A DNA stretch of 64,000 nt from Cutibacterium modestum. GTDB lineage: Bacteria > Actinomycetota > Actinomycetes > Propionibacteriales > Propionibacteriaceae. The translations under genes were made by a program, and so were the position numbers. The stretch spans positions 434,001-498,000 of the forward strand of contig NZ_BJEN01000003.1 in the NCBI RefSeq assembly GCF_008326345.1, in the 5' to 3' direction. Under the pieces are notes generated by a model. It searched no databases. It was not told the DNA's origin and worked only from the letters and a program-made list of their open reading frames with translations. This document shows, one piece after another, positions 1 to 64,000 of the stretch. Position 1 is the first letter of the stretch. Each line of letters opens with the position of its first letter.

Positions 1-331
1 TTCCCGGACCATCGTGTTCAGCCAGGCTGGCTTTGACGCTTTCGTCGGCGCTCGCAGTGCCAGCGCTCAGGCCCTGACCGCTGAGCCTGAGGTCCCCGAG
101 ACTGATGTCGCCGACCAGCACCCCTACGGTGAGGACTCCTTCCGTGGCGACAACCCACCGGCTGGATTCGACATCAAGGGCAGCGAGGACTCCAAGAAGT
201 TCCACGATCCATCGTCTCCGTGGTATGGACGCACCATCGCTGAGGTGTGGTTCCGTTCCGCTGCGGCTGCTGAGGCCGCGGGCTTCGTCAATGCCGTCAA
301 GTCCGACTCCGAGAAGGAGGACGCCAAGTGA
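1..331 (+). CDS. rplD: 50S ribosomal protein L4, C-terminal part (5' truncated by window edge)
   Basis: The reading frame is open from base 2 and ends at 331, directly before and overlapping rplW by 4 bases, which is the L4 position in the S10 operon. The first residues ([15 protein letters not shown]) fit the end of L4, which binds 23S rRNA and lines the exit tunnel. About 75 further residues follow: an acidic linker and then a small motif with [25 protein letters not shown] and AEAAGF. This resembles a small domain seen at the C-termini of various actinobacterial proteins (I recall it as the 'sunset' domain). L4 normally stops before this, so the protein carries an appended domain. The assignment as L4 rests on position and the short visible L4 tail. 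Confidence 0.85.
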
Positions 332-636
332 GCGAGTTGAAGATCCGAGATCCCCGGGACATCATTCTCGCCCCGGTCGTCTCCGAGAAGAGCTACAGTC
401 TGCTCGACCAGAACACTTACACGTTCTTGGTCAAGCCGACTGCCAATAAGACCGAGATCAAGATTGCGATCGAGCAGATCTTCGGTGTGAAGGTCACCTC
501 GGTGAACACGATGAATCGCAAGGGAAAGGTCCGCCGCACCCGCACCGGCATCGGCAAGCGTCCTGACACCAAGCGCGCCATCGTGACTGTTGCTGAGGGT
601 GATCGCATCGACATCTTCACCGGCCCGGTCGCCTGA
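328..636 (+). CDS. rplW: 50S ribosomal protein L23
   Basis: A 102-residue L23, the large-subunit protein at the exit of the peptide tunnel that docks trigger factor and SRP. The sequence has the family pattern: [16 protein letters not shown] near the start, [17 protein letters not shown] in the middle and the basic [11 protein letters not shown] segment. Start is GTG at 328, overlapping the rplD stop (GTGA), which indicates translational coupling. Length is normal and rplB follows after 26 bases with a GAAGGAA-type ribosome binding site. Confidence 0.97.
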
Positions 637-662
637 GCCGCGAGAGAAGGAACGAAGTACCA

Positions 663-1499
663 ATGGGTATCCGCAAGCACAAGCCCACCACTCCGGGCCG
701 CCGCGGCTCGAGCGTGTCAGACTTCGTCGAGCTCACCCGCTCGACCCCTGAGAAGTCCCTGCTTGTTGCCAAGCCGAAGACCGGTGGACGCAACAACACA
801 GGCCGCATCACTACCCGCCATATCGGTGGCGGACACAAGCAGGCCTACCGCATCATCGATTTCAAGCGTTATGACAAGGACGGCGTGCCGGCCAAGGTCG
901 CTCACATTGAGTACGACCCAAACCGCACTGCTCGCATCGCCCTGCTCCACTACGCCGACGGTGAGAAGCGTTACATCATCGCTCCCGACGGTGTTGGTCA
1001 GGGAAGCGTCGTGGTATCTGGACCTGAAGCTGACATCAAGCCGGGTAATAACCTGCCGTTGCGCAACATTCCGGTCGGTACCACGGTTCACGCTGTGGAG
1101 CTGCGTCCGGGTGGTGGCGCCAAGATGGGCCGCTCTGCCGGCGCGTCGGTGCAGCTGGTCGCCCGCGAGGGCAAATACGCCACCCTGCGCCTTCCCTCTG
1201 GTGAGATGCGCATGGTCGACATTCGTTGCCGCGCCACCATCGGCGAGGTCGGCAATGCCGAGCAGATCAACATCAACTGGGGTAAGGCCGGCCGTAACCG
1301 CTGGAAGGGCATCCGCCCGACCGTTCGTGGTGTGGTCATGAACCCGATCGACCACCCACATGGTGGTGGCGAAGGTCGTACCTCCGGTGGTCGTCACCCG
1401 GTGAGCCCTTGGGGTAAGCCCGAGGGTCGCACCCGTAACAAGAAAAAGGCGAGCAGCCGTCTCATCGTGCGTCGCCGCAAGTCCGGCAAGAAGCGCTGA
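663..1499 (+). CDS. rplB: 50S ribosomal protein L2
   Basis: A 278-residue L2, a primary 23S rRNA binding protein near the peptidyl-transferase centre. It begins [14 protein letters not shown] and carries the conserved C-terminal [14 protein letters not shown] segment, which includes the His needed for peptidyl-transferase activity in the family. The basic tail ends RKSGKKR. Length is standard for bacteria. It sits between rplW and rpsS in canonical S10-operon order. Confidence 0.98.
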
Positions 1500-1514
1500 T
1501 TGGGAGTCTGAGAC

Positions 1515-1796
1515 ATGCCACGCAGTCTGAAGAAGGGCCCCTTCGTCGACGAGCATCTGGCCAAGAAGGTCACTGCCCAGAACGAAGCGGGCACACACAA
1601 CGTCATCAAGACCTGGTCGCGTCGCTCCATGGTCACCCCCGACATGATCGGGCACACCATCGGCGTGCACGATGGCCGCAAGCACGTCCCGGTTTTCGTG
1701 ACCGAGTCGATGGTCGGGCACAAGCTCGGAGAGTTCGCCCCGACCAGGACCTTCAGGGGTCACGTGAAGGACGACAAGAAGGCGCGCAGGCGCTGA
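1515..1796 (+). CDS. rpsS: 30S ribosomal protein S19
   Basis: A 93-residue S19, which forms a complex with S13 in the head of the small subunit and binds 16S rRNA. It starts [15 protein letters not shown] and contains the family blocks [24 protein letters not shown] and [13 protein letters not shown]. It lies 15 bases after rplB and 17 before rplV. Nothing unusual is seen. Confidence 0.98.
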
Positions 1797-1813
1797 CGAG
1801 AGGGATCTGATTC

Positions 1814-2275
1814 ATGAGCAACACTGAGAGGCCCAGCCGTCGCGCCGCCCTGCTCGGCGATCGACCCGGCTCGTACGCCATCGCGCGTCACATCCGGATG
1901 AGTGCCAGCAAGTGCCGTCGCGTTATCAACCTGGTTCGCGGCATGGACGCCGTTGAGGCTGTGACCATGCTGAAGTTCCAGCCGCAGGCCGCGGCCGAGC
2001 CGATTCGCAAGGTTATTGCCTCAGCTATGGCCAACGCCGAGCAGACCGAGGGCCTGCGCGCCGACGACCTGTACATTTCACAGGCATTTGTCGACGAGGG
2101 CGTCACCATGCGCCGCATTCGTCCCCGCGCGAAGGGATCTGCTAGCCGGATTCTGAAGCGCTCCGCCCACATCACCGTGGTTGTCGAGCCTAAGGAAGCC
2201 CGTCGGGCCGCTAAGAAGGCCAAGTCGGGTCGTCCGGCAGCTGCAGCCAAGTCTGAGACCGAGAAGGGAGCCTGA
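1814..2275 (+). CDS. rplV: 50S ribosomal protein L22
   Basis: A 153-residue L22, whose beta-hairpin lines the exit tunnel next to L4. The core ([20 protein letters not shown], then [26 protein letters not shown]) is typical, including the tunnel hairpin. It has an N-terminal extension of about 20 residues and an Ala/Lys-rich C-terminal tail, both common in Actinobacteria. The stop is followed one base later by the rpsC start. Confidence 0.98.
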
Positions 2276-2276
2276 C

Positions 2277-3086
2277 ATGGGCCAGAAAATCAACCCCCAT
2301 GGTTTCCGTCTCGGTGTGACGACCGATCACAAGACCCGCTGGTACGCCGAGAAGCAGTACGCCGAGCTCGTGGGTGAGGACGTCAAGATCCGAAAGTGGC
2401 TCCAGAAAAACCTGGAGCGCGCTGGTCTTTCGTCCATCGAGATCGAGCGTCGCTCCGAGCGCGTGACTATTTTCCTTTACGCCGCCCGCCCGGGCATCGT
2501 CATCGGGCGCAATGGCGCGGAGGCCGAGCGCGTGCGCGGTGAGCTCGAAAAGCTCACCGGCAAGCAGATACAGCTGAACATTCTCGAGGTCAAGACCCCC
2601 GAGACCGATGCCCAGCTGGTCGCTCAGGGAATCGCCGAGCAGCTTGCTGCTCGTGTCGCATTCCGTCGCGCCATGCGCAAGGCCCAGCAGTCCGCCATGA
2701 ACGCCGGTGCTCTTGGTATTCGTATCAAGTGCTCTGGTCGTCTGGGTGGCGCTGAGATGAGCCGTTCTGAGGGTTACCGCGAAGGCCGTGTGCCGCTGCA
2801 CACCCTGCGCGCTGACATTGACTACGGGTTCTTCGAGGCCCGTACCACCTTCGGACGCATTGGCGTCAAGGTGTGGATTTACAAGGGCGACGTCACTGGC
2901 ACTCGCGCTGAGCGCGCTGCCCAGAAGGCTGCTCGCCAGGCTGCCCAGGGGGGTCGTGGTGGACGCGGTGGCAACCGTCGTGGCCGGGGGGATCGTCCCG
3001 ACCGCCGCGGTGGACGCCGTCGTGCCGAGGCCGCCAAGCAGTCGCCTGAGACCCCGGCCCCGCAGACCGAGAACGCAGGAGCCTGA
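2277..3086 (+). CDS. rpsC: 30S ribosomal protein S3
   Basis: A 269-residue S3, part of the mRNA entry channel. It starts at ATG 2277 ([17 protein letters not shown]), with GAGAAGGGAG upstream; an upstream in-frame start at 2181 lies inside rplV and is not used here. The KH domain with [16 protein letters not shown] is clear. The last about 50 residues are Gly/Arg-rich (repeated GGRGGRGG and [13 protein letters not shown]) followed by an Ala/Pro tail, a longer basic extension than in enterobacteria but usual in this phylum. Confidence 0.98.
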
Positions 3087-3087
3087 C

Positions 3088-3507
3088 ATGTTGATTCCTC
3101 GTCGAGTGAAGTACCGTAAGCAGCACCATCCCAAGCGGAGTGGCGCTGCAAAAGGCGGCACCCAGTTGGCCTTTGGTGATTACGGCATCCAGGCCACCGA
3201 GGGTGGGTACCTGACCAACCGTCAGATCGAGGCCGCCCGTATCGCCATGACCCGCTACATCAAGCGTGGTGGAAAGGTGTGGATTAACGTCTACCCAGAC
3301 CGCCCGATGACCAAGCATCCCGCCGAGTCCCGGATGGGTTCCGGTAAGGGTACGCCTGAGTGGTGGATCGCCAACATCAAGCCCGGACGAGTTCTCTTCG
3401 AGCTGTCGGGTGTGCCGGATGAGGTGGCCCGCGAGGCCATGCGTCTGGCCATCCACAAGCTGCCGATGAAGGCTCGCTTCATCTCCCGTGAAGGCGGTGA
3501 CAACTGA
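3088..3507 (+). CDS. rplP: 50S ribosomal protein L16
   Basis: A 139-residue L16, which helps position A-site tRNA. It starts [17 protein letters not shown] at ATG 3088, one base after the rpsC stop. The conserved segments [28 protein letters not shown] and EGGDN end are present. The final TGA overlaps the ATG of rpmC (TGATG). Length is normal. Confidence 0.98.
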
Positions 3508-3740
3508 TGCCGAAGCTTTCTGCTGCTGAGCTGCGCCAGCTTTCCGGTGAAGAGTTGCGCAACAAGGTTCGCGAACTTAAGGAGGAGCTGTTCGGGCTGC
3601 GTTTCCAGTCGGCCACCGGCCAGCTCGAGAACACGGCTCGCCTGCGTGAGGTCCGCAAGGACATCGCCCGGGTGTACACCGTGCTCCAGGAGCGCAACCT
3701 CAACATCGTCGATGATCCCGATTCCACAAAGGAGGCCTGA
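3507..3740 (+). CDS. rpmC: 50S ribosomal protein L29
   Basis: A 77-residue L29, a helical-hairpin protein at the tunnel exit. The family core [53 protein letters not shown] is clear. The start overlaps the rplP stop by one base, and rpsQ begins 2 bases after its stop with GGAGG inside the 3' end. It is expected to be translated in step with its neighbours. Confidence 0.97.
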
Positions 3741-3742
3741 GC

Positions 3743-4015
3743 ATGAGCGAGAACACCGCTGAGCGGACGACCCGCCGCAAGGTCCGTGAGGGACTCGTCG
3801 TGTCCGATAAAATGAACAAGACGATTACCGTCCTCGTCGAGGATCGTGTCAAGCACCCGCTGTATGGCAAGGTCATGAAGAAGTCGGTGCGTCTGAAGGC
3901 GCACGATGAGAATAACGAGGCCGGCATGGGCGATCGCGTGCGGATCATGGAGACCCGCCCGCTGTCTGCCACCAAGCGCTGGCGCCTCGTCGAGATCATC
4001 GAGAAGGCTAAGTGA
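3743..4015 (+). CDS. rpsQ: 30S ribosomal protein S17
   Basis: A 90-residue S17, an early 16S-binding OB-fold protein. Conserved blocks are [30 protein letters not shown] and [24 protein letters not shown]. It is the last gene of the S10 segment. A strong stem-loop follows 33 bases downstream and the next ribosomal gene (rplN) is 1.6 kb away, so the usual S17-L14 junction is broken here. Confidence 0.97.
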
Positions 4016-4047
4016 TGCATTGGTGAGCTAATCACCACGTTGTACTG

Positions 4048-4080
4048 CAAGGCGACCCATCCGAAAGGAGGGTCGCCTTG
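4048..4080 (+). terminator. Terminator closing the S10 operon
   Basis: A perfect 11-bp inverted repeat (CAAGGCGACCC at 4048-4058, GGGTCGCCTTG at 4070-4080) with an 11-base loop lies directly after rpsQ and is followed by T-rich TTGTGGTTG. It is well placed to stop transcription before the non-ribosomal insert. The T-tract is weak, so termination may be partial. Confidence 0.7.
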
Positions 4081-4268
4081 TTGTGGTTGGGAGATGGAGT
4101 GGGGGAGCGAAATGCCTTGGTTTTCGTTCCGTGCTTAAGATGCGGTGGACACTATATCTTGGTTGTGATTATTTGCAGCTTCGATTTGCCCAGGACGCGG
4201 CTTGATGCCGGTGCTATTCTCACGATTTGGCTGCACATCTCAGGGCCCAAGGAGAAGCAACCTGCGGC

Positions 4269-5000
4269 GTGTCATCATGTGCACCACATATGAAGTGTAA
4301 TGCGTGATGCGCACATTGTTGCGCGTCTTCGCACTCGAAGGATGAACGACAACTCGACGATGACGTGGTTCGAAGGCTTGTGAATGAGGCCGTCGCGCAT
4401 CCAAGCATCGATCTGGTTTCCTTTACTGGAGGGGACGCTTTTCTTCGCCGTGGGTTCATCTTGAAACTCATACGTACAGTTTCGTCGGCTGGCAAACGTA
4501 CGACGCTCGTTTTGAACGGATTCTGAGGCGTGAACCCGGGTGCGGCCTCCGAAGGGCCGAGCGCGCTGAAGCCGGCTGGGCTGTCATTGCTTACCCTCAG
4601 TGTGGATCAGTTTCATCTACCATATATTGATCTCGGGTGAGTCAAGAACATATTGTCTGTGGGACGCGACGTCTGTGATATTCAGATCAATCTGAATATA
4701 TGTGAATCCGATACTAATCCTGCCGAGGATATCCCTGCGGAACTGGAGGGGCTTCTTGATGGTGTTCGAGTCACCCGGTTCCAATTACCCCTAGTGGCGC
4801 TACCTGTGACATTCCGGAGTCAGAGATTCGCTACAGCGCTAAGTCCACTGACCAGCTCCGATGCCCCGGTCGGACTCTCCTCTTCTCCAGCGACGATCGA
4901 GTTTATCCGTGCTGTTCAACCGGTGTTATGAATGAGGATGCCCGCTTGGTGTGTTTGGTGCGGGAGAGTCAGACGGTGTTCCGCTTGGCTTGGTGCTAAA
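4269..5000 (+). pseudogene. Decayed radical SAM enzyme (peptide-maturase type)
   Basis: Starting at GTG 4269 (GGAGAAG about 10 bases upstream) the frame reads a short leader and then the [4Fe-4S] motif C-N-A-stop-C-A-H-C, i.e. CX3CX2C. Next come VSFTGGDAFLRR (GGE-type motif, here GGD), AGKRTTLVLNGF and LTLSVDQFHLPYI, all typical of radical SAM enzymes that act on peptides. Three in-frame TGA codons interrupt it at 4305-4307 (where Arg is expected), 4524-4526 (where Trp after NGF is expected) and 4638-4640. A one-base shift near 4790 moves to another frame, which continues CDIPESEIRYSAK, LRCPGRTLLFSSDD and RVYPCCSTGVMNED, the C-terminal Cys-rich motif of such enzymes, up to a TAA at 4997. It sits between rpsQ and rplN. 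Partner genes are not recognisable; a 31-codon ORF at 4205-4300 could be a precursor remnant, but that is speculative. Confidence 0.8.
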
Positions 5001-5370
5001 TGGAGCTGCGGTGGTGGGTGAGTTTGACCAGGTTGACTTGGATGAGGGTGATGTTGGATTTGACGGTGAGCTTGATTTCAGCGAGTTTGAGACCAGCGAG
5101 GGCCGCACCTGGCGGATCGCTGGCTGCCGGGACCTTCAAGTTTGCCCACCGCTTCCGCATCTCGCCGACTGCGAACCAGCACGACGCGACTGCCGCGGTC
5201 GAGCCAGCGCAACCATCCCCACCGTTGAGACTGAGAAAATCCTGCCAAATATGTGACGCGGGACACACTTGGCCACCTGCGAGGCGCGGATTGTCTTACG
5301 CTAAGCCGACTTCAACTCATCCACCCACCATGGATCAACGCGGGCATTTTTGACGAGTCAACGCGATGAC
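5001..5370 (+). other. Remnant DNA between the radical SAM pseudogene and the rplN promoter
   Basis: No intact gene is supported. The frame that ends the radical SAM remnant continues after its TAA and contains a KSCQICD segment near 5233-5253, which could be the last Cys pair of the same enzyme (low confidence). A 12-base inverted repeat TTGAC-GA-GTCAA lies at 5350-5361. Short ORFs on both strands show no family I recognise. Confidence 0.35.
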
Positions 5371-5399
5371 TGGCAATCCGTCGAATCGAGAGTTAGAAT
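5371..5399 (+). promoter_or_regulatory. Candidate promoter and long leader for the rplN (spc) operon
   Basis: A TAGAAT -10 hexamer at 5394-5399 with a weak TGGCAA -35 at 5371-5376 and a 17-base spacer lies about 225 bases before rplN. The leader in between (about 5406-5622) is GC-rich and can form hairpins such as CCACC/GGTGG. A promoter here is expected because the S10 operon is terminated upstream. The hexamers are only a moderate match. Confidence 0.35.
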
Positions 5400-5622
5400 A
5401 CTCAAGTTGTCTTGCGACTGTGCCCACCTTTAAGCACTGTGCGGAGCCCCCGACACCACGGAGACGGAGGCCACCGTGCGCCGCCCGAAGGTGGCGGGAC
5501 CTCTCGCGGACGACAGCCGCGTACCCCCTGAGGTGCGGGCTGCCTTCTGGCAAAATCCAGGGGGCTCGTGTTCAACAGTCCTACCAGGCCCGGCAGGGAA
5601 CCAGTGGGACAAAGGAGAAGAC

Positions 5623-5991
5623 ATGATCCAGCAGGAGACGCGACTCAAGGTCGCCGACAACACTGGTGCGAAGGAGCTCCTTTGCATCCGTGTTCTCGGT
5701 GGATCGAAACGTCGCTACGCCTACCTCGGTGACACCATCGTGTGCACCGTCAAGGATGCCATCCCCGGCGGAAACGTGAAGAAGGGCGAGGTTGTCAAGG
5801 CCGTCGTCGTTCGGACCGTCAAGTCGCACCGCCGTCCGGACGGCTCCTATATCAAATTCGACGAGAACGCTGCCGTCCTCCTCAAGGGAGACGGGGAGCC
5901 TCGTGGGACCCGTATCTTCGGCCCTATCGCCCGCGAGCTGCGTGACAAGAAGTTCATGCGCATCGTCTCGCTCGCCCCGGAGGTGATCTGA
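5623..5991 (+). CDS. rplN: 50S ribosomal protein L14
   Basis: A 122-residue L14, which contacts 16S rRNA at the subunit interface. It starts at ATG 5623 ([17 protein letters not shown]) behind AAAGGAG; longer in-frame openings upstream are in leader DNA. Conserved motifs are [28 protein letters not shown] and [11 protein letters not shown]. It heads the spc-type block, and its stop is followed directly by the GTG of rplX. Confidence 0.98.
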
Positions 5992-6360
5992 GTGAAGTCG
6001 CTCAGGATCAAGAAGGGTGACCGCGTCAAGGTCATCGCAGGCAACGACAAGGGCACCATCGGTGAGGTTCTCTCGGTGGACCCGAAGCGTGAGCGCGTCG
6101 TCGTCGAGGGTGTGAACATCCGCAAGCACCATCGCCGCGACATGCCCACCTCGCAGGGCGGCACCACCAGGGGTGGAATCATCGCATCCGAGGCCCCGAT
6201 CCACGTTTCGAACGTTCAGCTCGTGACCAAGATCGACGGTAAGGACGTCGTGACCCGTGTCGGCTACCGTCGCGTGGACGTCACCAAGCGTCGCCCTGAC
6301 GGCTCCGAGTACGCCGCTCAGCGCAGCGTCCGCTACCTCAAGAAGGAGGAAGCCAAGTGA
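5992..6360 (+). CDS. rplX: 50S ribosomal protein L24
   Basis: A 122-residue L24, an assembly initiator that nucleates 23S folding. The KOW motif ([36 protein letters not shown]) is at residues 5-40. GTG start immediately follows the rplN stop and the TGA overlaps the GTG of rplE. Length is slightly above the E. coli protein, as usual in Actinobacteria. Confidence 0.98.
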
Positions 6361-6989
6361 GCACCGACGCCATCGTGCACGAGATGCCTCGTCTGAAGAA
6401 GCGGTACCGCGAGCAGATCCGCGCTGCTATGCAGGAGGAGTTCGGCTACCAGAACCCGATGCTCATCCCCGGTCTCGAGAAGATCGTGGTGAACATGGGT
6501 GTTGGCGATGCCGCTCGCGACTCTAAGGTGATGGACGGCGCCGTTCGCGACATCACCGCTATTACCGGCCAGAAGCCGCAGGTCACCAAGGCTCGCAAGT
6601 CCATCGCTCAGTTCAAGCTGCGCGAAGGTCAGCCGATCGGCTGCCACGTTACCCTCCGCGGTGACCGCATGTGGGAGTTCGCTGACCGTTTACTGACCCT
6701 GGCCCTGCCCCGCATCCGCGACTTCCGTGGTCTCAACTCGAACCAGTTCGACGGCAAGGGTAACTACACCTTCGGCCTGTCCGAGCAGGTCATGTTCCTC
6801 GAGATTGACCAGGACAAGATTGATCGCGTCCGTGGCATGGACATCACCTTCGTGACCACCGCGCAGACCAACGAGGCGGGCAAGGCCCTGCTCAAGCACC
6901 TGGGATTCCCGTTCAAGGCGAAGGATGATCCGAAGAAGGCGAAGGTCAAGCGCGGCCCCGCCTACTACGCCAAGAAAAAGAAGAAGTGA
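6357..6989 (+). CDS. rplE: 50S ribosomal protein L5
   Basis: A 210-residue L5, which binds 5S rRNA and P-site tRNA. It starts with GTG at 6357 overlapping the rplX stop by 4 bases. Conserved parts are [64 protein letters not shown] and [22 protein letters not shown] Lys-rich tail ([13 protein letters not shown]) extends it about 25 residues beyond the E. coli length. Confidence 0.98.
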
Positions 6990-6996
6990 GGATCTG

Positions 6997-7182
6997 ATGG
7001 CCAAGACAGCTCTGAAGGTCAAGGCGGCCCGCAAGCCCAAGTTCGGTGTCCGTGCTTACACCCGTTGCCAGCGCTGCGGTCGTCCGCACTCGGTGTATCG
7101 CAAGTTCGGCCTGTGCCGAATCTGCTTGCGTGAGATGGCCCACGCCGGTCAGCTCCCGGGTGTCACCAAGTCTTCCTGGTGA
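6997..7182 (+). CDS. rpsZ: 30S ribosomal protein S14, zinc-binding (type Z)
   Basis: A 61-residue S14 starting at ATG 6997 with GAGGATC upstream. It has two CXXC pairs (CQRC and CRIC) that bind zinc and the conserved [21 protein letters not shown] and LPGVTKSSW end. This short zinc form is the one normally placed between rplE and rpsH. A longer in-frame opening upstream overlaps rplE and is not the start. Confidence 0.97.
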
Positions 7183-7342
7183 CCAGCGCGTCCGCTAAGG
7201 ATGCTGATCCACGGGCCCAACAAGGCCCCAGCGGGTTGCTAACCCGCCCTAGACATACCTGAACAACACAGAAGGTCCCAAGCTAGACCCTACGGGGGAC
7301 GGCACCTGGGAAACCGTTGTGAGAAAGAGGCCAAAACCAGCC

Positions 7343-7750
7343 ATGACTATGACTGACCCGATCGCAGACATGCTGACTCGTCTGCGCAACGCCAACCAGG
7401 CGTACCACGACCAGACGTCGATGCCTCACTCGAAGATCAAGGCGGGAATCGCCGGCATCCTCAAGTCCGAGGGCTACATCGCCGACTACAAGGTCAACGA
7501 ACCCAAGGAGGGCGAGGTCGGAAAGACTCTGACCCTCACCCTCAAATACGGCGAAAACCGTGAGCGCTCGATCGCTGGCATCCGTCGTATCAGCAAGCCC
7601 GGACTTCGCGTTTACGCCAAATCCACCGCCTTGCCGAAGGTACTCGGCGGCCTGGGCATCGCGATCATCTCCACCTCTCAGGGGCTGCTTACTGACAAGC
7701 AGGCTCACGAGAAATCCGTGGGCGGGGAAGTCCTCGCCTACGTGTGGTGA
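7343..7750 (+). CDS. rpsH: 30S ribosomal protein S8
   Basis: A 135-residue S8, a primary 16S binder and, in other bacteria, the repressor of the spc operon. The likely start is ATG 7343 ([22 protein letters not shown]); a GTG at 7319 would add 8 residues not expected in the family. The C-terminal block ([32 protein letters not shown] and GGEVLAYVW) is typical. The 160-base gap from rpsZ contains a hairpin around AGCGGGTTGCTAACCCGC (7221-7240). Confidence 0.97.
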
Positions 7751-7778
7751 CCATCGACGAGACAGATAGGAGTAATCA

Positions 7779-8321
7779 ATGTCGCGCATTGGCAGGCTTC
7801 CCATCGCCGTCCCGTCCGGTGTTGAGGTGAAGCTTGATGGGCAGTACGTGGAGGTGAAGGGTCCCAAGGGAACCCTGAACTTCACCGTTCGCGAACCCAT
7901 CACTGTGAGCAAGAATGATGAGGGTGCAATCCTCGTCGAGCGTCCCGACGACGAGCGTGAGAATCGCTCACTGCACGGGTTGACTCGAACCCTCATTAAC
8001 AACATGGTCATCGGTGTGACCGAGGGCTACGAGAAAAAGCTGGAGATCCAGGGCGTGGGTTACCGCGTACTGTCCAAGGGTCCCAAACAGCTCGAGTTCA
8101 ACCTCGGCTTCTCGCACCCGGTGATCGTCGACGCCCCGGAGGGAATTACTTTCGCTGTCGAGAACCCCACGAAGTTCTCGGTTCAGGGTATCGACAAGCA
8201 GGTCGTGGGCGAGACTGCGGCCAACATCCGCAAGATCCGTAAGCCGGAGCCCTACAAGGGCAAGGGTGTGCGTTACGAGGGCGAGAACGTCCGTCGCAAG
8301 GTTGGAAAGGCAGGTAAGTGA
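7779..8321 (+). CDS. rplF: 50S ribosomal protein L6
   Basis: A 180-residue L6, located near the factor-binding site. It starts [17 protein letters not shown] with AGGAG upstream and shows the repeated L6 fold, with [14 protein letters not shown] in the first half and the C-terminal signature [23 protein letters not shown]. Length and order are standard; rplR begins one base after the stop. Confidence 0.98.
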
Positions 8322-8322
8322 C

Positions 8323-8706
8323 ATGGCAAGCACCCTGATTGTTCGCAAGAGCCTGTCCGACCGCGCCAAGGCACGTGCTCGCCGCCAGGCCCGTGGTCGC
8401 AAGAAGATCTTCGGTACCGTCGAGCGTCCCCGCATGGTTGTGACCCGTTCGTCGAAGCATATTTTCGTTCAGGTCATCGACGATGTTGCCGGCAACACCC
8501 TGGTTTCGGCCTCCACTATGGAGCCCGAGCTGCGCGAAATGTCCGGAGACAAGACTGCGAAGGCGGCCCGCGTTGGCACCATCATCGGTGAGCGCGCCAA
8601 GGCCGCTGGCATTGAAAAGGTCGTCTTCGACAAGGCCGGGAACCAGTATCACGGGCGGATCGCCGCGCTGGCCGATGCGGCCCGCGAGACCGGTCTCGAC
8701 TTCTGA
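8323..8706 (+). CDS. rplR: 50S ribosomal protein L18
   Basis: A 127-residue L18, a 5S rRNA binding protein. The start at ATG 8323 ([29 protein letters not shown]) is one base after the rplF stop; an upstream in-frame start lies within rplF. Conserved motifs are [20 protein letters not shown] and the end [29 protein letters not shown]. Confidence 0.97.
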
Positions 8707-8730
8707 CCCACGAAAGGTAAGTGAGCAACG

Positions 8731-9378
8731 ATGAGTGGAACCCAGCGCCGCGGTGGCGGTGCAGGTGGTGAGCGTCGTGGCCGTGACAACCGTCGTGGCC
8801 AGAACGATCGCAACCGCAATCAGAACGAATATCTCGAGCGCGTCGTGGCTATTAACCGCGTCGCCAAGGTGGTCCAGGGCGGCCGTCGCTTCAGCTTCAC
8901 GGCGCTAGTCGTCGTAGGTGACGGCGAGGGCAGCGTGGGCGTCGGCTACGGCAAGGCTAAAGAGGTGCCCGCAGCTATCGCCAAGGCCGTTGAGGAGGCC
9001 AAGAAGCACTTCTTCAAGGTGCCGTTGATTGGTCGCACCATCACCCATCCGGTGATCGGTGAGAAGGCTGCCGGTATGGTGATGCTGCGTCCGGCTTCCC
9101 CCGGTACTGGTGTTATTGCCGGTGGCTCGGCCCGCGCTGTTCTCGAGTGTGCCGGTGTGCAGGATGTGCTCGCGAAGTCCCTCGGGTCTTCGAACGCGAT
9201 CAACGTGGTTCACGCCACCGTCGACGCGTTGCAGCAGCTTGAGGAGCCCGAAGAGGTCGCCCGCCGTCGTGGTAAGTCCGTGGAGGATGTCGCCCCGGCG
9301 GCCATGTTGCGTGCACGCAAGGAGGCCGACGAGGCCGCTGCTGCTGCCCGCATGGAGGAGAAGGCAGGGGTCAACTGA
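8731..9378 (+). CDS. rpsE: 30S ribosomal protein S5
   Basis: A 215-residue S5, which acts in decoding fidelity and the mRNA channel. A Gly/Arg-rich N-terminal stretch of about 30 residues precedes the core ([43 protein letters not shown] and [20 protein letters not shown]). A charged C-terminal tail follows. The last base of the stop overlaps the rpmD start. Confidence 0.98.
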
Positions 9379-9560
9379 TGAGCAAGCTGAAGATCACCCA
9401 GGTCAAGTCCGGCATCGCTACGAAGCCGAATCATCGTGAGACCCTGCGCAGCCTCGGGCTAAAGCGCATCGGTGACACGGTCATCAAGGAAGACCGTCCG
9501 GAGTTCCGCGGGATGGTCCAGACCGTTTGTCACCTCGTTACCATGGAAGAGGTGGACTGA
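9378..9560 (+). CDS. rpmD: 50S ribosomal protein L30
   Basis: A 60-residue L30 in its normal place between rpsE and rplO. The family pattern is clear: [57 protein letters not shown]. It starts at ATG 9378 overlapping the rpsE stop by one base, with GGAGAAGG upstream. Confidence 0.97.
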
Positions 9561-9561
9561 C

Positions 9562-10002
9562 ATGGCTATTGAGCTCCATGATCTCAAGCCCGCTCCTGGT
9601 GCCCACAAAGCTAAGACCCGCGTTGGTCGTGGTGAGGGTTCCAAGGGTAAGACCGCTGGTCGCGGTACTAAGGGAACCGGCGCACGCAAAAACGTACCCG
9701 AGTTCTTCGCGGGTGGTCAGATGCCGATTCATATGCAGGCCCCGAAGCTGGGCGGGTTCCACAACCCGTTCCGTACCGAGTATCAGGTCGTGAACCTGGA
9801 CAAGGTTGAGGCTCTGTTCCCTAAGGGCGGCAAGATTACCGTCGACGACCTGGTCGCCGTTGGTGCTGTCCGTGACAACGAACTCGTCAAGGTTCTTGGG
9901 ACCGGAGAGCTGACCGTCAAGGTGGACCTCGTAGTCGACGCCTGGTCGAAGTCGGCCCAAGAGAAGATCGAGAAAGTGGGTGGCAGCGTCACTAAACGCT
10001 GA
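9562..10002 (+). CDS. rplO: 50S ribosomal protein L15
   Basis: A 146-residue L15, a late assembly protein of the large subunit. It starts at ATG 9562 ([38 protein letters not shown]). The Gly-rich N-terminus and [16 protein letters not shown] are characteristic. In many bacteria secY follows directly; here a terminator, a lipoprotein gene and two reverse-strand genes lie between rplO and secY. Confidence 0.97.
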
Positions 10003-10035
10003 ATTCTTCTCGTTATGAATACCACCGATTGACGA

Positions 10036-10075
10036 CGGGAGGGATAGGAAACTGAATTGTTTCCTATCCCTCCCG
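10036..10075 (+). terminator. Strong terminator after rplO
   Basis: A perfect 17-bp inverted repeat (arms 10036-10052 and 10059-10075, starting CGGGAGGGATAGG) with a 6-base loop lies 34 bases after rplO. It ends the spc block before secY. No long T-tract follows. Confidence 0.8.
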
Positions 10076-10723
10076 CTGTTATCAATCTGGCAGGACATTC
10101 CAAAGATGAAATGCCTTGCTCAGCTGACCTCAACAGACCGCCGCAGGGGCGCCGTGTGCGTAAAATCACACACCACGCGGCTCTCGAGCCGTGGTGCCCT
10201 CACGCCTATGTGCGTGCGGCCGCCGCACCTCTTCGTCGCGCACGATCTGTCATGGTGCGTCACATCGCCAACCGTGTTGCCGTCATGTACCTGAGACGAA
10301 TCGTCGAGCTCGGTGGGGTCTCGCAAGTTCTGACCATCCGATGCACCCGTACACCCAAAGTTCAGGGGATTCACCGAGGCTTCCCAAGCCCATGTGCATG
10401 GGGGAGCGTCTACCCGCAGCCGGATATTGATCGCCGTACTGCTTGCTACTTCCCCGAGGAGATTCGGGTGTTCTGAGGTCTGAAGGCCGGGCGCAATGAG
10501 GCGGTGTCGTGACGGCGGCACCCCATTCGTCGTGTCTAGAATCCGAACGGTGAGAGAAACCGGGGAAACACGGTCGTCCCTGAACACCACGATTGGATCA
10601 AAGGAAGGTCAAGGTTTCATAACGAAACCGCGTCATGATATCGGTTGTGGTGGTCGGGCCGAAGCAGGGGTGCCAAGCTCATACCATCCCCGAACCACAT
10701 CACTAACTTTCTGGAGGTTTACC
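10076..10723 (+). promoter_or_regulatory. Long intergenic region with a candidate operator before the binding-protein gene
   Basis: No gene is supported in these about 650 bases. Several hairpins are visible, for example GTGTG/CACAC near 10155-10174 and CCCATG-TG-CATGGG near 10389-10402. A perfect inverted repeat GGTTTC-ataac-GAAACC at 10613-10629, about 95 bases before the next gene, is a plausible operator. No riboswitch class was recognised. Confidence 0.4.
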
Positions 10724-12433
10724 GTGCGCAAAACCTTGACGACCGCAGTCGCAGCGCTGGCTGTGGGGTCGCTTGTCCTCACTGGGTGCGGACAGAAGAA
10801 CCGATCCGGCGGCAACCAGAATGGTGACAAGACCACGTCGGCGAGCGCGCCGCTGGCGGCCCTCAATATTAAACCCCGTGACCAGGTCAAGGATGGCGGC
10901 ACCCTCCGACTCGCCATCAGCACCTTGCCAACCAGCTGGAACCCGATGCATATCGACAACAATTTGGTCGACCTGGACTCGATCATCTGGCAGTTTATCG
11001 GCGCCAATAACTTCGATATTGCCGAGGACGGTACTCCAAAGCCAAATCCGAACTACATTGAGTCGGCCAAAGTGGACACCAAGGATGGCAAGCAGGTCGT
11101 CACCCTGCACCTCAATCCCAAGGCCACGTGGAACTCGGGTCGCACCATCGATTACACCGATTACCAGGCCACCTGGAAGTCTTCCAATGGTGAGAACGAC
11201 GAATTCCTCCCTTCTACCACCGACGGCTTTAAACAGATAACTTCGGTGGAGAAGGGGGACAAGAACACCGACGTCGTCATCAAGTACAAGTCGACCTACC
11301 CGGACTGGACGGCCACATGGAGGAATGTGATGCCCAAGGAGGGCGTCTCCGACCCCGACACCTTTAATTTCGGCTGGAAGAAACCGAATCCTGACTGGTT
11401 TGCTGGCCCCTTTATCCCCACCAAGGTGGATCAAACCTCTAAAACCCTCACCGTCAAGCGCAATGATAAGTGGTGGGGAGATAAGGCGAAGCTCGATACC
11501 GTCACCTTCAAGGCGATGGACGACGCTGCCAAGACCAAGGCTTTCGCTAACAAGGAGATCGACGTCGCCGACACCATCATCACCAAGGACGGCTACGAGA
11601 CGGCTAAGAAGCGTGACGACGCTGATATGCGGGCTGCTGGTTCGCTGCAGTGGCGCCACTTCACCTTCAACACCAAGTCGGCCAACCTCTCGAATAAAGA
11701 CGTTCGCCAGGCCATCGTTAAGGGCATCAACCGTCCGGCTATCGCCAAGTCGGATCTTGCTGGTATGCCGGTTAGCCCTGACACCCTCATGCTTGGCAAT
11801 CACTTCTTCATGCCGGGTCAGGCTGGTTACAGGGACAACTCCGCAGATGACACGTACGATCCTGAAGCCGCTAAGAAGGGCCTGGACGAGGCCGGTTGGA
11901 AGATGCAGGGTGACTACCGCATTAAGGACGGCAAGACCCTCACGATTAACTACGCTGAATTGACTGGCGTCCCCACCTCTGGGAACGAGGGAGCCCTGTT
12001 TAAACAGGACATGGCGAAGATCGGCGTCAGGGTCAACCTTGTCAACACCCCAGCCAGCGACATGGAGAAGGTGCTGACGAACCACTCCTTCGACGTCATC
12101 GCTTTCACCTGGCAGGGCACCCCGTACCCGATGGCGAACGTCCGTCAGATCTATGGCGCTACCGCTGCCGACTCCACGCAGCCGTCGCAGTCCAACTTCT
12201 CGCAATTGATCGATCCCGAGGTTGAGAAACTCATTCCAAAGGTTGACACCGAGTCTGATGTCTCGAAGCGCCGCGAGCTGGCTAACCAGGTTGACAAAAT
12301 CATCTGGGACGACGTCATGACCTTGCCACTGTATCGACGCATCTCCTTCACCGCTGTTCCGAAGAATCTGGCGAACTTCGGTGCGGCCACCTTCCAGACC
12401 GTGCATGCCGAGGACATCGGCTTCCAGAAGTGA
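10724..12433 (+). CDS. ABC transporter substrate-binding lipoprotein, family 5 (peptide/opine type)
   Basis: A 569-residue exported lipoprotein. It starts at GTG 10724 behind CTGGAGG; the signal peptide ends in the lipobox LVLTGC with Cys at residue 22. The rest matches the solute-binding protein family 5 (DppA/OppA-like): GGTLRLAISTLPTSWNPMH near residue 55, the DVRQAIVKGINRPAIAK segment, and a C-terminal QVDKIIWDDVMTLPLYRR. Such proteins deliver oligopeptides or similar ligands to an ABC importer. No permease or ATPase gene lies beside it, so it must work with components encoded elsewhere. Long leader and a palindrome upstream suggest separate regulation. Confidence 0.88.
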   Translation: MRKTLTTAVAALAVGSLVLTGCGQKNRSGGNQNGDKTTSASAPLAALNIKPRDQVKDGGTLRLAISTLPTSWNPMHIDNNLVDLDSIIWQFIGANNFDIAEDGTPKPNPNYIESAKVDTKDGKQVVTLHLNPKATWNSGRTIDYTDYQATWKSSNGENDEFLPSTTDGFKQITSVEKGDKNTDVVIKYKSTYPDWTATWRNVMPKEGVSDPDTFNFGWKKPNPDWFAGPFIPTKVDQTSKTLTVKRNDKWWGDKAKLDTVTFKAMDDAAKTKAFANKEIDVADTIITKDGYETAKKRDDADMRAAGSLQWRHFTFNTKSANLSNKDVRQAIVKGINRPAIAKSDLAGMPVSPDTLMLGNHFFMPGQAGYRDNSADDTYDPEAAKKGLDEAGWKMQGDYRIKDGKTLTINYAELTGVPTSGNEGALFKQDMAKIGVRVNLVNTPASDMEKVLTNHSFDVIAFTWQGTPYPMANVRQIYGATAADSTQPSQSNFSQLIDPEVEKLIPKVDTESDVSKRRELANQVDKIIWDDVMTLPLYRRISFTAVPKNLANFGAATFQTVHAEDIGFQK

Positions 12434-12448
12434 TGACGGACTGATGAG

Positions 12449-12476
12449 GGGCCGAGGATATCGCTATCTCCGGCCC
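12449..12476 (+). terminator. Terminator between convergent genes
   Basis: An imperfect stem (GGGCCGAGGATA, loop tcgc, TATCTCCGGCCC) lies 16 bases after the lipoprotein gene and before the convergent membrane protein gene, followed by GTTGTGACGGTCGTTGTT. It can serve both strands. Confidence 0.6.
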
Positions 12477-12513
12477 GTTGTGACGGTCGTTGTTACTAGG
12501 CTGTAGCGGCAGG

Positions 12514-13227
12514 TCAGGTGTGGCGACGGCGACGGACCAAAAGCGCAATGACCAGTGCAATCGCGACGACAGCAATGACGATGATGGTGGCAAGGGGCCC
12601 AGCCTTGAGGCCGCGAGATGAGGCATCCCCATTCTGCACGTTCTTGGCGCTGCTACCGGTCACCTGGAAGGACGACCCTTTCGCGTTTCCAGCGGCCAAC
12701 TTCGGGGGAGTGCAGGACTTGGTCTTCGGTTTGTTGTAGCACCAACCCTCGATGGATCCTGCGGTTGGCTTGTACTGGTCAGCGCTCTTCTGGGAAAAAT
12801 CCCATGTAGCTCCAGCCTTGGAGGCATGGTAATAGGCCCAATACTGTCCGTTGAAGCTTTTGGGGCAGGTGGCAGGGTGGTCGTTCATGGTGCAGATGAG
12901 GCCAGTTTTGCTCTTCTGCACCGCGACGCCGGCCTTCTTCAGGGCATCGGCGCCGCTCGCGGGGGAGCTCACGCACTGGTTGGCCAAGACTTTGTCCTCG
13001 GCGGTGATGACGAATACCCAGACCTTATTGGCTTTGAGGCAGTTGCCAATCGCCTGTGCTTGACCGGTGTCTGCCGTCGGGGAGGGGGTAGCCTGAGCGG
13101 TAACCGGGAAGAGGACGGCGATAGTTGCGAACAACAGGCCGACGAGCATTCCGATCGGTGCTTGTCGGTTCTCAATGTGGGGAATTCTCACATGACGATG
13201 ATGCCGCAGAGAGGACCATATGCCCAA
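12514..13227 (-). CDS. Secreted, C-terminally membrane-anchored protein (DUF4430-like)
   Basis: Up to 237 residues. An N-terminal hydrophobic signal (IGMLVGLLFATIAVLFPVTAQA) is followed by an extracellular domain with several Cys residues, GADALKKAGV, CPKSFNGQYWAYYHAS and GSIEGWCYNKP, then a C-terminal membrane segment (GPLATIIVIAVVAIALVIALLV) and a basic tail RRRRHT. The YWAYYHA and GSIEGW patterns resemble DUF4430-type ligand-binding modules of surface proteins, but this is from memory. The start is uncertain: TTG 13227 gives the full length, GTG 13191 removes 12 residues. It follows the PH-domain gene by 28 bases on the same strand. Its ligand is unknown. Confidence 0.7.
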   Translation of the reverse strand: MGIWSSLRHHRHVRIPHIENRQAPIGMLVGLLFATIAVLFPVTAQATPSPTADTGQAQAIGNCLKANKVWVFVITAEDKVLANQCVSSPASGADALKKAGVAVQKSKTGLICTMNDHPATCPKSFNGQYWAYYHASKAGATWDFSQKSADQYKPTAGSIEGWCYNKPKTKSCTPPKLAAGNAKGSSFQVTGSSAKNVQNGDASSRGLKAGPLATIIVIAVVAIALVIALLVRRRRHT

Positions 13228-13255
13228 GTTTTCCGGTATGGGCGGGTACCGGGCC

Positions 13256-13894
13256 TCAGAGGATAATGACGGTCGCGACGAGCACGACGGTGACGCAGAT
13301 CGTCATCCAATTAGGGTGCACGTGGATCTCTCCGTCGGAAGATTTCGTGTGTGAGCCCAGGGCCTTCTGCCCCTCGGCCGAAGCTACAGCACCTGAGGGC
13401 TGACGCTCGATTCGCTCCATCTCGATGAGATGAGCTGTCGAATGAGAGTCAAGGGACCACCTCATGGGTGTCTCAGAGCCGATGATGATCTGCGGGATGT
13501 GGTCGGCGTTGCTCTTCATTGCGGTTGTTGTGCCACGGGCAGGGGCGGCCCACGCCGAGATTGTCCTTGGTTTACGCACCCCCTCGGCGTCCAGACGCCG
13601 CTCAGCAGTGAGTGATAGCCCCCAACGCCCCGTTACCTCGGTGATTCGTCGCCAAGGCACATCCCAGATGCGGAACTGGTTGATGACGCTGACTCCCTCG
13701 TCATCAATCCGAATCTCGGCTACTCCCCAGATGATCCACACCAGCCATACGAAGAGCAGTAGAGCTGGCAGGTTCGTCAACCCGGCGAGGCCAGACCTGA
13801 TGAGATCCAGAATCGTCAGTACGATGATCGCTGCCAGGATGACCCCGACGCCGATTCGCCCTCGGTGCGAGGAGATGATGATCGGCGGTCTCAT
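13256..13894 (-). CDS. Membrane protein with bacterial PH-like domain
   Basis: A 212-residue protein. Two hydrophobic segments near the N-terminus (IGVGVILAAIIVLTILDLI and LPALLLFVWLVWIIWGVAEI) are followed by IRIDDEGVSVINQFRIWDVPWRRITEV, the pattern of the PH_6/bPH family found in actinobacterial membrane proteins. A further C-terminal hydrophobic stretch ends the protein (ICVTVVLVATVIIL). Function is unknown; it is upstream of and probably co-transcribed with the anchored protein at 12514-13227. Confidence 0.65.
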   Translation of the reverse strand: MRPPIIISSHRGRIGVGVILAAIIVLTILDLIRSGLAGLTNLPALLLFVWLVWIIWGVAEIRIDDEGVSVINQFRIWDVPWRRITEVTGRWGLSLTAERRLDAEGVRKPRTISAWAAPARGTTTAMKSNADHIPQIIIGSETPMRWSLDSHSTAHLIEMERIERQPSGAVASAEGQKALGSHTKSSDGEIHVHPNWMTICVTVVLVATVIIL

Positions 13895-14063
13895 GGCGCT
13901 CCAGAAAGGGGTCAGACAAAAACAATGGACGGCGACGTGGGTATTGCCCTCGTGAGTTGATAGGCTACCCCCGCTGTGTCCATGCTTCCAGACATTTGCC
14001 TGCAGCGCGTTATGGGGGTTGGATCTGCATTGTCAGTAGTCCACGAGATGGGAGAGGGCCCGG

Positions 14064-15383
14064 ATGCTTTCCGCCTTCGCCAATGCCTTCAGAACGCCGG
14101 ATCTTCGCCGCAAGATCCTGTTCACGCTCTTCATTTTGGCGGTTTTCAGACTCGGGTCCGTCATCCCCGTCCCGAACGTCAACGTGTCGAACATCAACAC
14201 GTGTGTGAATCAGGCCAGCTCTGGTTCTTCGGCCGGTCTGTACTCGATGATCAGCTTGTTCTCCGGTGGTGCCTTGCTGAAGCTGGCGATCTTCGCACTC
14301 GGCATCATGCCCTACATCACCGCGTCGATCATCCTGCAGTTGCTAACCGTCGTGATCCCGAAGCTGGAAACCCTCAAGAAGGAGGGTGCGTCCGGTCAGA
14401 ACAAGATCACCCAGTACACCCGCTACCTCACCCTGGTGCTTGGCCTGCTGCAGGCAACGGCCTTCGTCACACTTGCCACTTCCGGTCGTCTGTTCACCTG
14501 CAGCTTGCCGGTCGTCTACTCCACCTCGGTATTCGAGGTCGTCGTCATGATCCTGACCATGACGGCCGGTACGACCATCGTCATGTGGATGGGTGAGCTC
14601 GTCACCGACCGCGGTATCGGCAACGGTATGTCGATCATGATTTTCACCCAGATCGCAGCGCGCTTTCCTGATTCGCTCTGGGCTATCAAGGTTGCTCGAA
14701 ATGGCGCCGGTCAGGCCCATGCGTGGTTCATCTTCAGCATGGTGATCGTGATTGGTCTAGCCGTCATGGCCGCGGTCGTGTTCATCGAGCAGGGTCAGCG
14801 ACGCATCCCGGTGCAGTACGCCAAGCGGATGGTGGGGCGCCGGATGTTTGGCGGCTCAACGACGTACATTCCGCTCAAGGTGAATCAGTCCGGCGTTATC
14901 CCGGTCATCTTTGCCTCGTCGATCCTGTACCTGCCAGTGCTCTATGCAACCTTCCGGCCTCAGACCTCCGCGGCCAAGTGGATCGGCCACTACTTCACGC
15001 GTGGCGACCACCCGGTCTACAACATCGCCTACTTCCTGCTCATCATCTTCTTCTGCTACTTCTACGTGGCTATCACTTTTGACCCGGTCGAGATGAGTGA
15101 CAACATGAAGAAGTATGGTGGATTTATTCCCGGCATCCGGGCCGGGAAGCCCACCGAGGACTATCTGGCCTATGTGTTGTCGAGGCTGACGGCACCTGGG
15201 TCCTTGTACTTGGGTCTCATTTCGATGATCCCGACGCTCGCGTTCGTCTACCTTAAGGCGAACCAGAACTTCCCCTTCGGAGGTACGAGCATCCTCATCA
15301 TCGTGGGTGTGGCGCTGGACACCGTTAAACAGGTCGAAAGCAAGTTGCAGCAACGACACTACGAAGGATTCCTATCATCATGA
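14064..15383 (+). CDS. secY: Preprotein translocase subunit SecY
   Basis: A 439-residue SecY, the channel-forming subunit of the Sec translocon, with ten hydrophobic segments. It begins [37 protein letters not shown], and contains [20 protein letters not shown] and [21 protein letters not shown] 14064 follows GGAGAGGG. The stop overlaps the adk start (ATGA). Unlike in many bacteria it is detached from rplO, so it needs its own promoter in the region before 14064. Confidence 0.97.
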
Positions 15384-15949
15384 GATTGCTGATCATGGGC
15401 GCCCCAGGCGCAGGCAAGGGGACTCAGGCTACCGCCATCGCCGAGCACTACTGCGTGCCCGCGATCTCTACCGGTGATATGTTCCGTACCAATATCAAGA
15501 ACGGCACCGAGCTGGGCAAGAAGGTCAAGGCCATTATGGACGCCGGAGACCTCGTCCCCGATGAGTTGACAGACCAGGTCGTTGTCGATCGCCTCAACCA
15601 GGACGATGCTGCCAACGGCTTCTTGCTCGACGGCTACCCCCGCAATATGCATCAGGTCGAGGCCCTCGACGCTTACCTTAAGGAGCATGGCCGGCAACTC
15701 GACGCCGTTATCAGCCTCGACGTCGATCCCGAGTTGCTCACTCAGCGTCTGCTGAAGCGTGCTGAGATTGAGGGGCGTACTGACGACAATGAGGAAACCA
15801 TCCGCAACCGGATGAGTGTCTACTCCTCTCAGACTGAGCCGCTGCTGGAGCATTACCGCTCGGTTGGCATCTTCGTCCCGGTGGACGGTGTTGGAGAGAT
15901 CGACGAGGTGCGTCAGCGCATCTTCGCCGCACTCGATTCGAAGAACTGA
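15380..15949 (+). CDS. adk: Adenylate kinase
   Basis: A 189-residue adenylate kinase that interconverts ATP + AMP and 2 ADP. The P-loop [10 protein letters not shown] is at residues 7-16, followed by STGDMFR and LLDGYPRN. The LID is the short form without zinc cysteines, as usual in Actinobacteria. It starts inside the secY stop (ATGA) and map begins one base after its own stop, so the three genes form one operon. Confidence 0.97.
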
Positions 15950-15950
15950 C

Positions 15951-16790
15951 GTGTTGGGTCGCAATCGATTTCAGATCAAGACACCCGACCAGATTCGCAC
16001 GATGCGGCGGGCTGGCCTCGTCGTCGCTGAGGGGCTGGAGGCCATGAGCGTGGTTGCCGTGCCTGGGGCCACGACCGCCGACATTGACAGGGTCGGTCGG
16101 GAGGTCCTCGAACGGCACGGTGCCGGGTCGAACTTCCTCAACTACGGAGACGCTTGGAGCTTACCGCCCTACCCAGGTGTCGCCTGTGTGAGCCCCAACG
16201 AGACGATCGTTCACGGCATCCCCGGCGAGCGTGAGCTCAAGGACGGTGACATCGTCTCCATCGATTACGGTGCCATCGTTGATGGCTGGCATGGCGATGC
16301 CGCCCGGACTGTTCTGGTGGGAGATGTTAGCGAGGAGGCTCGGATTTTATCCGAAGCGACCCGGGAGTCGATGTGGGCCGGTATCGCCAAGGTCGCGCCT
16401 GGAGCTCGGATAGGTGATGTTTCCGCGGCGGTGCAGGCATCGCTGGAGTCCCATGGCCGTGATTACGGCATTATCCGGGAGTACACCGGCCATGGGATCG
16501 GTACCGAGATGCACATGGATCCGGATGTTCCCAACTGGGGGCGTGCCGGACGTGGCCCGAAGATCGTTGAGGGCATGGTGCTGTGCGTCGAGCCGATGGC
16601 CACCCTCGGTACGGAGGACACCGCGACCTTGAACGACGAGTGGACCGTTGTCACAGTGAATGGCTCGTGGGCCAGCCACTGGGAGAACACCGTCGCCGTA
16701 ACCAGTAAAGGCTTGTGGGTGTTGTCGGAGCCCGATGGTGGTCAGGCTGAGCTTGAGAAGCGTGGAGTGGCATTTGGTCCCCTTGATTGA
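15951..16790 (+). CDS. map: Methionine aminopeptidase, type I
   Basis: A 279-residue metallo-aminopeptidase that removes N-terminal Met from new proteins. Visible ligands are the two Asp of SIDYGAIVDGWHGDAARTV, His in EYTGHGIGTEMH, Glu in CVEPMA and the C-terminal Glu in ENTVAV. GTG 15951 is one base after adk; an opening further upstream lies inside adk. A 9-bp inverted repeat (CCGTCATCA at 16832-16840, TGATGACGG at 16865-16873) after the gene may end the transcript. Confidence 0.96.
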   Translation: MLGRNRFQIKTPDQIRTMRRAGLVVAEGLEAMSVVAVPGATTADIDRVGREVLERHGAGSNFLNYGDAWSLPPYPGVACVSPNETIVHGIPGERELKDGDIVSIDYGAIVDGWHGDAARTVLVGDVSEEARILSEATRESMWAGIAKVAPGARIGDVSAAVQASLESHGRDYGIIREYTGHGIGTEMHMDPDVPNWGRAGRGPKIVEGMVLCVEPMATLGTEDTATLNDEWTVVTVNGSWASHWENTVAVTSKGLWVLSEPDGGQAELEKRGVAFGPLD

Positions 16791-17728
16791 GGACTCGGGG
16801 CAACGGGTGTGGTTTCATGGTGGCCATGAGTCCGTCATCAGGTTTGCCCCACACGCACCCGCGTTGATGACGGTGTTTACACAGACTTTCGTCCCTCGCA
16901 TCCAGCGAACTTGTGCCCTCTGTTCGAGGCGATGATAGGGGTGCGACGCTGTAGAGCAAGTGCTGGCTGTAGCAGAAGGGCCTGATTTGAAATGAAAAGC
17001 ACATCACCGTTGGCTTGATGGCTCCCGCGTTGCTGGCTGTTAGTGAAACTTCCGTTGGTACCGCATTGGCGGACCCCATCTCAGGAAGTGCGAAAGCCCC
17101 TATACCGATAACGATGCAGGATGCGAACGTCTCTGCCCCGGAAGGTCCAACCTTTTAGGCAAAGCCCTGCGCTGATGGCTCCGATCGACGGTGCAGCATC
17201 GGAATGAGTCGTCGAGACGGTTTGCCGCTAGCAGTTCGATAGCACTAAAGAGTCTGTGTCGCGTACCTGGGGAAAGCACGTCGTCGTCGAAGGGTCCCTT
17301 GAATATCTCGTTGTTTCGCTTATCGATGGTTCGGTCGTTGGGTTGCATGATCGCTGTCATTGCTGGCGTGTATAGGTCGCTTCAGCCGCGTATTTTTCTG
17401 CGACTGGGTTACGGTGGCGCAATGGAGGTGACGGGAGGCGGGGAGCCGGTTTTGTTTGTGGAGGCGTCTTTTGGGTCCTCGGGAAGCTTGCGAAATTCGA
17501 TGATGCTTGCTGACATGTCTTCCTGCGACGCCGCGGTCCACGATGGATACTCGGGTATGCGCTGGTCTTCGCCGTGGTTTTGACAAGGGTGTATCTGCTC
17601 TTTGACGCTTTCGTGGGAGTTGGATCGCCGTTGCCGATTTAGGGGCGGTGGCGTTCGTTGTCAGGCTAGTGGCTGCCGCTACCCGACAGCGGCGGTGATA
17701 TTCCTCGCCTGATCTGGCTTCATCGGAT
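16791..17728 (+). other. Gene-poor region before infA
   Basis: Apart from the signal-peptide remnant at 16992-17158 and a possible hairpin at 16832-16873, I find no supported gene. A minus-strand opening at 17100-17360 (86 codons, containing NDRTIDKRNNEIFKGPFDDDV) has no recognisable family. Base composition is less GC-rich than in the flanking ribosomal genes. Confidence 0.4.
16992..17158 (+). pseudogene. Remnant of a small secreted protein (frameshifted signal peptide)
   Basis: ATG 16992, preceded by AGAAGGG, enters a frame that stops after 8 codons. One extra A after the ATG would give Met-Lys-Lys-His-Ile-Thr followed by the open frame VGLMAPALLAVS, TALADPISGSAKAPIPITMQ and APEGPTF, stopping at 17158. 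This looks like a signal peptide with an A-x-A-type cleavage site and a short mature part. The parent protein is not recognised. Confidence 0.4.
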
Positions 17729-17757
17729 TTGGGGCGATAGAGCGGAGAAGGTAGCAT
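17729..17757 (+). promoter_or_regulatory. Candidate promoter of the infA-rpmJ-rpsM operon
   Basis: A TTGGGG -35 at 17729-17734 and TAGCAT -10 at 17752-17757 with a 17-base spacer lie 75 bases before infA. A stem CCACGCCC/GGGCGTGG (17791-17811) lies in the resulting leader and could act in regulation. The -10 fits the relaxed TAnnnT pattern only. Confidence 0.4.
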
Positions 17758-17831
17758 TAACTGCTGGCTCCGTGTGTGCGGATCCACCACCACGCCCGCA
17801 GGGGGCGTGGGTAGCGGACAGATAGGATGTA

Positions 17832-18053
17832 ATGGCCAAGAAAGAGGGAGCACTCGAACTAGAGGGAACTGTCGTTGAAGCTTTGCCCAATGCCATGTTT
17901 CGTGTCGAGCTCAAGAATGGGCACCGCGTTCTTGCCACGATTAGCGGCAAGATGCGCCAGCACTACATCCGAATCCTGCCATCGGATCGTGTCGTCGTCG
18001 AGCTGTCGCCCTACGATCTCACCCGCGGCCGGATCGTCTACCGCCATAAGTGA
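17832..18053 (+). CDS. infA: Translation initiation factor IF-1
   Basis: A 73-residue OB-fold protein that binds the ribosomal A site during initiation. The sequence is the standard one: [53 protein letters not shown] and a [13 protein letters not shown] end. It heads the alpha-operon cluster, followed by rpmJ. Confidence 0.98.
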
Positions 18054-18131
18054 GCTGCTGCTCATTGCCAAGCGCTTAGCAGCGCACCACCCAGGTTCCC
18101 ACCAGGGGACCGTTACGCGAAAGAGAATCTC

Positions 18132-18245
18132 ATGAAGGTTCAGCCGAGCGTCAAGAAGATCTGCGATAAGTGCAAGGTCATCCGTCGCCACGGCCGCGTG
18201 ATGGTCATCTGCGATAACCCGCGCCATAAGCAGCGTCAGGGCTGA
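18132..18245 (+). CDS. rpmJ: 50S ribosomal protein L36 (zinc-binding form)
   Basis: A 37-codon ORF from ATG 18132, directly downstream of infA in the usual place. It reads [19 protein letters not shown], then [18 protein letters not shown]. Three Cys and one His (CDKC, C and H) form the zinc site of the C+ type of L36. Ribosome binding site GAGAATC precedes it. Confidence 0.97.
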
Positions 18246-18622
18246 GCCCACGCCGCGACGGGATCGCAGATCGTCATCGCGACGGTCAGCAGGAATGCAG
18301 GGGGTTCGGCCCCTGAGGTCCACCGTCAGGCCTACCACCCAGGTGGGAGCGGTGAACAAACGAATTCCACAACTGAAAACGCACCGGATACACACGCTGG
18401 TGCAGACCTCCCGAGCAATGCTCGGGACACCGTGGAAGCACGTCCCGGAACCCCGCTCAAAACCATCGAGCACGGATTCGGGCCACCACCCCCGGACGAA
18501 GGCCGGGGCCTCGTCGGACAGTCAGACGCTGTCCATCGTTCTCAGGAATGACGAGGACGCTCCACGTCGGACACCTTCGCGGCCTGAGCAATCAGGTCGA
18601 ATGAACAAGAAAGGGATGCCAC
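18246..18622 (+). promoter_or_regulatory. Structured leader between rpmJ and rpsM
   Basis: These 377 bases have no gene but several perfect short hairpins: CCCGAGC-aat-GCTCGGG (about 18409-18425), CCCCCGGACGAAGGCCGGGG (about 18487-18506) and GACAGTCAGACGCTGTC (about 18518-18534). The size and density of stems suggest an mRNA leader, possibly a ribosomal-protein autoregulatory site, but no known class is recognised. Confidence 0.35.
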
Positions 18623-18994
18623 ATGGCACGTCTCATCGGAGTCGACCTGCCGCGCGACAAGCGCCTTGAAGTCGCCCTGACCTACATCTATGGAATCGGT
18701 CGTACTCGCGCTACCGAGACCCTGAAGACCACCGGAATCAGCGGTGACCTGCGCGTCCACGAACTGACCGACGATCAGCTCGTGGCACTGCGTGACCACA
18801 TTGAGGCCAGCTACCACGTCGAGGGTGACCTTCGCCGCGAGGTGGCTGCTGACATCCGCCGCAAGATCGAGATCGGCACGTATCAGGGCCGTCGCCACCG
18901 CAGCGGACTCCCGGTTCGTGGTCAGCGCACCCGCACCAACGCCCGTACCCGCAAGGGTAAGAGGAAGGCCGTCGCCAAGAAGAAGGCCAAGTGA
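18623..18994 (+). CDS. rpsM: 30S ribosomal protein S13
   Basis: A 123-residue S13, located in the 30S head and contacting P-site tRNA. Family blocks are [30 protein letters not shown], the helix [16 protein letters not shown] and the basic tail [26 protein letters not shown]. It starts at ATG 18623 with GAAAGGGA upstream. Confidence 0.98.
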
Positions 18995-19065
18995 GTCATC
19001 GCCTACAAGGCACTCACCAACCGTCCCCGACGCGCAGATCACACTGATTTCAGGAGAGACATCAC

Positions 19066-19473
19066 ATGGCTACTGCAGGCCACAAGGGTGCACCCAAGGC
19101 TAAGGTGCGCCGCAAGGAGAAGAAGAACGTCGCCGCCGGTCAGGCGCACATCAAGAGCACGTTCAACAACACCATCATCGCCATCACTGACCCTTCGGGT
19201 GCGGTGATCTCGTGGGCCTCTGCCGGCACCGTCGGCTTCAAAGGCTCCCGCAAGTCCACCCCGTTCGCCGCTCAGATGGCCGCCGAGGCCGCTGGTCGTC
19301 GCGCTATGGAGCATGGCATGAAGCGGGTTGACGTCTTCGTTAAGGGTCCTGGCTCCGGTCGTGAGACCGCCATCCGTTCCCTCGGGGCTGTCGGTCTGGA
19401 GATCGGCCCGATCTCCGACGTCACCCCCGTTCCGCACAACGGATGCCGTCCACCGAAGCGCCGCCGCGTCTGA
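19066..19473 (+). CDS. rpsK: 30S ribosomal protein S11
   Basis: A 135-residue S11 on the 30S platform. It shows [46 protein letters not shown] and the conserved end [18 protein letters not shown]. Start ATG 19066 follows AGGAGAG. Order rpsM-rpsK-rpsD-rpoA is canonical for the alpha operon. Confidence 0.98.
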
Positions 19474-19503
19474 CCAACTCCGAGAGCAAAGGACTGATAC
19501 ACA

Positions 19504-20109
19504 ATGGCCCGTTACACCGGCCCCCTTACCAAGAAGTCCCGCCGCCTCGGGACTGACCTTGTCGGCAATGACAAGTCCTTCGAGCGTCGTCCGTACCCTC
19601 CGGGTGTCCATGGACGCGGTCGCACCAAAGACTCTGAGTACTCGCTGCAGCTGCGCGAGAAGCAGAAAGCTCGTTACGCCTATGGTGTCCTGGAGAAGCA
19701 GTTCCGTCGTTACTACGAGGAGGCAGACCGCGCCCAGGGTAAGACTGGTGACGTCCTGCTGCAGATCCTCGAGTCGCGACTCGACAACGTCGTGTACCGT
19801 GCCGGACTTGCTGCTACCCGTCGTCAGGCTCGCCAGTTGGTCAGCCACGGCCACTTCCTGGTCAACGGCAAGAAGGTCAACATTCCTTCCTACCGTGTGA
19901 GCACCCACGACATCATTGACGTTCGCGAAAAGTCCAAGGACCTCCACCCGATCGTCGTCGCTCGCGAGACCTTCGAAACCCGCGACATCCCGGCCTGGCT
20001 TGAGGTTCGTCCCAATAAGGGACGCATTCTCGTCCACCAGCTGCCCACCCGTGACCAGATAATCATCGACGTCAACGAGCAGGCTATCGTCGAGCTCTAC
20101 TCGAAGTAA
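19504..20109 (+). CDS. rpsD: 30S ribosomal protein S4
   Basis: A 201-residue S4, a primary 16S binder and in several bacteria the repressor of the alpha operon. It starts MARYTGPLTKKSRRLGTDL, contains RRPYPPGVHGRGR, the S4 RNA-binding domain RLDNVVYRAGLAATRRQARQLVSHGHFLVNG and the end INEQ-type VNEQAIVELYSK. The N-terminal zinc cysteines of some homologues are absent. Confidence 0.97.
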   Translation: MARYTGPLTKKSRRLGTDLVGNDKSFERRPYPPGVHGRGRTKDSEYSLQLREKQKARYAYGVLEKQFRRYYEEADRAQGKTGDVLLQILESRLDNVVYRAGLAATRRQARQLVSHGHFLVNGKKVNIPSYRVSTHDIIDVREKSKDLHPIVVARETFETRDIPAWLEVRPNKGRILVHQLPTRDQIIIDVNEQAIVELYSK

Positions 20110-20229
20110 TACCGACAAAGGGGACGACCTCCCTAGTAACCCCCGAGCGGGTCAATTTCAGTGCGCGGCCTCCTATTTCTTGGTGGTTGCGGTTGGGCTT
20201 GTCGGGGGTTGCGGAAGATGACCCTCAAT

Positions 20230-20258
20230 GTGGCGGCCCCGGCTTGTGGGGCCGCCAC
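20230..20258 (+). terminator. Stem-loop in the rpsD-rpoA gap
   Basis: A perfect 11-bp stem (GTGGCGGCCCC at 20230-20240, GGGGCCGCCAC at 20248-20258) with a 7-base loop, 121 bases after rpsD and 88 before rpoA. It may attenuate transcription or separate rpoA expression. A second small palindrome GACGGGAATCCCGTC follows near 20278-20292. Confidence 0.55.
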
Positions 20259-20346
20259 CCCCACAATCAAATATCGCGACGGGAATCCCGTCATCCTGTT
20301 CCCCCTCTGCGCCTTCATATAGCGGTTGGCGCGAAAGGTAGAAAAC

Positions 20347-21363
20347 ATGCTTATTGCCCAGCGCCCCTCCCTTACTGAAGAGACCATTTCCGAGTTCCGC
20401 TCGAAGTTCGTCATCGAGCCTCTGGAACCGGGCTTTGGATACACCATCGGCAACTCACTGCGTCGCACCTTGCTGTCGTCCATCCCGGGCGCCTCTGTGA
20501 CGAGCATCAAGATTGAGGGAGTCCAGCACGAATTCTCGACCATTGAGGGCTGCGTCGAGGATGTCACCGAGATCATCCTCAACCTCAAGGGTCTGGTGCT
20601 CTCCTCGGAAGAGGATGAGCCGGTCGCCATGTACCTGCGCAAGTCCGGTACCGGTGAGATCATCGCTGCCGATATCAATCCGCCGGCCGGTGTGACCATC
20701 CACAACCCGGGGCTGCACATCGCCACCCTCAATGACGATGGCCGCTTTGAGATGGAACTCGTCGTTGAGCGTGGCCGCGGCTACGTCTCCAGCGCCCTCA
20801 ACGACGATCCGAGCGCTGAGATCGGTCGCATCGCCGTCGACTCGATCTACTCCCCGGTCCTCAAGGTCACCTATAAGGTTGAGGCCACCCGAGTCGAGCA
20901 GCGCACCGACTTCGACAAGCTCGTCGTTGACGTTGAAACCAAGCCGTCCATTCTCCCTCGCGACGCTGTTGCGTCCGCTGGCAAGACTCTCGTTGAGCTG
21001 TTCGGCTTGACCCGTGAACTCAACGCTGAAGCCGAAGGGATCGAGATCGGCGCCGGGCCGGTTGACGAGGAGTACGCTGAGAGCCTGAGCACCCCGGTCG
21101 AGGAGCTCAACCTCACCGTCCGCTCCTACAACTGCCTCAAGCGTGAGGGCATCCATACCGTTGGAGAACTCGTCTCGCGTTCTGAGCAGGACCTGCTGGC
21201 GATCCGTAACTTCGGATCCAAGTCCATTGATGAGGTCAAAGAGAAGCTCACCGAGCTTGGTTTGGCCCTCAAGGATTCGGCTCCGGGGTTCGACCCACTC
21301 GCTGCGGCTGAGGCCTATGGCGAGGCTAACGACGACGATTACGCGGAGACCGAGCAGTACTGA
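20347..21363 (+). CDS. rpoA: DNA-directed RNA polymerase subunit alpha
   Basis: A 338-residue alpha subunit that dimerises to nucleate polymerase assembly. The N-terminal domain begins [12 protein letters not shown] and has [22 protein letters not shown]-like sequence; the C-terminal domain ([42 protein letters not shown]) binds UP elements and activators. ATG 20347 behind AAAGGTAG is preferred; a GTG at 20326 would add an unusual MARKVEN. Acidic tail ends [10 protein letters not shown]. Confidence 0.97.
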
Positions 21364-21752
21364 TTTATTGATGCAAGGGGGACGCCCCCCTGCATCCCCC
21401 GAGCGGGTTGGCTTTTGTCGCAGTTGCAGGCGTGCTGTTGGTTGCGTTTGGACTCGATTCTGCGGGTAGGGTTGTCAGGGCGCCCCTTGCATCCCACCGA
21501 GGGGGTCGAGCTGCGTTTCGTAATCGCAGGTTTCTGTGTGGCTGAGTAGTGGCTGGGATCTGTGAGGACGATCTGCTCGCACCGTGACAACTAAAGATTT
21601 CCTCTCTTCGGAGGGGAGGCCAGGGGGGTGGACCCTGGCCACACCCCCACCTGCCACATGACGGGAAAGGGGAGGGGAGGGCACCCGTCCTCCCTCAGCC
21701 GGACCGCGGCGGGTCCACCTGCCCGCCACGCCGACACACAAGGAGAAAAAGA
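21364..21752 (+). other. rpoA-rplQ intergenic region with repeated GC-rich blocks
   Basis: No gene is seen in 389 bases. A block GGGGACGCCCCCCT...CCCCCGAGCGGGT (21377-21408) resembles one after rpsD (20120-20152), and a weaker copy with TTGCATCCC and CCGAG lies at 21478-21506. Further on, the stretch 21600-21720 is rich in GGGG/CCCC and can form several hairpins before rplQ. Confidence 0.4.
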
Positions 21753-22307
21753 ATGCCGAAGCCCACAAAGGGCCCCCGCCTTGGCGGATCCCCGGCCCAC
21801 GAGCGCATCATTCTGCGCAACCTGGCCAGCCAGCTCTTCGAGCATGGCCACGTCGTGACCACCCTCACCAAAGCCAAGCGCGTTCGCCCCTTGGCCGAGA
21901 AGCTCATCAACCGGGCGAAGACTGACACTGTCGCCAACCGTCGTTTCGTGAACCGCACGATCACTGACCGCGGCATTGTGCACATCCTCTTTACTGAGAT
22001 CGGCCCCCTCATGGAGGGCCGTGACGGCGGTTACACCCGCGTCACTCGCATCGGCAATCGTAAGGGTGACAACGCCCCCATGGCCGTCATTGAGGTCGTT
22101 ACCGACAAGGTCTCCGCCAAGGCTCCGGCCAGCGCGGCTGACGCTAAGGCGCAGATCAGCACCGCTACGGAGGCCAAGGGCGCCGAGCCCGAAACCGCCG
22201 GTGAACACAACGCCCTCGCCGAGAACGCTGCTGCGCAGGATTCCGAGGCCGATGAGCAGGAAGCCGTTGAGGCTGACGAGAAGGTCGAGGAAAAGCCCGA
22301 AGCCTGA
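21753..22307 (+). CDS. rplQ: 50S ribosomal protein L17 with acidic C-terminal extension
   Basis: A 184-residue L17. The first about 120 residues are the conserved L17 domain ([65 protein letters not shown]-like [12 protein letters not shown]). About 60 Ala/Glu-rich acidic residues follow (for example [20 protein letters not shown]). Extended L17 tails are common in Actinobacteria. ATG 21753 follows AAGGAG. Confidence 0.96.
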
Positions 22308-22323
22308 TCCTTCTTCAGAACGT

Positions 22324-22355
22324 ACCGCCGGTCCTGTTAGAGGGGGACCGGCGGT
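22324..22355 (+). terminator. Terminator after rplQ
   Basis: A perfect 11-bp stem (ACCGCCGGTCC at 22324-22334, GGACCGGCGGT at 22345-22355) lies 16 bases after the rplQ stop and closes the alpha cluster. Confidence 0.75.
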
Positions 22356-22425
22356 CGTCATTCCTGCGTCGATCCCAGCCCAACCCCTGGTGTCGACGCA
22401 CAGGATCACCGCATAGGCTAGACGG

Positions 22426-23664
22426 GTGACGACCTTTCGTATCGCTCAGCTTGCCAACTTCGTCGGCCCGGTGTCCGGCGGCATGAAGGTGGCCATCGAC
22501 GCGCTCGGAAGGGGATACGTCGCGGCCGGTCACGAGCGGATCCTGGTGATACCAGGCCCCAAAGACCGCATCACCGAATCCGAATCCGGCATCACCGTCG
22601 AGATCGCAGCCCCGCGCGTCTCCGCGGGTTACCGCATGATCGCTACGCCCTGGCGGGCTCTTGACATCCTCGACCGCTTCCGCCCCACCTCCATCGAATC
22701 CTCTGACAAGTGGACCCTCACCCCTGCCGCAGGCTGGGCGTCACGACGAGGCATCGGATCAGTGTTGTTCAGCCACGAACGGCTTGACGACATGCTCACC
22801 ATGTGGGTTCGCCGACAGTTCGGCGTCGCGGCAGTCGTCGGTGCCCTCAACCGTCGTCTCTCTAAATCCTTCGATGTCGTCGTCGTCACGTCCGACTACT
22901 CTGCGGGTGAATTCGCCGACACCGGTGCTCACCTCGTTAAAGTCCCCCTCGGCGTCGACCTAAAGACCTTTAATCCCGACACGCGTGAACCAGGACTGCC
23001 AACCCCGCGCCCTGACGGCATCTTGCGGCTGTGCTACATCGGACGGATGAGCCACGAAAAGAGCCCCCATCTGGCTGTCGCAGCTGCTATCGAATTGCAT
23101 CGGCGTGGGGTCCCCGTCCGCCTCGACATGTACGGGGTCGGCCCGGACGCTGACGCCATGAAAAAGCAGGCTGGTGACGCCCCGGTCTTCTTTAACGGCT
23201 TCGTCGAGGGGCGTGACGAGGTTGCCCGACGCTTCGCCGCGGCCGATATCTCGATGTCAGTCTGTCCCGCAGAAACTTTCGGGCTAGCTTCCCTAGAAGC
23301 GCTCGCCTGCGGAACCCCAGTCGTTACCGCGAATCGGGGTGGCGCCCACGAGATCGTCGACGCGACGAGTGGGGAAGCTGGCAGCCCTGACGCAAATGGA
23401 TTGGCCGACGCTGTCCTGCGGCTCGCGCCGCGACTTGGGCCCACACTGCGTGAGGCCGCTCGTCGGCGGGCCGAACAGTTCACGTGGGACGCTAGCGTCG
23501 AGAAGATGCTGCGGGTTCACTCCGAGGTCGCCGCTCGCCCGGGCGCCAAGCCTTACTGGAAGCAGAAGCTTAAGGATCGACACGGCGCCCGTCTTCGCAG
23601 TAACGATCCTCTCGCGCCACAGACTGCCACCCAGCAGACCGATGACCATCAGGAGCACACATGA
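22426..23664 (+). CDS. Glycosyltransferase family 4, PimC-like
   Basis: A 412-residue retaining glycosyltransferase of the GT-B fold. The start GTG 22426 gives TTFRIAQLANFVGPVSGGMKVAID, the N-terminal glycine-rich acceptor loop. The C-terminal half has CYIGRMSHEKSPHLAVAAA and the nucleotide-sugar motif CPAETFGLASLEALACGTPVV with the E-x7-E pattern. The N-terminal pattern and IESSDKWTL resemble mycobacterial PimC and related mannosyltransferases, which elongate phosphatidylinositol mannosides; substrate here is inferred only. Its stop overlaps the next gene start (ATGA), pointing to a joint transcript. Confidence 0.85.
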   Translation: MTTFRIAQLANFVGPVSGGMKVAIDALGRGYVAAGHERILVIPGPKDRITESESGITVEIAAPRVSAGYRMIATPWRALDILDRFRPTSIESSDKWTLTPAAGWASRRGIGSVLFSHERLDDMLTMWVRRQFGVAAVVGALNRRLSKSFDVVVVTSDYSAGEFADTGAHLVKVPLGVDLKTFNPDTREPGLPTPRPDGILRLCYIGRMSHEKSPHLAVAAAIELHRRGVPVRLDMYGVGPDADAMKKQAGDAPVFFNGFVEGRDEVARRFAAADISMSVCPAETFGLASLEALACGTPVVTANRGGAHEIVDATSGEAGSPDANGLADAVLRLAPRLGPTLREAARRRAEQFTWDASVEKMLRVHSEVAARPGAKPYWKQKLKDRHGARLRSNDPLAPQTATQQTDDHQEHT

Positions 23665-24293
23665 AAAAGATCCCCCTCGTGTTGGCCGGTGCTGCGGCAG
23701 CCGTCGTCCCCGTCATTGTGATGGCGCCCAAACCTGAGCCGGCTCTGCCTGAGGGTCCTGCCGGCAAGCCGCTGCGGACCGTGGCGGATGTTGTCACGGC
23801 ATGCCGCGCTTCCGGGAAAACCGGTTGGGACCTCGTCGACGAGGCCACCAGTCTTGTATACCGGATGTACACCCACTACTCGTGTTGGCACCTGTGGCTG
23901 AGCCCGGAGGCCTCGCTGGAGGCCGGGCACGGCTATTCGGGACAGTACAACATCGTGCTGGGACGAATACTTGAGCAGTTGGGGTTCGAGGTTCGCCCAG
24001 TCCACGCAGCACGGGTCCGTCTGGAGCACCACCCGTGGTACCACACCGGGCACAGCTGGCTACGGGTGACATACGAGGGTAAGGAGCTCGACGTTTGCGC
24101 TTCGCGACTAAGTAACACCGCTGGCAACGTCGCCTTTGTCCCTGTGACCGAGGTACTCGACCGCACCAGGCTCAACAGCATCGATACCACCCTTGCCCTG
24201 GGCCCGATCGTCGTTGCAAGTGTCTGGAGATCCTGGCTGGCGGGGTCGGATATCCAGAGCTGGATGTACCGGCCATTCGGACTGTCTGCCTGA
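23661..24293 (+). CDS. Small exported protein with NAT/transglutaminase-like fold features
   Basis: A 210-residue protein. It begins with a hydrophobic signal or anchor (KKIPLVLAGAAAAVVPVIVM). The central region GHGYSGQYNIVLGRILEQLGFEVRPVHAARV followed by HSWLRVTYEGKELDVCAS resembles the arylamine N-acetyltransferase/transglutaminase-like pattern (GxC...LGF...H...D). The position of the usual catalytic Cys appears to be Ser (GYS), although another Cys (YSCWH) lies 20 residues earlier. The gene overlaps the glycosyltransferase by 4 bases, so a role in the same cell-envelope pathway is possible. Function is not established. Confidence 0.5.
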   Translation: MKKIPLVLAGAAAAVVPVIVMAPKPEPALPEGPAGKPLRTVADVVTACRASGKTGWDLVDEATSLVYRMYTHYSCWHLWLSPEASLEAGHGYSGQYNIVLGRILEQLGFEVRPVHAARVRLEHHPWYHTGHSWLRVTYEGKELDVCASRLSNTAGNVAFVPVTEVLDRTRLNSIDTTLALGPIVVASVWRSWLAGSDIQSWMYRPFGLSA

Positions 24294-24308
24294 GCGTTGA
24301 GCCCGAGG

Positions 24309-25615
24309 TCAAGCCTGCACAACTCTCCGGTTGCCGTTTTCGTCAGGGGCCGATTCATGGTCTCAGGCGCCATCATCTGGCCAGTCACAGCACCAACGAC
24401 GCATAGACCTGCCGCAATCACCATGCACCACTTGATCCCAATTGTCCCGATGCCAATGGGCAGCAGGTAGGTACCGAGGAAGGCGCCGATGCGGCTGACG
24501 GCCGACCCGAACCCCACACCACTGGAGCGGATGTCGGTGTCGAAGATCTCTGAGGGGTACACCGCAGTGAGAATGTCGCTGTAGGAGTTAACCAAGGCAA
24601 AGAGCGCCAAACCCGCCACCAGCACCCACGATGGCGCAGTGGTCCACAACCCGACAACCAGGAGGACGACGACATGCACCCAGAACGGCCCGATGAGCAT
24701 GCGTCGGCGGCCGATGCGATCGATCGCCAGTAAACCGGCGATCGCGCCAACGACGCCAATGGTGATGGAGAGGATGGTGCCGCCAGCCTGAGACTTGACG
24801 TTGAGGGATTCCAATACCTTGGGGGCGTAGGTAAAGATCGCGAAATATGGGGTGACGATGCACGTCCAGAACATACAAACGAAGACCGTGCGCCGCCGTT
24901 GACCCTTGCGGAACAGCTTGCGATAACCTTCTCCGTCCACCGACTCCTCGCTGAGCTTTTCGGAGGCGAAGTACCCCGGACCCATGTGCTTTTCAACGAT
25001 CTCACGTGCTTCGGCTTCGTCGCCGTGACGCAGCAACCAGCGCGGGGACTCCGGAAGTCCAATTCGCAGCCCAAGCACGATGAGGGCTGGGAGTACTGAA
25101 GTGGCCAAGATGACCTTCCACGACACCCCAAACCACAGCAGCGCATACCCCAGGAGGACAGCGATGAGGAAGCCGACGCGCCAGCACAGCTCGAGGAAGG
25201 CCAGCTTCGATCCGCGTTCCCGGGCCGGAACGAACTTTGAAAGCATCGGTGCCCCGATTGAGTACTCGGCGCCGACGGCCATGCCTAAGAGGAATCTGAG
25301 AATCGCTAGCGGGGTCCCCGCCCATAGCGAAGGCCTGCCCAATGCCAATAACAATGAAAGCAACGATGTCGACGAGGAACATCCTGCGCCGCCCGAACTT
25401 ATCGGTGAAAAAGCCGAAGAGTGGGGCACCGACGAAGATACCCAGCAGGCTCGCTGCACCAACAATCCCCTCATAGCGGGGGTGAGCCCGAGGCCGTGAT
25501 TGATGTGCAAAATGACGACGCTGATTATCTGGTTCACCAAATGTGTACCCGGCCACTCGTCTTAGCCCTCGTGGGGGAATAGAGATCGTGGGCTGGTTAG
25601 GGTTGTTTCGACCAT
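24309..25615 (-). pseudogene. MFS sugar/metabolite transporter, multiply frameshifted
   Basis: Joined frames give a 12-TM major facilitator with the sugar-porter motifs GFFTDKFGRRR, PESPRWLLR, DRIGRRR and YPSEIFDTDIRSSGVGFGS. ATG 25615 behind AGGTGG opens it (VETTLTSPRSLFPHEG). Frame changes are seen near 25565, near 25530, at a G5 tract 25478-25482 (one base short) and at 25316-25319 (one base too many). The two last shifts restore frame, so most of the protein is in one frame from 25310 down to about 24310. The open frame then runs on antisense across the gene at 23661-24293, which is not credible; a stop in a neighbouring frame at 24309 may be the original end. It lies 101 bases after the glycosidase gene on the same strand, which suggests that it imported the released sugar. 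Confidence 0.8.
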
Positions 25616-25716
25616 CACGACACCACCTCGCGGGTCCCGATCGTGGTCACCAGCGTGCGGAACTCCTGGCTGACTGGATCGGGAATCCAGCGGTGCGTGG
25701 TGCATCACGGCTGTTC

Positions 25717-28700
25717 TTAACGTCCTGTCGCAGGAAGCCTCGTGGGTCTCGTGCCTGTCTGGGAATGATTGGTGGTACCGGTCGAAGCCGCTGTGGAACT
25801 GTCCGTGGAAGCCATGGCGGGTTGCCCCGGCGGAGTGGGATTGGGGAGGGAACAGTGTGCCGGTGGGGTCCACATGTGCGCCGTCGGGTCGTGCCGGGGT
25901 CGATCGGCATGGCCGTCCGCGAGGCCTGCGAAAGTCACCTCACCGACTGCTGCGAAAGGTTGGGAGGCGTCGTGAGGTGAGGTCATCGTGATTCGCACAT
26001 ATCGTGCGTCTGCCCGCCTTGGGAGGCCGATGATCGTCGGGTAGGAGCTATAGGGCAGAGTGACTGGTTGTTTGCCGCCCCACTGGGAACCGTCACTCGA
26101 GAACTCCAGAACGAGGGTCTTGACCCGACCATTGGGATTGCCCCGGCGGGAGACCCACTTCATGGCCGACAATGCGTACTTGCGACCGAGGTCGACTGTC
26201 AGGGTGTGCGGATAAGTCGCAGCGGGTGCCTCCCAACGGGAGTGCCAGAATGTGTTCGGATCACCGTCGACAGCAGCCGCGGCCCGCCCATTGGGGGTGG
26301 TTTCGTTGCTTGCCTCGCTGGAAGCCGTGGCGGTGACGTCTCTCGTGATGGCGTTGGAGAATGGCAGCGTCTTGGACCTGACCGTGAACACCTTTTCCAC
26401 GAAACGTCCGTCGGGGCCGGCGATGCGCAACAGGTGCGCTCCGCTGGCGGTTTGATAGGTGATGGGGACGTCTTGGTTGCCCGAACCGGTGGCGTTCGTG
26501 TGCACTGTGCCGATCTTTGTGCCGTCGGTGAGGACGTCGACCCAGGTGCTCGGCGTCAGGTGCGTGAACGAGACACTGAGCCGTGAGTCGTCGCGGACGG
26601 TGCTGCCGGCTGGGAAGGAAATAGTTGGCTTGTCGCAGGGGCCCACAACGGGACCGGTGGGTTGTGCTGGGGCTCCTTTGCGAACCGTCACCGAGGTGAC
26701 GAGGACCCGTCCGTCGGACAGTTTTACCGTGATCGGGAAGGTGCCGGTGTGGCTCCAGGCGTGCGAAATGCGCAGGTTATACAGCCCACCCGCCGTCAGC
26801 AAGCCGCGGGGATGCCGATCGACGAACCGTACCTTCTGGGCGCCACCTTCGGTCCCCAAGTCGACGCTCGCGGTGAGGGAGCCTTTGATCGTCGAAGCGG
26901 ACGTGCCATCGGCGTCCGCGGTGGAATCGGCGGTCATCGACGAACCGTCTGGGGACGCCTTCGTCCCCGGTGCTGCCAGTGTTGCGATGGTGACCTGACT
27001 GTAGCGACCCGGCGCCGTGACGCCCGGAGTGGCCGGCAGCATCGTTGCCCCATGTGACCTCAGGGGTGTCGTAGAAGTTCGACTGCATGGCCAGCAGGCG
27101 CGCGCCGTCGTCGGCCATACGCTTGAGGAAGTCACCGACCGACCGCCGTGACTGCGGTGTCCAGCCGATTTCGGCATGGGCGAGGGCACGGGGGAAGGCC
27201 AGATACTGTGACTGGCTGCCGTTGCGGATGGTTTCGGACCACTGTGGTCCCTCTATCCCGAGGATGTCATTGTCGGTGGAGTTGGGGATGACACTCGCTG
27301 GATCCCAGTCGTAGTAAGGACGCAGTCCACCATGGCCGTTCGAGGCCCAAACGAGACCGATCGCGGTGTTCGGGGTGTATTTCTGGTCCAGATAGGCGGC
27401 GTCGCTCTTCGAGATAATGAGCTTGGCGCCCCTTTCCCCGACGGCGCTGGTGCCGTTCTGCGGTACCGTTCCGTAGACCGTGGTCTCCGGATGGGAGTTG
27501 GCACTGTTGAGTTCAGGAAAGGCGTGCAGCATCGCGTTGGAGTGGGCTGGCGAGTCGATCTCGGGGACCACCATGATGTGGCGAGCAGCGGCATAGGCGA
27601 CGATGCTGCGGTACTGCTGTTGAGTGTAGAACCCGGTACGACCCAGCTCATCGCGGTAGCCATGCTCCTGGGTGTCCATTGCGGTGTGCCCGGACACTGA
27701 AGTGAGTCTCGTGTAGTCGAGGGTGTCACCGGGTTTACGGCCTTTGTTGGTGATCTGGATTCGCCAGCCTTGGTCGTCGGCCAGATGCATGTGCAGTACT
27801 GACATCTTGTGGGCTGCCATGACGTCTAGGATTGACCTGACCGTCGTTGACGGTCAGGAAGGAACGTGCCGGATCAAGCTGGACGCTGCGGTAGCTAAAC
27901 CGTGGGGCGTCGGTGATGGTCACGGCCGGGGCTGGGTGAACTCGATGAGTGGCGGAAAAAGTTGTCGGATCGTCTGGACGGCATCGAAGAGACCATGGTC
28001 CGTCACGGCCTGGGCGGTGATGGATCCGGCTCGTGAAATGAGCGAGTACGCCTCCTCTTGTCGGGAATACGCGCCGATTCTCGTGTTCGGGTCGACGGCC
28101 AGGCTGATGACTGAGCCGTGACCGGTGCTGCTCGAGACAATTGGCAGGGAAAAGCCGGTGGAGCGACGCAGGATTGATGCTAGGAACTTGGCGCTATTAG
28201 TGGCCTGGCCTTTGGCGACGATGACGGTGGATTCATTGAGGACGAAGGGCGCCCCGCTGTCGGTCTTGAGGAAGGCAGGCAGTGGAACCAAGGACGGCAC
28301 AGTGCCTGTGGTGGGGTCGGGTGTTCGTGGACTGTAGGCCGGGGCTTTGTTGAGGTTCCCGACGAGGGAACCGGTGACCGAGTGGGTTGGCTCGACGGTG
28401 ATCGACACTGGCCCGGAACCTGCTTCCTTGGCGGCCACAGCGACGGCGATGGTGTTCGAACCGTGAGGGTTGATGAACCCGGCGGGGATGACAAAGCGGG
28501 TCTGCGGTCCGACGTCACCGACGTAGACGCCGGTGTTCCAGCCGTTGACGAAGATCGTTGCCTGGGAGTGATCGGCACCTACCCTTCCCGGACCCTTGCC
28601 GTTACCGGAAGGCTTCACGACCACTTGGAAGGTGGTGTCCTGGTTCGCAGGTACCGACAGGTTGAAGGTGGAGCGGTACCAACGGATGCCCGAGTGGTCG

Positions 28701-31700
28701 GCGGTCATCGTCGTGGCCGCTGACCAGTCTTTGTCGGGCATGCCCGGCAGGTACCATCCGGCGCGTTCGCCGTACAGGCCACCGTTGTTGTACATCGTTC
28801 GGGCGGTGTCGCCGGTCTGTCCAGTGCTCAGCGCACCACGGACCCGCCAGGTGACCGGCCCTTTGGCAGGCAGGCTGGCGGAGTTGAGACCGCGGGACTG
28901 ACGTGACAACCCGTTGTCGGACCAGTCGAGGTTCTGGCCGAGGTTGTGGACGACGACCGAGAGGACGACTGGATCACCGGCCTTGACTGAGGAGGGGAGT
29001 TCGATGCTCGTCGTATTTCCGATCGCGCGATGAGCACCGGCGTAAGCGCCGTTGATCCAAACCTGCATGAAGGCTGGGTCGACGCCATTGGGCGCGGCTG
29101 CGCCTTGACCGCCGTTGGCATTGAGTTTGAGTGTACGCGTTGTGCCTGCGGTGAAATGGGCACGGTACCAGACTGAACCTTCATAGAAGCCGAGAAGATT
29201 CGAATCTAGGGCGGCACCGCCGAGCGTCGGCTTCTGCCATGGCGTGCGTCCTGTCGTGGAGTTGGCAATTTTCCACGCCGAGTCGTCGTAACCCTTGGCG
29301 GCCTCCGGAGCGCCCGTCCTGGAGACCCAGTGCAGGGTGGGGACGGAAACGGCGTCCGGGCCGGGCACTGGGGCATCGGTGAGACGTGGCAAGGGTTGGC
29401 CGTTCCAGCTTGCCGAGGTGATGGCGGCGTCCGGGATGACGGAGACGGTACTGGGCTTGGCCATCTGGCCGGTCAAGGCGACGGTGCTGCCGTTCGTAAC
29501 GGCCTGGCCGGCGAGGTAGGCACCCTCAACGTCGGTGTGCACCGTGCGGCCGTTCAGGGTGCTCTCGAGTTGCCAGGTGGTGCGGGCGCTCTGACGGTCG
29601 ATGACGCGCAAGGTCAAGGCGCCGTTGTCCTCACCGATGCGGATGTCGGATGGGGTACTGGTGTGGGTGTAGTCGAGGCGGAGCTGACCGGTGGTTGCGT
29701 TCCAGACGGTCCGCACACCGGGTCCCCTGACTGTGGGCTCGGAAGATCCTGCCTTGAACTGTAGGACGGTCTCGCCCGGGTCACCGCGGTGGCCGACGAG
29801 GTACTCAACGGTGCCGCGTCCAGAGGTGACGACCGGGGCACCGAACGGCTGGGAAGTGGTGTAAAGCACCTTGTGGTTGCCGATGGAGAAATCGGCGGCC
29901 ATCATGAGAGCGTCACGGCCGTGCAGGTGAAGGGTCGTGGACGTGTCCTGCGGAATACGGGCCCATTGCCGGGCCGGGTTCGAGGGCTTCTCATCGTGGG
30001 CGTCCGCCGCTGGGTCGTCGATGACGCGCAGGGCGTCGAGGCTGACGATGGTGCCCTCGCCGCCTTGTGCTGCCTTGCCGAGATTGGTGACCGTGAGGGT
30101 GTGGTGCCGCTGGACAGGCCGGTGAATTCGTGAAGTACCTTTTGGGTGGGGCGGTTCTGGTCGGAGTTGACGTGACCAGTCGCTTCGACCGGGGCGGCAT
30201 CATCGACGCGGAGGGAAACCATGCCGTGATCGGTGCCGGTACCAGAGACGACGGAGATCCCGGTACCGCTGAAGGTGAAGATCGCGGTGTCCCCCTTGCG
30301 GGATGAGACCGTCACGGTTCGGCCCGAGGCGCCGGGATCACTACGCTGCACCCACGGGCCCTGGTACGAGATGGCGGGGTCGCGGTCATCGACGACGTGC
30401 TGGCGGTTGGTGGAACTGCTGGAATCAAGATCGAGGGGGGTAGTGAAAGTAGTGTCGGTTGTTGCGTTGGAGTCGCTCAGCCGGAAGCCGATGAAGCGTG
30501 GCCCGGTTTTGCCGATGGTGCGCTGGTACGCGTGGACGGGGGAGCCCTTGACGTCTTTGGGCTCGGAGGCACTCACCGGATTGGTGGCTGCCAGCCATGG
30601 TAGGGCGCGCTGGAAGTAACCGATCTCTTTCTGCACGGCGAATTTGTCGGTGAGGGTGCGTTCTTCGTTGAGAGCCGCGCCGTAGTCGTAGGAGGTGAAG
30701 CCGGAAGCAGGGGCCCCGGTCCATCCCCAGTTCGTCCCGCCCTCGAGCATGTAGTAGTTGAATGCCGTTACGCCATTGCCAATGGTGGAGGCGCCCCATT
30801 GCCGGGTGAACGCGGGATCGGCGAACTTGGCGCAGGTGCTGGGGGTGAAGGGAGCGCCCCACGGAGTGAAGGCTCCGCCCTGGGCTTCAGTGATGAACTG
30901 TGGAGTGGTGGGAGCCATGGCCCGGAACTCGGCTTCGTGGTCACTCAAGGTGTTGCGCTTGCCGTTGCATGTGAAGCCCAATGGGTAGGAGTCGTAAGCG
31001 TAGAAGTCGGTGCCGTACTTCGAGGTGTCGGAGAAGCGCCCGCCCATCGAGTAGTCGTTGGTGAATAGCGGGACGGTGATGCCGTCGGCCTTGACGTAGC
31101 TCGTCAGTGCCTTAAGGAATGCGGATCGATCGGAGTTTTCGTCGAGCAGCTCGTTCTCCACCTGGTACATGAGCAGGGAGCCGCCACCGGTCGTCACCTG
31201 GTGCTTGCGGGCGATGGCGTCGAAAGCGTGCAGCCACTGCTTCGAACGCGCCAAGTTCGCGGTGCTACGCAGAGGTCCAGGCTGGTTGCTCATGGTGGCG
31301 GGGAGACCACCCATGGAGATTTCGGCGTTGATGTAGGGGCCGGGGCGGGCGATGACGTATAGGCCTTCCTCCTCGGCGATGGTGAGTAGTTTGTCGATGT
31401 CCTTGATGCCGGAGAAGTCGAAGCTGCCGTTCATGGATTCTTGGTGCAGGCCCCAGAAGAAGTACAGCGAGACGGCGTTGAAGCCATTTGCGCGGGCCTT
31501 GCGCATGACGTCGCGCCACGCCTGTTGGGAGGGGAGGCGCCAGTAGTGCAGTTCTCCCGACCATATCGACAACCGTTTGCCGTCCACGGTGAACGAGTGC
31601 TTGTCCCAAGCGACCTTGTGGGCCCTTCCGTCGTTGCCTGGGAAGGTGTAAGGCACGGCTTGCGTCATCTTCGGCGCCTGTGACGGTGACATTGCCGCAG

Positions 31701-31815
31701 CTGTGTCAGGTGTGGCGGCAAAGGAGGTCGAGGCACAGGCGACCGCGGTCAGTGCAGCCACCGCTGTGGATACGGAATGGCGATGCTCAGCTTTGCGCAT
31801 GGACGGCTCCGTCAT
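25717..31815 (-). pseudogene. Giant secreted glycosidase GH35-GH20-CBM32, frameshifted
   Basis: Intact, this would be about 2,030 residues. From ATG 31815: signal peptide (VSTAVAALTAVACASTSFAAT), then a GH35 beta-galactosidase domain at residues about 75-410 with acid/base Glu in YQVENE and nucleophile in FITEAQGG. Jelly-roll domains follow, then a GH20 N-terminal domain, a GH20 catalytic domain (HMHLADDQGWR, VPEIDSPAHS, AEIGWTP), linker domains and an F5/8C (CBM32) module with DGDPNTFWHSRW. An LPATG followed by Arg-stop ends the frame. Indels occur near 30100 (one base lost), 27928 (one lost), 27848 (one gained) and 27035. The GH35 catalytic domain is complete in the first 637-codon segment, so a truncated galactosidase could still be made. 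Substrate would be a Gal/HexNAc host glycan (inference). Confidence 0.85.
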
Positions 31816-31891
31816 GTGGACGAACCACCTCTCGGTGGGCGCGGGGCGTCAGTGCCTCACGCGCAGTCGAAGCTATCAGCGGTGTGCGGGA

Positions 31892-31905
31892 GCTTGAGTT
31901 CAAGC
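31892..31905 (-). promoter_or_regulatory. Candidate operator upstream of the glycosidase
   Basis: The palindrome GCTTGA-gt-TCAAGC lies 77 bases before the ATG of the glycosidase pseudogene. Its size and symmetry suit a LacI- or GntR-type repressor. A second inverted repeat TCCGG-n9-CCGGA is nearby at about 31933-31951. No regulator gene is adjacent. Confidence 0.3.
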
Positions 31906-31974
31906 GCTCAGCACGGGTGCACGTTCATGCAGTCCGGTATGATTTGCCGGACACGTTGGTTCAGGGTAGATCAC

Positions 31975-32002
31975 TGGCCGCGTCCCTGTGTGGACGCGGC
32001 CA
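31975..32002 (-). terminator. Terminator downstream of sodA
   Basis: A perfect 11-bp stem (TGGCCGCGTCC / GGACGCGGCCA) with loop CTGTGT lies 40 bases after the sodA stop on the minus strand, separating sodA from the glycosidase. Confidence 0.7.
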
Positions 32003-32042
32003 TGGCGATGAAGGATGTGCCGGGATTCTCCGGACTTGGGGA

Positions 32043-32660
32043 TCAGAACAGACCTGTGATGGAACGAGCCTTGGTGAACCGCTGCTCGGCGTCAGCCCAG
32101 TTGACGACGTTCCACCAAGCGGTGACGTAATCGGCCTTAACGTTCTGGTACTGCAGGTAGTAAGCGTGCTCCCACATGTCGAGCTGGACGACCGGGATCT
32201 GGGTTGACGGCAGGTTGCCCTGATGGTCGAACAGCTGCATGGTGTTGAGGCGCTGACCCATCACATCCCATACGAGCATGCCCCAGCCGGAGCCCTGAAC
32301 GCCTTTGGCGGTCTCTTCAAACTGCTTCTTGTACCCGTCGAAGGAGCCGAAGAATTCGTCGATGGCGGCGGCGAGATCAGTGCCCTCGGGACGGTCACCG
32401 CCGGTGGGGGACATGTTCTTCCAGAAGACGGAGTGGTTGATGTGCCCACCGAGGTTGAACGCCAAGTCCTTCTCGAGTTTGTTGATGGAGCTGAAGTCGC
32501 CCTTCTCGCGGGCCTCGGCCAGCTTGTCCAGGGCAGTGTTGGCGCCCTGCACGTAGGTGTTGTGGTGCTTGTCATGGTGCAGTTCCATGATCTTGCCCGA
32601 GATGTGGGGCTCCAGTGCGCCGTAGTCGTAGTCGAGATCGGGAAGGGTGTAAACAGCCAT
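32043..32660 (-). CDS. sodA: Superoxide dismutase, Fe/Mn type
   Basis: A 205-residue SOD starting at ATG 32660 ([33 protein letters not shown]) behind AGGAGGAAG; a longer opening upstream lacks a ribosome binding site. Metal ligands are the His in ELHHDKHH, the His in [10 protein letters not shown] and Asp/His in LDMWEHAYY. Length is normal. Propionibacterial SODs of this family are known to work with Fe or Mn; which metal is used cannot be read from sequence. Monocistronic, with a terminator downstream. Confidence 0.97.
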
Positions 32661-33187
32661 TCTTCCTCCTGATGGAACGAGATGCGTCATGACGTCCGCC
32701 ATGACGTGGCCCCTGGCGGAGCCGCGTGTTCGGTACAACACCGATACGTCCTCCATCATTCCCACAACTGCGACATTTTTCACGCACTGTGGACGAATTG
32801 GTCCTGTTCGGCCGTAGCCGACGAGGTACGGGGATTCATAGGTGTGTCCGTACGGTTGCCAACAACTGAGGCTGATGGAGGCGATAACGGCAGCGCCACG
32901 CCTCGCGGCTGTTGCAGTCCGAACTAGGGAAGATCCCCTGAGTAAGGCGATACTAACTTTCAGGCTACTACTCAGACATCACCTTGATTCGTGATGGACG
33001 GTTTGCTCACACTGGTGTCTTCCGCCACCATCCCTCTGACAAGGGTATTCAGTTAAAGCCCGTGATTGTCCCCATCCTGGGGGTGTGTGAGCTAGAGCGT
33101 TCTGAGCGGCCTTACGGCGCTGTACAGGGGCGGCGACCGGCACCTTTTGACGTGTGACTTGTAAGACTGCCCCTTTGAGATGATGTG
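32661..33187. other. Divergent intergenic region sodA / ABC exporter
   Basis: About 530 bases with no supported gene. It should carry promoters for sodA (leftward) and the ABC genes (rightward). An inverted repeat CTGAGTA (32938-32944) and TACTCAG (32969-32975) flanks a TACTAACTTT-containing stretch. Nothing else is recognised. Confidence 0.4.
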
Positions 33188-34030
33188 ATGAGTAGTATGA
33201 GTGATGACCCTACCGGATCCCGGACCATCCCGAAGACAGCCGCTCCCGCACCCGCGGACATCCAGCCATCGGACCAACCGGCGGTCATGATAGAGGGGCT
33301 GACCAAGCGGTTCGGACCCAAGGTCGCCGTCGACAACTTAACGATGTGGGTTCCGCGCGGCTCGATGTTCGGCTTCGTCGGCCCTAATGGTGCCGGCAAG
33401 ACGACGACCCTGTCGATGGTTACCGGGCTGCTTCGGCCTGACAGTGGCCATGTTCAGGTGTTGGGCCATGACGTCTGGGCCGATCCGGTTGCGGCTAAGG
33501 CTCAGATGGGCGTCTTGCCCGACGGAATGAAAACCTTCGACCGGCTCTCCGGGCGAGAACTTCTTCACTTCTGCAGCATGCTGCACCGTCTTGACGAGGT
33601 CACAGTCAATGAACGCACCGACGGGCTTCTCGATGCTCTTGGCCTCACGGAATCCGCGAGCACTCTGGTCTGCGACTACTCCGCCGGCATGACCAAAAAG
33701 ATCGGCCTGGCCTGCGCTCTTATCTCTGACCCTGCACTCCTCATCCTTGACGAGCCTTTCGAGTCCGTCGACCCCGTCTCTGGTCAGACGATCCGCGTGA
33801 TCCTGCGTCGCTTCGTCGAGGGCGGCGGGACGGTCGTCATCTCCAGCCACGTCATGGAACTTGTTGAGTCCCTGTGTGACTCGGTGGCCGTCATCGCCCG
33901 GGGGCGCTTGCAAGCAATCGGAGCCCTTGACGATGTCCGTCAGGGCAAGTCACTCCAGGATAGGTTTGTCGAACTGGTCGGTGGGAACGCTAATACGGGG
34001 GAGGGACTCACGTGGTTGCGCAAGTCCTGA
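33188..34030 (+). CDS. ABC transporter ATP-binding protein
   Basis: About 280 residues. Walker A GPNGAGKTT, a C-loop YSAGMTKK in place of the usual LSGGQ, Walker B LLILDEPFE and a switch His (VISSHVME) are present. It belongs to the ABC-2/CcmA-like group that pairs with a separate membrane subunit. The start is either ATG 33188 or ATG 33197; GTG 33185 is also in frame. The 3' end overlaps the GTG of the permease gene by 19 bases, so the two are coupled. Confidence 0.9.
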   Translation: MSSMSDDPTGSRTIPKTAAPAPADIQPSDQPAVMIEGLTKRFGPKVAVDNLTMWVPRGSMFGFVGPNGAGKTTTLSMVTGLLRPDSGHVQVLGHDVWADPVAAKAQMGVLPDGMKTFDRLSGRELLHFCSMLHRLDEVTVNERTDGLLDALGLTESASTLVCDYSAGMTKKIGLACALISDPALLILDEPFESVDPVSGQTIRVILRRFVEGGGTVVISSHVMELVESLCDSVAVIARGRLQAIGALDDVRQGKSLQDRFVELVGGNANTGEGLTWLRKS

Positions 34031-35631
34031 AATACCAGTGGGGCACCACCCTGGCCCCCTTCCGTAAAGGTGCCAGGGCGGCCGAGACCATCGGACTGAT
34101 CTTCCTCATTCTGATGTCCTTGTTCTTGGGCGGGAACTACTTCGCTTACGTGTGGTTAGCCGGGCAACTTGGCACTGATCCGCGCGGTTCCACCACCACT
34201 GTGGCAGGGGCCTCGCTCATCGTCTTCTGGATCATTCTGCCGGTGCTTTTTGGTGCCCAGCCCACCTACACCGACCCGTGGCGATACGCAGTCTTTCCCA
34301 GGCGAGCGAAAGAACTCATGCCCGCCTTCGTTATCGTCGCGCTGTTGAGCTGGGGAGGGATCGTCACCCTCATAGCATCGGCCTCACACGTCCTGACATG
34401 GTCGGGGGCCGGAGCCGTCGCGATGGCGGCGGCTGTGCTCGGTGTCCTGTTGGGATGGACTGCGGCCATAATCGCGTCGGGTCTCCTGCTGGCAGCGATG
34501 TCGGCTGTGTTGGCGAAGCGTCGATTCCGCGAGGCCATGATGGTTTTCGTTGTGCTGCTGTGTTGTGGCCTTGGCGTCGGGATGCAGGTTGTGACGAGGA
34601 CTGACGCAACCACCCACACGATTCCGGTCAACGTTGGGCAAATCGTTGGATGGACCCCGTTGGGTTGGGCCTGGTCACTGCCGTGGGAGGCTGCCGATGG
34701 TCGCTGGTTAGCTTTCGTCGTCAAGCTCGTCGCCGGCGTCGCCGTAGTCGGTGTCATGGTGTGGGCCTGGCAGGTCCTCGTCGCGCGTCGCCTCGTTGCA
34801 CCAGTTGGGGACGGCGGAAGCGTCGAGAAAGTGAAGGCGGCGAGCCGGATCGACCGAATTTTGCCGGCCACCCCGACCGGGGCTATTACTGGGCGCACTC
34901 TGAGGTACCTGAAGCGAGACCCTCGAATGATTTCGGTGATACTCAACACTTTCCTCGTCCCGGTTCTGGTTGGTCTTCCGATGCTCGTCAACGCGGGAGA
35001 GGAGGCGCACGATCCGCAGACTGCCGTCATCATGACTGCGATTCCCTTCGCCACGATGCTCGTGGCGACGCCGTTGTACTGCGGGTCACTCATCAGCTAC
35101 GACGGGACAGCGCTGTGGCACCACATCGAGGCGTCGGTCACGGGTGTTGAAGACCGACGCGGCCGCGCGATTGCTTATCTTTTTGTCACCATGCCGGTCA
35201 GCTTGGTGTTGTCCGTCGCTATCACGGGATGGTGTGGTCACTGGGAGTTATTGCCGGTAGTAATAACAGAGGCTTTAGGGGCTCTCCTACTCTCGACCGG
35301 GATCGGCTCGTGGATGGGTGTCGTCAATCCGATGCGTATTGCGGAGAATCGCAAGGGCAGCGGGTTCAGCTCAGGGTCAGGATCATCTGCCGGTGCCGGC
35401 TGTCTCGGTGCTTTGATCGGTATGGTGTCAGGTTTTCTTGTTGCCATCCCCATGATCGTCCTTGTGGCGCTTGTGGGGATGTCGGGAAATGCGGGGTGGA
35501 GCATTCTGCTGGCCTGTGTTGCAGGTCTGGGATGGTCCTTCCTGGTGCTACACATCGGGATCACGATGGGCGGACGACGACTCGATCGCAGCTGGAATGA
35601 GGTGCTGACGAAGATCACCCCGGCGGCCTGA
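34012..35631 (+). CDS. ABC transporter permease (large membrane subunit)
   Basis: A 539-residue integral membrane protein with about a dozen hydrophobic segments, e.g. AAETIGLIFLILMSLFLGGNYFAYVWLAG and LVAGVAVVGVMVWAWQVLV. It overlaps the preceding ATPase gene and is therefore its partner. Such large actinobacterial permeases often belong to exporters of lipids or drugs; the substrate here is unknown. No signal peptide or enzymatic domain is seen. Confidence 0.85.
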   Translation: MVAQVLKYQWGTTLAPFRKGARAAETIGLIFLILMSLFLGGNYFAYVWLAGQLGTDPRGSTTTVAGASLIVFWIILPVLFGAQPTYTDPWRYAVFPRRAKELMPAFVIVALLSWGGIVTLIASASHVLTWSGAGAVAMAAAVLGVLLGWTAAIIASGLLLAAMSAVLAKRRFREAMMVFVVLLCCGLGVGMQVVTRTDATTHTIPVNVGQIVGWTPLGWAWSLPWEAADGRWLAFVVKLVAGVAVVGVMVWAWQVLVARRLVAPVGDGGSVEKVKAASRIDRILPATPTGAITGRTLRYLKRDPRMISVILNTFLVPVLVGLPMLVNAGEEAHDPQTAVIMTAIPFATMLVATPLYCGSLISYDGTALWHHIEASVTGVEDRRGRAIAYLFVTMPVSLVLSVAITGWCGHWELLPVVITEALGALLLSTGIGSWMGVVNPMRIAENRKGSGFSSGSGSSAGAGCLGALIGMVSGFLVAIPMIVLVALVGMSGNAGWSILLACVAGLGWSFLVLHIGITMGGRRLDRSWNEVLTKITPAA

Positions 35632-35751
35632 CCTACCCAGCCAGGGTCCCATTTCAGTGCTCTCACTTCTGAGTGCTCCCACGCCAGCATGTGATCATCC
35701 AGCGTTACCATGAAGATGTCTCTTGCGATCAACGACGTTGGAAGAGTGGCG

Positions 35752-36513
35752 ATGACTGAACTACTTGCTGGTCGTACTGCGCTGGTGACCGGTGGAACCG
35801 CTGGAATAGGTCGCGGAATCGCGGAGGTACTCACATCCCACGGCGCCCGTGTCGCCGTGACCGGTGTGACCGAGGGAAGGTGTGTTCAGGCACGCGAAGA
35901 TGGACTCGATGTTTACCAACTCGACGTGCGGGACAAGAAAGCCTGCATTCGCGTGGTAAATGATGTCGCTGCCGAGTTTGGTGGCCTGTCCGTGCTCGTT
36001 GCTAACGCTGGTGTGTACCCCCAGGCCCGTCTCGCCGATCTTGACGACGACCAAATTGACTTCATCTTCGACGTCAATGTCAAGGGCATGATGCACGTCG
36101 TCCAGGCGGCAACGCCAGCCCTGCGTGAATCTGGTCGCGGCCGCATCGTGGTGACCTCGTCCATCACTGGCAATATCACCGGACACCCGGGATGGTCCCA
36201 TTACGGTGCTACCAAGGCGGCACAGATGGGATTCATCCGCTCGGCCGCAATGGAACTAGCACGCGACAAGATCACCGTTAACGCCGTGATGCCGGGCAAC
36301 ATCGTGACCCCAGGTTTGAAGGCACTCGGCGACGCTTACATCGCCGAGATGGCGAAGGCAGTTCCACTGGGGATGCTCGGCGAGGCGACGGATGTCGGAG
36401 AAGCGGTAGCGTATCTCGCCTCCGATGGTGCACGCTATGTGACCGGTCAGTCGATTGTCGTCGACGGTGGGCAGATCCTGCCCGAGGGACCGGACGCGCT
36501 GGCAGAAATGTAG
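35752..36513 (+). CDS. SDR-family oxidoreductase (FabG-like)
   Basis: A 253-residue short-chain dehydrogenase. The dinucleotide motif TGGTAGIG, NAGVY and catalytic Ser...Tyr-x3-Lys (SSITGNITGHPGWSHYGATK) are all present; the C-terminus VTGQSIVVDGGQILPEG is typical. ATG 35752 behind GGAAGAG is preferred over an upstream start at 35710. The substrate is not defined; FabG-type 3-ketoacyl reductases and sugar dehydrogenases share this pattern. Its 3' end overlaps the convergent ECF gene by about 67 bases. Confidence 0.9.
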   Translation: MTELLAGRTALVTGGTAGIGRGIAEVLTSHGARVAVTGVTEGRCVQAREDGLDVYQLDVRDKKACIRVVNDVAAEFGGLSVLVANAGVYPQARLADLDDDQIDFIFDVNVKGMMHVVQAATPALRESGRGRIVVTSSITGNITGHPGWSHYGATKAAQMGFIRSAAMELARDKITVNAVMPGNIVTPGLKALGDAYIAEMAKAVPLGMLGEATDVGEAVAYLASDGARYVTGQSIVVDGGQILPEGPDALAEM

Positions 36514-37316
36514 TCGCCGCCCGCCTCGGCGGCATCTGGCACGAATTGGGCACGTCGGGAAGCCCGCCGTAGTACCCGCAGGATCGGACGTCCTAACAGT
36601 GCCAGACATACCGCATTGGTGAGTGCGCGTCCCAGATTCCATCCCATGGACGTCGCCATGTTGAACAGTACGAAGTGCCACAGATTTGTGAGTGGGGAGG
36701 CGTGCGGGACAAAGGATAGCTGGGTGCTGGTGCCCAGGTTAAAAGGCCAGAAGGCGAAGTCCATCAACCATCCGTAAACGAAGGCTGAGATGAATCCCCA
36801 ACCACACAGCCAGGCGATCTCGGCCCTTCCCCGTGCTCTGGGGAGCAACCCCGCTCCCAGCCCGACGAACCCCGAGGCGATCATCTGGTAAGGCAGCCAC
36901 GGCCCGAAACCAGCGGTGAGCAGGGCCGATGCGAACATCGTTGTGGTGCCGAGGACGAAGCCAAAAGCCGCGCCGAATACCCTTGCCCCGGCAATCATGA
37001 GGATGAAGACGAAGGAGATCCCAGCTATCGACGGGCTGAGAGTGCGTAGTGCCGCCCCACATGCGGTGAGCACGCCGATCATGGCGAGGGCCTTGACGTC
37101 AATCCCATCTGAACTGAGTTGAGAGACCACCACCGCCAACACCACTGGCAGGATCGCCGCGAAGAGAAACGGGGTGCGCGTCTCATAGTCAGCAGCGCTT
37201 CCTGGGTTCAGGAAGAGCGGCCAACAGAAGGCCAGCAGCCCCATGACGGCGGTGACGATGAGCAGCACCCGAGACGTCGTCGAGGTGCGGACGGCGACGT
37301 TCTGCCTGCTGCTCAT
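36447..37316 (-). CDS. ECF transporter substrate-binding membrane subunit (S component)
   Basis: A 289-residue membrane protein with at least six hydrophobic segments (e.g. VLLIVTAVMGLLAFCWPLF, ISFVFILMIAGARVFGAAFGFVLG). Starting at ATG 37316, it overlaps the stop of the double ATPase gene (ATGA). Gene context ATPase-S-T defines an energy-coupling-factor importer for a vitamin or metal. The double ATPase arrangement recalls the YkoDCE type, but the substrate cannot be read here. The last residues overlap the 3' end of the convergent SDR gene. Confidence 0.75.
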   Translation of the reverse strand: MSSRQNVAVRTSTTSRVLLIVTAVMGLLAFCWPLFLNPGSAADYETRTPFLFAAILPVVLAVVVSQLSSDGIDVKALAMIGVLTACGAALRTLSPSIAGISFVFILMIAGARVFGAAFGFVLGTTTMFASALLTAGFGPWLPYQMIASGFVGLGAGLLPRARGRAEIAWLCGWGFISAFVYGWLMDFAFWPFNLGTSTQLSFVPHASPLTNLWHFVLFNMATSMGWNLGRALTNAVCLALLGRPILRVLRRASRRAQFVPDAAEAGGDYISASASGPSGRICPPSTTID

Positions 37317-38968
37317 CGGCGGCCTCCCGCCGGGATGCGTACGAGTCTCTCGACGTCGGCAATCGTCATCACGTCGGCCGGATGAAAAACCTTGGCAATC
37401 TGTGGACTGAACCCGGGCGAGGAGGTACACACTGAGCGCGTGGACCCATCGGCAACAACGTGGCCGGTGGCCATGACGATAGTGCGATCCGTTGTTGTTG
37501 CGGCAAACTCGACGTCGTGGGTGGCCAGTAGCACCGCAGCCGACTCACCCGTAGCGCCGGTGGCAATATCCCTGATGATCCTGGTCAGCTCGATCTTCAT
37601 GGCGTAGTCGAGGCCGCGGGTGGGCTCATCGAGGAGGAGGATGTCGGGGCGACTAGACAGCTGGATCGCTAGCACGAGGGCCAGACGCTGGCCTTCCGAC
37701 ATATCCCGAGGATTGCGATCTTCTGGCAATTCCACACCGAGACGGGACAAGATGTCCCGCGTGGTACCGTCAGGTACTTCAGACTCCTTGTCAGCTTGGG
37801 CGCACTCCTCGGCGACAGTCGGTAAGTAGAGCAGGTCGGAGGCCGACTGCGGTACCAGGCTCACCATCCGGCGAGCGGTTGCGGCGTCGGCCTTGCGGGG
37901 GTCGGCCCAGGAGCCGTCGTGGTTGACTAGCACTTTCCCTGACGACTTCGTCGCCCCCTGGATCGCCCACATGAGAGACGACTTGCCTGATCCATTTCGC
38001 CCCATGAGGCAGGTGATGGTGCCGCATTCCAGCGTGGCCGTTATGGAATCGACGGCGTGCACCGTGCCGTACTTGACCCCAAGCTTCTCCAAACGCAGCA
38101 CCTCGTCGCCGTCGCTCTGCCAGGTCATCGCTTCGGAGGGTTGCGGGGCATGTGGGAGGTCTAGATGCGGGCCGACCCGACGGCGTGCTTCGCGCACCGA
38201 CAACGGGACGGTTTGCCACCCCATGGTGCGGCTCAGGGCAGCTAATGGCGGGACGACGTCAGCGCGGGCTAACACGTCCTCGGGGCGCCCCTGCACTACC
38301 GAACCATCACCGGGTAGCCACCAGACGGCGTCTGCGGCGTGCATGACGCGTTCCAGACGATGCTCGGCGAGGACGACGGTCAGCCCGACGTCATGGACCA
38401 GCGTGGTAATAGAGGCAAGAACGTCTTGGGCTGCCGTCGGATCGAGGGCACTGGTCGGTTCGTCGAGGACAAGAATGCGAGGTTGGGCGGCCAAAACGGC
38501 GGCGATAGCTACCCGCTGTTGCTGGCCTCCAGAAAGGCTCAGCAAGGCCCTGCGGCGCAGATCGGCGATCCCTATGAGGTCCAAGGTTTCCTCGACTCTC
38601 TTGCGCATTACTGACGGCGAAATGCCCAACTGCTCCATGCCGTAGGCGATCTCGTCCTCGACGGTGTCGGTGACGAACCCGGCGACCGGGTTCTGCCCGA
38701 CTACCCCAACAACGTCGGCCAGTTCGCGGGGGCGGTGGGTGCCGGTGTCGCGCCCGGCGACGATCACGGTGCCGTCGAGGCGCCCGCCGCTGAAGTGAGG
38801 GACGATCCCGTTGAGAGCCCCCAGCAGCGTCGATTTGCCGGTGCCGGTGCGCCCGACGACCAGGGTTAGGTCCCCCTCTTCGACGGCGAGATTGATATTT
38901 CTGAGGGTCGGAGTCGAGGCCCCAGGGAGGGTTATCGACACGTTCGACAGGGTGATGACATCGCTCAT
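37313..38968 (-). CDS. ECF transporter ATPase, two fused ABC domains
   Basis: A 551-residue protein with two complete ABC domains. The first has GRTGTGKSTLL, LSLSGGQQQRVAIA and LVLDEPTSALD; the second has GRNGSGKSSLM, MSEGQRLALVLA and LLLDEPTRGLD. Start ATG 38968 (MSDVITLSN) overlaps the T-component stop (ATGA). Both halves look functional, so the single protein can replace the A/A' heterodimer of other ECF transporters. Confidence 0.93.
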   Translation of the reverse strand: MSDVITLSNVSITLPGASTPTLRNINLAVEEGDLTLVVGRTGTGKSTLLGALNGIVPHFSGGRLDGTVIVAGRDTGTHRPRELADVVGVVGQNPVAGFVTDTVEDEIAYGMEQLGISPSVMRKRVEETLDLIGIADLRRRALLSLSGGQQQRVAIAAVLAAQPRILVLDEPTSALDPTAAQDVLASITTLVHDVGLTVVLAEHRLERVMHAADAVWWLPGDGSVVQGRPEDVLARADVVPPLAALSRTMGWQTVPLSVREARRRVGPHLDLPHAPQPSEAMTWQSDGDEVLRLEKLGVKYGTVHAVDSITATLECGTITCLMGRNGSGKSSLMWAIQGATKSSGKVLVNHDGSWADPRKADAATARRMVSLVPQSASDLLYLPTVAEECAQADKESEVPDGTTRDILSRLGVELPEDRNPRDMSEGQRLALVLAIQLSSRPDILLLDEPTRGLDYAMKIELTRIIRDIATGATGESAAVLLATHDVEFAATTTDRTIVMATGHVVADGSTRSVCTSSPGFSPQIAKVFHPADVMTIADVERLVRIPAGGRR

Positions 38969-40221
38969 GACTCGAGTACCTCGTCCTTCCGGGATGCCCA
39001 TGACGTGGCCTGCTCCGGGTCAACTTGGGTGGATCTTTGGGGCGCGGGGGTGAATATTCCAGGCAAGATGGCCGCCACGACGAGGAGGAGCATCGTCGGT
39101 TCTAATGGCGGCCAGACCACCGGCGAGGTAGACACAGTGATGGCCTTGGGGTTAGCGCGGGATAGCCAAATCATGGTGGCTACCGCGACCGCTCCGCATA
39201 GGCACGACGCTGTCGCCTGCCACGCCCACGGGTCGGGACGGTACCGGCTCACCCCGAGTAGACGCCCCGAGATCCGCAGCCCGATAATCGATCCGATGAT
39301 CCCGGCGATGATGAGCACGGTGCCGATATGCTGGCCCATCCGGTCGGTCAGGAACCACGAACAGAGGCTTCCCGGGGCGCAGGCTGAGGGGTCGGCGCTG
39401 AACGACCCAGTTGGATTAGCAAGGACGCCGTAACAGCCTAGGGTCAGCAGCATCACCGAGACGATGAGCAGAACTCGCGTCCCCGGACGGACTCGACGAT
39501 CGGTGCGTCCGTACCCGCGCGACTCCATCCCGCGAGCCAGAGACATCGATGTCTCGACGGAATCCTCAAGGACTGGAACGAGCACGGTTACCAGGGCGCG
39601 GATTCCGGTTCGGGTATCGCCGCGCAGCCGTCGAGCGTGTCGAACTCGTTGCACCGAGGCGATGAGTTGGAGAAAGACCGACAGAGCGATGACAACTGCC
39701 CCCGAAACATCATGCAAAGCGGCCGGGACTGATTTGAGGACGCGTCGCGGGTTGGCCAGGGAGTTCGCGGCACCGAAGCAGACCAGCATTCCGGCTAATC
39801 GGAGGGCGTCATAACCGGTGGCGGCGAGCCCCTCGGCGGTAACCGGGCCGCCGAGGCGGATCCCGGCAGCCCAGTCGGGGAGGGACGCCTCGGGAAGACG
39901 GAAAAGCACCGTTCCCGTTCCGTCACCACCCATAAGAATTTGAAAGAACACGCGAATAACGATGATCGTGAAGGCCATGCCGGCATAGACCCCTGCTGAC
40001 CGGGCCCACGGCTCGTCAGTGCGGCGCAAGGCGACGACGATGGCGACGGCTCCCGCGACGAGGACGACGAGAAGCGGATTATTGGTGAGGCTGATGGCGA
40101 TTCCGCAGCCTGCTGCCCAGGCCCACCACGACCACGGATGGACAGTCCTGGTACTGCTTGCGGCGGTCGTGACAGGGATCTCAACGACCGGGTCAGCCGT
40201 CCTCGTCACCAATCTTGACAC
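38965..40221 (-). CDS. ECF transporter transmembrane subunit (T component)
   Basis: A 418-residue membrane protein. Several hydrophobic segments flank the coupling helix motif SLARGMESRGYGR (the A-R-G signature of EcfT proteins) at about residue 225-240. Start GTG 40221. It is longer than the usual 250-300 residues because of additional C-terminal membrane segments. First gene of the T-A-S unit, 74 bases after the methyltransferase gene on the same strand. Confidence 0.85.
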   Translation of the reverse strand: MSRLVTRTADPVVEIPVTTAASSTRTVHPWSWWAWAAGCGIAISLTNNPLLVVLVAGAVAIVVALRRTDEPWARSAGVYAGMAFTIIVIRVFFQILMGGDGTGTVLFRLPEASLPDWAAGIRLGGPVTAEGLAATGYDALRLAGMLVCFGAANSLANPRRVLKSVPAALHDVSGAVVIALSVFLQLIASVQRVRHARRLRGDTRTGIRALVTVLVPVLEDSVETSMSLARGMESRGYGRTDRRVRPGTRVLLIVSVMLLTLGCYGVLANPTGSFSADPSACAPGSLCSWFLTDRMGQHIGTVLIIAGIIGSIIGLRISGRLLGVSRYRPDPWAWQATASCLCGAVAVATMIWLSRANPKAITVSTSPVVWPPLEPTMLLLVVAAILPGIFTPAPQRSTQVDPEQATSWASRKDEVLES

Positions 40222-40295
40222 GGTTCAGCGCCGGTTCCAGTTGTTGTGAGGCATGGGTTTGCTTTCTATGGGCACTATCTCAGTTTACGACCCGG

Positions 40296-40916
40296 TCAGG
40301 CATTGACGTCGATGACCCGGAACCCCTTCGCGGAAGCAACCCGGGCTGCGTCGAAACCTTGCTCGCACAGCCAGCGGGTGAGAGAGTCTGCGCCGAGGTT
40401 TTTCCCGACGACGAGGTGCGCAACCCCTTCGTCGCTCAGACGCGCCAGCCACATCGTCAACATCTCGTGTAGGACCGCCTTGCCTACCCGGATTGGCGGG
40501 TTTGACCAGATCTCGTCGAAACGAAGGTCAGGGTCTACCTCATCAGGACGACAGGCATGGACGCGATCGCCGACTCCGAGGGCCTTGGCATTGCGGGTCG
40601 TCAAGTCGATGGCGAGGTCGTTGACATCGACGGAGACGACCCGGGAACCAGGGCAGGCTCGCCCCAGGGCGCAAGCGATGGGCCCATAGCCGCAGCCAAG
40701 GTCGAGGAAGGTGCCGTCAGATGGCGGGGGAGTGACCTCGCGCATGAGGACGGCGGTGCCTGGGTCGAGGCGCGCCCCGGAAAATACCCCACCGGCTGTG
40801 GTCATCGTCATGGAATCGTCCCAGACGTTGACGGTGATTGTGCGGGTCTGGACCGATCCCTTCGGGGTGTTGAAGTAGTGGCAGGGTGCATGGTCGTCGC
40901 GGCGCGATTGGCTCAT
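40296..40916 (-). CDS. Class I SAM methyltransferase, RsmC/MTS-like
   Basis: A 206-residue methyltransferase starting at ATG 40916, overlapping the truA stop (ATGA). SAM motif LDLGCGYGPIACALG, VDVNDLA and the catalytic NPPIRVGK (NPPF/Y-type) match the small-domain MTS family that methylates guanine N2 in 16S rRNA (RsmC-like). The N-terminal half of E. coli RsmC is missing, as in many Gram-positive homologues. Context with truA and trmB supports an RNA modification role. Confidence 0.85.
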   Translation of the reverse strand: MSQSRRDDHAPCHYFNTPKGSVQTRTITVNVWDDSMTMTTAGGVFSGARLDPGTAVLMREVTPPPSDGTFLDLGCGYGPIACALGRACPGSRVVSVDVNDLAIDLTTRNAKALGVGDRVHACRPDEVDPDLRFDEIWSNPPIRVGKAVLHEMLTMWLARLSDEGVAHLVVGKNLGADSLTRWLCEQGFDAARVASAKGFRVIDVNA

Positions 40917-41752
40917 CGGTCCTCCCAACAGGTGTCGCAAATGTCGTCGTGGGTTCGACGGGAACGGGCCTGGGCAGCGCGTTCGGCGAGATCCGCGTCA
41001 GCGGGGTAGCCGACCTCCTCGAGGGTGAGTCCGCAGGCTGGCATGACGAGCACAGATGATGCTCGTGAGGCGCTGGCGGCAACCTCGTCGAGCCAACCTT
41101 GGTTGCGCTGTCCCGAGGCGACTGCGGTGAGAGCTCCGACGAGGGATCTCACCATGGAGTGACAGAACGCGTCGGCGCGGACGGTCACCTCGACAGTGCC
41201 GCACGGGTCGTCGAGCCGCTCTGCGTGGCAGTCGAGGAGAGTGCGGATCGTCGTGGCGCCCTCGCGGTATTTACAAAAGGCGGCGAAGTCGCGCAGCCCG
41301 AGAAGGGAGGCGCCTGCGGCGTTGAGGCGGTCGAGGTCGAGGTGTCTTGGTACGGATGCCACGTGGAAGCGTGTCACTGGATCGGGGCGGGACGACTCGT
41401 CCCACAGCCGGTAGACGTAGCGGCGCCACAGGGCTGAGAACCGGGCGTCGAATTCATCGGGAACGCTGCGGATGGACTTGACGACGACGTCAGGGTCGAG
41501 GACCCGGGACAGTCGTCGCAGCATTGATGAGGTGTCCACACCGTCGGGGAGGTCAACGTGCGCTACCTGGCCGCGGGCGTGGACACCAGCGTCAGTACGT
41601 CCGGCGACTGTCAGTGGAGTGGGCACGCCGAGGCGTAGCACCCGAGGAATCCACCTTTCTAGGTCGCCTTGGACGGTGCGACGGTCTGGTTGCACGGCCC
41701 ACCCCGAGAAATTCGCCCCGTCATAGGCAATATCCAGGCGCCAGCGGGTCAT
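40913..41752 (-). CDS. truA: tRNA pseudouridine(38-40) synthase
   Basis: A 279-residue TruA that isomerises U38-U40 in the anticodon arm. Catalytic Asp54 lies in AGRTDAGVHA, and RFSALWRRYVYRLW and CHSMVRSLVGAL are conserved blocks. Start overlaps the trmB stop and end overlaps the next methyltransferase, forming a tight trmB-truA-methyltransferase operon. In many genomes truA follows rplQ; here it is far from it. Confidence 0.95.
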   Translation of the reverse strand: MTRWRLDIAYDGANFSGWAVQPDRRTVQGDLERWIPRVLRLGVPTPLTVAGRTDAGVHARGQVAHVDLPDGVDTSSMLRRLSRVLDPDVVVKSIRSVPDEFDARFSALWRRYVYRLWDESSRPDPVTRFHVASVPRHLDLDRLNAAGASLLGLRDFAAFCKYREGATTIRTLLDCHAERLDDPCGTVEVTVRADAFCHSMVRSLVGALTAVASGQRNQGWLDEVAASASRASSVLVMPACGLTLEEVGYPADADLAERAAQARSRRTHDDICDTCWEDR

Positions 41753-42570
41753 GATTTCTCCGCGCGACGCCAGGTGAGGTCATGGACGACGCGTCCGGCC
41801 GCCAGCCCTTTCTTTTCGTAGCGAGTAACTGGGCGCTCATCCCAGCGTGGGCTGAACCCGTCTGGGCCTGTGTTGACCGGCTTAAGGAGCGGCTCAGCCG
41901 ATAGCACCCCGAGCATCCACGTGGCGTAGTCGTCCCAGTCGGTGGCCAGGCGCCACAGGCCGCCGGGACGTAGCCGGGAGGCCACCAGGCGAGCTATGTC
42001 GGGGTTGACGATGCGGCGCTTGTGATGACGTTTCTTATGCCATGGGTCGGCGAAAAAAGTCCAGATCTCGTCGACCTCACCGGGCTCAACGAGATGATCG
42101 AGCCCGGCTGCGGCGTCAGCAAGGATGATGCGGGCGTTCGTCGCACGGGCGGCGTGGAGTTTGGTGAGGGTGCTAGCGGCCGACGGTAGGTAGACCTCGA
42201 AGCCAATAAAGTCGCGTTCTGGATGAGCTGAGGCTAGGGCGGCTAGAACGTCACCGGATCCGGTACCGATCTCCACAGTGAGCGGGGCGGTGCGTCCAAA
42301 GATTTTCGGCAGGTCGAGGTGAGCCCCGGGGGCCACCGAGGTGCTGGTTGCGTCGCGGGGGACCTCGATCATATATGTGCTAGCTAAGGTGTCCATGGAC
42401 CGCTGCTGGGACACATTCATCCGAGGAGATCGACGGACAAAAGAGACGACCCCGCGCCGAACCCGGTCACCCGAGCGGTGGGCGCCTGCCGAGTGGTCGT
42501 CGGAATACTCCGCATTGGGCCCCGGGGTGAGGGAGTCGCTACCAGAGGTGGAGCCGAGGTCGTCAATCAT
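41749..42570 (-). CDS. trmB: tRNA (guanine-N7)-methyltransferase
   Basis: A 273-residue TrmB that forms m7G46. Motifs are VEIGTGSGDVLAAL, FIGFEVYLPS, FFADPWHKKRHHKRR and TDWDDYATWM. Start ATG 42570 (MIDDLGSTSGSD) is chosen over an upstream opening; about 70 N-terminal residues precede the core and are low-conservation. First gene of the minus-strand RNA-modification and ECF cluster. Confidence 0.94.
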   Translation of the reverse strand: MIDDLGSTSGSDSLTPGPNAEYSDDHSAGAHRSGDRVRRGVVSFVRRSPRMNVSQQRSMDTLASTYMIEVPRDATSTSVAPGAHLDLPKIFGRTAPLTVEIGTGSGDVLAALASAHPERDFIGFEVYLPSAASTLTKLHAARATNARIILADAAAGLDHLVEPGEVDEIWTFFADPWHKKRHHKRRIVNPDIARLVASRLRPGGLWRLATDWDDYATWMLGVLSAEPLLKPVNTGPDGFSPRWDERPVTRYEKKGLAAGRVVHDLTWRRAEKS

Positions 42571-42740
42571 GAGCCTACATCCTAGGTGACGGCACCGACA
42601 CCCCGTGTGGACGAGTTGCGGAACGCGCATTTTTCAAGTGGTGAGCCTTGCGAAAATCAGTACTAGCTCGGAATTCGATAAAGTAATAAAAATCTAGTTT
42701 TCGCTAATTTGGGGCGCATTATTTTTGTCGCAAAATGCGA

Positions 42741-42759
42741 TTAGATGAGGCTTGCCTTG
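42741..42759 (+). promoter_or_regulatory. Possible DtxR/IdeR-type box and promoter of the DUF1540 gene
   Basis: TTAGATGAGGCTTGCCTTG matches the DtxR/IdeR consensus at about 13 of 19 positions. It overlaps the expected -35 region of a TATTAT -10 at 42771-42776, so binding would block transcription. The surrounding 42650-42780 stretch is unusually AT-rich. The match is weak on its own but a better box lies 1.4 kb away. Confidence 0.35.
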
Positions 42760-42834
42760 CTTGTGGGCGGTATTATTCATGTGTAACTTGGATGCAGTCA
42801 GACACGCGGTGGTCATTTATGAAAGGTCACTGAC

Positions 42835-43113
42835 ATGGTTACTGCTACCCCTGTTATTTCCTGTAACTGCACCGACTGCGCTTTCAATGATTCCGGTTGC
42901 ACTGCCTTCGCGGTGACCGTCGGTGGGGCGACCGGTAAACCCACCTGTACAACCATCGCCCATCTCGATGCCCGTGCTGGCCTGTCTTCGGCTGATGGGC
43001 GTGTCGGTGCTTGCCACCGCATCGAGTGCATCCATAACGACAAGCTCATGTGCACCGCCGAGGAGGTCACCATTAGTGATGCCGCAGCGTGCAACGCCTA
43101 CCAAGCTCGCTGA
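42835..43113 (+). CDS. Small cysteine-rich protein with two DUF1540-type repeats
   Basis: A 92-residue cytosolic protein starting at ATG 42835 behind AAAGGTC. Two Cys-rich units are visible: CNCTDCAFN...CTAFAV...CTTI and CHRIECIHN...CTAEEV...CNAYQ. This is the DUF1540 pattern, thought to bind metal; role unknown. A possible iron box upstream suggests expression in low iron. A terminator shared with the convergent gene follows. Confidence 0.8.
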   Translation: MVTATPVISCNCTDCAFNDSGCTAFAVTVGGATGKPTCTTIAHLDARAGLSSADGRVGACHRIECIHNDKLMCTAEEVTISDAAACNAYQAR

Positions 43114-43198
43114 GTTACACAGGAGGCGTTTTCCCTGCACCCGTCGACGCTGTAAGGCGTCGGATCCTGGCGCAACTGACTGCCCCAGCGCAGGTTAG

Positions 43199-43232
43199 GT
43201 GTGGGCCCTCTCGGGGGAGAGAGGGTCCACAC
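43199..43232. terminator. Bidirectional terminator
   Basis: A 14-bp stem (GTGTGGGCCCTCTC at 43199-43212, GAGAGGGTCCACAC at 43219-43232, one wobble pair) lies between two convergent genes and can act on both. Confidence 0.75.
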
Positions 43233-43249
43233 TGTCCCGGATCCGGCTG

Positions 43250-44167
43250 TCAGACACGCGAAGGGTGTACCGGACCCGAGTTCAGAGGGAGCTGGGCCAC
43301 GGCGTCCTCCAGCTCGCTAAGGGATGCCACATCTTGGTCCAGCGGAATGAACACCGCACCCGTCTGGTTGGGATTGACGTACATGAGAGTCAGCCCCGTG
43401 CGGTCGATGTCGGCACAGAATACCCGACCCACGGTATGCGGGCAGGCGTGGTGGGTTGCTCGTGACCAGCAGCGGCAGCCCGAAAGAGTTTCCGCGAGCA
43501 CCTCATCGCACAGATGCGAGAGTTGCCTATCACCTAAGCGCGCGACGATATCCAACGCGGAGAACTCATCCTCGACGGAGGGGAAAACCTTGTCGTTCGG
43601 GATGTCATCGATGAGAGCGGGAAGATCAATCTCGGTGCTTCCCATGGCGTCGTGAAGGATGCTGCGAGTCGGGGTGATAACCCCGATGAGGGCATCGCTG
43701 AAATCGGCGATGGTTGATACCTCGTTCGGTAGGACATCCGTGGCTAAAAGATGGTCGATCTGGTCGGCGCTCAACCATGTGACTGTTCCGAGGACGTGAA
43801 GAGTGGCCGCCAGCAGGCGGATCCCCGGTTCCGGGGCGTCCTTGGAGATCTCGAGGCGGACGTCGGTGGCAAGTCCGGCTGGTATCTGACAGAGGGCTTG
43901 ATCTGGGTGGGATCGCAAGCCCACCACGAACCGGCCGGAGGTGGTAACGCCATGAGCTTGGAGATCGCATGTCCAGTCATCCAGATTGCCATCGGCTGAA
44001 ATCATGGCGTGAGCCACCATTGTGGCCATGCCGGCACCACTGGCGATACGGCGGGCCAGGGAAGAACAGCGCTGCGACAGGACTGATGCCATCCGGGCGG
44101 TGTCTTTCGTCCCGTCGGCACCGTGGCTGCCGGAGGTGTCACCAGGTCGTGGGGTAGTCATTGTCAC
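43250..44167 (-). CDS. Iron-regulated DUF2470-type (HugZ-like) protein
   Basis: A 305-residue protein. The N-terminal half looks like a split-barrel flavin-like domain, and the C-terminal third has EDEFSALDIVARLGDRQLSHLCDE and then DRTGLTLMYVNPNQTGAVFIPL, the pattern of DUF2470 modules found with HugZ-type haem utilisation proteins; this is from memory. The segment CRCWSRATHHACPH is Cys/His-rich and could bind a metal or haem. A clear DtxR-type box lies 12 bases before the GTG start (ATG 44161 is an alternative). The likely role is haem or iron handling. Confidence 0.6.
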   Translation of the reverse strand: MTMTTPRPGDTSGSHGADGTKDTARMASVLSQRCSSLARRIASGAGMATMVAHAMISADGNLDDWTCDLQAHGVTTSGRFVVGLRSHPDQALCQIPAGLATDVRLEISKDAPEPGIRLLAATLHVLGTVTWLSADQIDHLLATDVLPNEVSTIADFSDALIGVITPTRSILHDAMGSTEIDLPALIDDIPNDKVFPSVEDEFSALDIVARLGDRQLSHLCDEVLAETLSGCRCWSRATHHACPHTVGRVFCADIDRTGLTLMYVNPNQTGAVFIPLDQDVASLSELEDAVAQLPLNSGPVHPSRV

Positions 44168-44178
44168 ATCCCTTCATC

Positions 44179-44197
44179 TTAGGCGAGCCTAATCTAA
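44179..44197 (-). promoter_or_regulatory. DtxR/IdeR-type iron box
   Basis: TTAGGCGAGCCTAATCTAA matches the DtxR consensus TTAGGTTAGCCTAACCTAA at 16 of 19 positions, just upstream of the minus-strand gene at 43250-44167. Iron-bound DtxR/IdeR would repress it. The regulator itself is not in the window. Confidence 0.8.
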
Positions 44198-45009
44198 CAC
44201 GATATTGTTCGAGGTGAATGCAGAGCGTCACTTTTTGGGATTGGGCCACTGGATGCAAGACGGCTAGTCCAAGCCATGGTCGCAGGTGATCCGAGCGCCT
44301 GCGGGGTGCGTCATACGGTGAGTCTGTTGGGCGCGTCGCGGTGGTCTTCTCGCGGCCTCATGGACGACCATTTCCAGGCATCCTTCGCTGCCTTGGGGCT
44401 GGGCCGTTCGCTCATGAACCGTGCTGCTGTGCGTCGTGGCAGATCGTTGACTGTACTTCCCCAGAAAAATCACCGGGAGCCCGGTCGACTATCTGACGTG
44501 TTCGCACCAGGTGCGGGGGCAGGGACGGTAAGATTCCCGGCTCAGGTGTGGTTGCTGCGCTTCCATCAACAGAATGCTCTACCTCATCGAAGGCATAGAA
44601 GGATCCGGATACATACCCAGCGGAGATCCGGTGTGACCAGGGCGACCTTGCTGACGATGACGGCATCTTGGCGTCGCATATGCAGCGCCTCGACTCGCGC
44701 TTTCAGGTCGCCGGGCGATGAGGTGGGCGCCACCATATCCGGCAGGGCCCGTATCGCGAAACTGGCAGCCGCCGTCCGCCGGGATTTTGCCCTCCTACTC
44801 TCTACCCTGTAGCCTTTCACCGTTGCACTCGAGCAAACGGGAGTTGACCACCGCGGTCACTCCGCCTGTCCGACACAGCGATGTCGTGATGCGGTTCCGG
44901 TCTCCGGCGTGTCACGCCGTCGAGTGAAGGAATCGCCCGCAGGGCAGCACCACGTTGCAAGATCCCTGTACGTAACCTCACGTATGGGACCGAGTTCGAG
45001 AAGGTATCC
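44198..45009. other. Gene-poor region before rplM
   Basis: About 810 bases. Overlapping openings on both strands (e.g. 44276-44812 +, 44584-44820 and 44412-44666 -) show no recognisable family and unlike codon use. The minus-strand reading with SPGDLKARVEALHMRRQDAVIVSKVALVTPDLRW looks coding-like for a short span and may be a decayed gene. The rplM promoter must lie at its right end. Confidence 0.35.
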
Positions 45010-45453
45010 GTGACCACCTACAGCCCCAAGGTCGGCGAGGTGCGGCGCAATTGGTACGTCATTGACGCCGAGGACATTATCCTGGGTCGTCTGGCCACCA
45101 CCGCTGCCAACCTCCTGCGCGGCAAGCATAAGCCGCAGTACGCCACCCACATCGACACCGGTGACTTCGTCATCGTCGTCAACGCCTCCAAGATTGCGCT
45201 GACTGGCAAGAAGGCCACTGACTCGTTGCGTTACGACCATTCCGGGCGCCCGGGTGGCCTGCGCGTCACCAGCATCGGCGAGATGCTTGAGAAGAACCCG
45301 CGTCGCGCCGTGGAGCGCGCGGTGTGGGGCATGATGCCTAAAAACAAGCTGTCGCGTCAGCAGCTCAAGAAGCTGAAGGTGTACGGCGGCCCTGAGCATC
45401 CGCACGCTGCGCAAAACCCGCAGCCTTACGAGATCACCCAGATCGCCCAGTGA
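45010..45453 (+). CDS. rplM: 50S ribosomal protein L13
   Basis: A 147-residue L13, an early assembly protein. It starts with GTG 45010 ([32 protein letters not shown]) and contains the [33 protein letters not shown] and [11 protein letters not shown] blocks. It pairs with rpsI as in most bacteria. Confidence 0.97.
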
Positions 45454-45475
45454 TCGCCCACGAAGGATTGTGACA

Positions 45476-45997
45476 GTGACTGACACCGCAACCGAGAACC
45501 TCGAGAACACCGAGGTCGTCCCATTCACCGAGGGCGACCGTGAGATCGCCTACCGCACCGACTCCACCCCGACCGTGGCCGCCGGGGAGTCCAAGCGCCC
45601 TGCCATGATCGCTGCTGGCGCTGCCACCGGCCGCCGCAAGGAAGCCATCGCCCGCGTCCGCATCATTCCCGGCTCCGGCCAGTGGAAGATCAACGGTCGT
45701 ACCTTGGACGAGTACTTCCCGAACAAGGTTCACCAGCAGATCGTGACCGATCCCTTCGCCGCTGCTGGTGTCGAGGGGGCTTACGACGTCATTGCCCGTA
45801 TCGGTGGTGGCGGTGTCACCGGTCAGGCTGGTGCGCTGCGTCTGGGCATTGCCCGCGCCCTGAACAATGTTGATGCCGAGGCCTCGCGTCCCGCCCTCAA
45901 GAAGGCTGGCATGCTGACCCGTGACGCTCGCGCCAAGGAGCGCAAGAAGGCTGGGCTCAAGAAGGCCCGTAAGGCTCCGCAGTACTCGAAGCGTTGA
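45476..45997 (+). CDS. rpsI: 30S ribosomal protein S9
   Basis: A 173-residue S9, whose C-terminus touches P-site tRNA. The core is [50 protein letters not shown] and the end [12 protein letters not shown]. The acidic N-terminal 45 residues are an actinobacterial extension. GTG 45476 has the better ribosome binding site spacing (GAAGGA, 8 bases); GTG 45470 is also in frame. Confidence 0.97.
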
Positions 45998-46011
45998 TCT
46001 GCTTCCCGTAA

Positions 46012-46044
46012 CTTGGGGCGACTCTCCTGGAGGGTCGCCCCAAG
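46012..46044 (+). terminator. Terminator after rpsI
   Basis: A perfect 11-bp stem (CTTGGGGCGAC at 46012-46022, GTCGCCCCAAG at 46034-46044) followed by GCGTTTTA lies 14 bases after rpsI. It resembles the stem after rpsQ. Confidence 0.8.
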
Positions 46045-46123
46045 GCGTTTTATGGGGGCGATCGATACCTCTTCAGCGGGTGTTCCGCTCAGGCGCCACA
46101 CGTGATGGGTACAGTGGATCTTC

Positions 46124-47476
46124 GTGGCACGACTTTTTGGAACTGACGGAGTGCGCGGTGTAGCTAACCAGGATCTCACCGCCGAGTTGGCCCTCGACCT
46201 GTCGGTCGCGGCTGCTCATGTCCTGGGCGAAGCGGGTGCTTTCGGGCACCGTCAACCCACCGCGTTAGTAGCACGTGATCCACGCGCATCCGGCGAGTTT
46301 CTCGAGGCCGCTGTTTGTGCTGGGTTGGCCAGTGCCGGTGTGGATGTGCTGCGCGTCGGCGTGATCCCAACCCCCGCTGCAGCCTACCTCGTCAACGAGT
46401 ACCGCACTGATCTGGGCGTCATGCTCTCGGCCTCGCACAACCCTATGCCTGACAATGGCATCAAGTTCTTCTCCCGCGGTGGCGTGAAACTACCTGACGA
46501 CCTTGAGGATGCCATCGAGCAGCGCATGGGCGAGCCGTGGGCCCGCCCTATTGGCGACAAAGTCGGTCGTATCCGCTACACCCCGCAGGCCGTCGACACC
46601 TACGTCGACCACCTGGTGCGCTCGCTGCGTCAGCAGGATACCCTCAAGGGGTTGAAGATCGTTCTGGATACCGCCAATGGTGCCTCTTTCCACACGGCGA
46701 CGGCTGCCTTTACTACCCAGGGTGCCGAGGTCGTCGCGATCCATGACCAGCCTGACGGTCTCAACATCAATGAGCGGTGCGGTTCCACCCATCCCGAGAA
46801 GCTGCAGGCCAAGGTCGTTGAGGCCGGCGCTGACATGGGATTGGCCTTTGACGGCGACGCTGACCGTTGCTTGGCTGTCGACCATGAGGGCAACATCGTC
46901 GATGGAGACCAGATCATCGCGATCCTCGCATTAGCTTTGCAGGAGGACCACCGCTTGGCTTCGAACACCGTCGTCGCGACGATCATGAGCAACCTTGGCC
47001 TTATCATCGCGATGCGCGAGCACGATATCCACGTCGACCAGACCAAGGTCGGTGACCGCTACGTCCTCGAGTCAATGAACGCCAATGGGTTCTCGCTAGG
47101 TGGTGAACAGTCCGGACACGTTATTATGAGTGAGTTCGCCACCACTGGTGACGGTGTTCTCACCGGTCTGCACCTGGCTGCGCGCGTCGCGCGTACCGGC
47201 AAGGCCCTCAAGGAATTAGCCTCGGTGATGACCCGGCTGCCGCAGGCTCTCATCAATGTGCATGGCGTCGACAAGCTGCGAGCTGGCATCGATCCAGACG
47301 TCAACAAGGCGGTTGCTGATGCCAACCAGAAGCTCGGTGACACCGGTCGAGTGGTGCTGCGTCCGTCGGGTACTGAGCCGGTCGTGCGGGTCATGGTCGA
47401 AGCCGGTACCCAAGAGGAGGCTGATCGGATCTGCTCTGAGCTCGCCGAGACCGTCAAGGCCAGCTTGGCTTTGTGA
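46124..47476 (+). CDS. glmM: Phosphoglucosamine mutase
   Basis: A 450-residue GlmM that converts glucosamine-6-P to glucosamine-1-P for UDP-GlcNAc and peptidoglycan. Start GTG 46124 gives [14 protein letters not shown]. The phosphoserine loop is [13 protein letters not shown], the metal loop is [11 protein letters not shown], and the sugar and phosphate loops are GGEQSGH and [13 protein letters not shown]. Works in the same pathway as glmS 5 kb downstream. Confidence 0.97.
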
Positions 47477-48246
47477 GCGTCATGGGATTTTTTCGTCGCC
47501 CCGATGCTGACCTGTCCGGTCTGGACGCCGGGGTGGCGAAGCGTCTGCGCGCGATGGTCGAGGAGTCGCTAGCGGCAATGGGTATCGACGCAAATGTTTC
47601 GGGCGATCGAGCCGCGACTTCTATCGGTGATATCCCGCTTGCCCCGATCGCTGAGGAGCTCGGTGGCCACCATCGCGACAACTGGCAGCTGGTCGTCGAC
47701 GAACTTGTTACGCGGATGGTACGGTCTGTCCTTGACGGTGCCACTCCTCTGACCGACGCCACCCTCGCCGAGCACGTTGTCGTCAAGGTGTTGGGCGATC
47801 GGGAGCGTGCCGGACGCAGTTTCGACTACGCGCAGTCCTTTATCTCGAACGTTACTAGGGAGCCTGTCCCCGGGCTGGTCGTCGCCTTGGCATGGTTCGA
47901 CGGTGAGGTTGGGCTCCTCAACGACGCGACATTGGCCGAGGTTGTAGACCTTGACGCGGCGTACCGTCTTGGTACCGAAAGATTAGCGTCGGTCCTCGCC
48001 GACGGGCTTTCTTTCACTCGTGACGGTGACATCCTTGTCGTGACTGGCTCGTCGTGGCTGGTGTCGTCATGGCCGTTGGCGAAGGGGGCAGGAGGGCCTA
48101 TCGCCGACGAGCTGGGTGAGAGCGTGGTTGTTGGGATCGAGGCCCCGGATCGTGTTGTGGTCGCGGCGCAGGGCCGGGAGAGGCAGATGAACGAAGTCTT
48201 GTCGGCGTCTCGAATCGCGGATCCGTTCCCTTGGTATATCGTCTAA
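47473..48246 (+). CDS. Conserved-looking hypothetical protein coupled to glmM
   Basis: A 257-residue cytosolic protein starting at GTG 47473, overlapping the glmM stop by 4 bases. No catalytic motif or membrane segment is seen. It is acidic and has [38 protein letters not shown] in the middle and ends [13 protein letters not shown]. Codon use matches its neighbours. I do not recognise the family; the coupling to glmM suggests a house-keeping role. Confidence 0.75.
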
Positions 48247-48291
48247 CCGAACTGGACGTTTGAGGGCTGGGCGCGGCGAGATGACGTCGAC

Positions 48292-49275
48292 TCAGACCTT
48301 CCTGATCCACATATTGCGGACTTCGTGGCCGGGGCCCTTGTGCAGGATCGCGGTTGCTCGGCCACGGGTGGGAAGCACGTTTTGTACCAGGTTCGGGCCG
48401 TTGATGGTGTCCCAGATCTCTTTAGCGATGGTGCTGGCCTCGTCGTCGGGCATCCGTGCGTACTCGCCGAAGAACGAGTGGGGATCGGTGAACGCGGTCT
48501 GGCGCAGGGTGAGGAATCGGTTGATGTACCACCGGATGATGTCAGCCTCTTCGGCATCAACATAGACCGAGAAGTCGAAGAAATCGCTCAGGGCTAGCCC
48601 CATCGTCCCGCTGCTGCGGCGTCGTGGCGGCTGCAGAACGTTAAGCCCCTCAATAATGAGGATGTCGGGCTGCCGGACGACGAGCTGCTGGTTGGGGACG
48701 ATGTCGTAGGTGACGTGAGAGTAAACGGGTGCGGTGACCTCGGGCATTCCAGACTTGACGTCGACGACGAATTTCAACAGGGCTTTGCGGTCGTAAGATT
48801 CGGGGAATCCCTTGCGTGAAAGCAGACCGCGTTCCTCGAGGATCTGGTTGGGGTAGAGAAATCCGTCGGTCGTCACGAGGTCCACGATGGGACGGCGCGG
48901 GGAACGTCCCAAAAGTTCCCGAAGCAGGCGCGCCACGGTCGACTTGCCGACTGCCACCGACCCGGCGATTCCGATGACAAAGGGGGTGCGCCTCATGCCG
49001 TGGCGGGTGAGTTGTAGGAAGTTATTGGAGGCGTCGAAGAGGGCGCCAGTGTGCATGCAGTACAGATGGATGAGTTGGGTTAGCGGGCGGTATACCTCGA
49101 CGACGTCACGGTGGCTGGTGGGATCGCCGAGACCACGGATGCGATTCAGGGTGGCCTCGTCGATATCGATTTCGGTCGAATCTGAAAGTGCGGCCCATGA
49201 TTCTCGAGATAATTCGATGAACGGCCCCGGCTCGGTGTTGTCGTCGTCGACGGGGGTGGTGGGGGTCAAGTTCAT
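48292..49275 (-). CDS. coaA: Pantothenate kinase, type I
   Basis: A 327-residue CoaA that phosphorylates pantothenate, the first step to coenzyme A. It has FIELSRESWAAL near the N-terminus, the P-loop GIAGSVAVGKST, DLVTTDGFLYPN and EGLNVLQ, all typical of the bacterial type I enzyme. The start ATG 49275 gives a slightly long N-terminus. Stand-alone on the minus strand. Confidence 0.96.
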   Translation of the reverse strand: MNLTPTTPVDDDNTEPGPFIELSRESWAALSDSTEIDIDEATLNRIRGLGDPTSHRDVVEVYRPLTQLIHLYCMHTGALFDASNNFLQLTRHGMRRTPFVIGIAGSVAVGKSTVARLLRELLGRSPRRPIVDLVTTDGFLYPNQILEERGLLSRKGFPESYDRKALLKFVVDVKSGMPEVTAPVYSHVTYDIVPNQQLVVRQPDILIIEGLNVLQPPRRRSSGTMGLALSDFFDFSVYVDAEEADIIRWYINRFLTLRQTAFTDPHSFFGEYARMPDDEASTIAKEIWDTINGPNLVQNVLPTRGRATAILHKGPGHEVRNMWIRKV

Positions 49276-49400
49276 CGGGCGCCTCCGAATGGTTGGTCGT
49301 AGCGACTGTACTTCACAGCGACGTTGAGAACATGGTTAATGCGACAGGATGGCGCAGTTCTGAGTCGCGGGACCGTGCCCACCGGGTGTCGTGTCGGTAT

Positions 49401-50414
49401 CTACCTGGGCATGAATGGACGGATGGTGCAGGTGACCGGGGCCGCCCGTTGGGGATCCAAAGCGTTGACGACGATCTGGAGGGTCATCGGGTCATAGGGG
49501 ATATTCGTGTGGGCGCTGAGGTCCAAAGGGCAGACGCCTTGGATGACAATGTTCTTAGCCCGGGGCTCATTGATGAACGTGTTAGTCCACGGAAATACTC
49601 GGTTGTCGAACCGGGTGGCGATGACGGTGTACTTAATGCCAGGGACGGTCATTCCATCAGCGTTGAGTTCCCTAAGGAACACAGAATCCTGTAGCTGTTG
49701 AGGTAATGATTCTAGATTCCGAAATTCTGCTGCAGTATTGAAGATGGCGCTGAGTGGGGTTCCAGCCGCATTAAGGAAATTTTCCAAGCCAAGGATGCTT
49801 GTTCCCTTGTTTGAAGGAACCAAACCGACAAGGTGGTGGACTTTCTTCGCGCCTCCGTAATATTTTATGTAGGCGCGCGGTAATGGGCCGCCACCTTGTG
49901 AATGGCCGACGAGGTCGACTTTCTGGGCCCGGGTTGCCTTGAGCACCTTGTCGATGAAGTGGGCCATGAACGCTGCGGTGGAGTAGATGTTGCCGCTGGT
50001 CTCAGCAGCTTCCACGAGCGGATGCGTCTCGGGATTGTAATTGAACGTATAGGCGCAGAATCCGGCGGCTTTGAGGCGGGGTCCATAGTACGACCATGTG
50101 ATGAAGGCATCCTCGGACGTGCCCGGAATGAGGACGACGGGATGGGTGCCTTTCCGTGGTCTGCATCCGAAGTCGTTGGTGCCGGGAACTTTTGCGCCGG
50201 GATGCTTTTTTGCGAACCTGATTGCGGAGGTCCAACTGGGCATGCTCGGACCCTCGATGTTAGAGGGGATGCCGTCGGGGCTGTGAGGCGCGGCAACTCC
50301 ACCCGGATGGTCGGGTGTGATGTGTGGGGGTGGGCTGGCGAGGGCAGTCGTTGCGGTGCCCAGGGCGATAGCGACAGTGGCGAGGAGGGTCGCGAGTAAC
50401 CAGTTTTTCTTCAT
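49401..50414 (-). CDS. Secreted triacylglycerol lipase
   Basis: A 337-residue exported alpha/beta-hydrolase. Start ATG 50414 behind AAAGGAG; signal peptide KKNWLLATLLATVAIALGTATTALAS. The oxyanion region is HPVVLIPGTSEDA and the nucleophile elbow VGHSQGGG holds the catalytic Ser. Cys residues may form disulfides. It is of the same type as the C. acnes lipases that hydrolyse sebum triglycerides (GehA/GehB); which of them it corresponds to is not decided here. A paralogue lies directly upstream. Confidence 0.88.
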   Translation of the reverse strand: MKKNWLLATLLATVAIALGTATTALASPPPHITPDHPGGVAAPHSPDGIPSNIEGPSMPSWTSAIRFAKKHPGAKVPGTNDFGCRPRKGTHPVVLIPGTSEDAFITWSYYGPRLKAAGFCAYTFNYNPETHPLVEAAETSGNIYSTAAFMAHFIDKVLKATRAQKVDLVGHSQGGGPLPRAYIKYYGGAKKVHHLVGLVPSNKGTSILGLENFLNAAGTPLSAIFNTAAEFRNLESLPQQLQDSVFLRELNADGMTVPGIKYTVIATRFDNRVFPWTNTFINEPRAKNIVIQGVCPLDLSAHTNIPYDPMTLQIVVNALDPQRAAPVTCTIRPFMPR

Positions 50415-50482
50415 GGATCTCCTTTGGACAAACCCGTTATTGGTGGTCGTTGCAGGGCTCGTTCCTGGCCTCACGACGAAAT

Positions 50483-50509
50483 GTGGGGCCTTCACTACGA
50501 AGGCCCCAC
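50483..50509 (-). terminator. Terminator between the two lipase genes
   Basis: A perfect 11-bp stem (GTGGGGCCTTC, loop actac, GAAGGCCCCAC) lies 27 bases after the upstream lipase stop, so the two lipases are probably separate transcripts. Confidence 0.7.
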
Positions 50510-50535
50510 GGTCGGGATGGGGTGGTATCAGGTGA

Positions 50536-51556
50536 CTAGCCGATGAACGGCTGGAACACGCATGTCACCGGTTTTGCGTGATCAGGGTCCAGCGCATTGA
50601 CGGCCATCTGATAGACGTTTACGTCATAGGTGAAGTTGATGTGGCTGGCGTAGTCGTTGCGGCAGATGTTCTGGACGAGAATGTTTTTGACGCCGGGTTC
50701 GTGCAGAAAGGCGTTCGTGAACGGCACGACGGTGTCGTCGTAGCGTCCTTCGATGATCGTGTATTTAATGCCGGGGCGGGTCACCGGGCCGTTGCCGTAG
50801 AGCTCCTTGTTGAAGTTAGAGAAGCCGAGTTGTTGCTCATAGCCGGCGATATTGGCCTTGGCGAAGGCGGCCTCGATCTGCTTGTGCCTGGCCTCCGAGA
50901 GGGTCTCGTTCACGAACTTCGAGATGGCCCGGGGGCCGACGCCGTGGTTCGACGGGGCAAGGCCGATGAGCTTGCCAACTTTACTTGCTCCTCCGAGCTT
51001 GGTGATGTAGTAATTCGGCAGCGGTCCGCCCCCCTGGGACCATCCGATGAGGTCGACCTTCTTGGAACCGGTGGCCTTGAGAACACGGTCGATGAATCCG
51101 GAGACGGCCTTCGCAGAGACACGGATGTCACCGGTATAGGCGAGGTTTGGCAGCAGCTTGATCCCGTTAAAGTTGGGGGGAGAAGACGCAATAGCCGAGT
51201 TTGGTGAGTTTCGGGGAGTACATCGACCACGAGGCGTAGGCGTCGGAGTTGCTGCCGGGCAGCAGAATGACGGGGTTCTTGCCCTTACGCGGCTTGCAAC
51301 CGAAGTCATTGGCTCCCTGCGGGTTCGTGCCGGGGTGGGTCAAGGCGTAGATAGAAGCAGGGTAGGCGAACAGTCTCGTCGGGCCATTGCCGGCAGACGG
51401 GATACCGTTCGGGCTGCCGGGCATGGTGATCTCGGGGGGAACCGAGGTGTCGCTGTCAGAGGCGTGCGCAGGAGTGGCTGAGATGGTCGCGAATGCGGTG
51501 GCCACAACGGTCGTCAGCGAGGTCAGGATGGCTGCGATCTTCTTTGATCTCTTCAT
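50536..51556 (-). pseudogene. Second secreted lipase, frameshifted in a C6 tract
   Basis: Start ATG 51556 (GGAGA upstream) gives a signal peptide (KRSKKIAAILTSLTTVVATAF, cleavage near ATPAHA) and the first third of a lipase homologous to its neighbour, with NPVILLPGSNSDAYASW. At 51177-51182 the coding strand has six C; five would give GYCVFSP-NFNGIKLLP and continue through the GWSQGGG nucleophile elbow to PVTCVFQPFIG. With six, translation stops after SPQL. It may be a fixed frameshift, a slipping phase-variable tract, or a sequencing error. Confidence 0.85.
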
Positions 51557-51736
51557 GCTTTTCTCCATATCTTGCGTCGATGCAGGATGTGAGCTTGAGG
51601 TTATGAATCGACGGGACCATAGGAGGCGTTAGGTGGTAAAACGGGGCATACGTGCAGGCGGGCGTGTGAGGTGTTGTTCAAACGTTCAGGCGTTTCAGCT
51701 CGCGGAATCGCTCATGATTCATGTACGTTTCTTGCC

Positions 51737-53584
51737 ATGTGCGGAATTGTTGGTTATTGCGGCCATCGACAGGCCGAACGCGTAATCGTCGACGGGCTCC
51801 GACGTCTCGAGTACCGAGGATATGACTCGGCCGGTTTGGCGGTCGTGGCGGACGGGAATCTGTACCGAGCCAAGAAGTCGGGCAAGCTGACTCACCTTGA
51901 AGAGGAGCTGGCAGCCCATCCGCTCCCGGACTCCAGTCAGGGTATCGGTCACACCCGGTGGGCTACCCATGGCGCCCCAACTGACGAGAATGCTCACCCC
52001 CACCTTTCCTTCAACGGTCGAGTCGCCGTCGTCCACAACGGGATTATCGAGAACTTCGCCGCGCTGCGCGCCGAGCTTGAGAACCAGGGCATCATTTTTT
52101 CGTCGGAGACTGACACTGAAACTGCCGCTCACATGCTCGCCCTTCAGATGCAGCAGGGGTCCTCGCTGGCAGAGGCGATGGGTGCGGTGGCGTCACGGCT
52201 CGAAGGAGCCTTCACGCTGGTGGCCGCCAGTCCGGACGCCCCAGACACGGTGGTGGCCGCTCGTCGCAACTCTCCGCTCGTCGTCGGGCTGGGGCAAGGG
52301 GAAAACTTCCTGGCCTCCGATGTTGCGGCATTCATCGAGCACACCCGCGAAGCCCTCGAGTTGGGTCAGGACCAGGTCGTCGTGCTTACACCCGATGAGG
52401 TTACTGTCACCGACTTTGAAGGCAACCCCAGCCAAGCCCGCCCCTACCACGTCGACTGGGACCTGTCAGCGGCCGAAAAGCAAGGCCATGACTGGTTCAT
52501 GCGCAAGGAGATTTTCGAGCAGCCGCGCGCTGTGGCCGACACCTTGCTGGGTCGCTGGTCCGACCGTGGCGACTTGGTCCTTGACGAGGTGCATATCTCG
52601 CCGGAAGAGCTGCGCCGTATTAACAAGATCGTGGTCGTCGCATGTGGGTCGGCGTATTACGCCGGCATGGTTGCCAAGTACGCCATCGAACACTGGACGA
52701 GGGTCGCCTGCGAGGTTGATCTGGCCAGTGAGTTCCGCTACCGCGATCCGATCATCGACCCGACGACGCTCGTCGTGACGATCTCCCAATCTGGTGAGAC
52801 CGCCGATACCCTCATGGCCATCCGCCATGCTCGCGAGCAGCATGCCAAGGTCATCGCGATCTGCAATACCAATGGTGCGACGATTCCCCGCGAGTCCGAC
52901 GCCGTCATCTACACTCACGCTGGCCCCGAGATTGCTGTGGCCTCCACTAAGGGGTTCCTCACCCAGGTAGTCGCCTGCTACCTGCTGGGCCTCTACTTGG
53001 CCCAAGTGCGCGGCATGAAGTACGGCGATGAAATCCGCGGCGTGATGTCTGAGCTTGACCACATGCCCGGTAAAGTCCAAGAGGTCCTCGACGAGATCGG
53101 ACCGGTTTATGAGTTGGCTCGCGTGATGGCGAAGGAAGAGGAAGCGGTCTTTTTCCTGGGACGCCACGTCGGTTATCCGGTGGCCCTTGAGGGTGCTCTC
53201 AAGCTCAAGGAGATCGCCTACATGCATGCCGAAGGGTTTGCTGCTGGCGAGCTCAAGCACGGCCCCATCGCCGTCATCGAGGAGGGCACCCCGGTCTTCG
53301 TTGTCGTACCGCCGAAGGGGCGTGATCAGCTGCACGACAAGGTGGTCTCCAACATCCAGGAGATCCGTGCCCGTGGTGCCAGGACGATCGTGCTTGCTGA
53401 GCGGGGGGATGATGACGTTAAACCGTACGCTGACACCTTTGTCGGGCTGCCGGCCTGCTCGACCCTGCTACAGCCGCTAGTAGCCACCGTGCCGTTACAG
53501 GCTTTCGCCTGTGAGCTGGCTACCGCTAAAGGTCATGACGTTGATCAGCCAAGGAATCTGGCCAAGTCGGTCACAGTGGAGTGA
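51737..53584 (+). CDS. glmS: Glutamine-fructose-6-phosphate aminotransferase
   Basis: A 615-residue GlmS forming glucosamine-6-phosphate. ATG 51737 puts Cys2 at the N-terminus (MCGIVGYCGHRQ), the nucleophile of the glutaminase domain. Two SIS domains follow, with VACGSAYYAG and TISQSGETADTL in the first and VEH-type HVGYPVALEGALKLKEIAYMHAEGF in the second; the end DVDQPRNLAKSVTVE is typical. An upstream in-frame start at 51671 would bury Cys2 and is rejected. Confidence 0.97.
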   Translation: MCGIVGYCGHRQAERVIVDGLRRLEYRGYDSAGLAVVADGNLYRAKKSGKLTHLEEELAAHPLPDSSQGIGHTRWATHGAPTDENAHPHLSFNGRVAVVHNGIIENFAALRAELENQGIIFSSETDTETAAHMLALQMQQGSSLAEAMGAVASRLEGAFTLVAASPDAPDTVVAARRNSPLVVGLGQGENFLASDVAAFIEHTREALELGQDQVVVLTPDEVTVTDFEGNPSQARPYHVDWDLSAAEKQGHDWFMRKEIFEQPRAVADTLLGRWSDRGDLVLDEVHISPEELRRINKIVVVACGSAYYAGMVAKYAIEHWTRVACEVDLASEFRYRDPIIDPTTLVVTISQSGETADTLMAIRHAREQHAKVIAICNTNGATIPRESDAVIYTHAGPEIAVASTKGFLTQVVACYLLGLYLAQVRGMKYGDEIRGVMSELDHMPGKVQEVLDEIGPVYELARVMAKEEEAVFFLGRHVGYPVALEGALKLKEIAYMHAEGFAAGELKHGPIAVIEEGTPVFVVVPPKGRDQLHDKVVSNIQEIRARGARTIVLAERGDDDVKPYADTFVGLPACSTLLQPLVATVPLQAFACELATAKGHDVDQPRNLAKSVTVE

Positions 53585-53778
53585 GTTCGCTGGGGCTGGG
53601 TGCCCTCGCGATTGTCCCCCTTCGGTGCTGATACGCCGCCCGCACTTCGCAAAGTCGTTCAAAGCTGCCAAAAACTGCCCCAAATTCGTGCTGTGAGCGT
53701 TGCCATGATGATTTCTTGTCAGTTTCGGACGGTAGGTGCCGGGTATTCGGCGCTGATCGGACCTTTAGTCTTGACCCC

Positions 53779-54126
53779 ATGATCATCGGAATCGGAGTGG
53801 ACGTCTGCGACATCTCCAGGTGGGAGGCTGCTGCACGACGCCACCCGGGGATGGTCCGCAAGGTGCTTACCAGTGCTGAGGCTGCGATGCCGGCGCGCTC
53901 CCAGGCGGCCCGCTTTGCCGCCAAAGAAGCTCTATGCAAGGCATTGAGCGGGGGAGAGGGTCTCTCTTGGCAAGATTGCGAGGTGGTCACCGATGGTAGC
54001 GGTGTGAGGTTCGAACTTCGCGGGTCGTTAGCTCGACGAGCCGAGGGGTTGGGGGTGCGTAGGCTCCATCTCTCCTTGACCCACGACGCTGGCGTCGCGG
54101 TGGCGATGGTGGTCTGCGAGGGTTGA
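53779..54126 (+). CDS. acpS: Holo-[acyl-carrier-protein] synthase
   Basis: A 115-residue AcpS that transfers phosphopantetheine from CoA to ACP. MIIGIGVDVCDISRWEAAA carries the Mg-binding Asp and AARFAAKEALCKAL the catalytic Glu/Lys helix; LHLSLTHDAGVAVAMVV is the usual end. It overlaps the region of the next gene and is followed by the NAD(P)HX repair gene, a frequent pairing in Actinobacteria. Confidence 0.94.
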   Translation: MIIGIGVDVCDISRWEAAARRHPGMVRKVLTSAEAAMPARSQAARFAAKEALCKALSGGEGLSWQDCEVVTDGSGVRFELRGSLARRAEGLGVRRLHLSLTHDAGVAVAMVVCEG

Positions 54127-54203
54127 GCCGCGCCTGCCCAACACCGTGGTTGAATGAGTACCAATCTGCAGCGAGGGCCCTGACCGGGGCTGAAGGGATC
54201 GTT

Positions 54204-55649
54204 ATGGCAATTGTCTGTACCGCCGAGGCCACTCGAGCAGCCGAACAGAGGTGGTTCGATGCCCACCCGGGGCAAGACCTCATGGACATTGCTGCTTATG
54301 CTGTCGCGCGAAAAGCCCAGGAGCTGCTGCTCGGCGGCGTCGGCGATGACGTCATGCCTGATTGGGCAGCATCCCAGTGTGTTCTCGTTCTGGTTGGCGG
54401 TGGGAACAACGGCGGTGACGGTCTGTTTGCGGCTGCGGCCTTGGCGCGCCGTGGGTGGAGGGTCGAATTAGCTCAGGTGATGGGCCAACCGCACGAAGCT
54501 GGCATGGCAGCTGCCCTCGATGCTGGTTGCATCCGCATCTCGCTCGGAGAGGTCACCAGTCATTCGTACGACCTCGCGATTGATGCTGTCCTCGGTATTG
54601 GTGGGCGTCCGGGTATTCCGCAGTCCCTTGAACGAATAGACACCTGGTTACGCGCTCGTCAGATACCGGTGCTTGCAGTCGATCTACCATCGGGTCTGGA
54701 TGCGGATTCTGGTGAGGTGGAGTCCTGTGTTCACGCCGCATGCACCATTACCTTTTCCAGTCTCAAGTGGTGTCATATCGCTTACCCGGCTGCCCGCTAT
54801 TGCGGGGAGTTGGAGGTTCATGACATCGGTCTCGACCTTTTCAGCGATGATGACGAGTATTGCGACGGCATCGACGAGTATTGCGATCTTGCCGAGATCG
54901 CGTCGTTGTGGCCGGTTCCTGGTGCGTTCGACGACAAGTACTCTCGCGGGGTTGTCGGCATCGATACCGGATCCGAGAAGTTCCCGGGGGCGGCGGTGCT
55001 TGGCGTTCTTGGAGCATTGCGTGCTGGCCCAGGAATGGTGCGGTTTTCCGGACCTGGCGCCATCATGGCGTTTATCCTGAGCCGTGCTCCGTCTGTGGTC
55101 ATTGGTGAAGGACGCGTTCAGTCCTGGGTTGTTGGATCTGGTTGGGGCGCTCACGATGACAACGCCGACCGATTCATTCATCGGGCGGCTGATGGCCTCC
55201 CAATGGTTGTCGATGCCGATGCGCTGGCCCTCCTTCCAGCGGAGTTGCCAGAGGGGTCTCTACTCACACCTCATGCTGGGGAACTGGCACGAATGCTGCG
55301 GGTAGAGCGCAGTCAGGTGGAAGCTGATCCGCGTGGATCGGTCGTGTGTGCGGCCCAGCGTTTTGGCGCGACCGTCTTGCTGAAAGGCTCCATCCAGTGG
55401 GTTGCCCGACCTGACGGGGCGGTTCGTGCCGCTCTTCCTGGGCCCGCATGGACCGCTCAAGCTGGGTCCGGTGACGTTTTGGCGGGAATGTGCGGCACTC
55501 TCATGGCCGCAGGACTACCTGCTGACGATGCGGCGTTATGCGCCGCCGGAATGCAAGCCGCCACAGCTATTTCAATGCCTGGGCCCTATGCTCCCGATCA
55601 AATTGCCGAATTACTACCTGGAACCGTCACAACGGTTCTATCGCGCTGA
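54204..55649 (+). CDS. Bifunctional NAD(P)HX epimerase / ADP-dependent NAD(P)HX dehydratase
   Basis: A 481-residue fusion that repairs hydrated NAD(P)H. Start ATG 54204 behind GAAGGGA is preferred over TTG 54123. The N-terminal YjeF_N/epimerase domain (about residues 1-215) has VLVVGGGNNGGDGLFAAAALARRG-type sequence and LAVDLPSGLDADSG. The C-terminal carbohydrate-kinase-like dehydratase has VVDADALALLP, LLTPHAGELARML and the ATP/ADP motif GSGDVLAGMCG. Length fits the fused NnrE-NnrD class. Confidence 0.93.
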   Translation: MAIVCTAEATRAAEQRWFDAHPGQDLMDIAAYAVARKAQELLLGGVGDDVMPDWAASQCVLVLVGGGNNGGDGLFAAAALARRGWRVELAQVMGQPHEAGMAAALDAGCIRISLGEVTSHSYDLAIDAVLGIGGRPGIPQSLERIDTWLRARQIPVLAVDLPSGLDADSGEVESCVHAACTITFSSLKWCHIAYPAARYCGELEVHDIGLDLFSDDDEYCDGIDEYCDLAEIASLWPVPGAFDDKYSRGVVGIDTGSEKFPGAAVLGVLGALRAGPGMVRFSGPGAIMAFILSRAPSVVIGEGRVQSWVVGSGWGAHDDNADRFIHRAADGLPMVVDADALALLPAELPEGSLLTPHAGELARMLRVERSQVEADPRGSVVCAAQRFGATVLLKGSIQWVARPDGAVRAALPGPAWTAQAGSGDVLAGMCGTLMAAGLPADDAALCAAGMQAATAISMPGPYAPDQIAELLPGTVTTVLSR

Positions 55650-55688
55650 TCAGCCCTGAATACCAGGCTGGCTGCTCAAGAGGGGGTG

Positions 55689-56828
55689 TCAGAGGGCTGC
55701 ACGAATCTTCGTCGAGCGACCGGCTAGCCGGATTGCCTCTTTGTAGTGTTCAACGAGCTCGCTGCACAGGTTCTGCCAGGTGCGATTCTCGATCGAGGCT
55801 CGCGCCGCTACACCCATGGCACGCCGCTTGTAGTCGTCCCCGACGAGATCGACGACGCGAGAGCGAAAGTCGGCCATATCGCCGGGCTCGTATAGCCATC
55901 CGGTGCGAGACGGATCAATGAGGTCGATCGGGCCGCCCTTGCGCGGGCTGATGACTGGGACGCCGCAGGCCTTGGCCTCCTGGATGGCCTGGCAGAAGGT
56001 CTCGAGTTCGCCCGTCGAGCAGAACACATCCATGCTGGCGACGGCGCGGGGGAGGTCCTCCCCGCCGAGACCGCCGGTGAAGATGGCGTGAGGAAGCTGT
56101 TTTTCCAACTCGGCGCGAGCCGGGCCGTTTCCGACGATGACGAGCTTGGTGTTGGGGAGGCCGGCCAGGTTGGCCATATCGGCGACCCGCTTCTCGGCAG
56201 CTAGACGCCCCATGTATCCGACGACTACCTCGCCACGGGGAGCCCATTTGTCGTGCAGCTGCTGGGAACGCTTCGACGGGTGGAATCGCACCTTGTCGAC
56301 GCCACGTCCCCAGATGCCTACCCGGGGCACGCCATGGTTGACAAGTTGGTCTCGGGAGAAGGTGGAGGGCGCGTAGGTTGCCACGGCGAGGGAGTGGATC
56401 TGACGCACCCGGTACCAGCCGTAGAACTCGAGCTTGCCGAGCCCGTAGCGACCGGCATAGGAGGGGATGTCGGTTTGGTAGATCGCCACTATGGGTATAC
56501 CGAGGGAGGCTGCCGCCATGGCGCCCTTGTACCCAATCATGAATGGCCCTGCTAGATGTACGACGTCGGGCTCGAACTCCGACAGGTAGCGCTCCATCGT
56601 CCACTGCGGGCTGGTGGAGACACGGACGTCTTGATAGCCCGGCCAGTGCAGGGAGGCTAGCGGAATGACGGGGAATCCGGCGTACTCGCGCGGGGTCTGG
56701 GCGTCACCAGGGGCGAGCACGAGAGCCTCATGGCTGTTATCGCGAAGATGTTCCAGCACCCGCAGCACCGAGTTCGTCACCCCATTGACTTGGGGGAGGA
56801 ATGACTCAGTGATGATCGCAACACGCAC
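55689..56828 (-). CDS. Glycosyltransferase family 4, mannosyltransferase (MgtA/PimB-like)
   Basis: A 379-residue GT-B enzyme starting at GTG 56828 (RVAIITESFLPQVNGVTNSVLRVLEHL). Further motifs are YQTDIPSYAGRYG, VGYMGRLAAEKRV and the donor site FCSTGELETFCQAIQEAKACGVPVISP. The pattern matches GDP-mannose-dependent alpha-mannosyltransferases that build lipomannan or glycolipid in Actinobacteria. Longer upstream opening to 56891 lacks family residues. Transcribed alone on the minus strand. Confidence 0.88.
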   Translation of the reverse strand: MRVAIITESFLPQVNGVTNSVLRVLEHLRDNSHEALVLAPGDAQTPREYAGFPVIPLASLHWPGYQDVRVSTSPQWTMERYLSEFEPDVVHLAGPFMIGYKGAMAAASLGIPIVAIYQTDIPSYAGRYGLGKLEFYGWYRVRQIHSLAVATYAPSTFSRDQLVNHGVPRVGIWGRGVDKVRFHPSKRSQQLHDKWAPRGEVVVGYMGRLAAEKRVADMANLAGLPNTKLVIVGNGPARAELEKQLPHAIFTGGLGGEDLPRAVASMDVFCSTGELETFCQAIQEAKACGVPVISPRKGGPIDLIDPSRTGWLYEPGDMADFRSRVVDLVGDDYKRRAMGVAARASIENRTWQNLCSELVEHYKEAIRLAGRSTKIRAAL

Positions 56829-57023
56829 GATTCCATGATAACCGGGACAAGCGACGCCTTGGTGGGGTCGCGGTGTCGTGGTGGTGAACATGGAGCAACA
56901 GGATCGTTTGGGACTTTGTGTGAGTGTCGTCGCTCCCTGGACGCGTCAGCTATGGGGAGGCTAGTCTTCTACGGGGTATCCGTCAGATGGCAGATAGACT
57001 AAAATCTACTCAACGGAGTCACT

Positions 57024-57374
57024 ATGATTAGATTGCCCAAATTAGTGAGCGTAGGAGTTCTCGCTGCCAGGTTAAGAGGGAGCCTTGTCGTTGCCGCCCC
57101 CGCGGCTCATTCTGATAGCCTTGAGTTGTTCGCTGAGCCTCATTACAAAGCACGCATCGGATATCGAACAACGACTGGAAGTTGGAATATTACCGCACGC
57201 AACAACGACACATTGAGCTCAGTCAAGAATCATACAAAATGGTCGTCAGCATTCTGGTATGATGCAAATCTAAAAGGTCATTGCTGGGATTATAGCCCTA
57301 AAACAGAAGATCTCTACTTCTGGTGGTATGACGACAATCAGGCATCATCTTTCGCCTTGGGGCGCGGATGCTGA
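57024..57374 (+). CDS. Small secreted protein, beta-gamma-crystallin / peptidase inhibitor I36-like
   Basis: A 116-residue protein with an N-terminal hydrophobic stretch (LVSVGVLAARLRGSLVVAAPAAHS) that resembles a signal peptide spoiled by Arg residues. The mature part ends NNDTLSSVKNHTKW, AFWYDANLKGHCWDYSP and NQASSFALGRGC, a pattern like peptidase inhibitor family I36 and other small crystallin-fold proteins, with two Cys that may pair. DNA here is clearly AT-richer than the surroundings, suggesting transfer. The stop overlaps the ABC ATPase start. It could be exported or sensed by that transporter. Confidence 0.55.
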   Translation: MIRLPKLVSVGVLAARLRGSLVVAAPAAHSDSLELFAEPHYKARIGYRTTTGSWNITARNNDTLSSVKNHTKWSSAFWYDANLKGHCWDYSPKTEDLYFWWYDDNQASSFALGRGC

Positions 57375-58108
57375 GTCGACAGGCTCTCTCGAGTCACCTC
57401 GCCGCCAACGGAAAGATGGCAGCTGTTGGCGGCGAAGCGATCACAGTTTCGGAAGTATGCCATGATTTCGCGACCCGACACAATCACAATCTTGTCTTGG
57501 ATGATGTCACTGTCTTCATGAAGCCGGGGGAGATGACCCTGCTGCATGGTGTGAGTGGATCAGGGAAAACGACACTACTCAATGTCATGTCGGGCCTGTT
57601 GAAGCCGACCTCGGGAACAGTGCTCGTCGAGGGGATCGATATTTATTCTCTGTCGACGCCGGAGCGTGACGATATTCGCCTCAATCGTATCGGAATGATC
57701 TTCCAAGAACATTCCCTTATCGCCGATTTCACGGCGCGGGAGAACGTCGAACTGATCCTTCGGGTTCGTGGATTCGGCTCTCGTTCTCACGCCATGGCAG
57801 TCGAGGCTCTCGAAAAAGTCGCGATAGGCCACCTGCAAGGTCGCTACCCTCGACAGCTATCCGGTGGTGAAGCTCAACGGGTCGGGATAGCCCGGGCTAT
57901 TGCAGGTGATCGTCCGATCTTGCTGGCCGACGAGCCCACCGGCCAGCTCGATCGACGCAATTCCCAGATGGTCTTCGAGCTGCTGCGCAACCTTGCTGAG
58001 GATGGGGGAGGTCGTACCGTTGTGCTCTCCTCTCATGACCCCACCGCCAAAGATTATGCGCACAGATCCTGTGAATTGGTCGATGGTCACCTGGAGGGCT
58101 CCCGCTGA
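57368..58108 (+). CDS. ABC transporter ATPase, LolD/MacB-like
   Basis: A 246-residue ATPase. Walker A GVSGSGKTTL, Q-loop FQEHSL, signature LSGGEAQRV, Walker B ILLADEPTG and H-loop SSHDP are intact. It belongs to the family serving FtsX-type permeases (LolCDE, MacB, antimicrobial-peptide exporters). ATG 57368 overlaps the preceding gene; ATG 57416 is an alternative start. Its stop overlaps the permease start (TGATG). The ATPase is intact although the permease is not. Confidence 0.9.
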   Translation: MLSRQALSSHLAANGKMAAVGGEAITVSEVCHDFATRHNHNLVLDDVTVFMKPGEMTLLHGVSGSGKTTLLNVMSGLLKPTSGTVLVEGIDIYSLSTPERDDIRLNRIGMIFQEHSLIADFTARENVELILRVRGFGSRSHAMAVEALEKVAIGHLQGRYPRQLSGGEAQRVGIARAIAGDRPILLADEPTGQLDRRNSQMVFELLRNLAEDGGGRTVVLSSHDPTAKDYAHRSCELVDGHLEGSR

Positions 58109-59102
58109 TGCGGATGTGGAATCTAGCTGTCTTGGTATTGCGCTCTCGGAAAAGTTGGCTGCGCATGATTCCTTTGGCGGCTGCTTTGCTTATCATGACC
58201 ATCAGCCTCGGAGTAAATCGCTCGATCACTTTGAACTCGGAACAATCGGTAACATCGACGCTCGGAGCCGCCGATGGATCGGTGGATCCGGGATTTTCGG
58301 TTCTTGCTGGATCATCATCTCCAGTCATGCCTACGGGTCGATGGAAAGTACGCCAGGCTAATTCATATCTCGAGGCTCAAGTTTCCGCGAAGGGATTACC
58401 TGAGGAGGTTCCCTATCGAGAATCCCGTATGCCCAGCTCTAATTTCGAGGGAAAATATACTTTAGTCTCGGGAAAATGGCCTACGAAACCTTCAGAAGTG
58501 GTTATTACCTCATCCTTGAGGCGGGAGATTGGTGGGGGGAAGAAACTCGTCCTAGAGCCCGAGAATTACAATCTCTCCGTCGTTGGAACGGTTAGTGCAA
58601 CATTCGATAAATCATCGTGCGAAATCCTAGCTCACCTTGGAACATGACAGGCGTGGCCCCTGACCCGGAAACAGGCTAGAACGTCTGGGTTAAGCGGAAA
58701 TTTCCTCATCTTCTTTACCTCATCCGATCCAGCCGCTACGTGCAGCAAAGTCAATGACGATCTGGGCCCTGATGCTGTCGACACTGGTGCATGTGCTACG
58801 AGAGAGCAACTACTTTCCAAGGAAAAGGAATCGGGACCTCTGTCTGGAAAGAAGATCGTCGAGCAGTATCTGGCGTGGTTCCTCGTCGCCGGTTTGGGGG
58901 CAGGTTTGGCTGCTGCGGCCGCCACGACGTCAGCACGCCGAATTGTCACGCCCCTTACTGCCATGGGTGTGCCACGTCGCAAACTGGCCCTGTCTCTGCG
59001 AGTTATTACGTTGCTCATTAGCGTGTCCACTGCGACAGCAAGCCTGGTTGTGGGAGAGCTGCTGGTTATGGCCATTCGACCGTTGCTGGCCGATAAGTCT
59101 GA

Positions 59103-59124
59103 TAGCCCACTGTTAGCCCACTGT
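59103..59124 (+). repeat. 11-bp perfect tandem duplication inside the permease
   Basis: TAGCCCACTGT occurs twice in tandem. With one copy the frame reads DKSDSPLSPLSLPTISTI and continues open; with two it is shifted by two bases and soon stops. Confidence 0.9.
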
Positions 59125-59614
59125 CACCTCTCTCATTGCCTACGATTAGCACCATTACCTGCCTGGTTACGGCCATTTTGACCACCGCCGTTATGGGTAC
59201 CCCAAGCCGTCATCGGGAACGCAAGATCCATGGCAAGCGCATCAATGTGAAGATGGTCCGCCTACTGGCATGGAGTGGCGCCATCGTGGCCTGCGCCGTC
59301 CTGGTATGGGCTTCGGTAGCGGCGAAGGCTTCGCTGATTTCGGTAGCTGTCATTTCCGTGGCGTCGTCATTGTCGGCAGGCCTGGTGGCACCGTGGTTGC
59401 TAACCTTGGTGTCGCGACATGAGGTCCCACCGGGTCGCTGGCCGGCTGCGTCTCGTGCCCTTCGCTCTCGTGGTTCATGGCATGGGCTGTTCTCGGGACT
59501 CATGGCAGGTCTCATTGCTGCTGCTGCCACAGGTCTGCTTATTGTGGCCTCATTGTTTGCGCAGATGAACGCTACGAGTTCCATTCGATGGTGATATGCG
59601 CGGCGCACACAAAG

Positions 59615-59646
59615 TGCCGATGACATACGGTGCCGATGACATACGG
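59615..59646 (+). repeat. 16-bp perfect tandem duplication inside the permease
   Basis: TGCCGATGACATACGG occurs twice in tandem (59615-59630, 59631-59646). Removal of one copy joins GDMRGAHKVPMTYG to SDSNPTGRSVAWW in one frame. Confidence 0.9.
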
Positions 59647-60400
59647 TTCTGACAGTAATCCTACTGGCAGATCTGTGGCGTGGTGGGCCTTTCATAACGT
59701 GGATGACGTCGCTACTGTTTTTCCCTTGGGTGATGGGCAGCGGCGTCAACTGCAAGCGACCGGAAGCCTGCGGGTCACCACCGATGAACAGACTTCCGAC
59801 ACCGATATCACCGTACCGAGGGATCTTGGCTGGCTTGATCAGATCAAGGTCGTCGGGCACGAAGGTGCTAAACCAGCCAAGTCGGGTGATTCTTCCGTGA
59901 GCAAGGGATTCCTGTATGCCGGCCTGAATCCGAGCCAGGAGGACGTCGCCTACCACTGGGCCCCCACACACCACATCGACTATTCCTATGTTATGGCCCC
60001 AAGAATGGCGCCCAAGGTTCCCCTACCCGCCGCGACCCTCGTGGCGACCGGGCTGTTCACCATCATCACGATCATTATGGCTGGGGCACTGGCCCGGGAC
60101 GAACGCCTGGCTCAAAGACGGCTTACTGCGCACCTTCGACGCCTCGGACTGGCGCCGCGCTGGGTTGACGGCGTGATCTTCTTTCAGGTTGCCATGTCGT
60201 GCGTCGTCGCGGTGGTCGCCGGCATCATGGGGTCGCTGCTGGCCCTGCTGGCCACCAGTCGAGTCATGTCTGGCACCATGGATCTGGCCCACAGCGGATG
60301 GTGGGTTTTGGGGGCCCTGACAGGGGCAGTCATAGTTGGTTCGGTCATCGGTGCGACCATCCACCGTCCCTACTCATGGAACACGACCATCAGTGATTGA

Positions 60401-60748
60401 CGTTTCTTGAGGAATGTGGTCGATTTCGCCAATTGGATTTGTTTGGGTACAGTACTGCCGTTGGCAACGGCCCGACTCGTTCGAGCCCATGATGCGTTTC
60501 AGTTGCTCGATGTGCCCTCAGAGCATGACGGAGCTACTGCTTCCGGACTATTGCATTCACCTGCACAGCAGCTATTCGCCCAGCCATCGAGACAGATAGC
60601 CATCCAGGATTCCATCACCGAGGCCCGTCTTGGGTCCGATGTGCCGCGGTCAGGTTCCGCGACCCCGCGTAGTGGTGCCGCGTTTTTGTGCGCGGTGACG
60701 TCGGTCGCCCCTGGCCAAGGAGTCCGCTGACCACGAGGGAACACCCCA
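60401..60748 (+). other. Intergenic region before the DEAD-box helicase
   Basis: 348 bases with short openings only. None shows a family pattern. The helicase promoter should be here, but I see no clear hexamers. Confidence 0.4.
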
Positions 60749-62809
60749 TTGAGCAACAAAAAACGCAATCCCAAATCTTTCAAGGCCGACGGCACCCCAA
60801 AGCGGCGCTGGACCGCAGCCGAGCGAGCTGCCCGCGGACACAAGCCACGCACTAGGGGCGGAGTCCGCAACGGGCGCACCGATTCCCTTGGCCGCAACTT
60901 CGAGGCATGGGCCCCCTGGGAAGACGTGCGTCGCGACGACGCCGGTGGTAGCAGAGACCGCCGTTTTTCTCAGGACCGACGCAACCATGAGTGGTCTGAT
61001 GGCCGTCATGACCGTCGTTACGACCGCCGTGACTGGGGCCGTCGCGATGACCGCCAGTGGTCCGACGACGGCGAGTTCCGTCCACACAAGTCGCGTCGAC
61101 CGGGAAATCGCGCCAATCGTGATTGGAAGCGTGACGAACGTCGCGGATCCTCGTGGGATCGTGACGAGTGGCGCGGAGACCGTCGTGGACAGCACCGCGA
61201 CCGTGACGACCGCTGGGATCGTCGTGACGGCGGCCGTGGCTTCGACCGTCGGGGTTCTCGGGATTGGCGCGAGGATCGTAACAATTGGCGTGATGATCGT
61301 CGGGATGAGCGCTGGTCAGACCGCTCGGATCACCGCCGCGACGACTGGTCCCGTGACGATCGCGACGACGCCGACAACATGGATTGGAAGGCTACTGAGC
61401 TAACCGATCTCGACGTCACAGCTATTGACCACGAAGGCGGTTTTTCGGCCCTTGGCGTGCCCGACGAAATCGTCGCAGCTCTGGCAAAGATGGGCATAGC
61501 AGCTCCGTTCCGTATCCAGATTGCCGCCATTCCCGACGCTATCGCTGGGCGTGACGTACTGGGCCGCGCTGCGACGGGTTCGGGTAAAACCCTGGCCTTC
61601 GGCGTCCCACTGCTCTCGCGCCTGTCCGCCGCCCCACGCGAGGACAAGCGGCCTCGAGCCCTCATCCTCTCGCCCACTCGTGAGCTGGCCATGCAGATTG
61701 CCGACGTGCTGTCCCCGCTGGCTTCCTCGATGGGCCTGTCGACCATTCTCATCGCTGGTGGTATGAGCTATGGCCCGCAGACCAAGGCTTTTAAGAAGGG
61801 GGTCGATCTTGTCGTCGCCACTCCTGGACGTCTGGTCGACCTGCTGGAGACCGGTGATGCCGACCTTTCCGGTATCGCCGTGACCGTCCTCGACGAGGCC
61901 GATCACATGGCCGAACTCGGGTTCATGGAGGCCGTCGGTTCGATCCTCGATGCCGTTCCGGAAGACGGGCAGCGCCTGCTGTTCTCGGCCACCCTCGACG
62001 GCGCCGTCAACAAGCTTGTCAAACGGTACATGCACGATCCGGTTACCCACGAGGTCGACTCTGATAAGGGCTCGGTCTCGACGATGACCCATCACGCTTT
62101 CCAGATCAAGCCGCACGAGAAGGTGGGGCTGATGTGCGAGATCGCCAACCGTAGCGGTCACACCATCGTCTTCGCCCGGACCCAGCGAGGTGCTTCCCGG
62201 ATGGCCGAACAGCTGCGTGGTGCCGGTGTCATGGCTGGCGCTCTGCACGGCGGCCTCACCCAGGGCGCCCGTGCTCGCGTGTTGGCGGCGTTCAAGGACG
62301 GTTCCCTTCCAGTTCTGGTCGCCACTGACGTCGCGGCTCGAGGAATTGACGTCGATGACGTCACCCTGGTGCTGCAAGTCGATCCGCCGATGAACTCCAA
62401 GGATTACCTGCACCGGTCCGGTCGTACGGCGCGCGCTGGACACGACGGGGCCGTCGTCTCTCTTATCCTGCCGCATCAGCGTCGCACTATGGCTCGTCTA
62501 TACCGTCAGGCCGGGGTGAAACCGGTGGAGGCCCAGGTCATGCTTGGCGACGACCATGTCGCCGAGGTGGCGGGTTGCAGCCCGGCCCTGGGCGCTCCCA
62601 TTGACGAGAAGGATTACGAGGCGCTCGTCGCCCCCAAACAGCAGCGGGGTAAGAAGTCTCGTGACGGCAAGCCTCGTCGCGGTAAAGGCGGGCGCAACCG
62701 CGGTGGACGTGGCTTCGGTGAGGGGCGTCACCGTGGCCACGACTCGCGTGGTCGGGATCGTCGCGACATTGAGGCCAAGTACGGCCGTTCCGGAAACGAC
62801 ACCTGGTGA
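60749..62809 (+). CDS. DEAD-box RNA helicase with long Arg/Asp-rich N-terminal domain
   Basis: A 686-residue helicase. Start TTG 60749 (SNKKRNPKSFKADGTPKRRW). Residues about 45-215 are a low-complexity stretch of RD, RR, DR and W repeats. Then come the Q motif (GIAAPFRIQIAAIPDAIAGRD), motif I ATGSGKT, LSPTRELAMQIAD, ATPGRLVD, VLDEADHM, SAT, the C-terminal ATDVAARGIDV and HRSGRTAR. The C-terminal tail is again Arg/Gly-rich (GRNRGGRGFGEGRHRG). It unwinds RNA in ribosome assembly or decay; the charged tails are likely RNA-binding and disordered (inference). Confidence 0.92.
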   Translation: MSNKKRNPKSFKADGTPKRRWTAAERAARGHKPRTRGGVRNGRTDSLGRNFEAWAPWEDVRRDDAGGSRDRRFSQDRRNHEWSDGRHDRRYDRRDWGRRDDRQWSDDGEFRPHKSRRPGNRANRDWKRDERRGSSWDRDEWRGDRRGQHRDRDDRWDRRDGGRGFDRRGSRDWREDRNNWRDDRRDERWSDRSDHRRDDWSRDDRDDADNMDWKATELTDLDVTAIDHEGGFSALGVPDEIVAALAKMGIAAPFRIQIAAIPDAIAGRDVLGRAATGSGKTLAFGVPLLSRLSAAPREDKRPRALILSPTRELAMQIADVLSPLASSMGLSTILIAGGMSYGPQTKAFKKGVDLVVATPGRLVDLLETGDADLSGIAVTVLDEADHMAELGFMEAVGSILDAVPEDGQRLLFSATLDGAVNKLVKRYMHDPVTHEVDSDKGSVSTMTHHAFQIKPHEKVGLMCEIANRSGHTIVFARTQRGASRMAEQLRGAGVMAGALHGGLTQGARARVLAAFKDGSLPVLVATDVAARGIDVDDVTLVLQVDPPMNSKDYLHRSGRTARAGHDGAVVSLILPHQRRTMARLYRQAGVKPVEAQVMLGDDHVAEVAGCSPALGAPIDEKDYEALVAPKQQRGKKSRDGKPRRGKGGRNRGGRGFGEGRHRGHDSRGRDRRDIEAKYGRSGNDTW

Positions 62810-62821
62810 GTGACCGCTGAG

Positions 62822-63535
62822 TTACCGGGCGGGCAGCGCATAGTTCGGGCATGTCGAGAGCACCCGAACCATCGCGTTGCGCTCCGCCGAGGTGACCCAG
62901 AGATGGTATTTCCGCTTGACAGCAATCTGGCGAGACACGTAGTCACAGCGGTATGGCTTATTCGGTGGTAGCCATGTTGCCGCGTCTCCGGCTCCCTTGT
63001 TCTGGTTGGCCCGTCCCTCGACGGCTAGCAGATTGAGGGGGTCGTTCGCTAATGCTTGACGCCGGTCTATCGGCATCTGCTGAGCCCCAGTGACCCAGGC
63101 ATTCCCGAGCGCGACGACGTGGTCTATCTGTACCACTGCCGATGTATCGCGGCCGCGTCTCCACGTAATCGTCCGTCCCGTATAGGGGTCGTGCAGTTCG
63201 CCGGAGATTATTCGGCACCGGCTGCCGGATTTCAGCTTGGCCTCGACGAGGTCGCGGGCTAAGGCGTCGTCGCGGGTGCCGCAGCCATTATGGCCCCAGG
63301 GGCGAGTGAGGGCAGGATCAGAGTTGTCGCTCCAAGCCGGCCCGAACTGGTCTCGCGAATAGCCGGTCATCGGTGCCCGTCCTTTCACAGGGAGGTCGCC
63401 GAGGGCCTCTGCGGCCTGGCCGTAGGCCGTCGATCCTTCCCGTGGAACAGCGCTGCGGTACACTCCGACGAGCACCAGTGGTGCGACGACGAAGATCCAC
63501 AACCATGCCCATCTGCGTCGCGGCTTCAACGCCAT
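62822..63535 (-). CDS. Secreted or anchored HNH nuclease family protein (DUF1524-type)
   Basis: A 237-residue protein from ATG 63535 behind GGAGGTGA; an upstream opening to 63649 has no ribosome binding site. An N-terminal membrane segment (RRWAWLWIFVVAPLVLVGVYR) is followed by an exported domain with DDALARDLV, CRIISGELHDPYTGRTITW, and the HNH-like VQIDHVVALGNAW...NDPLNLLAVEGRANQNKGAGDAATWLPPN and YRCDYVSRQIAVK. It matches the actinobacterial DUF1524/HNH secreted nuclease family. A role in DNA scavenging or defence is inferred. Confidence 0.85.
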   Translation of the reverse strand: MALKPRRRWAWLWIFVVAPLVLVGVYRSAVPREGSTAYGQAAEALGDLPVKGRAPMTGYSRDQFGPAWSDNSDPALTRPWGHNGCGTRDDALARDLVEAKLKSGSRCRIISGELHDPYTGRTITWRRGRDTSAVVQIDHVVALGNAWVTGAQQMPIDRRQALANDPLNLLAVEGRANQNKGAGDAATWLPPNKPYRCDYVSRQIAVKRKYHLWVTSAERNAMVRVLSTCPNYALPAR

Positions 63536-63711
63536 ATCGTCACCTCCTACAACCTTGTTGGTCAGCGTGATATTTCTGGCGAGATGGTCATGGACGCTAC
63601 ACCACAGGTTTGACCAGATAGAAGGCTTGAAACGGAACACCTGTTCCACTGGATGCCAAGGGGTTGGGACGGCAGGCCCGATGAAAGGTTCGGCGACTAT
63701 CCTGATCCCTT

Positions 63712-64000
63712 GTGGATGATCAGACCAGCCCGCAAGAGCCGATCCCGGAACTCGCCCTCGCAGTTCCGCAGGATGCCTCGAACCTTGCGCGTGCCCTTGA
63801 CCTTGAGGTAGCGACTGTCTCAGCCTGGCTGACCCAGGGCCTTGGCATCGTTGCCCGCTACGGCTCGCGGATCGTCGGCCTCGCCCACCTCGTTGATGAC
63901 GGTGGTCACGCCGAGGTTGCCGATTTGGTCTTCCTCACCCCGGACGATGTCGACGTCATCACAGCCCTCATCAGTGGGTCTGAGCAGATCGCCACGGAGT
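63712..64000 (+). CDS. Hypothetical protein, 5' part (runs off window)
   Basis: An open frame from GTG 63712 (DDQTSPQEPIPELALAVPQDASNLARALDLEVATVSAWLTQGLG...) to the end of the window without a stop, 96 codons. The codon use is GC-rich at third positions and looks coding. It contains IVARYGSRIVGLAHLVDDGG and EVADLVFLTPDDVDVITALIS. No family recognised. Upstream starts cannot be excluded. Confidence 0.6.
   Translation, partial: MDDQTSPQEPIPELALAVPQDASNLARALDLEVATVSAWLTQGLGIVARYGSRIVGLAHLVDDGGHAEVADLVFLTPDDVDVITALISGSEQIATE

Follow-up and report, generated by a model that had tools for sequence, protein, structure and literature searches.

In Cutibacterium modestum, the spacer between the ribosomal protein genes rpsQ and rplN carries the remnant of a radical SAM gene whose origin, on the strength of its profile matches, lies in the YydG/EpeE family (NCBIfam TIGR04078), i.e., among the epipeptide epimerases, which invert amino acids of a small antibacterial peptide. 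Within the window (i.e., the whole 64,000-nucleotide stretch analysed, positions 434,001 to 498,000 of contig NZ_BJEN01000003.1), this remnant lies on the forward strand from 4263 to about 4944 and shows stop codons, changes of frame, and a lost 3' end (Table 1). In keeping with the genus, the L2 protein of the window is matched along its full length by PDB 8crx, the Cutibacterium acnes ribosome, with 612.8 bits (runner-up, 503.7). We consider it highly probable that a foreign epipeptide-type cluster entered the lineage, landed in the spacer between the S10 and spc operons, and decayed there to a dead epimerase remnant. As far as can be told, what is left is a relic without present function. 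Beside it, directly upstream of rplN, we found a structured leader RNA that is a candidate for a new ribosomal-protein leader.

Table 1. Features between rpsQ and rplN and the two flanking genes (window coordinates).
Feature	Position	Strand	Basis or remark
rpsQ (S17), last gene of the S10 operon	3743..4015	+	ORF
Terminator-like inverted repeat 3' of rpsQ	4049..4079	+	read directly
Genus spacer 5' of the insert	4080..4148	.	4085-4148 aligns to G001 spacer
Probable upstream flank of the imported gene, perhaps precursor 3' end (weak)	4149..4262	+	DNA alignment
YydG/EpeE-type radical SAM epimerase remnant	4263..4944	+	three TGA stops, at least two frame changes, 3' third gone
Genus spacer resumed	4945..5010	.	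aligns to G005 spacer
IS3-family transposase remnant, internal deletion	5069..5265	+	DNA identity to Microbacterium plasmid
Sigma-70-like promoter candidate, spc operon	5370..5399	+	1 found vs. 0.6 expected by shuffling; weak alone
Conserved structured leader RNA of rplN	5496..5619	+	models R1, R2
rplN (L14), first gene of the spc operon	5623..5991	+	

Motifs, breaks, and family of the remnant

The landmarks named in the initial annotation are all present. Frame 3 reads KCNA*CAHC(C), i.e., the CX3CX2C motif with its cysteines correctly spaced and a TGA falling within it, followed by TGGD (which includes GGD), TLVLNGF and a stop, LTLSVDQFHLPYI, and a third stop; homology in this frame fades at about 4790 and is continued in frame 2, where YPCC, the hydrogen-donor cysteine site, is kept. 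The in-frame stops, as read from the frame-3 translation, are TGA codons at 4305, 4524, and 4638, and there are at least two frame changes, one at about 4784-4796 and another, seen on DNA alignment to the closest relative, near the 5' end, at about 4280. By the same alignment clear homology ends near 4940; resemblance to genus spacer sets in at about 4936. The proposed extent of 4269 to 5000 needs adjustment at both ends: the homologous stretch runs from about 4263 to 4944, with perhaps 114 bp more upstream, and ends before 5000. Nor is the YPCC motif C-terminal, as had been stated; it sits at about residue 220 in a protein of some 315 (in two Bacillus relatives, each 319 aa long, the second Cys of the motif has number 223), and the true C-terminal CxxC of the family, which belongs to the auxiliary cluster and is found at 289/292 in those relatives (L047, L048) and at 283/286 in the Actinomyces timonensis protein (L039), is gone from the remnant, the match to TIGR04078 stopping at profile position 230 of 309. 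Broken by three stops and two or more frame changes and shorn of its 3' end, the gene should yield no functional product.

That all three in-frame stops are TGA would suit a gene kept alive by recoding, with TGA decoded as a residue and a programmed frame change. In alignment, however, the intact relatives share no one common residue at the three stop sites, so no single TGA reassignment fits; because, in addition, there are at least two frame changes, the 3' third with its C-terminal CxxC is missing, and the partner protease is absent, recoding is extremely improbable. Assembly or sequencing errors in an otherwise intact gene deserve a thought in a 2.63-Mb genome assembled as 9 contigs, but the probability is close to nil, as assembly completeness is listed as 100 and the missing 3' third gives way to sequence resembling the spacer of a sister genome.

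A decayed radical SAM peptide maturase between rpsQ and rplN had been proposed from the outset, and the matches to PF04055 and TIGR04078, together with the stops and frame changes, bear this out. When the frame-3 part was read with X at the stops, it matched TIGR04078 well above chance level, with an E value of 8.8e-38 (130.5 bits), the next family in NCBIfam giving 3.8e-09. The pieces also speak for themselves to varying degrees: the uninterrupted first piece of 72 aa matched TIGR04078 alone at 1.2e-18 and the radical SAM profile PF04055, for which a search of the translated pieces had been suggested, at 2.7e-07 (31.4 bits vs. the Pfam cut-off of 29.5), the frame-2 piece matched TIGR04078 at 2e-08 (34.0 bits), and the third frame-3 piece did so at 0.004, while the second (37 aa) produced no NCBIfam match. 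The remnant stays below the curated TIGR04078 cut-off of 300 bits and, being a fragment, is filed as descended from the family rather than as a member of it.

Its score of 130.5 bits, below the cut-off, is what might speak for descent from some other radical SAM peptide maturase (of sactipeptide or generic SPASM type) that is merely YydG-like. We regard this as very improbable because the E value of the second-best family is higher by almost 29 orders of magnitude and because three intact actinobacterial maturases (247.6, 269.0, and 283.1 bits) themselves fall short of the same cut-off, even though two of the three (L039 and P0001) adjoin epipeptide-type partners; the neighbor of P0001 is a YydF-like precursor (34.6 bits; cut-off 35). 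A Macrococcoides maturase passes the cut-off with 434.6 bits. With the YydG/EpeE profile the remnant is collinear over positions 9-230 of 309. The order of the radical SAM core and the TGG, NGF, FH, and YPCC motifs are common to the remnant and to YydG/EpeE of the Bacillus subtilis epeXEPAB (yydFGHIJ) system. Unlike that system, the Cutibacterium gene is broken, has lost its 3' third, falls below the family cut-off, and is accompanied by no partner protease and no clear precursor.

Relatives, partners, and distribution

To place the remnant, genome contigs were searched with the remnant aligned to three intact proteins, yielding 14 loci: one in Actinomyces timonensis, two each in Curtobacterium and Bifidobacterium, one in Nocardiopsis, and eight in Bacillota. 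The closest intact relative found was that of A. timonensis DSM 23838 (L039), with 51.8% identity to the N part over 170 columns (runner-up, 41.1%) and 56.0% identity to the frame-2 piece over 50 columns (next, 42.3% over 26 and 41.3% over 46). In a midpoint-rooted tree of the proteins from the 14 loci, the frame-3 part of the remnant, and L024, a very long-branch outgroup and the only one of the weaker radical SAM matches (L022, L024-L027, L030-L036) to be included, the remnant joined L039 at 98/99 and was nested in the TIGR04078 family. In wider searches, 5 of 391 genomes of the order matched TIGR04078 at 1e-12, none of them above the cut-off, and 9 of 394 genomes of the class matched the protein at 1e-8, the window's genome being counted in both cases.

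The A. timonensis locus is intact, comprising a small ORF, the maturase, a YydH/LiaK-like metalloprotease (NF058609, E 4e-40, 138 bits, below the model cut-off of 225; Pfam M50), and ABC genes, and it differs in this from the remnant. The two resemble each other in their low GC content, which is 54.8% in the A. timonensis cluster against 72.7% in its flank and 53.4% in the remnant against 60.9% across the window. The small ORF (3781-3894) encodes 37 aa from an internal ATG, or 89 aa if an upstream GTG is the start, ends DDLGWLLVSNNWVAAGW, and gave no match to the YydF model TIGR04077. In Bifidobacterium sp. B4142 (L046), a small ORF stops 81 bases before the maturase and ends DDLSYFVTQGTVLHW. 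Both ORFs lack the usual WYF core, and it is possible that they are variant epipeptides. With a probability somewhat below even, the remnant and the A. timonensis cluster may form a separate actinobacterial epipeptide branch that reached skin-type Propionibacteriaceae horizontally; since its precursor would lack the conserved WYF core, both the peptide and its target may differ from those of the Bacillus epipeptide.

The initial annotation had also supposed that related strains might still hold the intact gene; an intact relative is found in A. timonensis. In a set of 9 genus genomes, one per species and including the window's own (G000), no TIGR04078 match comparable to the remnant was found in the 8 others; the sole other match (E 2e-4) is in G005, elsewhere in that genome. 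No EpeP homologue was found in any of the 9 genomes, although the same query recovered its source genome and a 29%-identical homologue in G649. The notion of a lost RiPP-type modification system is supported. Six-frame patterns for the YydF core, which recover 12 of the 14 relative loci, detected no WYF-type or YydF-like peptide in 4016-5622. What may remain of the precursor side is 4149-4262, which aligns end to end with the precursor-to-maturase stretch of L039, weakly (12 of 500 shuffles reach the score). Homology to the precursor beginning at 4081 was considered and rejected, the upstream part of the first alignment being reached by 67 of 1000 shuffles; as 4085-4148 is far better matched by a sister spacer (0 of 500 shuffles) than by the precursor side (143 of 500), only 4149-4262 was kept as a weak precursor-side candidate.

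Popp et al. (2021) reportedly described the distribution of epipeptides in Firmicutes. Passages of two further papers likewise name epipeptide loci in Firmicutes (PMC7614699; PMC8326336), and no paper treating epipeptides together with Cutibacterium was found in the literature searched.

The S10/spc spacer as a landing site

The S10 operon ends with rpsQ. According to a portion of PMC10931766, uL14 (rplN) starts the spc operon. The remnant therefore does not lie inside a normally unbroken ribosomal operon, as had been thought, but at the S10/spc boundary, where all 9 genus genomes have a spacer (313, 384, 416, 506, 596, 619, 1607, 1733, and 2000 bp, the 1607 bases being those of the window, from the rpsQ end at 4015 to the rplN start at 5623); in E. 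coli K-12 the gap is 164 bp. The rplN-proximal segment of this spacer aligned by blastn in 8 of 8 other genus genomes and the rpsQ-proximal, terminator-bearing segment in 6 of 8. A spacer present in all 9 genomes, with segments that align, indicates that the gene string was already interrupted before the insert arrived. For the same reasons, the promoter candidate ought not to be called new, given that rplN opens the spc operon and lies behind a segment that aligns in every other genome of the set. The spacer of G003 (L015 1709-2632) holds a 307-aa ORF without a Pfam match, flanked, as judged by eye, by short direct and inverted repeats around CTGCGCCAGTTGTGTCTCACCTGCGCC, and that of G008 (L020) holds a gene of the glycine-transporter family (PF03458).

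Along the 1607 bases, the order is terminator-like repeat, spacer, radical SAM remnant, spacer, IS3 remnant, and rplN-proximal leader region. The insert is bounded by the sister spacers: it starts after about 4148, where similarity to G001 ends, and stops at about 4944, where similarity to G005 resumes. None of 500 dinucleotide shuffles reached the score of 4085-4148 against G001, and the score of 4945-5010 against G005 was reached by 0 of 200 and 0 of 300 shuffles; similarity of the latter kind was absent from the spacers of G001, G002, G003, G006, and G007. The left boundary is uncertain because the full segment 4085-4262 can be aligned to the G001 spacer as well (1 of 500 shuffles), with large gaps and with 4149-4262 contributing only 6.6 of the 54.1 score units. 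Different extra DNA thus occupies the rpsQ-rplN spacer in 3 of the 9 genus genomes (the window's, G003, and G008), and the site of the remnant can be called permissive.

How the gene arrived is suggested by its composition and its surroundings. Lower in GC than the window at large and with IS3-transposase debris close by, the remnant was probably acquired from outside and has decayed since. The debris, 5069-5265, matches two non-adjacent blocks in a region of a plasmid of Microbacterium sp. NIBRBAC000506063, with DNA identities of 77.7% (139 bases) and 79.6% (54 bases). The first block falls in an annotated IS3 family transposase CDS; the middle of that gene is gone from the window, and the window piece had no match in Pfam. 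Spacer separates the IS remnant from the maturase remnant, and the two may thus have arrived independently. A mobile element may have carried the gene in, although neither an intact element nor a target-site duplication framing the remnant was found, and a flanking direct repeat at the ends of the insert was not significant (134 of 2000 shuffles reached its score). A search of 72,556 plasmid records returned four matches, the best being the epipeptide loci of Macrococcoides and Macrococcus. An origin from a phage or virus was rejected, as there was no phage match by protein or DNA and none in two viral contig scans. An ORF on the minus strand (4996-5268) was likewise rejected as a gene: it is mostly antisense to the IS3 remnant, has no relative in 29 other genomes, and showed no Pfam or NCBIfam match at E up to 1.

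Transcription of the ribosomal genes probably does not extend to the remnant, because the latter lies between the terminator-like repeat and the rplN-proximal promoter and leader region. The repeat at 4049..4079 was not listed by a consensus terminator scan, perhaps owing to its bulge and weak T tract. The place of the remnant between this repeat and a promoter candidate, and one terminator-like site inside the remnant, might be taken to mean that it has been co-opted, for instance to insulate S10 from spc or as a small RNA between the two. We think this very improbable: the scan listed 3 terminator-like sites in the whole stretch where 1.4 (sd 1.2) would be expected, none of the other genus genomes examined has kept the remnant, and an Rfam search of the stretch gave one chance-level match, which lies outside it.

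Import followed by decay, the course of events we favor, would have proceeded as follows. Foreign DNA with an epipeptide-type RiPP cluster would have entered an ancestor of the Cutibacterium-like lineage, and the cluster would have landed in the neutral stretch that separates the S10 terminator from the spc promoter. The chemistry of the living enzyme may be envisaged by homology, the ancestor having perhaps worked like the YydG system, in which, as set out in part of PMC5682303, YydG removes a C-alpha hydrogen from a peptide residue and Cys223 returns one, resulting in epimerization. On this model, SAM and a [4Fe-4S] cluster held by CX3CX2C would have abstracted C-alpha hydrogens from residues of a short precursor peptide, the YPCC cysteine would have returned hydrogen from the other face to give D-residues, and completion and further handling of the peptide would have been left to a membrane protease and an ABC transporter. 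In sections of PMC7026026, release of the peptide is tentatively ascribed to the protease, and immunity had been postulated as the role of the ABC transporter, the primary protection in B. subtilis having been found to be LiaIH. About two thirds of the epimerase gene remains today.

A structured leader upstream of rplN

The leader comprises the 124 bases before rplN. A model built from 9 genus sequences (R1) matched 30 of 147 genomes of the order, once in each and always in the window's family, and rplN lay directly 3' of the match in 25 of 25 cases with loci (loci cover 25 of the 30, without the five weakest). In an alignment of 26 sequences, both partners vary in 16 of the 41 pairs and the share of paired cells is 92.3%, helix 2 being the weakest (78.5% paired). 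None of 500 shuffles reached any of five measures, and sliding the partners lowered pairing to 35.6-58.6%; these values are to be read knowing that the alignment was fitted to the structure, which favors pairing, and that relatedness alone can beat shuffles. A second model, R2, matched 76 of 197 genomes of the family, in 13 of 29 genera, 121 being without a match under strict filters, and in a class sample it matched only the window's genome out of 148 (0 of 147 others). The region immediately upstream, 5405-5495, forms the upstream half of the leader region; its 5' end reads TTG..TGCGACTGTGCC in all 9 genus sequences aligned, whereas G004 and G008 lack its middle stretch.

In the closing helix, the Shine-Dalgarno GGAG ahead of the start codon is paired with a CTCT-type sequence. 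As GGAG is thereby covered, a natural reading is that the leader would block ribosome binding. Rfam 15 gave no match beyond chance, with E 0.2 outside the leader and E 0.14 in the loci of ten relatives. A listing in PMC7247131 contains 20 ribosomal leader candidates, but the terms "L14" and "rplN" are absent from its main text and likewise from PMC11109978; no leader before rplN is named in passages of PMC10931766, and no report of one was found in the literature searched.

The remnant bears witness to the probable past entry of an epipeptide-type system into the Cutibacterium lineage, and A. timonensis offers an intact, divergent cluster with a variant small ORF that is open to test. The rplN leader may matter more than the remnant and makes a question about B. 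subtilis and other species beyond the E. coli type testable in the window's family.
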